From the IMG/VR virus record IMGVR_UViG_3300017697_003163, positions 1 through 36,617 of that record: 36,617 nucleotides of DNA. One strand, 5' to 3'. Source of the DNA: a virus. Shown here in pieces: positions 1-36,617 of the stretch (the first letter of the stretch is position 1; each line of letters begins with the position of its first letter). Under the pieces are notes generated by a model, which saw only the letters and a list, made by a program, of their open reading frames with translations, did not search any database and had not been told where the DNA came from. The position numbers were made by a program, and so were the translations under genes.

Positions 1-75
1 ACGGACATCATCACAGTGTATGCATCATCGGCTGATATTTCCTTCAATGCGTTTGGATCGGAGATCACGGCATGA
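1..75 (+). CDS. C-terminus of a tail-region protein (partial)
   Basis: An open frame enters from the left edge in frame 1 and stops with TGA at 73-75, giving 24 residues ending ...NAFGSEITA. The next gene's ATG (72-74) overlaps this stop in an ATGA junction, the coupling used throughout this genome, so it is the end of a real upstream gene. Too little remains to name it. Its place before a glycine-rich tail-tip protein suggests a tail or tail-fibre protein. Confidence 0.6.
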   Translation, partial: TDIITVYASSADISFNAFGSEITA

Positions 76-1097
76 GCGTGCAACAGATCCCCGCCAAGGC
101 TTCCGGCGGGTCTTCCGGCGGGTCTTCGGTGGCGTACTTCATCGACGCCGCAGACACAGACATCTACGAGGAAACCCTTGAGTTGGTGGCGGGCGTCTAC
201 ACCATCTCTTGTCCTAGCACGACAGTCGCGATTGTAGACTTCTGGGCATCTGATGGTTCGCTTCTTGCCAGCGGGGAAACATTGACCGGGACGGGAACCG
301 TGTCGTTGTCAGCGCCGTGTGCGCGGGTTACCTACCGAGTCAGCACGGGGACAAACGTCCGTATTGGGGTGCAGTTGTCCGGCGTCCTGGCGGGTTCCGG
401 CACAGCAGGAACCCTAGACACAGTAACCGCGACGGGAACCTACACTCCCGCCTCGGCAGGTGTCGCAGTCGTGTGCGTCATCGGCGGTGGCGGCGGTGGC
501 GGCAATGCCGCCGGCAGTGGTCCCAACAGAGGTGGCGGTGGTGGTGGTGGCTCTGGATACGCGACGATCTTTAGTTTGCAACTGACAGGCTCTGGGGTCT
601 CTGTGACCATCGGCGCAGGTGCCGCTTCAGGCGGGACGGGTGGCACTACATCTTTCGGCGCTGTGACGGCCACGGGCGGCAGCGGCGGTGGTGGTGGGGC
701 ATACGGTGGCGGTGCCACCGGCGGTGCCGGAGGAAGTGGAGGCGGCGGCGGCGCTGGTGGTAGCACCTCCTCCGGACGCTACGGTGGCACCGGTGGTAAC
801 AGCGGCGGCAACGGTGCCGCTGGTGCGGCTGGCTATTATGGAGGTGGAGCAGGTGGGGCAGGCAGCGGTTTCAGCATCGCGGCCTTCGCCGCATCCACGG
901 GCGGCAGTGGCGATTACGGAGGTTCCGGCGGTGGCGGCATCTTTGGCGGTGGCGGAGGCGGTAACACCTCCGGCAGCGGCGGTGGTGGCGGCGGTGGCGG
1001 TGGTGGTGGTGTAGCGGGTTCACCCGGTGGCGCTATTCCTGGTAGCGCCGGTGGAGCAGGCGGAGCAGGCCGAGTACTAATCCTAAGGTGGGCGTGA
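72..1097 (+). CDS. Glycine-rich tail fibre/tip protein
   Basis: 341 residues. The N-terminal part (about 1-125) looks like a beta-rich domain. From about residue 135 the chain is dominated by glycine runs interrupted by short segments such as GYATIFSLQLTGSGVSVTIG and ends GGAGRVLILRW, the usual finish of phage glycine-rich domains. Such regions in phage adhesins can pack as polyglycine-II helices and bind the host surface; that role is inferred here from composition and position. GGAG at 60-63 is a good ribosome-binding site for the ATG at 72. The gene overlaps both neighbours by ATGA junctions, so it sits in a tail operon with the Trp-rich protein and sulfotransferase downstream. Strong third-position GC creates long shadow frames on both strands here. 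Confidence 0.85.
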   Translation: MSVQQIPAKASGGSSGGSSVAYFIDAADTDIYEETLELVAGVYTISCPSTTVAIVDFWASDGSLLASGETLTGTGTVSLSAPCARVTYRVSTGTNVRIGVQLSGVLAGSGTAGTLDTVTATGTYTPASAGVAVVCVIGGGGGGGNAAGSGPNRGGGGGGGSGYATIFSLQLTGSGVSVTIGAGAASGGTGGTTSFGAVTATGGSGGGGGAYGGGATGGAGGSGGGGGAGGSTSSGRYGGTGGNSGGNGAAGAAGYYGGGAGGAGSGFSIAAFAASTGGSGDYGGSGGGGIFGGGGGGNTSGSGGGGGGGGGGGVAGSPGGAIPGSAGGAGGAGRVLILRWA

Positions 1098-1426
1098 TGA
1101 CTGAGTACATATATGCAGTAGTGGACATTGATGGAGTTGTCGAGAATATCGTCGTGACGGATGCCCCAGATTCTCACGATGCTTTGCGTCTTCTCATTCC
1201 TTCGGCTGCTGACATAATCCTGACAACAGACGAGACTGGCCCTGCCTACATCCTCGGGGATCAAATCGGTGGACGTTTTCGTATGCCGAAGCCGTTCGAT
1301 TCGTGGCTTTGGAATGAAGACGACTGGCGGTGGTATGCGCCTATCCCGTATCCGCAAGACGACACGGGCTACACATGGGACGAGAGTCTGGGAGATTGGA
1401 TACCAATCCCCCAGATCGGTGAGTGA
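1097..1426 (+). CDS. Trp-rich small tail-associated protein
   Basis: 109 residues from the ATG at 1097, which overlaps the TGA of the tail-tip gene. The C-terminal third carries two aromatic motifs, WNEDDWRWYAPIPYPQDD and YTWDESLGDWIPIP. This P-x-P-x-D-x-x-x-Y-x-W-(D/N)-E-x-x-x-x-W pattern recurs in small proteins encoded beside tail fibres of aquatic phages, where it is seen in structural or fibre-associated proteins. No enzymatic motif is visible. Its position between the tail tip and the sulfotransferase suggests a fibre-attached or assembly role; that is inference. Confidence 0.75.
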   Translation: MTEYIYAVVDIDGVVENIVVTDAPDSHDALRLLIPSAADIILTTDETGPAYILGDQIGGRFRMPKPFDSWLWNEDDWRWYAPIPYPQDDTGYTWDESLGDWIPIPQIGE

Positions 1427-2115
1427 TGCAGACGTACTGCTTCATGTCAGGGTTGCCCCGTACCGGCTCCACGCTGCTCTCAGCCATACTGCATCAGAAC
1501 CCAGACATCCACACGGAAGGCAACAGTGCTGTATGTCAAATTATGTGGGACTTGCAGGAGTCATGCCGAAACGCCGCTTTCGAACAACTGTCGGCCACGG
1601 GAAGAAGCGACACAGCAGACGCGCTCGTCGCTTCCGTCCCCTCGGTGTACTACCGCAACGTAAACGCTAGTCACATCGTTGACAAATGCCGTTCGTGGAC
1701 GCTCCCCGAGAACATGGACATGATACGACGCCACATCTCGCCCGACCCCCGCGTCGTCGTCCTGACGAGGCCGATAGACGAGGTGGTCGCGTCATTCGTT
1801 CGGTTGCGACAACGTAACGGATGGACGGGCGATCTTGAGGCGGGCCTGCTGGATGAGGGAAGCGAGCCAATTATGCGGTCACTTGCCGGTGTCGAAAGCG
1901 CCAAAGAATCAGGTTCGGGCGAGTTTCTGTTTATTGAATACGCCGACCTTGTAGATAGCACACGCGACGTGTTGGACGCCATCTATCGTTTTTGTGGATG
2001 GGATCCGTTCTTGCACGACCTGGATAACGTCAAAGACCCACACTTCGAGAACGATCACGTCTACGGCCTAGCCGGAATGCATGACGTACGACCGACTATA
2101 AGCAGGAGTACCTAG
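1426..2115 (+). CDS. Sulfotransferase family protein
   Basis: 229 residues from the ATG at 1426 (ATGA overlap with the previous stop; a GTG lies one codon earlier). The N-terminus has the PAPS 5'-phosphosulfate loop SGLPRTGSTLLSAILHQNP (residues 8-26). Residues about 109-126 (VVVLTRPIDEVVASFVR) match the 3'-phosphate-binding strand-helix, with the conserved Arg, Asp and Ser. Family members move sulfate from PAPS to a hydroxyl or amine on sugars, lipids or proteins. The chain stops soon after GLAGMHDVRPTISRST, where I would expect related proteins to continue for some tens of residues, so the C-terminus may be shortened. Encoded among tail genes, it could modify a virion or host-surface glycan; the substrate is unknown. 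Confidence 0.85.
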   Translation: MQTYCFMSGLPRTGSTLLSAILHQNPDIHTEGNSAVCQIMWDLQESCRNAAFEQLSATGRSDTADALVASVPSVYYRNVNASHIVDKCRSWTLPENMDMIRRHISPDPRVVVLTRPIDEVVASFVRLRQRNGWTGDLEAGLLDEGSEPIMRSLAGVESAKESGSGEFLFIEYADLVDSTRDVLDAIYRFCGWDPFLHDLDNVKDPHFENDHVYGLAGMHDVRPTISRST

Positions 2116-2221
2116 ACACTAGAGGCTGACGCCATCGTCGGCGGCTAGTTGTCCGAAACCAATAAGTAAGCGCCAATCCCCGACAACACCGGGGGGGGTT
2201 CTATTACAGGAGCAACTATAG

Positions 2222-2398
2222 ATGTTTAAACGTAAGAAACATGCACCAGACCGCGACGCGGCTGATGCTCCCCTGGAAGAGATCGAGGAGTTCACTCGGC
2301 AGGCGCTCGCCTGGACGGCCCGCGTTCAGGTAGTGAACGACGATGACCCTGACCTTGCTGGGATTGTTCGTGACAAGAATGAGGAGCCTGGTGCATGA
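2222..2398 (+). CDS. Small hypothetical protein, 58 aa
   Basis: The ATG at 2222 begins with codons that form GTTTAAAC (MFKRKK...). The 58-residue product has a basic N-terminus followed by an acidic body and no recognised domain. AGGAG near 2208-2212 is a ribosome-binding site. The TGA at 2396-2398 overlaps the ATG of the endolysin gene at 2395 (ATGA), which supports it as a real translationally coupled gene. The 106-bp gap before it holds a short GC hairpin (CCCCG/CGGGG, 2178-2194) without a T-tract. Confidence 0.7.
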   Translation: MFKRKKHAPDRDAADAPLEEIEEFTRQALAWTARVQVVNDDDPDLAGIVRDKNEEPGA

Positions 2399-3297
2399 GT
2401 AATGGACTCGCGCTGCTGGCAGCGTTTAAGGATCACGGTGTTGACGTTAAGACAGTCAATGGCTGGGATAACTATGGCTGGTGGAATAACAGGTGTCGTG
2501 GCGTCCTGCTGCACCACACGGCCACTGCTTCAGCATCGGTTACTAACCCGGCACCCACACTGTCGTGGTGTTTAAACGCCTACGACAAGCCAGTGGCAAA
2601 CATGTTGGTCGGAAAGACTCCTGGCCACACGTACCTTCTGGCCTCTGGCCCCGCCTATCATTGCGGTCAGGGTGGGCCTTGGGATTTCGCTGGCATCCCT
2701 GCCGGTAACAGACCGGACATGCTTTTCGGTGTAGAGATAGATGATCCCGGTGCGTACGGGAAGAACACACTGACTGACTATCAGGTCGCTAACTCGGGGA
2801 AGATCTCAGCAGCACTGTACGACTTCTTCGGCTGGACTGATGAGCGTTCCATCGGAACACACAAGTGCTGGACAGACTTGTGTCACACGGGTGCATCGAA
2901 ACCTGGAAAGAACCTTGGTCGCAAGAACGACACCCATGATGGTCAATGGCGTGAGTTCCCTGGATCAAACATCGCTCAGCCTTACAACGCCCCCTACTGG
3001 CGGGCTCTGGCTGACCGATATCGGCATGAAGATTCCGGCACTTGGGATGGAACGATCCCGTTCCGCTCAACCGCTAAGGCTGCCCAAGATCAGGGCACAG
3101 CGAACAAGGCCGCCTGGCGGCTTGCCTGCCGACTATACGACCTCGGCTACAAGAACAAGCCTGCCGCCAAGAACGGAAAGCAGACGTATCCAACGTCTTC
3201 CGTGAAGGCATTCAGGGTCGCTCAGGGATGGCCTGCGGGGCAGGGTGCCCCGTCGAGGGCTGCATGGCGGCGCATCTTCGGTGCCGACAAGCCATAG
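2395..3297 (+). CDS. N-acetylmuramoyl-L-alanine amidase endolysin
   Basis: 300 residues. Residues about 30-185 fit the Amidase_2 (PGRP-like) zinc fold: RGVLLHHTATAS with a histidine pair at 40-41, YHCGQGG with H89, GVEID with E114, and IGTHKCW with H156. These residues would coordinate zinc and act in cleaving the lactyl amide between MurNAc and L-Ala of peptidoglycan. The C-terminal part (about 225-297) reads like a wall- or peptidoglycan-binding segment (VKAFRVAQGWPAGQGAPSRAAWRRIFG). There is no signal peptide, so release would depend on the holin encoded just downstream. It forms a lysis cassette with the next two genes. Confidence 0.9.
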   Translation: MSNGLALLAAFKDHGVDVKTVNGWDNYGWWNNRCRGVLLHHTATASASVTNPAPTLSWCLNAYDKPVANMLVGKTPGHTYLLASGPAYHCGQGGPWDFAGIPAGNRPDMLFGVEIDDPGAYGKNTLTDYQVANSGKISAALYDFFGWTDERSIGTHKCWTDLCHTGASKPGKNLGRKNDTHDGQWREFPGSNIAQPYNAPYWRALADRYRHEDSGTWDGTIPFRSTAKAAQDQGTANKAAWRLACRLYDLGYKNKPAAKNGKQTYPTSSVKAFRVAQGWPAGQGAPSRAAWRRIFGADKP

Positions 3298-3332
3298 TTT
3301 GTAACATCACACAAATAGATTCGGAGTGACAC

Positions 3333-3569
3333 ATGTTCTCTAAGCCTTTCTGGATGGCCGCCTTGGAGCGGGCCATCCGGACCTTCGCTCAAACCGCTGC
3401 TGCATTGATCGCTGTTGACGTAGCCGTTTCCGTGATCGACATTGACTGGCCATATGTGGCTGGGGTATCTGCTACAGCGGCGGTCTTGTCTCTCCTCACG
3501 TCCATGACCGCTGATCGAGTGGGAACCCCTGGTCCGTCGTTTGGCCAAGAAGCAGAGATGCGGAAGTGA
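3333..3569 (+). CDS. Holin, r1t-like
   Basis: 78 residues with an amphipathic start (FWMAALERAIRTFAQT), two hydrophobic segments at about 17-36 and 42-60, and a polar tail. The pattern FW-x-ALERA-x-x-TFAQ followed by a DIDW turn and LTS resembles actinophage holins of the r1t family. It would form lesions in the cytoplasmic membrane to release the endolysin. GGAG at 3322-3325 is its ribosome-binding site. It lies 35 bp after the amidase stop. Confidence 0.85.
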   Translation: MFSKPFWMAALERAIRTFAQTAAALIAVDVAVSVIDIDWPYVAGVSATAAVLSLLTSMTADRVGTPGPSFGQEAEMRK

Positions 3570-3634
3570 CTCTTTGGGGAAATCTCTTTGTCTGACAGTT
3601 TGGGTGGGTAGATGTCACAAGATGAGGGGGTTTC

Positions 3635-3946
3635 ATGGGTGTTACTTCAAGTGAAGTGATCGCTGCGTTTCTGGGCTTACTGGTTGCCCCGATACTGGCC
3701 ACTGTCACGTGGCGTCTCTACCGGAAGAAGCACGCCGCCGAGACTGAATCACACATTGCTTCAGGGGCAAACTTTGCAGTAGATGCCATGTTGAAAGTGT
3801 TGGAGCAGTTGCGTCAGGAGGTCGCTGACTTAACAGTTGAGGCTGAATTACTACGTGTGGAAAATAGTCGTCTGCACTCTGAGTTGTCACTACTGAAAGA
3901 CATGATTAAAGAACTTGGAGGCAACAAGCATGAAGTGGGACGTTGA
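3635..3946 (+). CDS. Membrane-anchored coiled-coil protein, possible second lysis protein
   Basis: 103 residues. A single N-terminal transmembrane segment (about 8-27, VIAAFLGLLVAPILATVTW) is followed by a basic stretch (RLYRKK) and a long heptad-rich helix (about 50-95). The ribosome-binding site is the GAGGGGG run before the ATG at 3635. The topology resembles small lysis-associated membrane proteins such as a second holin or a spanin-like factor. I see no lipobox, and the likely host lacks a classical outer membrane, so the role is unsettled. Its 3' end overlaps the next gene by 17 bp. Confidence 0.7.
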   Translation: MGVTSSEVIAAFLGLLVAPILATVTWRLYRKKHAAETESHIASGANFAVDAMLKVLEQLRQEVADLTVEAELLRVENSRLHSELSLLKDMIKELGGNKHEVGR

Positions 3947-5792
3947 AATAGGTGGACTGCCATTCCTTTTTGCCACTAACCAGCAATCACCCTACCGTCG
4001 TGAGACGGCAGAGTTTCGTCGTCAGCGCATCGACCAGGAACGTGAGACTGGGGAGCAGTCCTTGGACTCTGGGTATTGGCTAAGGTCGCAGGCATCCTTC
4101 CATTTCGGTGCAGGACTGGAATCCGCCGAACCCCTGGGTGTGTCGCCCGACGAGGCTCGCTTTCGATTCGCTCGTTCAAGAGGTCTCGATCCCTGGACAG
4201 CCGGAAGCCTCACCCTTCTCCGAGATACGGAGACGGCCATCTCAAACACTTCCATAGCCACACAGGGATGTCTTGGACTAGATGACTCCATCGCCTACTT
4301 CCGGTCCAGCACCTTCTCGCTTTTCACTCCGGGTGTTGGTGAAGAGTCGGTGACCAACGGAACCACTGGGGAGATTAAGTCTCTAACATCGACGGGCTCA
4401 ACGGCCTGGGTTGCAACGGCGACCGAGTTGGCCGAGTTGGCTACTGGGCCACTTACCTTGGACCCGGTGTACAACGGTGGAACGCTCATCAACTTCGCCA
4501 GGTGGGTAAAGCAGCGAATCCTGGTCGCTGATTTAAACAGCCTTATCGAGGTAACGGACCTGTCCCCGGTGGCCGCTCCGGCATCCCTGCCTACGGCCTA
4601 CTACTCTCACCCGGACCCGGACTGGCGCTGGTCTGATGCCGCCGAGGGCCCATCCGGCATCTACGTGTCCGGTGCGTCGGGATCTCAGTCGGCCATCATG
4701 CTCATCACGGCGACAGAGAATAGTGGAGCCTTGGACTTGGGGGTTCCGATAAACGTGGCAGAGTTGCCACGGGGCGAGATCGTCAACACGATCTACTCCT
4801 ACCTGGGTACGTACCTGATCGTCGGTACATCTAAGGGCGTGCGGGTTGCACAGACTCGTACCGATGGGGGCCTCGTCCTTGGCCCCCTCCTGATTGAGAC
4901 TAACGGCACGTTGGATTTAGGTGGCATGGACTTTGTTGCTATCGGTCGGTACGTGTGGTGCGCGGTCGGCAACAACGAACGAGAAAGCCTGTGGAGAATC
5001 GACTTGGGTACGCCTCTGGACGGTGACTTGAGGTTTGCAGTCGCTTCCGACTTGGACGGCTCCATCGGGGAATCTTCAGGAGAGTGCGTGTCCGTCACGT
5101 CACTTTCAGGGAAACTGTTTTTTACTGTCGAAGGTGTCGGCCTACTAGCGGAGGCCGAGGAGTTTGTGACCGAGGGTTGGCTGGAGACGGGCCGCATTCG
5201 GATGGGCACATTGCAGCCGAAGGCTTGGCGCGAACTCACAATCATGAGGGAGCCTTCACCTAAGTATGTGGACAGTATGGAGATCCGTGTTTACACGTCT
5301 GATGATGAGGATGGTCCCTGGTCGTTGGCTGTTTCGATGGGTCCGTCGGACCCGGTGGATACACGGTCAGAGCAGGGGACCATTGTGTCTCCAACTCTGG
5401 GACCGGACTTGAATGTCCGTATCGAGATGCAGCCGAACCTGTCTGGTTCGGGCTTGAGGTTAACGTCACCTATCTCTACCGGGTATCAGGTGTCAGCGAT
5501 TCCCGCCCCTGACAGGTCCCGTCTTCTCTCTGTGCCGATTGCGTGCTGGGACTGGGAGCAGGACCGCCAGGGCCAGGTCACAGGTAGGAGTGGTTATTCC
5601 TGGGAGAGACTTGCTGCCTTGGAAGCACTGGAGTCTGGGGTGGCTACTGCTACTTATACGGACTACACGACTGGTGAGCAGGAGACTGCTTACATTGAGC
5701 GGGTGTCGTTTACACGACTGACTCCCCCGTTCCGTGGGGAAAATAACGCTGGTGGCGTTGCTACTGTTCTACTACGCCTAGTCAGTTCATGA
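3930..5792 (+). CDS. Large tail protein, probably beta-rich
   Basis: 620 residues from the ATG at 3930. GGAGG at 3917-3921 with 8-base spacing selects this start over an upstream in-frame one at 3915. The sequence is rich in short strands and turns, with repeating GTYLIVGTSKGVRV / YVWCAVGNNERESLWRID / GKLFFTVEGVGLLAE segments that look like propeller blades. A C-terminal domain contains WERLAALEALESG. No catalytic motif is recognised. It is the last gene before the terminator, after the lysis genes. Minor tail or hub protein is the best guess from size and position. Confidence 0.7.
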   Translation: MKWDVEIGGLPFLFATNQQSPYRRETAEFRRQRIDQERETGEQSLDSGYWLRSQASFHFGAGLESAEPLGVSPDEARFRFARSRGLDPWTAGSLTLLRDTETAISNTSIATQGCLGLDDSIAYFRSSTFSLFTPGVGEESVTNGTTGEIKSLTSTGSTAWVATATELAELATGPLTLDPVYNGGTLINFARWVKQRILVADLNSLIEVTDLSPVAAPASLPTAYYSHPDPDWRWSDAAEGPSGIYVSGASGSQSAIMLITATENSGALDLGVPINVAELPRGEIVNTIYSYLGTYLIVGTSKGVRVAQTRTDGGLVLGPLLIETNGTLDLGGMDFVAIGRYVWCAVGNNERESLWRIDLGTPLDGDLRFAVASDLDGSIGESSGECVSVTSLSGKLFFTVEGVGLLAEAEEFVTEGWLETGRIRMGTLQPKAWRELTIMREPSPKYVDSMEIRVYTSDDEDGPWSLAVSMGPSDPVDTRSEQGTIVSPTLGPDLNVRIEMQPNLSGSGLRLTSPISTGYQVSAIPAPDRSRLLSVPIACWDWEQDRQGQVTGRSGYSWERLAALEALESGVATATYTDYTTGEQETAYIERVSFTRLTPPFRGENNAGGVATVLLRLVSS

Positions 5793-5821
5793 CCCTGTAA
5801 GCCACGTTAACGGACTAAAAC

Positions 5822-5855
5822 AAGAAGCCCTCCCCTAACCAAGGGAGGGCTTCTT
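5822..5855. terminator. Bidirectional intrinsic terminator
   Basis: A perfect 13-bp stem, AAGAAGCCCTCCC (5822-5834) with GGGAGGGCTTCTT (5843-5855), encloses an 8-base loop. It is A-rich on the left and T-rich on the right. It separates the convergent tail operon (plus strand) and integrase/Lsr2-like genes (minus strand), so it can serve both directions. Confidence 0.9.
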
Positions 5856-5872
5856 CGTTCGTTAGGGGGCCC

Positions 5873-6103
5873 TTACGGCCCCGTTAAGGATATGTCTGGG
5901 TCGTCTGGAAGGTCAACGATCGTGAATCGTGCCCTCTTAGAAGGTCTTCCCCTATTCGCTGGGCCCTTAACCTTGCTCGGATACAGAACGCTGGAGCATC
6001 CTGAACACAGATCCACCTCCCACGTGTCCTCACCATAAGTGATCGCGTACGTGCCAGCAGACGTGTCCGAACACTTATCGCACACGAGCATGACTACCTT
6101 CAT
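5873..6103 (-). CDS. Lsr2-like zinc-knuckle DNA-binding protein
   Basis: 76 residues if translation starts at 6103, after a GGGAGGTAG ribosome-binding site; a longer start at 6136 exists but lacks one. The N-terminal strand-strand-helix reads CDKC...TYAITYGEDTWEVDLCSGC, with Cys at 8, 11, 33 and 36. This matches the dimerisation half of Lsr2 (YxxxxDGxxYEIDL) with zinc knuckles added, as in several actinophage proteins. A basic RGRPSKRARF segment (51-60) resembles an AT-hook-like DNA contact. Lsr2 proteins bridge and silence AT-rich DNA. It overlaps the end of the integrase gene, so it is probably co-expressed with it and might help establish or maintain lysogeny. Confidence 0.65.
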   Translation of the reverse strand: MKVVMLVCDKCSDTSAGTYAITYGEDTWEVDLCSGCSSVLYPSKVKGPANRGRPSKRARFTIVDLPDDPDISLTGP

Positions 6104-7112
6104 GACTACCTCCCACCACTCGCAGTCCCCCACCACTGACCATACCTGGGAACAGTGGCTTGCCTGCGATCATCTCATTCCGTTGAGTGCGCTCCAAGCC
6201 CCACCCGATGTAATGCTCCGTGACCTTCGTGGACTTATGGCCACACATAGAAGCCACTCGCAGCAGGGCTGAGTCATAGCCCTGATCTCGCAGGCTGTCG
6301 GCCAGTGCCCTGGCCCCTGACCTTCGCAAAGTATGGGCACCTTCCCCAGAGAAAGACACGCCTATTCCCTTAAGGGCCCTCTGCACGGCCCTGTAGGGCT
6401 TAGATTCCATCGTGTATGGCCTGAGTGCTGACATCACTTTTGACTGGACCAGACGCCCGTCAGGGCCTTGCACCCACAGGTCAGGGTTCTTCGCTGGTGC
6501 GAGGTACCACTCAGGAAGCAGGACTCCCTGGTTGTCCCGGTAAAAGTTCAACCACCTGGCCATCTCCGTGGCCAACTCACTGGACACCGGAAGCACATCC
6601 TCGTCATGAGTCTTGTGTCGGGTAATCTTCAACTCACCACGAGAGAAGTCAAGATCCCCTATTCGCATCGTGGCTATCTCTGATCCACGACAAAAGGTGA
6701 ACAGGCCTAGCGCACAGATTGCTCGGTCACGGGGGTGCGGGGCAGCGTCCAACAGTTCCGCGAAACGCTCCACTGGGAGCCTCAGTTTGTCCACGTTCGT
6801 GGACGCCTTCTGGTTATTCCACATCTCTGTCGGGTCGTAGTCTTTCGCCATAAACTTGCGGAGCCGACACCACTTAAAGAACGACCGGATGTTTTGGAGG
6901 TACAGGTTCCTGGTGCGGGCAGCCCAGGCTGCCGTAGCGAACAGCCGGTCCACGTAAGTGTCGTCGATGGTGCCGACATAGACATCTCCCCAGGTCCTCA
7001 AAGCCTGGTTGAGCACCTGACGGTTGTTTTTTATCGTGGAGTTGGCGAGGTTTCTGGCAATGAGGTGGTTTAAGTATTCTTCGGTAGCCTCACTGAGCCT
7101 TTTTGTCTTCAT
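6075..7112 (-). CDS. int: Tyrosine site-specific integrase
   Basis: 345 residues. Residues about 5-90 form the SAM-like core-binding domain (LANSTIKNNRQVLNQALRTW...IRSFFKWC). Residues about 110-310 form the catalytic domain: Arg142 (FCRGSEIATMR), Lys167 (RHKTHDED), His260-Thr-Leu-Arg263 (AHTLRRSGAR), His292 (CGHKS) and the nucleophile Tyr301 (EHYIGWG). All catalytic positions are present, so it should be active. A GAAGGG site sits 8 bases before the ATG at 7112. The presumed attP lies about 90 bp upstream and a divergent regulator follows, the usual arrangement of a temperate phage integration module. Confidence 0.97.
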   Translation of the reverse strand: MKTKRLSEATEEYLNHLIARNLANSTIKNNRQVLNQALRTWGDVYVGTIDDTYVDRLFATAAWAARTRNLYLQNIRSFFKWCRLRKFMAKDYDPTEMWNNQKASTNVDKLRLPVERFAELLDAAPHPRDRAICALGLFTFCRGSEIATMRIGDLDFSRGELKITRHKTHDEDVLPVSSELATEMARWLNFYRDNQGVLLPEWYLAPAKNPDLWVQGPDGRLVQSKVMSALRPYTMESKPYRAVQRALKGIGVSFSGEGAHTLRRSGARALADSLRDQGYDSALLRVASMCGHKSTKVTEHYIGWGLERTQRNEMIAGKPLFPGMVSGGGLRVVGGSHEGSHARVR

Positions 7113-7202
7113 GGTATAAGCCCTTCATCTCGGGAGGTGGTCTGTGTTGTTTGTAACCGTATCACATGTGACGTGGTAACACACACCAAAACCCCGGATA
7201 CT

Positions 7203-7233
7203 GGGGGTAGGGTTCAAATCCCCCTCCGGACAC
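7203..7233 (+). other. Candidate attP core resembling a tRNA 3' end
   Basis: The intergenic stretch contains a T-loop-like GGGTTCAAATCCC followed by CCTCCGGACAC, the order of T-arm, 3' acceptor strand and discriminator in a bacterial tRNA (as in the serine or leucine classes). No anticodon arm or 5' half is present, so it is not a working tRNA gene. Many actinophage tyrosine integrases recombine into the 3' end of a host tRNA gene, and attP then lies next to int. Copies of TGACGTGG flank it at 7169-7176 and 7234-7241 in direct orientation and could be integrase arm sites. Confidence 0.65.
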
Positions 7234-7298
7234 TGACGTGGGAAACCACGGGCACTATTTTAATGTAACGAGACCACCTAATAATCCTTACTTTGTAA

Positions 7299-7328
7299 TT
7301 GGACTTCCTTCCCCCAATGGGTTACATT
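7299..7328 (+). promoter_or_regulatory. Possible promoter of the HTH regulator gene
   Basis: TTGGAC (7299-7304) and TACATT (7323-7328), 18 bases apart, give a weak sigma-70-like match about 40 bp before the ATG at 7369. The intergenic space between int and this gene must contain divergent promoters, but the -35 match is poor. Confidence 0.25.
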
Positions 7329-7368
7329 CGTTGCGTTAATCGAGGGGGACGACAGGAAGGGAAATCAG

Positions 7369-7821
7369 ATGTCTCGTCCACAAATACTACCAAACAGTGA
7401 TGAACTACTGGCACTAAGCAAACAAGGGCTCACCCATCAGGAGATAGCAACCCGTATCACAGACACGACTGGGTATCAGGTCACCCGATCAGCGGTGTCG
7501 GTAGCACTACACCGAGCCGGACTGGTCGATCCTAAAGAGCGGTACCAGGATGAGATTCCTTGGAGCCTCAGCGGGAAAGACCTCAAGTCATACCCGGTCA
7601 GGATGCTTCGCCTACTCGCCCGCCAGAGGCGAGGCTTATCCCTCACGGTTGAGGAAGCACACCGGCTTCAGAGTTGGTTGCTTAAGATGGAGGAGAACAA
7701 GGCTGTGGTCGCATTCGACCCAGACCAGAACCCATCTATCTTCTACGTGATGCGTCGTCCAGAAGACGACCCTGAACTTCCGATCAGGAAAGAACGTGTG
7801 CACGTAAACCCTCAGAAATAA
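7369..7821 (+). CDS. Helix-turn-helix DNA-binding protein, candidate repressor/Cro
   Basis: 150 residues. The N-terminal region (about 10-50, LLALSKQGLTHQEIATRI...VTRSAVSVALHRAGL) is a helix-turn-helix of a type common in actinophage regulators. The middle (70-100) is a charged helical pair (LRLLARQRRGLSLTVEEAHRLQSWLLKMEE). GGAAGGG precedes the ATG at 7369. The gene is divergent from the integrase and has its own terminator, so it is a monocistronic unit at the lysogeny/lytic switch position. It may bind one of the repeated operator-like motifs in this genome; no direct evidence ties it to GTTTAAAC. Confidence 0.7.
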   Translation: MSRPQILPNSDELLALSKQGLTHQEIATRITDTTGYQVTRSAVSVALHRAGLVDPKERYQDEIPWSLSGKDLKSYPVRMLRLLARQRRGLSLTVEEAHRLQSWLLKMEENKAVVAFDPDQNPSIFYVMRRPEDDPELPIRKERVHVNPQK

Positions 7822-7843
7822 CTGTTTAAACCAAGTAAAGACT

Positions 7844-7875
7844 AGAGCCCCCGACCTTGAGGTCGGGGGCTCTTT
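7844..7875 (+). terminator. Intrinsic terminator after the HTH gene
   Basis: A perfect 13-bp stem AGAGCCCCCGACC (7844-7856) / GGTCGGGGGCTCT (7861-7873) has a TTGA loop and is followed by TTCT. The stop codon of the gene is followed by CTGTTTAAAC just before the hairpin. Confidence 0.9.
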
Positions 7876-7884
7876 CTATCGCGG

Positions 7885-7912
7885 TTGACTCTGAGGGAAA
7901 GGTCTATAAAAA
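7885..7912 (+). promoter_or_regulatory. Candidate promoter for the replication operon leader
   Basis: TTGACT (7885-7890) is followed by TATAAAAAA (7905-7913). Spacing to TATAAA is 14 bases, or 16 to TAAAAA at 7907. It lies directly after the upstream terminator and directly before the hairpin array, so a transcript from it would begin at the first hairpin. The short spacing is a weakness. Confidence 0.4.
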
Positions 7913-7919
7913 AGTTAAG

Positions 7920-8003
7920 CCTAGATGGGAAGGCCCTTAAGGGCCTTCCCTAGGATCTCTACTTAAGTACCACTCGCTAGGCCCCGGCTAAGGCCGGGGC
8001 TTA
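7920..8003 (+). repeat. Leader hairpin array 1
   Basis: The array holds two perfect GC-rich hairpins. The first has 10-bp arms GGGAAGGCCC (7927-7936) and GGGCCTTCCC (7941-7950) around TTAA. The second has arms GCCCCGGC (7981-7988) and GCCGGGGC (7993-8000) around TAAG, extendable by TAG/TTA. They are joined by CTAG- and CTTAAG-containing linkers and lack T-tracts. CCTAGATGGG at 7920-7929 and the CCCCGGCTAARGCC hairpin recur in the array at 20294-20602. The roughly 370-bp space from 7822 to 8190 holds no gene besides the terminator, this array and possible promoters. Confidence 0.75.
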
Positions 8004-8117
8004 ACCCCACCAAGGTCAACTACCACGAAAGTCAAGTGCTCTTAAGACATATTGTAACAGACACCAAGCCATATCGTCGGCGGCTAGCCTGAGTGTTTCA
8101 CTCTTTCTTGAGAAAAC

Positions 8118-8148
8118 TTGAGATAATCGCGCTAGATTGTTTTAAAAT
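8118..8148 (+). promoter_or_regulatory. Possible second promoter before the replication operon
   Basis: TTGAGA (8118-8123) and TAAAAT (8143-8148), 19 bases apart, stand in an AT-rich patch. A second TTGAGA at 8108 pairs with TAGATT at 8133. If used, transcription would begin after the TTG at 8152 and force translation to start at the ATG at 8191. Confidence 0.3.
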
Positions 8149-8190
8149 AGTTTGAAACGTAGCGCAAAGTGCGCGGGATGTGGGGATATC

Positions 8191-8415
8191 ATGGGGTACG
8201 TTACTCAAATGCAGACATCGGCCAAGGTACATGTGGTAGAGACGGCAGACCTGATCATCATCACGGCAGGCGAAGGCTGGACTGAGGAAGAGTGGGAAGC
8301 GGCAGTCCCCGAGGAAGTGCTAGAGCAACTGGCGGGCGACTGGGATTACGTTGTCGAAGTTGAGGAAGACGGAACCACAACCGATGTCTGGATCATGTCG
8401 AAAGCGACAGCATGA
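8191..8415 (+). CDS. Small acidic hypothetical protein
   Basis: 74 residues from the ATG at 8191, chosen because a GGGG tract sits 6 bases upstream. A TTG start at 8152 would add 13 residues containing CAGCG but has no ribosome-binding site and may lie within a promoter. The protein is strongly acidic (GEGWTEEEWEAAVPEEVLEQL, DWDYVVEVEEDG) with no recognised domain. It opens the rightward replication operon, and its TGA overlaps the ATG of the next gene (8412). Early-operon position and acidity would suit a host-takeover or DNA-mimic role, but nothing proves that. Confidence 0.65.
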   Translation: MGYVTQMQTSAKVHVVETADLIIITAGEGWTEEEWEAAVPEEVLEQLAGDWDYVVEVEEDGTTTDVWIMSKATA

Positions 8416-9224
8416 CTAGCCTCAAAGATCTCACAGGCTCACAGAGCCTGTCGTACTCAAGCCTAGACACCTTGCTCACGTGCGGTGAGAAGTACCGGCT
8501 AACCAAGGTTCTCGGTGCACCACAGTCGGATGCGTGGTACCTATTCGGTGGGAGTGCAGTGCATGAGGCCACGGAATTGCTCGATAAGAATGAGCAGGAA
8601 GATCCCGCGAAAGCCTGGGAGATTGCCTGGGCGAAGCAGATGGAGCGGGTCGCTGACGCAAGCAAGGTGCGTGCAGCGGGTCGTGCCACGAAAGCAAACC
8701 CCAACAAGGAAGACCAGGAATGGTGGAGTAAGGCTGGCCTAGAGCAAGTCAAGGGCTGGCGCGAATGGTTAAAGGATAAACAGGCGCGAGGGTGGACGTT
8801 GATGGAAGTTGAGGCTTCCTTCGAGGTCACCTTCGGTGACACGTCAGTGCGTGGATTTATTGACCGCGTGTTTGTAACTGATACCGGCGAGACCCTGATC
8901 CTAGATCTTAAGACCGGTGCACGTCAGCCACAATCGACCGTGCAACTGGGTGTTTACCGGCAGGGCTACTTGAAGACCACCGGGACCGACTCATTCCTGG
9001 GAACCTACTTCATGACCCGCAGCGGTAAGGCCGACTACGAGCCGAGCATCCACTCGCTGACCCACTACACAGAAGAGATGCTGGGTCGCTGGTACGACCG
9101 TGCCAAAGCCATCGTGGAAGCGGGGCTGTTCGTGCCCCATGTGGGGCCACTGTGCCCGTCCTGCTCCGTCGCACCGTACTGCGAAGCAGTTGGGGGAACT
9201 CCCCCCACACGTTCTTTTAAATAA
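8412..9224 (+). CDS. Cas4/RecB-like PD-(D/E)XK exonuclease with Fe-S cysteines
   Basis: 270 residues. The fold markers are CGEKYRL (C24), GGSAVHEATE (H51), VRGFIDRVFV (D151), LILDLKTGA (D165-x-K167) and VQLGVYRQGY (Q178). These correspond to the RecB-family nuclease core (H, D, D/E-x-K, QxxxY). C24 together with C248, C251 and C257 (CPSCSVAPYC) gives the four-cysteine pattern that holds a 4Fe-4S cluster in Cas4 and AddB-type nucleases. Such phage proteins resect DNA ends in recombination or replication. No Cas1, Cas2 or CRISPR array is present here, so it is not part of a CRISPR system. It is the first of several DNA-metabolism genes in this operon. Confidence 0.88.
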   Translation: MTSLKDLTGSQSLSYSSLDTLLTCGEKYRLTKVLGAPQSDAWYLFGGSAVHEATELLDKNEQEDPAKAWEIAWAKQMERVADASKVRAAGRATKANPNKEDQEWWSKAGLEQVKGWREWLKDKQARGWTLMEVEASFEVTFGDTSVRGFIDRVFVTDTGETLILDLKTGARQPQSTVQLGVYRQGYLKTTGTDSFLGTYFMTRSGKADYEPSIHSLTHYTEEMLGRWYDRAKAIVEAGLFVPHVGPLCPSCSVAPYCEAVGGTPPTRSFK

Positions 9225-9252
9225 GTAACTGACACCTAGGAAAGGAACAATC

Positions 9253-9657
9253 ATGAGTGCACCAGAATCAACGGCGTACCAAGTGAACTACAAGACTCCC
9301 AGCGGCGGCCTGCTCAACGTGTATGCCACCAATGCAGAAGAACTAAGCGAGATGCTGGATGCCTTTGAAGCCCTAATCCCGAAGATCGTCGCAGTTGAAT
9401 CGCTGATCGTGGGCGCAGGGAACGTCGCCAAGGCTGGTGCTCTCGCACCTCCCACACAGCAGGCCACGGCAACAGTGCAAGCACTACCCGACCATGCTCC
9501 CGCCCCCACTAACGACGCAGCGGGCCCTTTGTGTGAGCACGGTGAGCCGATGAAGTTCATCCCGCCCGGAATCTCCAAGGCCGGTAAGCCTTACCGGGGA
9601 TTCAGTGTGTGTGCTCGCCCCCGCGAGCAACAGTGCGCCAAAAAGATATCAGCCTGA
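9253..9657 (+). CDS. Zinc-ribbon-like protein of the replication operon
   Basis: 134 residues. The N-terminal part (1-60) is a small beta/helix domain (YQVNYKTPSGGLLNVYATNAEELSEML). An Ala/Pro-rich linker follows (61-92), and then a putative metal-binding tail: CEHGEPM (C94, H96), FSVCARPREQQC (C120, C128). This layout resembles small single-strand-binding or recombination-partner proteins encoded beside Cas4-like nucleases in actinophages, but I do not recognise a defined family. AGGAAAGGA precedes the ATG at 9253. Confidence 0.65.
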   Translation: MSAPESTAYQVNYKTPSGGLLNVYATNAEELSEMLDAFEALIPKIVAVESLIVGAGNVAKAGALAPPTQQATATVQALPDHAPAPTNDAAGPLCEHGEPMKFIPPGISKAGKPYRGFSVCARPREQQCAKKISA

Positions 9658-9693
9658 CCCGTCCTGCGTTTAAACACACCGAGGAGGTGAGCA

Positions 9694-10485
9694 ATGCGGA
9701 GGTTTCACCAAACTGTCCTGGTCCCTGACCGGGAAGTTGTGACCGTACCCAACATGTTTCCCGCACTTGCCGCCCGTGGGGTGGGTCTACGATCCGGCGA
9801 GATCACGCTGATTGCAGGCCCACCCGGTGCGGGTAAGTCAACGATTGCACTCGCACTTGCAGTGCGTTCAGGTGCACCCACCCTGTACATGAGTGCAGAC
9901 TCCACGGAGAACACTCAACGTGTGAGGCTGCTGGCCATGCTGCTTGATATTGATCAAGCCGAAGCCGAACAGGCAATGACTCAGGATCGCGCATGGGCAT
10001 CAGAAGTCCTGGCGCAAGCGTCTCACATCGTGTGGGATACACGGTCCAACCCGTCGCTGGAACACATTGAACTAACCATCGAGGCGTTCCGTGAAGCACA
10101 GGGCGAAGATCCTCACCTCGTAATCATCGACAATGCGGGAGACGTTGCGTTCGACTCAGGTGACGAGTTCGGCTCTCTACGAACACTCATGCGTGAACTG
10201 CGTTGGTTCGCCCGCGATACAGCGGCAGCATTCGTTGTGCTGCATCACACCCGTGAGGGCGAAGGTAACCCCGCTCCCCCGCAGTCATCACTGCACGGAA
10301 AGATCTCGCAAGTTCCTGCGCTGGTGTTGACGTTGACATCCACGGCGGAGCCGGGATTCATGGGAGTGGCAGCGGTAAAGAACAGGTACGGCAAAGCATC
10401 ACCCGGTGGCACTGACCCCGTGTGGCTGCGTTACGACCCAGCCAACATGCAACTGGTTGACCTTGATGAGGTGCCCTATGAGTAA
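9694..10485 (+). CDS. RecA/DnaB-like ATPase (replicative helicase or recombinase)
   Basis: 263 residues. Walker A is AGPPGAGKST (41-50), Walker B is HLVIIDNA (141-148), and a sensor-like VVLHHTREG follows at about 189-197. The order GLRSGEITLIAGPPGAGKST...PTLYMSADST...LHGKISQVPALVLTL matches the RecA-fold domain of DnaB/RepA-type hexameric helicases or phage RecA-like ATPases, without the N-terminal DnaB domain. It would use ATP to unwind or remodel DNA at the fork. GAGGAGGTGA is a strong ribosome-binding site, and a GTTTAAAC octamer sits at 9668-9675 in the 36-bp gap before the gene. It overlaps the resolvase gene by 8 bp. Confidence 0.85.
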   Translation: MRRFHQTVLVPDREVVTVPNMFPALAARGVGLRSGEITLIAGPPGAGKSTIALALAVRSGAPTLYMSADSTENTQRVRLLAMLLDIDQAEAEQAMTQDRAWASEVLAQASHIVWDTRSNPSLEHIELTIEAFREAQGEDPHLVIIDNAGDVAFDSGDEFGSLRTLMRELRWFARDTAAAFVVLHHTREGEGNPAPPQSSLHGKISQVPALVLTLTSTAEPGFMGVAAVKNRYGKASPGGTDPVWLRYDPANMQLVDLDEVPYE

Positions 10486-10828
10486 CCCATCGAAGCGTAA
10501 AGGCTCGGCCTGGGAGATCGCACTGCGTGAACACTTCCTTGACCATTCCATTGCAGTCAGACGAAACCCGATGAACGGTGCTCAAGACATCGGTGACCTG
10601 AGTGTAGAGATCAACGGAGTGCATTACGTTATTGAAGCGAAGGCAACGAAGGCGATAGACCTACCTGGGTTCCTCAAGCAGGCCGAAGTTGAAGCCAGGC
10701 ACTACGCCAGTTTAAACAGGCTGGAAGAAGCACGGCCCCTGGTCGTAGTGAAGCGTCGATCTCATGGGGTTGATCGTGGATACGTGGTTCAAGAGTTGGG
10801 GTGGTGGATTCATGACCACACCCGATGA
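10478..10828 (+). CDS. Holliday-junction-resolvase-like PD-(D/E)XK nuclease
   Basis: 116 residues starting at the ATG at 10478, which overlaps the ATPase stop (ATGAGTAA). The pattern KRKGSAWEIALREHF (E13), RRNPMNGAQDIGDLSVEI (D37/D40) and HYVIEAKA (E53-x-K55) fits the Hjc-like/VRR-type nuclease core, followed by a helix (FLKQAEVEARHYA). Such enzymes cleave branched DNA intermediates. The upstream in-frame start at 10406 lies inside the ATPase gene and is disregarded. Confidence 0.8.
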   Translation: MSNPSKRKGSAWEIALREHFLDHSIAVRRNPMNGAQDIGDLSVEINGVHYVIEAKATKAIDLPGFLKQAEVEARHYASLNRLEEARPLVVVKRRSHGVDRGYVVQELGWWIHDHTR

Positions 10829-11183
10829 TGGTCGCCCGTCACTGTACGACGTACTCGATCACTACGGCTGGAGCCCGCCAGGTGAGCGGGGTGGGTGGTC
10901 GTCAGTCAAGTGTCAAGTGCACGACGAGACACGTGCGTCGTGCCGAGTCAACTATGACTTAGGTGTAGTGCGTTGCATGGCTTGCGAGTTCAAAGGTGAC
11001 GTTTACACAGTCATCATGCACCACGAGGGTGTGGAGTTCCGTGAAGCCCTCACGATTGCGGGTGAACTGTTTAACGGAACAGACACGGGGGCCCGTGGAC
11101 GGGCTAAGGGTCGCACTGGCCGTGAGCGCAGTGGCCGCACAACGGGGGGCGGCACTGCCTACATACCACCGAGGATGAGGTAA
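10812..11183 (+). CDS. DNA primase zinc-binding (CHC2) protein
   Basis: 123 residues from the ATG at 10812. Residues 10-75 form a CHC2-type zinc domain: VKCQVHDE (C34, H37) and VRCMACEFKGDVYTVIMHHEG (C55, C58), the part of DnaG that recognises template DNA. The rest (85-120) is a basic Gly/Arg-rich tail. There is no catalytic domain; that is encoded by the next gene, 4 bp downstream. The two together would make a bipartite DnaG-like primase. Confidence 0.88.
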   Translation: MTTPDDGRPSLYDVLDHYGWSPPGERGGWSSVKCQVHDETRASCRVNYDLGVVRCMACEFKGDVYTVIMHHEGVEFREALTIAGELFNGTDTGARGRAKGRTGRERSGRTTGGGTAYIPPRMR

Positions 11184-11187
11184 GCAC

Positions 11188-11817
11188 ATGATGTTGTCAG
11201 CAAGTGAACGGCAAGTGTTAGAGCAGGCCACGGCAACATATGAGGCTAACGCTCATCGTGTGCTGGAGTACCTGGAGTCCCGTGGGCTCAGCGCTGAGGT
11301 GGTCAAGCATTACCGTCTAGGTTTCGTTGCAGAGCCGACGCCGGGCTACGGTGACGAGGACTACGTAGGGCGTCTCACGATTCCTTACATGACACCAGCG
11401 GGCGTGGTCGATATTCGTTTTCGCTCGCTGGCAGGAGATGGACCGAAGTACCTAAGCAGAGTAGGGGCTAAGGCCCGCATGTTCAATACCACTGCACTAC
11501 AGAAGGTTTCACGAAACATCCTCATCTGTGAAGGTGAGATAGACACGGTAGTAGCAGACGGAGTGGTAGGCGTGCCCGCAGTGGGCGTGCCCGGTGCATC
11601 TAACTGGCACAAACACTATCCGCTGTTGTTTGAGGGATACCAGCGCGTCTTTGTCATGTCTGATGGCGACGGTGCGGGTCGCGAGTTCGGTAAGAAAGTT
11701 GTCAGCACTCTTGACAATGCAGTGAGCGTCACCATGCCCGACGGGATGGACGTAAACGACGTGCTGCTAAAGGAAGGGCCGTCCGGTATCCGTAGAAGGG
11801 TTGGAATCAGTGAATGA
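11188..11817 (+). CDS. DnaG-like primase catalytic (Toprim) subunit
   Basis: 209 residues. The N-terminal half (1-100) matches the DnaG RNAP basic region (YLESRGLSAEVVKHYRLGFV, GRLTIPYMTPAGVVDIRFRSL). The Toprim domain follows: LICEGEIDTVVA (E115) and VFVMSDGDGAGREF (D159, D161), which bind catalytic magnesium. It lacks the zinc finger found in full-length DnaG and the C-terminal helicase-binding domain. It sits immediately after the CHC2 gene, so the two probably act as one primase with the upstream ATPase. Confidence 0.9.
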   Translation: MMLSASERQVLEQATATYEANAHRVLEYLESRGLSAEVVKHYRLGFVAEPTPGYGDEDYVGRLTIPYMTPAGVVDIRFRSLAGDGPKYLSRVGAKARMFNTTALQKVSRNILICEGEIDTVVADGVVGVPAVGVPGASNWHKHYPLLFEGYQRVFVMSDGDGAGREFGKKVVSTLDNAVSVTMPDGMDVNDVLLKEGPSGIRRRVGISE

Positions 11818-12226
11818 GCGAGCAAAAAGATCTCGTGCACGAGGTGATCAGGTTGATTCACAACCTGGGCTTGAAGGTGGAGGCGGTGGACTTTCGTTCG
11901 GGAAGGTTGACGGTCTTGATCCCTCCACCGAAGCGTTAGCGACCGACCTCGCTGCCATTCTCAATGATGCTTACGTGCTGATGCTTAAGAAGCATGAGAA
12001 CTATGGGCCGCTGAACGTGGCGGGCTCACCGGGTGGTGCATTGAACGGTTTGCGTGTGCGTTTACACGACAAGGCTGCTCGATGGAACCACATGCTCGAC
12101 AATGACAAGACGGATCGCGTAGGTGAAGATCTCATCGAAACATTCACAGACAGTTTGAATTACTGCGCCATCGCAATCCTCGTACTCAAGGGCCAGTGGC
12201 CTGGAGTGGAGCACACTAATGTTTAA
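11810..12226 (+). CDS. DUF1599/MazG-like nucleotide pyrophosphatase-like protein (start uncertain)
   Basis: The convincing domain covers the last ~100 residues: ILNDAYVLMLKKHENYGPL, GLRVRLHDKAARWNHML, EDLIETFTDSLNYCAIAILV, LKGQWPG. This Lys-His-x-x-Tyr-Gly, Arg-x-x-Asp-Lys and Asp-x-x-x-Tyr pattern is typical of phage DUF1599 proteins, an all-alpha NTP-pyrophosphohydrolase-like fold. In-frame starts are TTG 11801, GTG 11810 and GTG 11975. The first two run through a low-complexity shadow of the 41-residue ORF at 11814-11939, and the last would cut a helix. I give the GTG at 11810 with little confidence in the exact start. The TAA stop lies within a GTTTAAAC octamer shared with the next start. 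Confidence 0.7.
   Translation: MNERAKRSRARGDQVDSQPGLEGGGGGLSFGKVDGLDPSTEALATDLAAILNDAYVLMLKKHENYGPLNVAGSPGGALNGLRVRLHDKAARWNHMLDNDKTDRVGEDLIETFTDSLNYCAIAILVLKGQWPGVEHTNV
11814..11939 (+). CDS. Tiny hypothetical protein, 41 aa
   Basis: The ATG at 11814 overlaps the Toprim stop in an ATGA junction and the ORF ends with TAG at 11937-11939. The product is helical then beta-like (LVHEVIRLIHNLGLKVEAV / RSGRLTVLIPPPKR) and looks natural, unlike the same DNA read in the DUF1599 frame. It is either an independent small gene nested against the next one, or the first part of a longer protein if translation shifts by -1. Confidence 0.6.
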   Translation: MSEQKDLVHEVIRLIHNLGLKVEAVDFRSGRLTVLIPPPKR

Positions 12227-12968
12227 ACGCATCTTTGTTATCTCAGACTTGCAGGTTCCCTACCATGACCAGGCTGCTGTCGAGGCGGTTGCCCAGTGCA
12301 TCTCCGACTACAAGAACCCGGAAGATCTCGTGCTGACCATCGGTGACGAGATGGACTTCCAAACCATCTCAAGATGGGTGGTTGGTGGCGAGAAGGAATG
12401 GGAGCGTTCGATGGGTAAGGACCGTGACGCCACGGTCCAGGTGTTGAAGGACTTGCAGGTCACTGACACTATACGTTCCAATCACACGGACAGATTGTTT
12501 ACCAAACTTGCGGGCTCAGCCCCAGGGTTCCTTGGCTTGCCCGAACTGGAGTTACGTAACTTCCTTAAGTTTGATGAACTCGGGATCACATTCCATCCCA
12601 AAGGTTTTCAGTTTGCTAAAGGGTGGATCGCTCTACATGGTGACGAGTCGGGCACTAGCCAGTTGGCTGGTCGTACCGCCGCCAACCTCAGTGGTAAGAC
12701 AGGTTTAAACGTGGTGTGTGGTCACACGCACCGCATGGGTATGGCTGGGCAGACAACGGGTATCTACGGCCACATCTCACGCACCCTGTGGGGCGTGGAG
12801 GTGGGCAATCTAATGGACGCAACAAGTGTTGGCGCGGCCTACAGTCGCATCCACAACTGGCAGCAAGGATGGGCTGTCATGCATATCGAAGACGGCAAAG
12901 TAACACCTACCTTGATGCCCATCGAGAACCGCTCATTCGTTTTTGAAGGGACGCGATACTCATGGTGA
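12219..12968 (+). CDS. Calcineurin-like metallophosphoesterase
   Basis: 249 residues. The metal-binding motifs are in order: SDLQVPYHD (D10, H16), GDEMDF (D43), SNHTDR (N88, H89, a variant of the usual GNHD/E), ALHGD (H140) and CGHTHRM (H169, H171). Phage relatives act as DNA- or nucleotide-processing phosphoesterases; the substrate here is unknown. The start ATG at 12219 is part of ATGTTTAAACGC, so the octamer spans this start and the previous stop. A second GTTTAAAC lies inside the gene at 12703. Confidence 0.9.
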   Translation: MFKRIFVISDLQVPYHDQAAVEAVAQCISDYKNPEDLVLTIGDEMDFQTISRWVVGGEKEWERSMGKDRDATVQVLKDLQVTDTIRSNHTDRLFTKLAGSAPGFLGLPELELRNFLKFDELGITFHPKGFQFAKGWIALHGDESGTSQLAGRTAANLSGKTGLNVVCGHTHRMGMAGQTTGIYGHISRTLWGVEVGNLMDATSVGAAYSRIHNWQQGWAVMHIEDGKVTPTLMPIENRSFVFEGTRYSW

Positions 12969-13633
12969 GCCAATACCAAGGACTAGACGACTGGCAGGTC
13001 ACTACCCTACGAGCAGCAAAGTCTGTGGCCCGCAGGCTCCGTCACAGTAGCCGAGGGATCACTGACCTAGACGACCTTGTTTACACGGCTTTCACTTGGG
13101 CGCTGGAGAACGAGAACAAAGTCAAGTTCTACATCGACGAGGAGCGGGTCGGTTTACTGAAGACACGTTTATACAGGGTGATGCAGAAGTCACTGGCTAA
13201 AGAGCGTGCCGCAGTCACAGGTGCCAGCACGCATGATGCTTTCTACTACACGGCGAGCGCAGTTGAAGAGATTCTTACCTCCGCTTGGGATGCCCCCTCG
13301 ATGGCATCCCAGAGTGATGGGCTCCCGGCTGCTAAGGGGCTCGCCAATGAGGGGGGAAACCGTGAAGCCATGCGGGTAGACGTTTTGCGTGCATTGACGT
13401 TACTCCCCGACGACTTGATCCTCATGCTCCGCCAGCGGTATCAGATGAATCTCACATACGACGAGATCGGTAGCCTCCATGAACTCAAGGGGGACACCGC
13501 ACGTAAGCGTACGGAGCGGGCAGTTATCACGATGCTTGACCTACTTGGAGGGTCATCACCGTGGGCTAAGAGGCGCAGCCGCAGCAACGCTGCTGCTCAG
13601 GCCGAAACTTCGGCAGACTATGGAGGTGAGTGA
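12962..13633 (+). CDS. Sigma-70-like RNA polymerase sigma factor
   Basis: 223 residues starting inside the end of the phosphoesterase gene. An N-terminal helical part with GITDLDDLVYTAFTWALE (about 31-48) resembles sigma region 2. After a flexible middle, residues about 140-195 (LRALTLLPDDLILMLRQRYQMNLTYDEIGSLHEL...ARKRTERAVITML) match the region 4 helix-turn-helix that reads the -35 element. The tail is basic and Ala-rich. It could direct host RNA polymerase to phage promoters. As region 2 is weak, a region-4-only transcriptional regulator is an alternative. Confidence 0.75.
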   Translation: MVSQYQGLDDWQVTTLRAAKSVARRLRHSSRGITDLDDLVYTAFTWALENENKVKFYIDEERVGLLKTRLYRVMQKSLAKERAAVTGASTHDAFYYTASAVEEILTSAWDAPSMASQSDGLPAAKGLANEGGNREAMRVDVLRALTLLPDDLILMLRQRYQMNLTYDEIGSLHELKGDTARKRTERAVITMLDLLGGSSPWAKRRSRSNAAAQAETSADYGGE

Positions 13634-13636
13634 AGC

Positions 13637-13816
13637 ATGTGCGACAACGAGCATCAGCCGCACTTGCATGGGGTCAGCCGCTCAGTCGATCATGCTGGGG
13701 ACCAGTACACGGAATGCTTTTGGTGTGGGGAAGTTTTTCCTGCCGCAGAGTACGACAACCTGTGCCCAGGATGCTCATACGATTGCTCGAAGGTTGTGTG
13801 GGTAGAAGACCTGTAA
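13637..13816 (+). CDS. Small zinc-finger protein, 59 aa
   Basis: 59 residues from the ATG at 13637 (GGAGGTGAG upstream). Two CxxC pairs, CFWC (27-30) and CPGC (43-46), with a further Cys at 50 and several His in the N-terminal half, predict one zinc-binding site. It is the last gene of the rightward replication operon. Its TAA is followed by CTGTTTAAAC and then a terminator, exactly as for the HTH gene at 7369-7821. Confidence 0.75.
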   Translation: MCDNEHQPHLHGVSRSVDHAGDQYTECFWCGEVFPAAEYDNLCPGCSYDCSKVVWVEDL

Positions 13817-13843
13817 CTGTTTAAACATTCGGATACAAAAAAA

Positions 13844-13876
13844 GAAGCCCGGCCCCAACTTGGGGGCCGGGCCTTC
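13844..13876. terminator. Bidirectional terminator between convergent operons
   Basis: The hairpin has arms GAAGCCCGGCCCC and GGGGCCGGGCCTTC (one extra base in the right arm). It has an A-run on the left and TCTCTT on the right. It lies between the plus-strand replication operon and the minus-strand accessory operon. Confidence 0.85.
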
Positions 13877-13882
13877 TCTTCG

Positions 13883-14149
13883 TTAGTCGTCTCGTTGTTC
13901 ATCCTCTTCGGTAGTCACGAAAGCATTAGGTTTCATCGGTGTTGGCAGGGTGACGATTGCCCCGCAAGACCAGCAGATTCCGTCCAAGATATACATGCCT
14001 ATCTCTCCGTCTGAATCGAATGAGCCGACGATGTGGAACATGTCACCGCCACACAGGCATTCCTGTACGGGACCAGCGAACCTGTAGTCCTCGCCACTCA
14101 CGTCATTAGGTGTGTGTAGGAAGTACACACCCTCGGGGTCACTGCTCAT
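13883..14149 (-). CDS. Small Cys-containing hypothetical protein
   Basis: 88 residues from the ATG at 14149 (GAGGTGGA 6 bases upstream; the longer frame to 14164 has no such site). CLCGGD (C31, C33) and CWSC (C59, C62) make a plausible zinc site, with an acidic tail (TTEEDEQRDD). No family is recognised. It is the last gene of the minus-strand operon and overlaps the previous gene's stop by 11 bp. Confidence 0.7.
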   Translation of the reverse strand: MSSDPEGVYFLHTPNDVSGEDYRFAGPVQECLCGGDMFHIVGSFDSDGEIGMYILDGICWSCGAIVTLPTPMKPNAFVTTEEDEQRDD

Positions 14150-14453
14150 CGCTGTCCACCTCACTCATCGAATCAAGGTCTCGGTGTAGGACAGTCAGGA
14201 TGCCTTTCTGTCCTGGCTTAGAGGCAATGATCGGATCGCCCGCACGCTTCACGGCCTCTTTTACCGTGTCGTACGGCCCCCACGTGGACACAAGACGGTC
14301 TTCGATCAGGACCACCACGTATTCCTTGCGGCCCTCGTTGTCAGCGTCGATCATGGTGAGCAGGTCCTTCGCCAGTGTGGCCGTGTCCTCAGCGGGCTCG
14401 TTTAAACGCTTAGACATCTTCGTGATCAGGCTCCGTCGTCGGGACAGTTTCAT
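14139..14453 (-). CDS. Hypothetical protein, 104 aa
   Basis: The start at 14453 is supported by AGGAGGTG 4 bases upstream; the gene therefore begins 44 bp inside the end of the WhiB gene. The N-terminus is basic (MKLSRRRSLITKMSKRL). A helix follows, and then a compact domain (EYVVVLIEDRLVSTWGPYDTVKEAVKRAG...KGILTVLHRDLD) that looks like a small alpha/beta fold of unknown role. A GTTTAAAC octamer is embedded in the coding sequence at 14400-14407. Confidence 0.7.
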   Translation of the reverse strand: MKLSRRRSLITKMSKRLNEPAEDTATLAKDLLTMIDADNEGRKEYVVVLIEDRLVSTWGPYDTVKEAVKRAGDPIIASKPGQKGILTVLHRDLDSMSEVDSDEQ

Positions 14454-15036
14454 GACACCTCCTAAAGTTTTCAGCCATGCGACTCAGTGCTCCGTCCCAT
14501 GAATGGAACGGATCAATCACAAACTGACCCCGGTGCTTTCGGATGCGCTGCCTAGCACGTGACGAAAGCCCACCCCAGAATCCGTGCTCTTCGGCACCCA
14601 GTGCGTACTCGGCGCATGTTTCTTTGATCGGGCAAGAAGCACAGATAACCTTCGCCTCCTCATAGCCTGCGACATCGCCGTTCTCTGCGTAGAAGAAGTC
14701 CGTTGGGTATCCGTGGCACGCGGCCAGATCCATGTCCGGCCTACGGTGCACTACACCCCACTTTCCTTTACGTCGCAGCACTTTCCTCACCTCCAGCCCG
14801 GTCTCTTCCGGCCCAGTCACGCTCATCAAGGCATCCATCATGGCTTCGTGGCGGGCTTTCAGGGCAGCCTTCTCTTCCCGCTTCAACCGGGCTGCTTCCT
14901 TCTGCGCTTCAGCCCGTGCCAGGTCATCCACGTCCATACCTCTCTTGTGCTGACGGTTAAAACGTTGGTAGTGGGCGCGGCACAGGTCGCGTCTATGCCG
15001 TGGCCCCTCGCATCCCACCTCGGCACACGTACTCAT
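14410..15036 (-). CDS. WhiB-family protein with N-terminal zinc module
   Basis: 208 residues. Residues about 101-168 form the WhiB domain: DLAACHG (C107), then CASCPIKETC (C132, C135, C141), the four cysteines that ligate a 4Fe-4S cluster, followed by the GFWGG turn (152-156) and a basic RQRIRK helix. WhiB proteins bind the primary sigma factor and change transcription, and are restricted to actinobacteria and their phages. The N-terminus adds CAEVGCEGPRHRRDLCRAHYQRF (C4, C9, C19, H22), a zinc-knuckle seen in other actinophage proteins, and a charged helix (40-65). The fusion makes it longer than a typical WhiB. Confidence 0.92.
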   Translation of the reverse strand: MSTCAEVGCEGPRHRRDLCRAHYQRFNRQHKRGMDVDDLARAEAQKEAARLKREEKAALKARHEAMMDALMSVTGPEETGLEVRKVLRRKGKWGVVHRRPDMDLAACHGYPTDFFYAENGDVAGYEEAKVICASCPIKETCAEYALGAEEHGFWGGLSSRARQRIRKHRGQFVIDPFHSWDGALSRMAENFRRCHETVPTTEPDHEDV

Positions 15037-15212
15037 GCCGTCTCCCAGTGGCGCAGGATCGTGTCAGGCTCCCAGCCTGACCGGCGTACAGACATCTTCG
15101 GTAGCGCAGCATCACTCAATCCATACACATCCTCGCCTTCGGTGCTCATCGTCAGGGCATGAACAGCCTCGTCTGTGTAAACATCCATCAGGTGTATGTT
15201 ACTATAGTCCAT
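15033..15212 (-). CDS. Small hypothetical protein, 59 aa
   Basis: The ATG at 15212 lies 11 bp inside the end of the upstream gene and the TGA (15033-15035) overlaps the WhiB start in an ATGA junction, so the frame is fixed by coupling on both sides. The product (MDYSNIHLMDVYTDEAVHAL...) is acidic in its first half and ends RRSGWEPDTILRHWETA. No domain is recognised. Confidence 0.7.
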   Translation of the reverse strand: MDYSNIHLMDVYTDEAVHALTMSTEGEDVYGLSDAALPKMSVRRSGWEPDTILRHWETA

Positions 15213-15534
15213 GGTTCTGCTCCTCGCGCTCGGCCAGCATGATCAAGTAGTTGATCCCCTCGACTGCGCTTTCGACTGCTCTCAGTGGCCCGTTAGCAGT
15301 CAGGAAGTCCAGCAAGCGTGATGCATCCCAGGCCGCTGCGGCAAACAACTCCGACGCAGCCTCCCCCACACCAGGCATCCGCTCCTTCATCACTAGCGTG
15401 TTGAGAAGGTTGCTCGCTGCCTTCTTCACAGCCGTATAGTCCAGTGCGTCGGCGGATCTCTTCACTTCGTCAATGATCGGTGCAAAAAGATCCCACGGAT
15501 CTAATAGGTCCTGTGCTTTCCGTAGCGGGTCCAT
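15202..15534 (-). CDS. Hypothetical alpha-helical protein
   Basis: 110 residues, almost wholly helical by composition (KKAASNLLNTLVMKERM, ASELFAAAAWDASRLLDFL, INYLIMLAEREEQ). AAGGAGAA lies before the ATG at 15534. It opens the second half of the minus-strand operon, just after a strong terminator, so it should have its own promoter in 15535-15585, where I see no clear -35/-10 pair. The function is unknown. Confidence 0.7.
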   Translation of the reverse strand: MDPLRKAQDLLDPWDLFAPIIDEVKRSADALDYTAVKKAASNLLNTLVMKERMPGVGEAASELFAAAAWDASRLLDFLTANGPLRAVESAVEGINYLIMLAEREEQNHGL

Positions 15535-15585
15535 CGTGTTCTCCTTGGGGGGTAGGTGTTGCTCGGTTGATGTTACTTTAGCATG

Positions 15586-15627
15586 AAAAAGGGCCCGGCA
15601 CGGGAGAGAGAGTCAACCGCGCCGGGC
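15586..15627 (-). terminator. Intrinsic terminator (minus strand)
   Basis: Read on the minus strand, GCCCGGCGCGG pairs with CCGTGCCGGGC (11 bp, one G-U) around a TTGACTCTCTCTC loop and is followed by CC and five T. It divides the minus-strand genes into two transcription units. Confidence 0.85.
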
Positions 15628-15666
15628 GTGTCCCTGCCGAGGGCTCGAACCTCGGGGCCTTCCAGC
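15627..15666 (-). other. tRNA T-arm/acceptor-like fragment
   Basis: On the minus strand, CGAGG-TTCGAGC-CCTCG is a perfect 5-bp T-stem with a canonical T-loop, followed by GCAGGGA as a 3' acceptor strand and then CACG, not CCA. Upstream only TCCCCTG-like bases could pair with CAGGGA, leaving no D-arm or anticodon arm. It is therefore a fragment or a minimal tRNA-like fold, not a tRNA gene. It lies between a small gene and a terminator. A perfect AAGTGT/ACACTT palindrome containing GTTTACAC adjoins it at about 15673-15688. Confidence 0.4.
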
Positions 15667-15693
15667 CAGGGGAAGTGTTTACACACTTAACGA

Positions 15694-15828
15694 TCAATAC
15701 TGCTGCTCATCATAGTAGGGGTCGTAGTTCGGCGATAGAACCTTGCGCCAGTAGTAATCGCCAGGGTTGTAGTCGCAGCCCAGGCCATCAGTGTGGCCGC
15801 ATGCTGGGTAGTCTTCACACATACTCAT
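15694..15828 (-). CDS. Tiny hypothetical protein, 44 aa
   Basis: The ATG at 15828 follows GAGGAGGTGAAGGC and overlaps the previous stop (ATGA). The product (MSMCEDYPACGHTDGLGCDY..., ending in a Tyr/Asp-rich tail YWRKVLSPNYDPYYDEQQY) carries three cysteines (4, 10, 18) and one histidine that could form a small zinc knuckle. Tiny CxxxxxC-type proteins of this style are common in actinophage accessory operons. Confidence 0.75.
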   Translation of the reverse strand: MSMCEDYPACGHTDGLGCDYNPGDYYWRKVLSPNYDPYYDEQQY

Positions 15829-16115
15829 GCCTTCACCTCCTCGGTAGGTACAACTGTGTAAACAGCGTCGTTGCCAAGATACTGGTTTGGCATCTTGTCA
15901 GCGTATTTCTGGGCGCTCTCACGATCAGATCGCCAGGACACCACCTCGTACCGTTGCAGCGGGGCCGCGTCGTACCCGTAGCCGTTGTAGCGGTCGTAGG
16001 TCGCGCCCTCGGGCAACTCTCGGACCACCGCCCAGGAGTACACCCTTTCACGTTCGGTCCCCCGCACACTGCGTGTACCGTCGGGATGGATTGCTGCCCG
16101 GTATCGCTTGCTCAT
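15825..16115 (-). CDS. Hypothetical protein, 96 aa
   Basis: The start at 16115 overlaps the previous gene's stop in ATGA. The sequence is soluble and mixed alpha/beta (RAAIHPDGTRSVRGTERERVYSWAVVRELP..., ESAQKYADKMP), without a recognised family. The segment WAVVRELPEG...YEVVSWRSDRESAQKYA looks like a small fold in which a surface helix follows strands. It is expressed with the genes at 16112-16474 and 15694-15828 from one leader module. Confidence 0.7.
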   Translation of the reverse strand: MSKRYRAAIHPDGTRSVRGTERERVYSWAVVRELPEGATYDRYNGYGYDAAPLQRYEVVSWRSDRESAQKYADKMPNQYLGNDAVYTVVPTEEVKA

Positions 16116-16474
16116 TGTGTTACCTCCCGCACTGAGTTGGCGCTCGCGTCCAGCAAGTACACGTGCTCAATCATCCACAGGTCATCATCTGACGTAAAGA
16201 AAGACGGTGCCATGTCGTCGGCATAGGCGACGCCATAGCCAACCACTCCCCTTGCTCGCTCGGCTCCCAGCGGGGCAGGGCTACCGTCTGCGTTGGGGTT
16301 AAGCAGAGACCACCCTCCAGGGATGATCAGCGTGTCGATCACGGTGTCAATACCATCCCGCTCAATCATTGCGGTGAGTGCGGGCATCATGTGCTGAGGA
16401 TAACCGTCAAAATGAACGTAAGTTCCTATCCATCCCGTACCTCTCGGGATTGCTACGACGCTTCGTGTACTCAT
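16112..16474 (-). CDS. Hypothetical protein, 120 aa
   Basis: The start is taken at the ATG at 16474, a few bases after a 14-bp GA repeat; the frame runs open to 16552 but would then include the repeated leader. The product (MSTRSVVAIPRGTGWIGTYVHFDGYPQHMMPALTAMIERDG...) resembles small proteins of actinobacteria and their phages annotated only as hypothetical. It is rich in Gly and aromatics, with no catalytic motif recognised. It heads a three-gene unit. Confidence 0.7.
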   Translation of the reverse strand: MSTRSVVAIPRGTGWIGTYVHFDGYPQHMMPALTAMIERDGIDTVIDTLIIPGGWSLLNPNADGSPAPLGAERARGVVGYGVAYADDMAPSFFTSDDDLWMIEHVYLLDASANSVREVTQ

Positions 16475-16490
16475 TGCTCTCTCTCTCTCT

Positions 16491-16557
16491 GTTTGTGTAT
16501 TCCTGCCTGATTGACAGGTAGCAGGGCACGTGTGTTTAAACACGTGCTCCACTATCC
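16491..16557 (-). promoter_or_regulatory. Repeated leader module E (two hairpins with GTTTAAAC)
   Basis: In minus-strand order: GGATAG, then a palindrome with arms GCACGTG/CACGTGC (16547-16541 and 16532-16526) around TTTAAACA, then hairpin CCTGTC/GGCAGG (16518-16502), then the GA-repeat ribosome-binding tract. It belongs to the family at 16978, 17568, 17880 and 18356. Confidence 0.7.
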
Positions 16558-16571
16558 GTTGTCAGACTCAC

Positions 16572-16958
16572 TCACCCGGCAGCCTGTGTCACTTTAAGGA
16601 AGTCAATCGCATCCCAGATCGACTGCGCCACAGCACTTTCTAGCATTCGGATCACCGCAATGGCTAGCAATCTTTGCATGACCTGTAGCGCGTCATCCAT
16701 CCCAGTACCGTCCATCAATTCGGATGCCTCTACTAGGTAATCATCCAGCACACCAGCCGCTAACAACACATGGTGTGCGTGTGTGTAAACGTACTCGCTC
16801 TGTGATTCAGCCCATTCAGAGGCTGCATCTATCCACTCTCCCGAGTCGAGCGAGTGTTCAAGGTCTTCCACGGTTACATACCCGTGCAACCACTCATCAA
16901 TAATGTCTTCACGGCTACGGTCTACGAAGTCTTGGAAGGTCAGTCGCTCTCCATACAT
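16572..16958 (-). CDS. Hypothetical helical protein, 128 aa
   Basis: The start at 16958 follows a 13-bp GA repeat. The product is acidic and helical (MYGERLTFQDFVDRSREDIIDEWLHGYV...). It has the same length as the protein at 17953-18339 and a loosely similar central region rich in Glu, Trp, Tyr and Ala, so the two may be distant paralogs; I cannot demonstrate that without alignment. No function is recognised. Confidence 0.7.
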   Translation of the reverse strand: MYGERLTFQDFVDRSREDIIDEWLHGYVTVEDLEHSLDSGEWIDAASEWAESQSEYVYTHAHHVLLAAGVLDDYLVEASELMDGTGMDDALQVMQRLLAIAVIRMLESAVAQSIWDAIDFLKVTQAAG

Positions 16959-16977
16959 AACATGCTCTCTCTCTCTC

Positions 16978-17031
16978 AGTCCTGCCTGATGACAGGTAGC
17001 AATGCGCGTGTTTAAACGTGCATCACTATCC
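16978..17031 (-). promoter_or_regulatory. Repeated leader module D
   Basis: Minus-strand order: GGATAGT, palindrome arms ATGCACG/CGCGCAT around TTTAAACA, hairpin CCTGTC/GGCAGG, GA tract. The outer arm bases differ from the other modules (ATGC/GCAT instead of GGGC/GCCC) on both sides, so pairing is kept. Confidence 0.7.
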
Positions 17032-17042
17032 ATGATCAGGAA

Positions 17043-17549
17043 TTAGGGCTCGTTGATAGCGACGACTCGTGACCGCCAGTTCTTCGGGAGTCTCACTATC
17101 ATGGCGTCGCAGTTGCGACGCGCAAGGTACTTGCCCGCCCAGTAGAAACCATCTTCTTGCACTCCGTCACTGAACGGCAGCGGGCTTTCTAGTCGGATTG
17201 AATCACCGGGCTGAAGTTTCTTCGTCGCGTCCCTACGGTTTAGCACTGTGGCGCACTTGTTCAACCACTCGGACTCGTACTCGTTGCGCTCGCGCCTGCT
17301 CGTTAGTGCTAGGTACTTGCAGAGCATGGCACGAGTTGGCACGTCGTGCGGGCCAGACGTGGCGCTAACATCCTTTACCGCTATCTCTCCAGCGTGACGT
17401 TCTGTGAGGAACAGAGTTAGCCCGACATAACCGTCAGGGTTGCGCCACAGTCTCCACTTCCCAGACTTAGCAAGTACCTCACATCCACTCATCTCGTGCT
17501 CGATAGCCTGCTCGGCAGTCTCTCCGTTGGTATATACAGTCCATCCCAT
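17043..17549 (-). CDS. Hypothetical protein, 168 aa
   Basis: The start at 17549 follows a 13-bp GA repeat. The sequence is mixed alpha/beta and slightly basic: MGWTVYTNGETAEQAIEHEM, GKWRLWRNPDGYVGLTLFLTER, QEDGFYWAGKYLARRNCDAM. Related proteins occur as hypothetical proteins in actinobacteria and phages. The beta-rich centre with WRLWR...GYVGLTLFL suggests a small binding domain. It is a single-gene unit with its own leader module. Confidence 0.7.
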   Translation of the reverse strand: MGWTVYTNGETAEQAIEHEMSGCEVLAKSGKWRLWRNPDGYVGLTLFLTERHAGEIAVKDVSATSGPHDVPTRAMLCKYLALTSRRERNEYESEWLNKCATVLNRRDATKKLQPGDSIRLESPLPFSDGVQEDGFYWAGKYLARRNCDAMIVRLPKNWRSRVVAINEP

Positions 17550-17567
17550 GATGTTCTCTCTCTCTCT

Positions 17568-17625
17568 GTGTGTGCCTGCTTAGTTGCAGGTAGCCGGGCA
17601 CGTGTTTAAACATGCCCGACTATCC
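17568..17625 (-). promoter_or_regulatory. Repeated leader module C
   Basis: Minus-strand order: GGATAGT, palindrome GGGCATG/CGTGCCC around TTTAAACA (one G-U pair), hairpin CCTGC/GCAGG around AACTAA (both arms changed together relative to the CCTGTC/GACAGG of module B), then the GA tract. Confidence 0.7.
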
Positions 17626-17629
17626 GCTA

Positions 17630-17863
17630 CTAGATGGCAAACTGTGAATGACATGAACCGCACGTGACCCCTGTCCAGGTCTCCCGCTCGATGTTCCTGA
17701 CCTCGTAGGCCATCTCGCTTACATCCTCGCGAAACATCGGGTGCACGTCGTTACCCTCCCTGTCTACGCCCTCACCGTTAGGGAAGCGGGCAAGTGTGCA
17801 GGGTGCGCAATGGTAGTCGGCCTCGTAGGTGTAGCCCATTACGTCGTAAGGTTGCAGGCTCAT
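17630..17863 (-). CDS. Zinc-ribbon hypothetical protein, 77 aa
   Basis: The start at 17863 follows an 11-bp GA repeat. CAPC (C19, C22) and CGSC (C68, C71) form two knuckles of a probable zinc ribbon, separated by an acidic, charged middle (GEGVDREGNDVHPMFREDVSEM). The role is unknown; it may bind nucleic acid or a protein partner. It is a single-gene unit between leader modules B and C. Confidence 0.75.
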   Translation of the reverse strand: MSLQPYDVMGYTYEADYHCAPCTLARFPNGEGVDREGNDVHPMFREDVSEMAYEVRNIERETWTGVTCGSCHSQFAI

Positions 17864-17879
17864 TGTGTTCTCTCTCTCT

Positions 17880-17940
17880 ATTGTGTGTACCTGTCTGGCG
17901 ACAGGTAGCCGGGCACGTGTTTAAACGTGCCCGACTATCC
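17880..17940 (-). promoter_or_regulatory. Repeated leader module B
   Basis: Minus-strand order: GGATAGT, perfect arms GGGCACG (17932-17926) / CGTGCCC (17917-17911) around TTTAAACA, hairpin CCTGTC GCCA GACAGG (17905-17890), then the GA tract. It is the most regular copy. Confidence 0.75.
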
Positions 17941-17952
17941 ATAGCCAGTGCG

Positions 17953-18339
17953 CTAGTTGTGGGCGGCGTCGATGATCTTCATGGCCGCCGAGTAGTCGCG
18001 GTTGGCGATAATCTTCGTAGCCGCCTCGTGCAAGCGGTCGTGGTGCCATGAGTACGAGAGCGCACAGCACAGATTTAAGATCATTAGTTGGACACCGTCT
18101 GTTGTGTTTCCTGCCGCATAGCGAGCGTGCTCGTCGTCTACGTTGTCGAAGTAGCCAGCGGTGAATAGGGACAGGGCTTGGTAGTAGTAGATGACACCAT
18201 CTAGACCGTGAGCGGTTTCGTACGCCCATTCCTCGATGTTGGCGCTATCTAGTTCGCCATGCTCCAGCGCCTCCAGCGCGTACTCGTCGGCCAACTTGCC
18301 GAAATTTCCAGCGTAGAAGTAGGGGTTGAATCTGCTCAT
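17953..18339 (-). CDS. Hypothetical helical protein, 128 aa
   Basis: The start at 18339 (MSRFNPYFYAGNFGKL...) follows an 11-bp GA repeat; the frame is open further upstream to 18468 but that part runs through the leader repeat. It is an acidic helical protein with many Ala, Tyr and Leu (EYALEALEHGELDSANIEEWAYETAHGLDG) and no recognised family. It may be distantly related to the 128-residue protein at 16572-16958. Its size and helical character would suit a small adaptor or host-interaction protein, but this is open. Confidence 0.7.
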   Translation of the reverse strand: MSRFNPYFYAGNFGKLADEYALEALEHGELDSANIEEWAYETAHGLDGVIYYYQALSLFTAGYFDNVDDEHARYAAGNTTDGVQLMILNLCCALSYSWHHDRLHEAATKIIANRDYSAAMKIIDAAHN

Positions 18340-18355
18340 GATGTTCTCTCTCTCT

Positions 18356-18420
18356 AGTCGTTGCTTGCCCGGTCGGACATGCAACACCGGGCACGTGTTT
18401 AAACGTGCCCGATGCAACGT
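18356..18420 (-). promoter_or_regulatory. Repeated leader module A
   Basis: The first hairpin is intact, with arms GGGCACG/CGTGCCC around TTTAAACA (18410-18389). The second is replaced by a longer loop closed by GTTGC/GCAAC (18385-18360). The GA tract precedes the start at 18339. The GGATAGT block is missing, so this is the most diverged of the five copies. Confidence 0.65.
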
Positions 18421-18425
18421 GTTCG

Positions 18426-19082
18426 CTATAGGCCCTGAACGGTCATCGGTTCGGCACATACCCCGCACCGTGGCGCGCCCCGCTCCGCTTGCTTGCGGCT
18501 CAGCCGCACCACGTAGGGGTCAGTCGGGTCACAAGCACACACGGCCTTGAGCATCCGCGTTGTCTGCTTGGGGTGCGACGTGCCACCGCCACCGGGCGCT
18601 CCGGGGTTAGGCGTCGGGACCTTGCCCCCGAAGCCACCGCCACCGAGCGCACCGTGCGGATATTCGCCCAAGGTGTGTGTTACAAAATCGGCCAGGTCAC
18701 GGGCTAGATCGTCACCGGCCACAGTGGCCGTCATTTTGCCAGCCAGTCCGAACGCTAGCGCCCAGTCCTTAAACAGACCCTTATGCCCCGACGTATTTTC
18801 GTCGTAGGCGTGGATCATCTCATGGGCCAGAATGTCTAGCACTCTCGCCGCGTTGTCTTGTGTGGGGCTGATGAAAATATGGAAGTGATCATCATCGGCT
18901 GCTGCCTTATGCCAACACTGACCGATTACTGACGACCGGTCACCCCGCCCACCCGGCCAGCCGACCGACACCCTCACGGGAGGGAGCGGCTTGCCCGTAA
19001 TCTCTGTGAGCACGTCGCCTAGTTGCGCGACCGCTTCCATTAGCCAGGCTTCCCGCGTCTCGTACCTTGTCGCTAGTTTCAT
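18426..19082 (-). CDS. SprT-like zinc metalloprotease
   Basis: 218 residues. The catalytic helix LDILAHEMIHAYDE (HExxH at 87-91) is followed by GHKGLFKDWALAFGL with the third ligand H100, the SprT/Spartan signature. A Gly/Pro linker (about 140-170) leads to a C-terminal ribbon with CACD and CGVC (a probable zinc site). Spartan proteins degrade DNA-crosslinked proteins in eukaryotes; the bacterial SprT and phage roles are not settled. The start at 19082 overlaps the previous stop (ATGA). It is expressed with the small gene before it. Confidence 0.88.
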   Translation of the reverse strand: MKLATRYETREAWLMEAVAQLGDVLTEITGKPLPPVRVSVGWPGGRGDRSSVIGQCWHKAAADDDHFHIFISPTQDNAARVLDILAHEMIHAYDENTSGHKGLFKDWALAFGLAGKMTATVAGDDLARDLADFVTHTLGEYPHGALGGGGFGGKVPTPNPGAPGGGGTSHPKQTTRMLKAVCACDPTDPYVVRLSRKQAERGAPRCGVCAEPMTVQGL

Positions 19083-19288
19083 GCCGTCACCTGCTCAAGT
19101 AGTAGGGCGAATTGTCCTAGCATCCGGGTCAGGTGTTCGTCTGTATCGCCTTCGCTAATCGGGAGCGTGCCAACCGCGGTACCGGAACACCGGACAACCG
19201 CGTGAACGGTGCCCGGTTGAATCTCTAGGCACCACATGGAATAGCCGCCATCATCGGTCGGGCCGGTTATGTATCGATTGTTGCTCAT
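19079..19288 (-). CDS. Small hypothetical protein, 69 aa
   Basis: First gene of the minus-strand cluster. The ATG at 19288 is preceded by an 18-bp GA repeat, the longest in the family. The product is a compact beta-then-helix chain (YSMWCLEIQPGTVHAVVRCSG...DEHLTRMLGQFALLLEQVTA) with no recognised domain. Its stop overlaps the SprT-like start. Confidence 0.7.
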   Translation of the reverse strand: MSNNRYITGPTDDGGYSMWCLEIQPGTVHAVVRCSGTAVGTLPISEGDTDEHLTRMLGQFALLLEQVTA

Positions 19289-19290
19289 GT

Positions 19291-19370
19291 TCTCTCTCTC
19301 TCTCTCTCACGAAAGACACGCGGGTTATCCGTGTGACCATCGCAAGGCACGGGTGCTAGACCGTGCTTGC
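19291..19370 (-). promoter_or_regulatory. Leader of the first minus-strand unit
   Basis: On the minus strand two hairpins (GCAAGCACGG/CCGTGCCTTGC with a bulge at 19370-19342, and ACACG/CGTGT at 19334-19316) precede the GA tract. The layout mirrors modules A-E but lacks the GTTTAAAC centre. The promoter of the cluster should lie upstream; I see no confident -35/-10 pair. Confidence 0.5.
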
Positions 19371-20293
19371 GCGTCACTCCCCTACCGGGCCGCTCTTCCC
19401 TAAGGTGGCGGGCTCGCCGTGTCCGCCCCCGCCATGCGGGGTGTCGGTCGGGAGTGCGTTGTGCCTCTGTTTATCATCGACCCCTATTCTGCTGGGCCGG
19501 TGTCCTGGTTCACGGCCTGGGATTCCGCGTGCCTTGCGGCCTTCGGACTTCCCAAGCGGTGCTGACAAGTAAGACAATACCCGAGAACGGTAGGTGTTAC
19601 AAGTCAGATCCGAAAGTCTTCCGATATGTCCGAATTTCTTAGAGGGAATCGGCGTGTCACAGTGTGTCTGTTTATACCCCCAGGGGTATCTCGTGGCCTG
19701 TCACCTATGCGGTCCCTCATCTCCGATGAGAGGCCTAGGCCAGACATCGAAGAGATGTCTAGCCGACCTGTCTTCTAGCCTGCCTTCCTGCCTTCCTATC
19801 TTCCGTCACCTGTCGGCCTGTCGGCCTGTCTTCCTGTCAGTGGAGGTGACATCGATGCCTGTCTATATACATGTCTCTCTATATATGTGATAGTCCAACC
19901 GCCCGGACTTCTGCCGATCTATATACCCCGGGGGGTACGGCTCGGTCGAATGCACGGGAGACCCTCCCCGGGGGGTGGACTATCGAACACATGTGCCAAC
20001 GGAGGGGGTCGGGGGTGGCCTCAGACGATCGATCGCGCATGGATCTTGACCCCATCATTGCTTAACACTCGTCGTCTATATATACATATATCACCTTTTA
20101 ATTCTGTGGAAGGTGGACCTTTGGACCCCTCCTACAATGTGACGGATAAGTAACAGGAGTCTCAGATTTCCCTGAGAAAGAGGCTCTATATCCCCCCAAA
20201 ACGGACAACTTTGGAGATTTTTACTTTCGGAGTGTCCGATAGTGCTTATTTCCAGGCTTATATACAGTGAGAGCCTTTTTCTTTTAGGTACTA
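19371..20293. other. Long noncoding regulatory region, possible replication origin
   Basis: About 920 bp without a convincing gene; open frames here are short, lack ribosome-binding sites and read as low-complexity. Contents: inverted GATACCCC/GGGGTAT at about 19674-19690, TACCCC/GGGGTA at about 19924-19937, the CCTGTC array, and at least five (C)TATATA blocks at about 19863, 19880, 19920, 20076 and 20260. GC-rich and AT-rich tracts alternate. It separates the divergent minus-strand accessory and plus-strand structural operons. Confidence 0.5.
19767..19863 (+). repeat. Tandem 8-bp-period CCTGTC array
   Basis: CCTGTC occurs at 19809, 19817, 19825 and 19833 with an exact 8-bp period. The same period begins with CCTGCCTT at 19779 and 19787 and continues through a degenerate unit at 19795. 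Further CCTGTC copies lie at 19697, 19767 and 19858. It could be an iteron-type protein-binding array. CCTGTC is also the arm of the second hairpin in the leader modules. Confidence 0.7.
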
Positions 20294-20602
20294 GGAGCCG
20301 CCTCCTTAAAGAGCGGCGACTCCAGCCCCGGCTAAAGCCGGGATCAGGAAGCCCCTTGAGGGCTTCCCTAGCGAGATAGATCTTAAGTCAAGTACCTAGA
20401 TGGGGCTTAAGCCCCTTGGGGGGGCTGAGCCCCTATAGAGACCCCATTGAGGGGTCTCCTACTAAAGGCTATGAAACAACCTCGTTCGACTACGCCCTGG
20501 GGCTTCGTCAACCGCGTTCGGAATACCTTACCCTCCGCGTTCGCTTCGCTCTCTCTCCGGTTCCCAGAAGGGAACCCATGGAGGGGGGTGGTGGTGAAAC
20601 CA
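20294..20602 (+). repeat. Leader hairpin array 2
   Basis: At least five perfect or near-perfect GC-rich hairpins follow one another: CCCGGC/GCCGGG (20327-20342), GGAAGCCC/GGGCTTCC (20347-20367), the palindrome GGGGCTTAAGCCCC (20402-20415), GAGACCCC/GGGGTCTC (20438-20458) and GGTTCCC/GGGAACC (20559-20576). GGTGGT/ACCACC follows at about 20588-20602, and an imperfect stem stands at 20294-20323. None has a T-tract. CCTAGATGGG and the CCCCGGCTAA stem are shared with array 1. Confidence 0.75.
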
Positions 20603-20649
20603 CCTATTAGGGGGGAACTACCACCACCACCACCACGGAGATGTTACTC

Positions 20650-20916
20650 ATGCCTAAAGACAAAGATCCACGATTAGAGCGGGCCGGGGTTGACGGATAC
20701 AACAAGCCCAAGCGAACCCCCAAGCATCCTACGAAGTCTCATGTAGTGGTGGCCAAGGACGGGGAGCAGGTGAAGACGATCCGATTTGGGCAGCAGGGCG
20801 TGACTGGTGACCGCCAGCCGTCGAAGCGTCAATCCGCCTTTAAGGCGCGTCACGCCAAGAACATCGCCAAAGGAAAAATGTCTGCCGCCTACTGGGCGAA
20901 CAAAGTCAAGTGGTAG
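20650..20916 (+). CDS. Small basic conserved phage protein
   Basis: 88 residues from the ATG at 20650 (GGAG about 10 bases before; an in-frame ATG at 20641 is too close to that site). It is very basic: HPTKSHVVVAKDGEQVKTIRFGQQGV and FKARHAKNIAKGKMSAAYWANKVKW. This pattern is known from small proteins of marine podoviruses, of the DUF6321 type as I recall. Position directly before terminase suggests a packaging or DNA-binding accessory role. Confidence 0.75.
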   Translation: MPKDKDPRLERAGVDGYNKPKRTPKHPTKSHVVVAKDGEQVKTIRFGQQGVTGDRQPSKRQSAFKARHAKNIAKGKMSAAYWANKVKW

Positions 20917-20951
20917 GCACCCCCTAGCGTCACTTATAGGAAGGTCGGCTC

Positions 20952-22853
20952 ATGGCTCAAGGTAAGACCGCGAGCGACCCTAGGCGTCCAGTGGCTGAGT
21001 CGAAGAAACGCATGGTGGAACTGGTGGCCCAGGGCCACACGGTTAAGAATGCCGTCTCAATTATTGGGCGTTCGATTAAGTCGTATGAGTCGTGGCGTGC
21101 CACTGACCCTGACTTCTGCATTCAGATGGACCGCGCCCGCAGCGTGCGCCTGGACGAATGGCAGCACGAGAAAGTCACAGATATTGCGTTTCCCGAGTTC
21201 TCTGAGACATATCTCGGCCATCGGGTCTTCCCCCACATGATGAACGTCGTGGACATGATTGAGGGCCAGGAGCCTTCCTGGCTGCATGACTCGATGACGT
21301 ACCGCCGGGGCGAGAAAGATCTCGTGATATGTAACATGCCCCCCGAGCACGGTAAGTCCAGTTCGATCACCATGAACTATGTGGCCTACCGGATCGCCAA
21401 AGATCCGAATATCCGGGTGATGATCGTCTCCAAGACACAGACGATGGCCCGGAAGTTCCTTTTCGGTATCAAGGACCGTCTGACCCACGACCGCTATTCC
21501 AAGATGCAGCGCACGTTCGGTCCCCCTAACGGCTACGCCTCCGGCTCCGCCTCCTGGACCCAGGACATCATTTACGTCTCAGGTGAGGCCAGGGACTCCG
21601 GGGAGAAAGACCCCACCGTTCAAGCCCTTGGCATCCGTGGACATATTTATGGTGCCCGTGCTGACCTCATCATCCTCGATGACGTGATTGATGGAACGAA
21701 CGCGCATGACTACGAGAAGCAGATTGAGTGGATTCAGTCGGAGGTGATCTCACGTCTCTCCCCCTCGGGGAGTTTGCTCGTGGTGGGGACGCGGTTAGCG
21801 TCCAAGGATCTGTACCTGGAGTTGCAGAATCCTGATCGGTATCCCGATGAGGAGTCACCGTGGTCATACCTGGCCATGCCAGCAGTCCTGGAGTTCCACG
21901 ACAAGGCCGAGGATTGGGTCACGTTGTGGCCTGCATCTAACACGATGGAGATTGGCGCTAAAGGGGACGACACTGTTCCTGACGAAGACGGCCTGTATGT
22001 CAAATGGAATGGCGAACGGTTAAGTAAGAAACGTAATCGTATGGCTGCCCGTACTTGGTCAATGGTCTACATGCAATCCCAGGTCAACGAGGAAGCCATT
22101 TTTCAGCCCGCCGCCGTGGCGGCGTGCATCAATGGCGCACGAACAACTGGACTGATGCCCTCGAACGTGAACCCGGTACGCAAGGGGCGCGGAATGGAAG
22201 GCACTGTGGTGGTGGCTGGTCTTGACCCGGCAACGTCTGGGCATACCGCTGCCGTGGTTTTGGCACTAGACCCAATGAACCAGAAACGACACGTGTTGAA
22301 TGTGTTCAATAAGGCTGGTGCTAGGCCCGATGAGATCCGTGACTTGATCAAAGAGTGGACTGATCATTACGGGATCGCTGAGTGGCGTATCGAGAAGAAT
22401 GGTTTTCAGGGCTTCTTGGTTCATGACGCTGACGTTAACCAGTACCTCGCTACGCGAGGTGTACGCATCCAGGGCCACTTCACTGGAAACAACAAGCATG
22501 ATGCCGACTTCGGTGTCGCATCTATGACAATGCTGTTGAGTGGATATGAATCTGGCACTCAGTTGCTTGAACTTCCTTCCACCCAGTTCTCTGAAGGTGT
22601 GAAGGCTCTGGTCGAGCAGTTGGTCACGTGGGGTCCAAGTATATCGAAGACCCAAAAGACTGACTGCGTTATGGCGATGTGGTTCGCGGAGTTGGCGTGC
22701 AGGGACCGCGTGATCGCGCACAGCACGTTTGGTCGCACACATGCAGTGAACCCGTTCCTTACGGAATGGGATCGGGCGCAGCAGACCAGCGTGAATCTGA
22801 CTGAACTAGAAATGAATGGGGCGCTCATGCCCGTTACTGGAAGGCTGGCATGA
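20952..22853 (+). CDS. terL: Terminase large subunit
   Basis: 633 residues. The ATPase half has the variant Walker A PPEHGKSS (130-137), the strand VMIVSKTQTMARKFL and Walker B ADLIILDDVID (about 237-247). The C-terminal nuclease half begins with VVVAGLDPATSGHTAAVVLA (about 418-436), whose Asp binds catalytic metal. Residues about 20-60 (MVELVAQGHTVKNAVSIIGRSIKSYESWRATD) look like a helix-turn-helix of small-terminase type, so DNA recognition may be built in. It would cut and pump phage DNA into the prohead through the portal encoded next. AGGAAGG precedes the ATG. Confidence 0.95.
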   Translation: MAQGKTASDPRRPVAESKKRMVELVAQGHTVKNAVSIIGRSIKSYESWRATDPDFCIQMDRARSVRLDEWQHEKVTDIAFPEFSETYLGHRVFPHMMNVVDMIEGQEPSWLHDSMTYRRGEKDLVICNMPPEHGKSSSITMNYVAYRIAKDPNIRVMIVSKTQTMARKFLFGIKDRLTHDRYSKMQRTFGPPNGYASGSASWTQDIIYVSGEARDSGEKDPTVQALGIRGHIYGARADLIILDDVIDGTNAHDYEKQIEWIQSEVISRLSPSGSLLVVGTRLASKDLYLELQNPDRYPDEESPWSYLAMPAVLEFHDKAEDWVTLWPASNTMEIGAKGDDTVPDEDGLYVKWNGERLSKKRNRMAARTWSMVYMQSQVNEEAIFQPAAVAACINGARTTGLMPSNVNPVRKGRGMEGTVVVAGLDPATSGHTAAVVLALDPMNQKRHVLNVFNKAGARPDEIRDLIKEWTDHYGIAEWRIEKNGFQGFLVHDADVNQYLATRGVRIQGHFTGNNKHDADFGVASMTMLLSGYESGTQLLELPSTQFSEGVKALVEQLVTWGPSISKTQKTDCVMAMWFAELACRDRVIAHSTFGRTHAVNPFLTEWDRAQQTSVNLTELEMNGALMPVTGRLA

Positions 22854-24688
22854 ATCCAATCGAGTTGAAGGAACTGCGCTCCCTATGGGAGCGAACGAAA
22901 ACTAAGTATTCGGCTAGAGATGGCCGCATGAACAAGGTTCTGGCTGTACGCCAGGGCCGTATGCGCGACGTATTTCCCGCCCTGTTCCCTGAAGGGCCGT
23001 TCGACTCGGGCATCGTCGGTAACATGGTGGACATTGCGGCACGCGACCTGTCCGAAGTTATTGCGCCTCTTCCGTCTTTCAACTGTTCTTCGTCTTCCAG
23101 CGTCTCTGACTCTGCCCGCGACTTCGCGGAGAAGCGCACAAAGATCGTCAACGGCTACATACTTCACTCTGATGTCCAGCGTCAGATGTATACGGCTGCT
23201 GATCGCTATGTTACGTACGGTTTCACCATCGGAATGGTAGAGATTGACGATGACGCGCGACTCCCCCGTATTCACTTCCTAGACTCACGGGGCGCCTACC
23301 CCATCTTTGACCGATGGGGATGCCTGTCGGCAGTATTTTTCTCATTCTTTAAAACCCGCGACGAATTAATCGCCTCCTACCCGGACAAAATATCTCTCTT
23401 TCAGAAGAGTGTCCCAGGGTCAGGTTCCGATCTTGTTGAAGTGTTGCGCTACCACAGCGCATTGGAGGATGTGATCTTCCTCCCCGGTCGTGAAGGGGCC
23501 ATCCTTTCATCTATCCCGAATCCTATTGGCGAATGTCTTGCCGAATGGATTCAACGTCCTGGAGTCGATGACGAGTCTCACGGACAGTTCGATGACGTTC
23601 TGGCTGTACAGGTGGCTAAGGCCCGTTTCGCGCTGCTGTCACTTGAGGCGGCGCAGAAAGCAGTACAGGCTCCTATCGTTCTACCGCCAGACGCTCAGGA
23701 ACTAGCGCTCGGTCCTGATGCTGTCATTCGTACATCGAATGGCCAGCAGGTACGTCGTGTGCCTATTGAGGTGCCACAGTCAGCATTCGCGCAGCAGGGA
23801 ATCCTTGATGCCGAATTGCGTAACGGTTCACGTTACCCGGAGGCTCGTGGCGGAAACATCGACGGGTCAGTCGTCACTGGCCGTGGCGTACAGGCGTTGA
23901 TGAGTGGCTTCGACACTCAGGTACGTACCGCTCAGGCCATGTTTGCTACCGGATTCGCCAACCTTGTACGTAAAGCGTTGATGGTGGATGAGTTGGTGTG
24001 GGGTGAGGAATCCAAGACTGTTCGCGGTAACGCGAACGGAACCCCGTATGAGATCCGTTACCGCCCCATGAAGGACATCAAGGGCGACTACACGTGTGAC
24101 GTGCAGTACGGACTGATGGCTGGGCTGGACCCTAACCGTGCGCTCGTGTTCGGGTTGCAGGCACGTGGCGACAAACTGATTTCCCGTGACTTCCTCCGCT
24201 CTCAGATGCCATTCGCTCTTGACGCAATGGAGGAAGAGTCGAAGGTTGACATCGAGGAGATGCGTGATGCGTTGAAGCAGGCGGTGGCAGGCTACGCCCA
24301 AGCCATCCCGGTTCTCGCACAGGCCGGTCAAGATCCGGGCGACATTCTTTCTCGGCTTTCGCAGATCATTATTGGTCGGCAGAAAGGCCGATCTATTGAG
24401 GATGTGGTGGCGGAAGCCTTCGCTCCTGAAGAGCCAGCAGCGCCCTCCGGCGCGGAACCTCCTGGTGCCGAGCCTGGTCTAGAAGGCTCCCTAGAAGAAG
24501 GTATGTCCCCGGAGGGCGCTGCTCTGTCTGGTTTAAACGACGGAACGGGCCTCATGCAAGGGGTGGCATCCGGTCAGGCCGGAATGGCTCCTGGTGGTCG
24601 CCCCGACATGCAGACGCTTTTAGCGTCCCTGTCGGGTAGCGGTCGCCCCAATTTACAGGCCGGGGTGACTCGGCGCCTGCCCATCTAG
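22850..24688 (+). CDS. Portal protein
   Basis: 612 residues, overlapping the terminase stop (ATGA). Identification rests on position after the terminase, size, and portal-like features. The N-terminus is helical (LWERTKTKYSARDGRMNKVLAVRQGR). A wing/stem portion contains DRYVTYGFTIGMVEIDDD and PRIHFLDSRGAYPIFD. A segment from about 330 (GNIDGSVVTGRGVQALMSGFDTQVRTAQAMF) follows, then a Pro/Gly/Ala-rich C-terminal tail (about 525-612). It forms the ring through which DNA enters and leaves the capsid. A GTTTAAAC lies in the tail-coding part at 24531. Confidence 0.88.
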   Translation: MNPIELKELRSLWERTKTKYSARDGRMNKVLAVRQGRMRDVFPALFPEGPFDSGIVGNMVDIAARDLSEVIAPLPSFNCSSSSSVSDSARDFAEKRTKIVNGYILHSDVQRQMYTAADRYVTYGFTIGMVEIDDDARLPRIHFLDSRGAYPIFDRWGCLSAVFFSFFKTRDELIASYPDKISLFQKSVPGSGSDLVEVLRYHSALEDVIFLPGREGAILSSIPNPIGECLAEWIQRPGVDDESHGQFDDVLAVQVAKARFALLSLEAAQKAVQAPIVLPPDAQELALGPDAVIRTSNGQQVRRVPIEVPQSAFAQQGILDAELRNGSRYPEARGGNIDGSVVTGRGVQALMSGFDTQVRTAQAMFATGFANLVRKALMVDELVWGEESKTVRGNANGTPYEIRYRPMKDIKGDYTCDVQYGLMAGLDPNRALVFGLQARGDKLISRDFLRSQMPFALDAMEEESKVDIEEMRDALKQAVAGYAQAIPVLAQAGQDPGDILSRLSQIIIGRQKGRSIEDVVAEAFAPEEPAAPSGAEPPGAEPGLEGSLEEGMSPEGAALSGLNDGTGLMQGVASGQAGMAPGGRPDMQTLLASLSGSGRPNLQAGVTRRLPI

Positions 24689-24701
24689 TTAAGGACATGC
24701 C

Positions 24702-25022
24702 ATGGCTGAACAAGACACTGCTATCGCTCTTCAAATCAAGTGGCAAGGTATTCAGTTGTCGATACATGCAGCCGGTATGCCTTACTCGCCTGACTCAATG
24801 AACGACATCATGCTTCAGGCGAATCGTGGATGGAAACAGTTACTGAAAGACACGTCCGAATATGAGGCTGTTCCCGACGATGACGAAATCGACAGATTGG
24901 ATACGTCACTGTCAGCCTTGCAGTCGCTGCTCAGTGGGTCTGGTGATGAGGAGTGCGAATGTGACGAATGCTCTGGTGACAACGAGGAGAACCACTCCGG
25001 GGATGAGTGGGGGGGCGAGTAA
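24702..25022 (+). CDS. Small acidic virion-region protein
   Basis: 106 residues with a helical N-terminal half (IQLSIHAAGMPYSPDSMNDIMLQANRGWKQLL) and a very acidic C-terminus that contains ECECDECSGDNEENHSGDEW. No family is recognised. Its TAA overlaps the next gene's ATG (TAATG), so translation is coupled. Position between portal and the giant internal protein suggests a head or packaging accessory. Confidence 0.75.
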   Translation: MAEQDTAIALQIKWQGIQLSIHAAGMPYSPDSMNDIMLQANRGWKQLLKDTSEYEAVPDDDEIDRLDTSLSALQSLLSGSGDEECECDECSGDNEENHSGDEWGGE

Positions 25023-25435
25023 TGGCCAATGGACATGGCGGATATCGGAAACCTGGCCGACCCTCCCCGGTGAGTGGCCCCGGATCAATGTCTAAGCGCA
25101 CGGATGGTGGACCTATTGACGGTCAGTCCGTGCAGGATGTGGGTGGCTTCGAGTACGGGGGGAGAAAAGACTTTAGGGATATTCAGTCGGGTGCACCGAT
25201 GAACTCCTCTGGGACTGAGCCTCGCAAACCTGTCGCATTCACACCATTGAGCGCGCCTTCTGAACGACCCGCTGAGCCAGTAACGGCTGGTGCCGCTTTC
25301 GGCCCTGGCCCTGGCCAGGACTTATCCGCTCCCCCGTCTCGTGTCGCGCAACTGTTTAACCGGATTGCGACGGCAGGTGATGAGACCGGGGAGTTGGAGT
25401 ACATCGCCAACCTCCTTACATCGAAAGGTCTCTAA
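25022..25435 (+). CDS. Small low-complexity virion-region protein
   Basis: 137 residues from the ATG at 25022. It is rich in Gly, Pro and Ser with little predicted structure (GYRKPGRPSPVSGPGSMSKRTDGG...), ending in a short helix (RVAQLFNRIATAGDETGELEYIANLLTSKGL). It may be a flexible linker or scaffold-associated protein; no motif identifies it. It ends 5 bp before the giant gene. Confidence 0.7.
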   Translation: MANGHGGYRKPGRPSPVSGPGSMSKRTDGGPIDGQSVQDVGGFEYGGRKDFRDIQSGAPMNSSGTEPRKPVAFTPLSAPSERPAEPVTAGAAFGPGPGQDLSAPPSRVAQLFNRIATAGDETGELEYIANLLTSKGL

Positions 25436-25440
25436 CCCTC

Positions 25441-28400
25441 ATGGCTTCTCCCGAGAACAATGATCAGACCGATAACACAAACTATCTAGGTAACGTCGGT
25501 AGCATCAATGCTCGCCCGTCTCGGAAGAACCCTGGCGCTGCGGAGACACCCACTAACACGATCCGTTACCCGGAGCCGATGTCCCCAAACGAGGTGGTGG
25601 ACTCTCCTTACGCTGACACGGATGCCCCGATGGGGCGTCGTCGTGCCTTTGAGCGCACCGCTCCTGCAACTACTTTTCAGGAATATCAGGACTCTCAGGA
25701 ACGTCAGGCTCAACTGGTCCAACAGTTCTACGCCAATCGGCCTGTCGGCCCAATGAACTATGACGAGACTCGACGTGGAGCAGCCTACTCCCCCGACTCG
25801 TTCTCCTCTTTTCCTGAGTTCATTCAGGGATTGAAGGATGGCCGTTCGGTCGTCACAAATGATGGCGAATACTGGGCCAATGCTCCCGACTTGATGACAG
25901 ATAAAGAGCGCACCCTCGTAGGAACGCTCAACAGCGGTAACACTTTCGGGATTGTTTTCAAGGATTCGGTAGCAAACAAGGACGCTGCCCGTATCAATTC
26001 GGACATGATTGCGCGTCATGGCTCGATGGATGCCGAAGAGTATGCGGCCAGTCTGGCCGAGTTGAACCCGGCTATCCTCGCCAAGGCCGCTGTTTCCGGC
26101 CTGGCTCCGAGTGAAATGGGTTCCGTCGCCCGTATCCTGGCGGCGAAGAATGTTGCTGAGGTTGCTTTCACTCGTGTCGCTGCCTCGAAAGGATCACAGC
26201 AAGGCTTCCTTGCTGCACGCCAGATCATCGCTTCCGTTGAGGATGAAGGTGATCAGGGCGTGGTGGCAATGTTCTTTCAGGACATTTTGAACAGTGGATC
26301 TGAAGCGGATGACAATGGAGAGAACTGGACTTCACAGGGCATTGCCATGCTTGGCACGCTGGCTGCCCCAGTGTTCAACTTTCTCATGCTCGGCAACGAC
26401 ACGATGGTGCAGTTCGCTACGGCAATGGCTAACCGGCAGATGGAGGCATTCAGCGACTTCGGGAACGGTGACTTCGCTGGCGGAATCGGCAACACTCTGC
26501 TAGGTCTCTCCCCGGCAGCGCCTCTCTCTACACTCGTGGATGGGTCTTACGGTGAGGCAGACAAGGGCACACTGAACCAGGCAGAAATGTCTGACCTTCG
26601 CAACGAGTACGGTGACTTCGCTGTAGACGTACTGGCCGATGTTTACGAAGGCTACGCCAGGGGCGATGATGACCTGCTTGAGAAGACTTTCGCCAAGTAT
26701 GAGAACAATCCCGAGGCTTGGAGTCTAATCCAGCAGGGGATGATGGACGCCTCCATTGGCGGCAACACATCCTACTCTGACCTGTACACGAAGATTGCCT
26801 TCGCGGACCAAGGCAATCCGGGCAATGCCCTCGTTCGGGCCATGCCATTCATTGACCCCACTTCTGCGTGGGCTACTGGTATTCGTGACGTTACGAACAC
26901 GACGGCAATGCTGACGTTGGACCCTCTCAATGCTGCGTTTGGTGCCGGTGTCGCACTCAAGGGAGCCAAGTACGGTTTCTGGCTTCTCGGTAAGACGGTG
27001 AACGTGGAGAAGGCGTTTACACGAGCGAAGGTCCAGAACTGGTACAACTGGTTCGGTAAAGAACTTCAAACCTTGAAGGCTTTGGACGATGCCGGTGACA
27101 CCGTTGCCTACGGTCGCAAGTACACCACTCTTGTAAGCCAGTCGAAGAAGTACGCGAACGATGAGACTATTCGACTGTTCACAAAGCACGGGATCTTTGA
27201 CGCCGATTCGGCGCGAGACTTCTACATGTCCATGGAGTCTGTGGAGAAGATCGCTGCCGGTAAAGCATCAAAGATGCGCCCGAAGCCTGAAGGCTACGGT
27301 GCCCGTGGCAAGAAGGGGACAGGTAACCGCGAGGGCCGTGGTAAGCGTAGTCAGCGGTCAGGGCAGGTGCCGTCTACCGCCGAGGACGCTATTGCGGCTG
27401 CGGCGAGCCAGGCACAAGCACAGGTCGCTAAGCGCACTAACCGTGTCTACGTTCCTCACCAGAGTGCGGCAACGACGGTGCTCAAGCAGACCATTGGTCA
27501 GGTCCGTGGCGCTGCTGACATAACCAAATATCTGGCACGATCCACTCCTGTGCTGGATGACGTGCTGGGTTCGGACTGGGTGACCTTGACTTCCAGTGAA
27601 CGGTCAACTCGCCTCGCCTCCGTGATGGCTGATGACGCCCTCGTAGACCGTCTGGCCCGCGAGGTGGGTGACTGGTCTGTTGATGCTGCCGGTGCCCCGA
27701 AGCGCACCGTGGCAGGGCAGGCACTGGATTCCGTGCTGTCTGGGAACGGCGAGCGTGCAACCAAGTGGCGCAATGCCCTTGGCGTATCCCGGTCAGGGTG
27801 GGCTAAGAAAGGTGTGCTCCGTGGTGATGACGCATCCTTGGCACTGTCTCGTGCCGCTGACCGCTTCGCGGCAGTGTGGGCACGGATGCCTGACACTCGT
27901 GGCGGTATTGTCACTCTCGATGCCAGGGACGCTGGCAAGATCTATCAGATGATGCGCCTTGCGGGCGTGAACCGGCCCATGGCCTCCATGTTCCGCGCCG
28001 AGTGGGCGAAGATGAATCAGGCTCAACGCGAACTGGCTTTCGCTGGAATGGTTCGCACTTACGGTCGAGCCTCCGGCCTTGACCGGGTGTTGCTGGATTC
28101 CACTGGGGCGACAAAGTTTGATGAACTACTCAAGGGTGTCTCCGGCACTCGAATGAACGAGCGGTACGCAGCGGATCAGTACGATCGTTTCGGTGGCGCA
28201 ATGCGCGACGCGGACGCGCAAGGACAACTGATCCTAGATGCTGCCATTTCCGAGCATCCCGTGTACCAGGACCTTGTTGCGGCACGCCTGGAACTGGATC
28301 GCTTGAACTCAGCGAATGCACCTTTATTGGCAAGGGCGGCCCAAGAGCGGGCCGTAGAGAAAGCGCAAGACGCATGGAAGCCGGTGGCGAAAGGGCTGCG

Positions 28401-31400
28401 GGCAGACATGAAAAGACAGGTGAAGATAGCCAAGCAGTCTTGGATGGATGAGGCTAACCTTTCCAACCCTGGTGAAGTGAACGTGGGTGGCAGTACCCGT
28501 CAGGGTGCTGTCTGGTTGTCGCAAACCAATGATGCCCTGGCCATGCCTAATTTCGGTGCCTTGGATAACTTCGCCGCACGACGTTCGTACATGAACGCGC
28601 TGCTGGTCAATAACCGTGTTGGTCAGACTGTCACAGACCTGTGGACGTTTGGCACCCTTGCGGGGCCACGGTTTCAGTTACGTAACGGACTTGAGGACAT
28701 GGTTCTCTATGTCATCACTGGCGGAAAGATGGGTGCATTCTCCGAGGGCCGCCGTATCTCCACCATTGTGCGTAGCGCGACAGCACGCTTTGATCAGGAT
28801 GTTCAGAAAGCCAAGGGTGAACTGGAAGCGGCCACGAAGAAAGCCGACGACGTTCGAAAGAGGGCCACTGATCAATCGGTCATTGACGCTGCCGAGAACG
28901 TTGAGGCGAGGGCTGCGGAGCGTCTAGCCAAACTGGAGAGGGCGGGGCTGAAGCCACGGAAGTTAGGTATCGTCAACACGGCACGGATGACTCTTGCGGT
29001 TAAGTTGTCAAACAATGCTGGCCTGGCTGGCAGGGAGAACACTCTGCGGGCACGCCTAGCGGCAGCCATCTTCATGCCCATGACCTCACCCGCTGAGCGG
29101 GCTGCGGCTGCAAAACTTGGCCGCGACGGCGTGGTGGCTTTGCAGATGAAGGCATTGGCACGTCAACGTCTACTTCTGGTTAAAGACCCAGAGGCTCGCG
29201 GTATCGCTGTGCGTTTACGTCGCGGTGCTGAGATTGAAGACTTGAGCCCGCGTCAACAGGAGATCCTGAGAGACATGGACGATTTGCTTAAGTCTACGAC
29301 GGGCGAAGCGTACGAGCAGAAGGCTGCGGAAACGTCACGGCACTTGGCTGACAGTCTCATGCCAGCAGACGGAGATCTTCAACCTTTGGTTAAGGTTGGT
29401 GGCAAGTGGTACCGGCGTGTCAGGGTTGACCAGACAGCCCAGTACGTGTCCGAGCGAACCGTAGTCGGCAGGGTCACACCACCCCAGGCGGAGGGTGCTG
29501 TTCGCGCCCTGCACAACGTCACGTCCGATGGCCCCAGGGGCCAGGCAATCTTGCAGCGACTGGAACGCTGGTGGGCTGCGGAGAACCGTAGAGGCTCATC
29601 TGATGCCGCAAATATGCGGAAGATCGAAGATGAGGTTCTTAACTACATTAAGAGCCACGAGATGTGGCCCGTGTACCGGGAACGTTTTCGTCTGTACGAA
29701 CCGGCTGATGAGCGTCTGTTTGTGCAGAAAGGCTTCAAGGATGCTTCAGGGACTTTCACTACCCCAGAGGGTAAGTTCAACAAGGAGTTGCTGGACGCCC
29801 TCTGGAACCCAGAGAAGAGGGGATACTCCATCATTGATGAAGTCACTGGTGAACCAGTGGTTGCAATGGAGGACTTTCTTTCAGGGACGTTTAAACCTCC
29901 GTATCACACTGTGGCAGTGTCAGGCGAGTCGTTTCTTGTTCCAGCCGACATGGGCAGTGTTAACGCACTTATCGACAAGGGCTGGTCAGCCATGGGTCGG
30001 TCCTTGGCTCGCATGACTCGTGAACCGATCTTTAAAGCGAACTACCTTGAATCACGTAAAACGTTCCGTGCTTTGGAAGAGGTCTATGCGAAACAGTTCG
30101 GTGAAGATGCTGCACGTTCCTGGGCATCAAAGCAGTCCAGCGAACGTGCTTACGCACTCACAATGTCATACGTCGATAATCCAGCGGTTAGGTCACGTGC
30201 TGCGTACCGTGTCCGAAACGTCGCCCGGTTCTATCGGGCCATTGAGGACTTTGGTCGCCGCATGTATCGGGTGGCCAAGAATGACCCCATAGCGTTCTGG
30301 CGGGCCTCACTTATCTGGGAGGCGACTAATGAATCCGGCTTCAGCCACACGGACGAATACGGTCAGGACTACTTCGTGTACCCCGGTTCAGCCGCTGGAC
30401 TGGAGTTCTTATCGCGGTGGCTGCCGATGTTCGGCAGCACTGCCGGGTTCATGATCGGTGGCAAAGTGCAGTGGCTGTCGCCATCTGCCGACCCCGACTC
30501 GTGGATGCCTACCTTGGCATCACCGTGGGCGTCAATTGTTTACCGTCCGGTCCTTCGGGCAATCGGTGGACCCGATGACATCTTTGGCGATATCGATCGC
30601 CAACTGTTCGGTGCCATCGGTGCAGATAAGGATCTGAACCTTGACGGTCCATTGGACGGCATTCTTGGTGAGGTTATTGAGGGCCTTCCTGGTGCCTTAC
30701 CGCCGATTATCGACAAGGCGTTCCTTGGCCTGCTACCTGCGGCCCTTGGCATAGAACTTCCCGGGACTCTGTCATACAACGCGACCATGAAGGCCGCGAT
30801 GATGATGCAGGCACAGGGGCGAGGACTCAGCATGGCTGACTCCAAGGACCCCGTGAAGGCGGAGGCATACGCCAACGAACTTCGTAGTACTTCTCTTGCC
30901 GTTGTTTTTGGAATGATAGTCACGGGACTTTTCGCCCCATCCGCACCTCAATTAATGGAAGACACTGTTTCCAAGTTGGGCCGGGACTTGGGTTCCACGG
31001 GCATGCGCCCCTCATTCCTTAAAGGAATGAAGCAAGCCATGGAATCCGAGGACGGCATAGACGGGTACTGGAAGTGGATAGAAAAATGGACTTCGGAAAA
31101 CCCAGGTCTCGGCATTTACTCCTTGTCTCGCTCAGAGGCTGCGGAGATGGGCTACATGGAGCCGCTGGAGGGTAACGCAGAGTTCGCTATTCGTCACAGC
31201 GACCTGATGACCGAGTACCCGATTGGCGTGTCCATTTTTGGACCGAACACTGGTGAAGTCACCACGAAGTCTATGCGTGTGTTGAACATGTTTGACGTTC
31301 GCACACCTAAGACGCTCATTGATCAGGTGAAAGATCTGGCAACCCAGGAAGCCCGCATCGACTACCAGTTGGGTAGGCGGTACATGCAGGCGGATGTTGA

Positions 31401-31842
31401 TGCCGCTCCCACTGAGGAGCAGCGGAAGATTCGCCAGTCATCCATGGACGCCACGTTGGCGTCATGGCGTACTCGCGCAGACATGAATGGCCTGTCCACT
31501 CGCCTTTACGTCAATGAACGCGAACAGCCTGAGTACTGGGCTGACCGTGTGGAAGAGATTCGCACGGTAGCGGAAGCAATCGGGACTGACGGGAACGGCC
31601 TGGGGCCGGAAGTGCTGCGGGCATATGAGGGATATGCGTGGGCCAAAAGCGAACTAGATCAACTGGTAATCAATCAAAGCGCCAACCCGAACTATGACGC
31701 TGAACGCGCCACTCTTAAAGAAGCATGGGATGGCGCATTGACAACAGAGTTGCAGAGGTTCCCTGGGAATGACCAATGGGAGCGCATCTTGGAAATTATG
31801 ACTAGCGCTCTATCTCAGGGCTGGCAACTACCTGGAAAGTAG
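25441..31842 (+). CDS. Giant virion-internal (DNA-ejection) protein, 2133 aa
   Basis: The N-terminus is disordered (about 1-120). The body is long and mostly helical, with a basic low-complexity patch at about 615-645 (RPKPEGYGARGKKGTGNREGRGKRSQRSG), a coiled-coil at about 1125-1185 (KAKGELEAATKKADDVRKRATD) and hydrophobic segments at about 300 (GIAMLGTLAAPVFNFLMLG) and 1815 (LAVVFGMIVTGLFAPSAP). No catalytic motif is evident. Its size, helical nature and place between portal and scaffold/capsid in a phage without a visible tape measure or tail tube suggest an internal virion protein ejected with the DNA, as in T7- or N4-like phages. A tape-measure protein is the alternative. Confidence 0.7.
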   Translation: MASPENNDQTDNTNYLGNVGSINARPSRKNPGAAETPTNTIRYPEPMSPNEVVDSPYADTDAPMGRRRAFERTAPATTFQEYQDSQERQAQLVQQFYANRPVGPMNYDETRRGAAYSPDSFSSFPEFIQGLKDGRSVVTNDGEYWANAPDLMTDKERTLVGTLNSGNTFGIVFKDSVANKDAARINSDMIARHGSMDAEEYAASLAELNPAILAKAAVSGLAPSEMGSVARILAAKNVAEVAFTRVAASKGSQQGFLAARQIIASVEDEGDQGVVAMFFQDILNSGSEADDNGENWTSQGIAMLGTLAAPVFNFLMLGNDTMVQFATAMANRQMEAFSDFGNGDFAGGIGNTLLGLSPAAPLSTLVDGSYGEADKGTLNQAEMSDLRNEYGDFAVDVLADVYEGYARGDDDLLEKTFAKYENNPEAWSLIQQGMMDASIGGNTSYSDLYTKIAFADQGNPGNALVRAMPFIDPTSAWATGIRDVTNTTAMLTLDPLNAAFGAGVALKGAKYGFWLLGKTVNVEKAFTRAKVQNWYNWFGKELQTLKALDDAGDTVAYGRKYTTLVSQSKKYANDETIRLFTKHGIFDADSARDFYMSMESVEKIAAGKASKMRPKPEGYGARGKKGTGNREGRGKRSQRSGQVPSTAEDAIAAAASQAQAQVAKRTNRVYVPHQSAATTVLKQTIGQVRGAADITKYLARSTPVLDDVLGSDWVTLTSSERSTRLASVMADDALVDRLAREVGDWSVDAAGAPKRTVAGQALDSVLSGNGERATKWRNALGVSRSGWAKKGVLRGDDASLALSRAADRFAAVWARMPDTRGGIVTLDARDAGKIYQMMRLAGVNRPMASMFRAEWAKMNQAQRELAFAGMVRTYGRASGLDRVLLDSTGATKFDELLKGVSGTRMNERYAADQYDRFGGAMRDADAQGQLILDAAISEHPVYQDLVAARLELDRLNSANAPLLARAAQERAVEKAQDAWKPVAKGLRADMKRQVKIAKQSWMDEANLSNPGEVNVGGSTRQGAVWLSQTNDALAMPNFGALDNFAARRSYMNALLVNNRVGQTVTDLWTFGTLAGPRFQLRNGLEDMVLYVITGGKMGAFSEGRRISTIVRSATARFDQDVQKAKGELEAATKKADDVRKRATDQSVIDAAENVEARAAERLAKLERAGLKPRKLGIVNTARMTLAVKLSNNAGLAGRENTLRARLAAAIFMPMTSPAERAAAAKLGRDGVVALQMKALARQRLLLVKDPEARGIAVRLRRGAEIEDLSPRQQEILRDMDDLLKSTTGEAYEQKAAETSRHLADSLMPADGDLQPLVKVGGKWYRRVRVDQTAQYVSERTVVGRVTPPQAEGAVRALHNVTSDGPRGQAILQRLERWWAAENRRGSSDAANMRKIEDEVLNYIKSHEMWPVYRERFRLYEPADERLFVQKGFKDASGTFTTPEGKFNKELLDALWNPEKRGYSIIDEVTGEPVVAMEDFLSGTFKPPYHTVAVSGESFLVPADMGSVNALIDKGWSAMGRSLARMTREPIFKANYLESRKTFRALEEVYAKQFGEDAARSWASKQSSERAYALTMSYVDNPAVRSRAAYRVRNVARFYRAIEDFGRRMYRVAKNDPIAFWRASLIWEATNESGFSHTDEYGQDYFVYPGSAAGLEFLSRWLPMFGSTAGFMIGGKVQWLSPSADPDSWMPTLASPWASIVYRPVLRAIGGPDDIFGDIDRQLFGAIGADKDLNLDGPLDGILGEVIEGLPGALPPIIDKAFLGLLPAALGIELPGTLSYNATMKAAMMMQAQGRGLSMADSKDPVKAEAYANELRSTSLAVVFGMIVTGLFAPSAPQLMEDTVSKLGRDLGSTGMRPSFLKGMKQAMESEDGIDGYWKWIEKWTSENPGLGIYSLSRSEAAEMGYMEPLEGNAEFAIRHSDLMTEYPIGVSIFGPNTGEVTTKSMRVLNMFDVRTPKTLIDQVKDLATQEARIDYQLGRRYMQADVDAAPTEEQRKIRQSSMDATLASWRTRADMNGLSTRLYVNEREQPEYWADRVEEIRTVAEAIGTDGNGLGPEVLRAYEGYAWAKSELDQLVINQSANPNYDAERATLKEAWDGALTTELQRFPGNDQWERILEIMTSALSQGWQLPGK

Positions 31843-31848
31843 GGATCT

Positions 31849-32775
31849 ATGGCCAACTTCACGGCGGATCAAATCGCACGACAGGCACGGATGGATGCCG
31901 CTAGAGCGGCTGGTCAAACAAATATGACGGGGAGAGTCCCCAGCGGCACTTACAGTGGTACGCAGAACGTGTCAGGTGGTGGTGGCCTTGGAGGCTTGAA
32001 GGACTCCTACACCAACGCCCTGTCTTTTGAGAACCAGCGTTCCGCGCCCACGGCGTACGAGGTCCGTGGGCAGGGCCTGTCATCTGTAGCCTCGCCGTAC
32101 TCTGAGGTACTGAAAACGATGCCCCGCACTGGCGGGCAGGGCGTCTTCTCGTACGAGTACTACACCTACGATCAGGTGTCTAAGTCTCAGGCGGGAACTA
32201 TTGGCTTTTACCGCCAGCAGTCGCTGGGTGAGCAGAAGTTGTGGGAACGGGCTGGTGCTGAACTGGGCCGTAGTGGCCACTCCCTGTACGCAGACTATGT
32301 AGAACTGTCTGCCTATGCCAGCACTGATGGGGCTAGGATCTCGCCCTTTGAACTGTTGATGAGTGACCTGAGTCGTGGTGCAGCCACGTTGGCTGACGAT
32401 GGATCGGGTAGTGGTTCTGGTAGTTACGGTGGTGGTGGTGGTGGATCTAACTCCACCATCGTGTTATCGAACCGTGAAGATGCCCGGTCGGTTATCGACA
32501 CCCTGGCCCTACAGATGGTCGGTCGAACAGTCAACGATAAAGAGTTTGAGCAGTACTTTTCTGCCTTGAACGCGGCGGAGCGCGCCAACCCGACAGTGGT
32601 GTCTATGGAGGGCGGCAGTGTCGTCCAACAGTCGGGCATGAGTTCGGCTGGTCGGGAGCAGGTCTTGGCTGACCAACTGCGGAAGAACGACGACTTCGCG
32701 GAGTTTCAGGTGGGCGGCCAAATGGTTGGCATGTTCCAGCAATACTTGAATGAGAAGGGCGTCTTCAATGGCTGA
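31849..32775 (+). CDS. Virion-associated protein, 308 aa
   Basis: Begins 6 bp after the giant gene. The N-terminus is disordered and Gly-rich. Residues about 90-180 form a compact domain (YSYEYYTYDQVSKSQAGTIGFYRQQSLGEQKLWERAGAELGRSG), a Gly/Ser linker at about 185-200 (GSGSGSYGGGGGGSN) follows, and the C-terminus is helical (SVIDTLALQMVGRTVNDKEFEQYFSALNAAER). Similar three-gene sets after a giant internal protein occur in other podovirus-like actinophages, as I recall. Probably a second internal or portal-associated protein. Confidence 0.7.
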   Translation: MANFTADQIARQARMDAARAAGQTNMTGRVPSGTYSGTQNVSGGGGLGGLKDSYTNALSFENQRSAPTAYEVRGQGLSSVASPYSEVLKTMPRTGGQGVFSYEYYTYDQVSKSQAGTIGFYRQQSLGEQKLWERAGAELGRSGHSLYADYVELSAYASTDGARISPFELLMSDLSRGAATLADDGSGSGSGSYGGGGGGSNSTIVLSNREDARSVIDTLALQMVGRTVNDKEFEQYFSALNAAERANPTVVSMEGGSVVQQSGMSSAGREQVLADQLRKNDDFAEFQVGGQMVGMFQQYLNEKGVFNG

Positions 32776-33763
32776 AGCCAAGGATGAAAAGGGAAACGCC
32801 AAGAAGGACGTGGCTGACAACATTGACTCAGTGCGTGACGTGTTGGAAGAGGCAGGTTTCGCTGTCCGACTGATACGGATGCACCCGGAGATCAAAGACA
32901 TCATCAAGAAGTTGGGTAACCGTCTCGCTAAAGGACGGATCGACGAGCGTGAGATCTACCGGGAGTTTAAGAAACTTCTCGACGATACAGAGTTCGGGCA
33001 GCGCCCGTCCTCTGAGATCAGTGCCGACCTTGCCCGCTACCGGGAGAATAACCAGGACTTTAAACAGAACCTCGCCAACCTGGAGCGAGAGATCAACACT
33101 ATCGCTGTGGGGAAGATGGGCAAGACTCTTGATCCTAAAGAGGCCCGCAAGATGGCTCTCGCCCTGGTGTACGCCGATGAAGGTTTTCTGTCTGGTCAGT
33201 TCGATAAGACGGAGATTGACCGGAGGCTGTCTCAGTATTTGATTGTTGAAGAGAAGCCTTCTGACACTGACCCGTATGCGATGACTGAACTGGGCGGTGA
33301 CGCTGGCAATAGTCAGGACACGTTGCTTCGCTGGTTTGCAGCGAACGGTGTCCAGGTCGGAGCAAACGCTATGCAGAAGTATCTGCGTGACTTGCAATCA
33401 GGTGCGACAACCATTGACCAGATCAAGCAGAACATGAGAGAGCAAGTGTTCTCATCTAAGTACGGTGCTTACGCTGACCGATTCAAGGAAGGATTGGATG
33501 TCACTGACATCTCACTGGACTTCCGTAACGCAACTGCGCGAATGCTGGAGTTGAACCAGAACGAGGTCGGATTAGATCATCGTCTTGTCCGTAAGGCCAT
33601 GGAGTACGTGGACCCTGCGACTGGGAAGAACCGACCCGTCTCGGGTTGGGAGTTTGAAAAAATGATCCGTGAAGATCCCGACTGGCAGAAGACAAACAAT
33701 GCGTACGAACAGTACGCCACTGTGGGCAGGGATCTGTTGAAGACTTTCGGATTTGAGGTTTAA
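32768..33763 (+). CDS. Virion-associated protein, 331 aa
   Basis: The start is taken at the ATG at 32768 (MAEAKDEKGNAKK), with GAAGGG 7 bases upstream; another in-frame ATG at 32750 is possible. The product is almost wholly helical, with repeated blocks EIYREFKKLLDD, ARKMALALVYADEGFLSGQFDKTEIDRRLSQYL and NAMQKYLRDLQSGATTIDQIKQNMREQVF. It ends EQYATVGRDLLKTFGFEV. No motif of enzyme function. It overlaps the previous gene by 8 bp and is 1 bp from the next. Likely an internal virion protein. Confidence 0.7.
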   Translation: MAEAKDEKGNAKKDVADNIDSVRDVLEEAGFAVRLIRMHPEIKDIIKKLGNRLAKGRIDEREIYREFKKLLDDTEFGQRPSSEISADLARYRENNQDFKQNLANLEREINTIAVGKMGKTLDPKEARKMALALVYADEGFLSGQFDKTEIDRRLSQYLIVEEKPSDTDPYAMTELGGDAGNSQDTLLRWFAANGVQVGANAMQKYLRDLQSGATTIDQIKQNMREQVFSSKYGAYADRFKEGLDVTDISLDFRNATARMLELNQNEVGLDHRLVRKAMEYVDPATGKNRPVSGWEFEKMIREDPDWQKTNNAYEQYATVGRDLLKTFGFEV

Positions 33764-33764
33764 G

Positions 33765-34985
33765 GTGGCTACAGATCTAGAGCGCGCTATCGCGCGGGTT
33801 CAGTCCACTGGGGGTGCTTCTCGGGCGGAGAAGCGGGAGATCATCCAGCAACTTAGGCAGAACGCCAATAAGGACGGCAACCTGGGTGCAGCCGACCGTA
33901 AGGCAATGAACGAGGCCCTGCGTGCTACGACGACATCTAAGCCTGCACCTGCACCTGCACCCGTCACTCCACCTGACGGTGGCGATAACTCTAATCTGCC
34001 TGACGATGACGTGAACGTCGGTATCGGAGACCCACTGGCACCGAATAACCCGGTAACTGATAACCCTCCCGGTCCTCCCGCCGAGGGCTACGAGTGGGGT
34101 AAGGACGAGTTGGGGAACTGGAGACAGTTCGCTATCCCCGGCTGGAGCGGTGGTGGACCCACTGACCGCGACAAGGCGAATGCCGCTGTCTTTCTGTCTG
34201 ACCTACTGGACCGTTTCGGTCTCAAGGAACTTACGGGGTCTGTTGCGAGTCTCATTGAAGAGTGGGGAGATAACACTCAAGTCATTGCCGTGAAGTTACG
34301 TGAGAACAAGATCTATCAGGAACGCTTCAAGGGGAACCTGGCACGGACTAAGAACGGTTTGAACATGCTTTCCGAGGCGGAGTACTTGGCCACTGAGGAC
34401 GCGATTGCTACACGTATGCGGATACGTGGCATGAGTGCAGGCTTTCAGTCCAGGGACTACCTGGCTGGGTTGATCTCCCAAGACGTATCTGCTGCTGAGG
34501 TGGATGCTCGCTTGGAGCAGGGGCAGCGCGTCGTGGACAACGCAGACCCACTGGTCGTGGAGTCAATGCAGCGCCTGTACGGGGCCAGTATCGGTGACCT
34601 GTACGGGTACGTGTTGGACGCTGACACGGCCATTGGCGACATCGAGAAGAGGGTGTCTGCCGGTATTACTGCCCGCACGGCCGAGCAGTCAGGGTTGACG
34701 ATTGGCCGCTCTCTCAGTGAGCAGATTGGGCAGATGACTGGCGGCAATGAGCAGGCTCTCCGGCCTGCCTTCCAGAGGGCTGGTGCCCTCGCTGATTCCA
34801 CTAGGCGGCTTTCTGCCCTGGAAGGAATCGACGACCTCACTGATGAGGATGTCGTGGAGGGCGAGTTCGGCTACAACAAGGAGAACCGTGACAAGGTTCG
34901 CAAACTTCAATCCCAGGAACGGGCCAGATTCTCTGGCCAGTCGGGTGCCTTCCAGGGAACTCTCGGCGGTAACACCTCCTACTAG
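33765..34985 (+). CDS. Virion-associated protein, 406 aa
   Basis: The GTG at 33765 is preferred: it follows the upstream stop by one base and has GAGG 6 bases before it (a TTG lies at 33753). After a helical start, residues about 50-110 form a Pro/Asp-rich linker. The rest is helical, with NLARTKNGLNMLSEAEYLATEDAI, AGFQSRDYLAGLISQDVSAAEVDARLEQ, RVVDNADPLVVESMQRLYG and YGYVLDADTAIGDIEKR, blocks typical of podovirus internal proteins encoded after the portal. It is the last gene before the hairpin-containing gap that precedes the capsid genes. Confidence 0.75.
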   Translation: MATDLERAIARVQSTGGASRAEKREIIQQLRQNANKDGNLGAADRKAMNEALRATTTSKPAPAPAPVTPPDGGDNSNLPDDDVNVGIGDPLAPNNPVTDNPPGPPAEGYEWGKDELGNWRQFAIPGWSGGGPTDRDKANAAVFLSDLLDRFGLKELTGSVASLIEEWGDNTQVIAVKLRENKIYQERFKGNLARTKNGLNMLSEAEYLATEDAIATRMRIRGMSAGFQSRDYLAGLISQDVSAAEVDARLEQGQRVVDNADPLVVESMQRLYGASIGDLYGYVLDADTAIGDIEKRVSAGITARTAEQSGLTIGRSLSEQIGQMTGGNEQALRPAFQRAGALADSTRRLSALEGIDDLTDEDVVEGEFGYNKENRDKVRKLQSQERARFSGQSGAFQGTLGGNTSY

Positions 34986-34999
34986 GAGGGCTATGAATT

Positions 35000-35158
35000 G
35001 AGAGTCTTCCGACTCTCGGGGTGCCCGCTGATGACGGCGCGAGGGTCATGCCTCACACCCCACTCCAGGTAGATCGACCGGCCCTGCCTGAGTCAGAAGA
35101 CCGGTAGTGACAGCCAACCCCCGCTCCCCTGCGGGAATGTTGAGGGTCGCGTTTAAAC
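35000..35158 (+). promoter_or_regulatory. Hairpin- and GTTTAAAC-containing gap before scaffold and capsid genes
   Basis: The 191-bp gap 34986-35176 holds a perfect GAGAGTC/GACTCTC stem (35000-35017, TTCC loop), a CCGC/GCGG stem around 35122-35135 and GTTTAAAC at 35151-35158. There is no T-tract after the first stem. It could be a promoter or RNA-processing region that raises capsid expression; a clear -35/-10 pair is not visible. Confidence 0.4.
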
Positions 35159-35176
35159 ACACAAAAAGGGAGTGCC

Positions 35177-35671
35177 ATGTCTGGCAACGAGTACGACAAC
35201 GACGAATACGATTACGACGATGATGGGTCTACAGTCCTTCGTCAACTCCGCAAGGAGAACAGATCGAAGGAGAAGCAGATTAAAGAACTGCAAGAGCAGT
35301 TGTCTGCAATTAACACACAGACTCGTGAACGCAGCGTCCGAGACGTGCTCACCGCGAAGGGTCTCAACCCGAAGATTGCCCGTTTCGTTCCCGAAGACGT
35401 TACCTCCGATGAGGACGTAGCAGCGTGGATCAACGAGTACGCAGATGTGTTCGGTGGAGCGACACAGGTGGAAGGCGACACTGATGAAGCCGAAACTTCC
35501 GCTCCACAAATAGACACGAGTGGGTATTCACAAAACGGGCAGGTGCAACAGTCTGGCAGCCAGTTCAACGGCGACCCAGGCCAACTAGCGGCACTCATTC
35601 AGAGTGCCCGCAGCCCGGAGGAACTCAACAAAGTTCTCTTCGGTTCTGAGGGCGGCCCCGCCGCTTTCTAG
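35177..35671 (+). CDS. Capsid scaffold protein
   Basis: 164 residues. A very acidic start (NEYDNDEYDYDDDG) leads to a coiled coil (about 22-45, LRKENRSKEKQIKELQEQL). A conserved-looking core follows (RSVRDVLTAKGLNPKIARFVPEDVTSDEDVAAWINEYADVFG), then a Gln/Ser/Gly-rich tail and a short C-terminal helix (SPEELNKVLFGSEG). This is the layout of phage assembly scaffolds that guide capsid formation and leave the mature shell, and it lies directly before the major capsid gene. AAGGGAG precedes the ATG. Confidence 0.85.
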   Translation: MSGNEYDNDEYDYDDDGSTVLRQLRKENRSKEKQIKELQEQLSAINTQTRERSVRDVLTAKGLNPKIARFVPEDVTSDEDVAAWINEYADVFGGATQVEGDTDEAETSAPQIDTSGYSQNGQVQQSGSQFNGDPGQLAALIQSARSPEELNKVLFGSEGGPAAF

Positions 35672-35706
35672 TCCATTCATTTAACTCACCTTGGAGGTGA
35701 TGTTCC

Positions 35707-36617
35707 GTGGCGAACACGGACACAACTGCATTGGCTGGCCTTGTAAAGGCAGCCTATGACCGCTACGTGGAGTTTGAACTCCGCAGCCAACCCTTGCTCC
35801 GTTCGCTTGCTGACAAGCGCCCGGTGCAGCAGGCAATGCCCGGCTCGTCCGTGGTGTTTAGCCTGTACAACGATCTAGCACCCACGACGGCAACGCTGGA
35901 TGAGAACGTTGACCCGGATGCGACGGCTATGCCCGACGTGTCTACCGTTTCGGTGACGCTCAACGAGCGTGGGCGCTCCGTGCTTCGGACCCGCAAGTTG
36001 AACGAGTTCGCATTCGCGGATGTCGATCCAGCAGTGGCCGACATCATCGCCTACAACATGGCAGACAGCCTTGATGTGGTAGTTGGTAACACACTCCTGG
36101 GTGGCACTCAACTCCTGTACGGCAGTGGCGGTGCAACACTTCCCACGGCAAACGGGGAAGTTGCTGCCGAGGACGTGATTACCGCTGCTGATGTTCGCAA
36201 AGTGGTGGCAAAGTTGCGAACCAACAATGCCGTGCCCCGTGAGGGCTCGCTGTACACGGCCATGATCCACCCCGAGGTGGCTCATGACCTTCGTGCCGAA
36301 ACTGGTGGAGGCTCATTCGATGACCTCAACAAGTACACCGAGCGCAACGTTGACAAGCCGCTTAACGGAATCGTTGGCGTCTTGCACGGTGCCGTTTTCA
36401 TCGAGACTCCCCGCGTGCCTGTCACCCCTGACGGTGCCGGTGCGGGCAAGGTTTACACGACCTTCATTGTGGGCAAGCAAGCCTTGGCGGAAGCCGTGGC
36501 TGTTGAGCCCGGAGTGGTGATTGGGCCCGTGGTCGATTCCCTGATGCGCTACCGCAGCATCGGGTGGTACGGACTTCTCGGCCACTCGGTCTACCGAGAC
36601 GACGCGCTTTACCAGAT
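35707..36617 (+). CDS. Major capsid protein, N4-gp56-like (partial)
   Basis: Starts at the GTG at 35707 with GGAGGTGA 6 bases upstream and runs off the right edge after 303 codons. The N-terminus (MANTDTTALAGLVKAAYDRYVEFELRSQPLLRSLADKRPV) leads to a P-loop/A-domain region with SSVVFSLYNDLAP, VSVTLNERGRSVLRTRKLNEFAFADVDP, VVVGNTLLGG and SLYTAMIHPEVAHDLRAETGG, then FIVGKQALAEAVAVEPGVVIGPVVDSLMRYRSIGWYGLLGHSVYRDDALYQI. This matches the HK97-fold major capsid proteins annotated as N4-gp56 family. Only the last part is missing. Confidence 0.88.
   Translation, partial: MANTDTTALAGLVKAAYDRYVEFELRSQPLLRSLADKRPVQQAMPGSSVVFSLYNDLAPTTATLDENVDPDATAMPDVSTVSVTLNERGRSVLRTRKLNEFAFADVDPAVADIIAYNMADSLDVVVGNTLLGGTQLLYGSGGATLPTANGEVAAEDVITAADVRKVVAKLRTNNAVPREGSLYTAMIHPEVAHDLRAETGGGSFDDLNKYTERNVDKPLNGIVGVLHGAVFIETPRVPVTPDGAGAGKVYTTFIVGKQALAEAVAVEPGVVIGPVVDSLMRYRSIGWYGLLGHSVYRDDALYQ

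Follow-up and report, generated by a model that had tools for sequence, protein, structure and literature searches.

Five two-hairpin leaders that precede consecutive small genes in the early operon of an uncultured temperate actinobacterial phage are real elements whose pairing is selected, and they represent one RNA architecture, whose layout recurs in cultured Streptomyces phages of the Beephvirinae. The octamer GTTTAAAC, which lies in the loop of the first hairpin, is a DNA layer separate from the RNA leader. The pairing is probably under selection at the RNA level, and the explanation toward which we lean is a structured RNA leader that processes or insulates the early mRNA, combined with a GTTTAAAC stoperator in the hairpin loop.

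The window (the whole stretch of DNA analysed, a 36.6-kb virus record of IMG/VR with 56.5% GC) encodes a large terminase, a portal protein, a WhiB-like regulator and a SprT-like protein, and its tyrosine integrase marks the phage as temperate. The N-terminal stretch of the WhiB-like protein (window 14410–15036, minus strand) weakly matches HNH endonuclease families. Comparison of terminases placed the Streptomyces podoviruses of the Beephvirinae as the nearest cultured relatives (48% identity), and synteny is common to the window and these phages; the terminase found no match in genome contigs, and the DUF6927 protein found none in IMG/VR. Two sibling contigs were 99.8–99.9% identical to the window over the shared parts, the leader region lying outside both. 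Their layout indicates that the map is circular and about 39.65 kb long; the window lacks about 3.0 kb of it, a stretch found at 11196–14229 of the sibling L092. The leaders belong to an early operon on the minus strand, which runs from 19288 to a terminator at 13845–13874. The relevant features are as follows:

6075..7112, minus strand: tyrosine integrase (Pfam PF00589, E 7.5e-12)
13845..13874, minus strand: terminator closing the early operon, from the terminator scan
19289..19400, minus strand: leader 0, before the first operon gene 19079–19288; hairpins and a long GA tract, no GTTTAAAC; folding z-score −2.2
18340..18425, minus strand: leader A, before gene 17953–18339; hairpin 1 loop TTAAAC, divergent second hairpin, GA tract; folding z-score −4.1
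17864..17952, minus strand: leader B, before gene 17630–17863; P1 CUGGC/GCCAG, P2 loop GTTTAAAC, P3 CCUGUC-GCCA-GACAGG, GA tract; folding z-score −6.0
17550..17632, minus strand: leader C, before gene 17043–17549; P1 UAGU/ACUA, P3 CCUGC-AACUAA-GCAGG; upstream stop codon inside the leader; folding z-score −5.7
16959..17042, minus strand: leader D, before gene 16572–16958; P1 CCUGAU/AUCAGG, P2 arms AUGC/GCAU, P3 CCUGUC-AUCA-GGCAGG; folding z-score −1.9
16475..16571, minus strand: leader E, before gene 16112–16474; P1 GUCUGA/UCAGGC, P3 CCUGUC-AAUCA-GGCAGG; folding z-score −3.0

Here, P1 denotes the flank–loop helix, P2 hairpin 1 and P3 hairpin 2. All five two-hairpin modules described in an earlier reading of the letters without database searches (the sequence-only reading) were present, including a module A with no GGATAGT and a divergent second hairpin. 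The sense strand is the minus strand, and the five leader gaps precede genes starting at 18339, 17863, 17549, 16958 and 16474. GGATAGT, found in leaders B–E at 17940, 17625, 17031 and 16557 and absent from A, had been taken for a separate box; it proved instead to be the 5′ arm of P2 (GGaUAGUC...GGCUAcC, the A being bulged or mismatched). Hairpin 1 has the loop TTAAAC and is not centred on GTTTAAAC as had been proposed, the axis of its arms lying 1 bp off that of the octamer. In leader E, P2 is two pairs longer, GT/AC having been gained on both arms together. P1 goes beyond the earlier description: in B–E, the loop and 3′ arm of hairpin 2 are complementary to the flank that precedes hairpin 1, and this flank differs in sequence from copy to copy except that D and E are similar. 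Since P1 and P3 share a few bases, the two would either alternate or coexist as a pseudoknot with the loop. P1 and P2 together make up a continuous imperfect duplex of 22–24 bp with 1×1 mismatches in B–E. Downstream of P3 come an A/C-rich spacer, the purine-rich ribosome-binding tract and the start codon; the predicted folds leave the purine tract unpaired. No kinship was detectable among the genes that follow the leaders (A vs D, BLASTP E 1.4), in agreement with the view that the leader is the conserved element.

The complementarity and conservation of P1, P2 and P3 were directly evident. Over 23 pairs in B–E, 94.6% of the cells were paired compared with 26–39% in slid versions, seven pairs carried changes on both sides, and none of 500 shuffles matched the paired cells; the suggestion that the pairing itself is selected, perhaps in RNA, was thus borne out. 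P3 is nearly invariant across B–E. The complementarity of P1, anchored beside P2 in a register picked after the folds had been seen, was reached by 0 of 20,000 shuffles, and a looser test gave p=0.0017. In folds of shuffled flanks, hairpin 2 masked the effect of P1, and swap and shuffle tests were used instead. The covariance model R1, built from B–E, matched leader A, which was absent from its training (E 4e-9), and weakly matched leader 0 (E 0.3); outside the window it found no match.

Searches of Rfam at gathering and relaxed thresholds, covering the window, its relatives and the Beephvirinae, gave no meaningful match to the leaders. When IMG/VR was scanned for DNA patterns of the leader, whether or not GTTTAAAC was included, chance matches in coding sequence were all that came up. 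Leader blastn against cultured phages found no match, so the leaders of relatives are visible by layout only. The uncultured relative G005 (terminase 59%) carries four leaders of the form GGACCGUG...CGCGG-CCUAGC...GCUAGG-SD-start, and G007 carries at least two of the same layout with a different sequence. In both, compensatory changes were found in P2 and P3, and P1 was weak (p=0.026, own partners scoring about equal to swapped ones). The word CTCGAG is 4–6 times over-represented in G005 (L094/L095, 105 vs 24) and G007 (L096–L098, 103 vs 17), where it forms hairpin arms of the leaders; Leu-Glu codon usage may contribute. In a further relative, G009 (repressor 37%), a different two-hairpin leader occurs twice at the equivalent genomic place; these copies lie at L201 1–480 and L203 2160–2212 and have the palindromic tip CGCGTACGCG.

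About 45 intergenic leaders of this layout were found in seven cultured Streptomyces phages of the Beephvirinae (WRightOn, Manuel, Stella, FlowerPower, Percastrophe, Dennebes and Abafar), with some 6–9 in each. The set was derived from 52 purine tracts before open frames, which gave 47 distinct leaders after removal of duplicates and two spurious cases. For the 36 leaders with a clean P2 core, the own P1 score was 15.6 against 11.8 for random re-pairing, whose maximum was 13.7, and 0 of 20,000 re-pairings reached the own score; an automatic P2 finder that swallowed P1 gave a weaker result (p=0.002). RNAalifold, run with no hint on 14 of the leaders, recovered P1 and P2 with two-sided changes in 14 of 16 pairs, counts that are not independent events because these leaders include related copies, and its covariation score was reached by 0 of 500 shuffles. 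The sequence-only reading had named a lack of covariation in a larger alignment as fatal to it; the strong covariation in the cultured phages shows the opposite. The model R3, built from the 14 leaders, found about 20 further leaders at E<0.1, all in early minus-strand gaps, and did not match the window leaders; as no covariance model crosses the lineages, common descent of the window and Beephvirinae leaders is unproven. Both groups display P1, P2 and P3 in the same layout before a purine-rich ribosome-binding site in the early operon. Moreover, in all five window leaders and in 17 of 19 cultured ones, the 5′ strand of P1 starts between −10 and +13 nt from the upstream stop codon. A terminating ribosome could reach it there, but tight gene packing may also account for the closeness. 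Nothing relevant was found in the open literature on the Beephvirinae and intergenic hairpins, and an earlier description elsewhere is possible.

As a DNA word, GTTTAAAC is more over-represented than any other octamer in the window, with 17 copies against about 0.2–0.3 expected. It is not restricted to the leaders, 12 of the exact copies being found elsewhere. The sites of the octamer, of its variant and of the repressor gene are listed below:

16534..16541, palindromic: GTTTAAAC in the P2 loop of leader E; other leader copies at 17010, 17604, 17919 and 18397
2224 (2224..2231), 2570, 7824, 9668, 10710, 12221, 12703, 13819, 14400, 24531, 29889 and 35151: the 12 dispersed copies of GTTTAAAC
5289, 5708, 11001, 12060, 13079, 15175, 15677, 15856, 16783, 27015 and 36451: the variant GTTTACAC/GTGTAAAC
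7369..7821, plus strand: L5/R4-type immunity repressor with an HTH and a stoperator domain (PHROG 3929/357)

For eight of the 12 dispersed copies, a gene boundary is no more than 60 nt away (p=0.0008). Seven copies are coding, compared with 0.22 under synonymous shuffling (maximum 3 in 1000), and five of the interior coding copies force the uncommon TTA codon. The word is kept at 8 of 8 sites in the covered part of the sibling; with an identity of 99.8%, this carries little weight as evidence. Among one-mismatch variants, GTTTACAC/GTGTAAAC alone is enriched (11 vs 0.7); it is in the sense orientation at 10 of 11 sites, and eight of those placed are in coding sequence, mostly in one frame.

The presence of an integrase and of a repressor of the L5/R4 type, a family that acts via dispersed operators or stoperators (PMC9283540, PMC5721134, PMC10276819), suggests that GTTTAAAC, set in the P2 loop, is probably the site of the window's repressor. 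The repressor has 198 phage homologues, and tblastn links it to the R4-like, cluster A and CA repressors. A profile of the window and R4-like repressors matched the TipsytheTRex repressor structure (PDB 7r6r/7tz1, E 1.4e-10, residues 27–146), and the window repressor alone found no match in PDB at E 0.01. Words found de novo in R4 (TGTGYAAGT), Jevington and BroPlease (GTGTGWTAG) show that the site is particular to each phage. Relatives with 37–39% identical repressors lack GTTTAAAC, and no relative turned up that combines a closer repressor with this word; the link between repressor and word therefore rests on knowledge of the family. Repressor relatives were also considered as proof of this link, which they left unconfirmed, the word being present in none of them.

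The dispersed octamer resembles the stoperators of L5/cluster A, R4-like and cluster CA phages in that a temperate genome has many copies of one short word, for the most part at gene boundaries, alongside a repressor of the same family. Those stoperators are asymmetric and about 13 bp long (the R4 word is in the sense orientation at 16 of 17 sites), whereas GTTTAAAC is an exact palindromic octamer with five copies in an RNA hairpin loop; it is a candidate stoperator with a new sequence. The leaders resemble the SAS and ESAS elements of cluster K and EF phages, repeated in gaps just before the starts of unrelated genes (PMC3203893, PMC7302621). The cluster K SAS contains GGGATAGG and lies at the ribosome-binding site, whereas GGATAGT in the window lies about 60–70 nt upstream; changes in ESAS were judged to lend no support to RNA pairing, whereas pairing is supported in the window leaders. 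The 13-bp GGGATAGGAGCCC-type motif is absent from the ribosome-binding sites of the window leaders, which consist of a GA repeat. In the Gordonia DR phage CaiB, the inverted arms GCGGG/CCCGC followed by GAGAGGAC similarly precede six gene starts, but this appears to be a single short hairpin and has not been treated as RNA (PMC9302106). The dyads of cluster O and EG phages (PMC4351075, PMC7302621) and the Vardy motif (PMC9671010) are placed similarly to the window leaders.

A parallel in position and build exists with the type II hammerheads (RF02276) of R4-like phages, which also stand before consecutive small minus-strand early genes, have two hairpins and vary by compensatory changes. R4 and Jevington (L116 and L118, 40–50 kb, minus strand) carry 9 and 13 of them, several directly after a stoperator. 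Unlike these, the window leaders lack the core CUGAUGA/GAAAC, and the RF02276 covariance model, which matches R4 and Jevington, found no match in the window, its relatives or the Beephvirinae. A proposed role of hammerhead arrays is the division of long phage transcripts into mRNAs of gene length (PMC3088659), and the most economical view is that the two-hairpin leader fulfils an equivalent role through RNase III-type cleavage, a block at the 5′ end or its own catalysis.

In the explanation toward which we lean, each leader would be a structured RNA within the polycistronic early mRNA, in which the 5′ strand of P1, then P2, then P3 with the 3′ strand of P1 in its loop precede the spacer, ribosome-binding tract and start codon. 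Because the 5′ strand of P1 coincides with the upstream stop codon or directly follows it, a ribosome terminating there would keep it from pairing. The leader would act after transcription, setting and protecting gene-specific mRNA 5′ ends made by endonuclease cleavage or by blocking a 5′–3′ exonuclease, and would provide every small gene with an insulated ribosome-binding site of its own. In the temperate lineage, the DNA of the P2 loop would also carry the GTTTAAAC stoperator, through which the repressor would block transcription of the early operon in the prophage. The RNA-leader half of this proposal draws on structure and the stoperator half on motif statistics. The lack of GTTTAAAC in leader 0 counts against the combined proposal. 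The operator half of the operator–attenuator idea in the sequence-only reading is accordingly plausible, since GTTTAAAC is dispersed and selected and the repressor is of the L5/R4 type. The attenuator half did not hold up: the terminator scan found no stem followed by a T-run in the leaders and a sole strong terminator at 13845–13874, which makes transcription attenuators very improbable even though two alternative hairpins could form. With the purine tract unpaired, simple masking of the ribosome-binding site fits no better.

Cleavage by RNase III of the P1–P2 duplex, which would separate the gene mRNAs and leave P3 as a new 5′ cap hairpin, is a possibility to which we give limited credence. 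The 22–24-bp imperfect duplex in B–E would suit it. The early mRNA of the podovirus T7 has an RNase III hairpin at each early gene boundary, and the leaders likewise occur once per boundary; however, they differ from the T7 hairpins in sequence and layout, cleavage of the leaders is hypothetical, and the complementarity to the P3 loop would be superfluous for a simple duplex substrate. A purely DNA-level family of operators, in which inverted repeats bind a regulator and RNA folding is incidental, would be in keeping with GTTTAAAC as a selected dispersed DNA word and with the repeated dyads known near gene starts in cluster O and EG phages (PMC4351075, PMC7302621), but it is unlikely: covariation of the arms passes through G-U pairs, their register is offset by 1 bp from that of the octamer, the sense-strand arms and P1 partners vary between copies yet remain complementary, and the arms of the cultured leaders have no common DNA word. 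A self-cleaving ribozyme of an undescribed class before each gene appears quite unlikely. The element is compact and pseudoknot-capable, its layout is fixed, and hammerhead II stands at the equivalent position in R4-like phages, but there is no Rfam ribozyme match and few invariant unpaired nucleotides such as a catalytic core needs.

We put forward, as a tentative and less probable extension, that the leaders form an undescribed class of pseudoknotted phage RNA, common to the Beephvirinae and uncultured relatives, that senses the ribosome terminating upstream (or self-cleaves, or blocks a 5′–3′ exonuclease), thereby providing a separate mRNA for each early gene. One lineage would have fused a DNA stoperator into the hairpin loop, leading to separate prophage and lytic functions.

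To our knowledge, repeated start-associated sequences of actinobacteriophages have been listed since 2011 with no function ever given. The two-hairpin leaders constitute a family in cultured Streptomyces phages with no Rfam entry; given these cultured members and covariation sufficient for a structure, roles in mRNA processing, translation insulation and regulation are directly testable. Different phage groups seem to use different RNA devices, hammerheads or two-hairpin leaders, in the same position, a pattern that points to a common requirement for dividing early transcripts.

Two further observations concern other elements. At 15640–15720 of the window (minus strand), a stretch resembling a tRNA T-arm and acceptor end occurs with a AAGTGTGTAAACACTT palindrome, no tRNA being called there by ARAGORN. 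In BroPlease (L117 47163, 44969 and 47825, minus strand), the stoperator-like GTGTGWTAG stands immediately ahead of a variable hairpin (GCTGAG...CTCAGC), and both precede small early genes.
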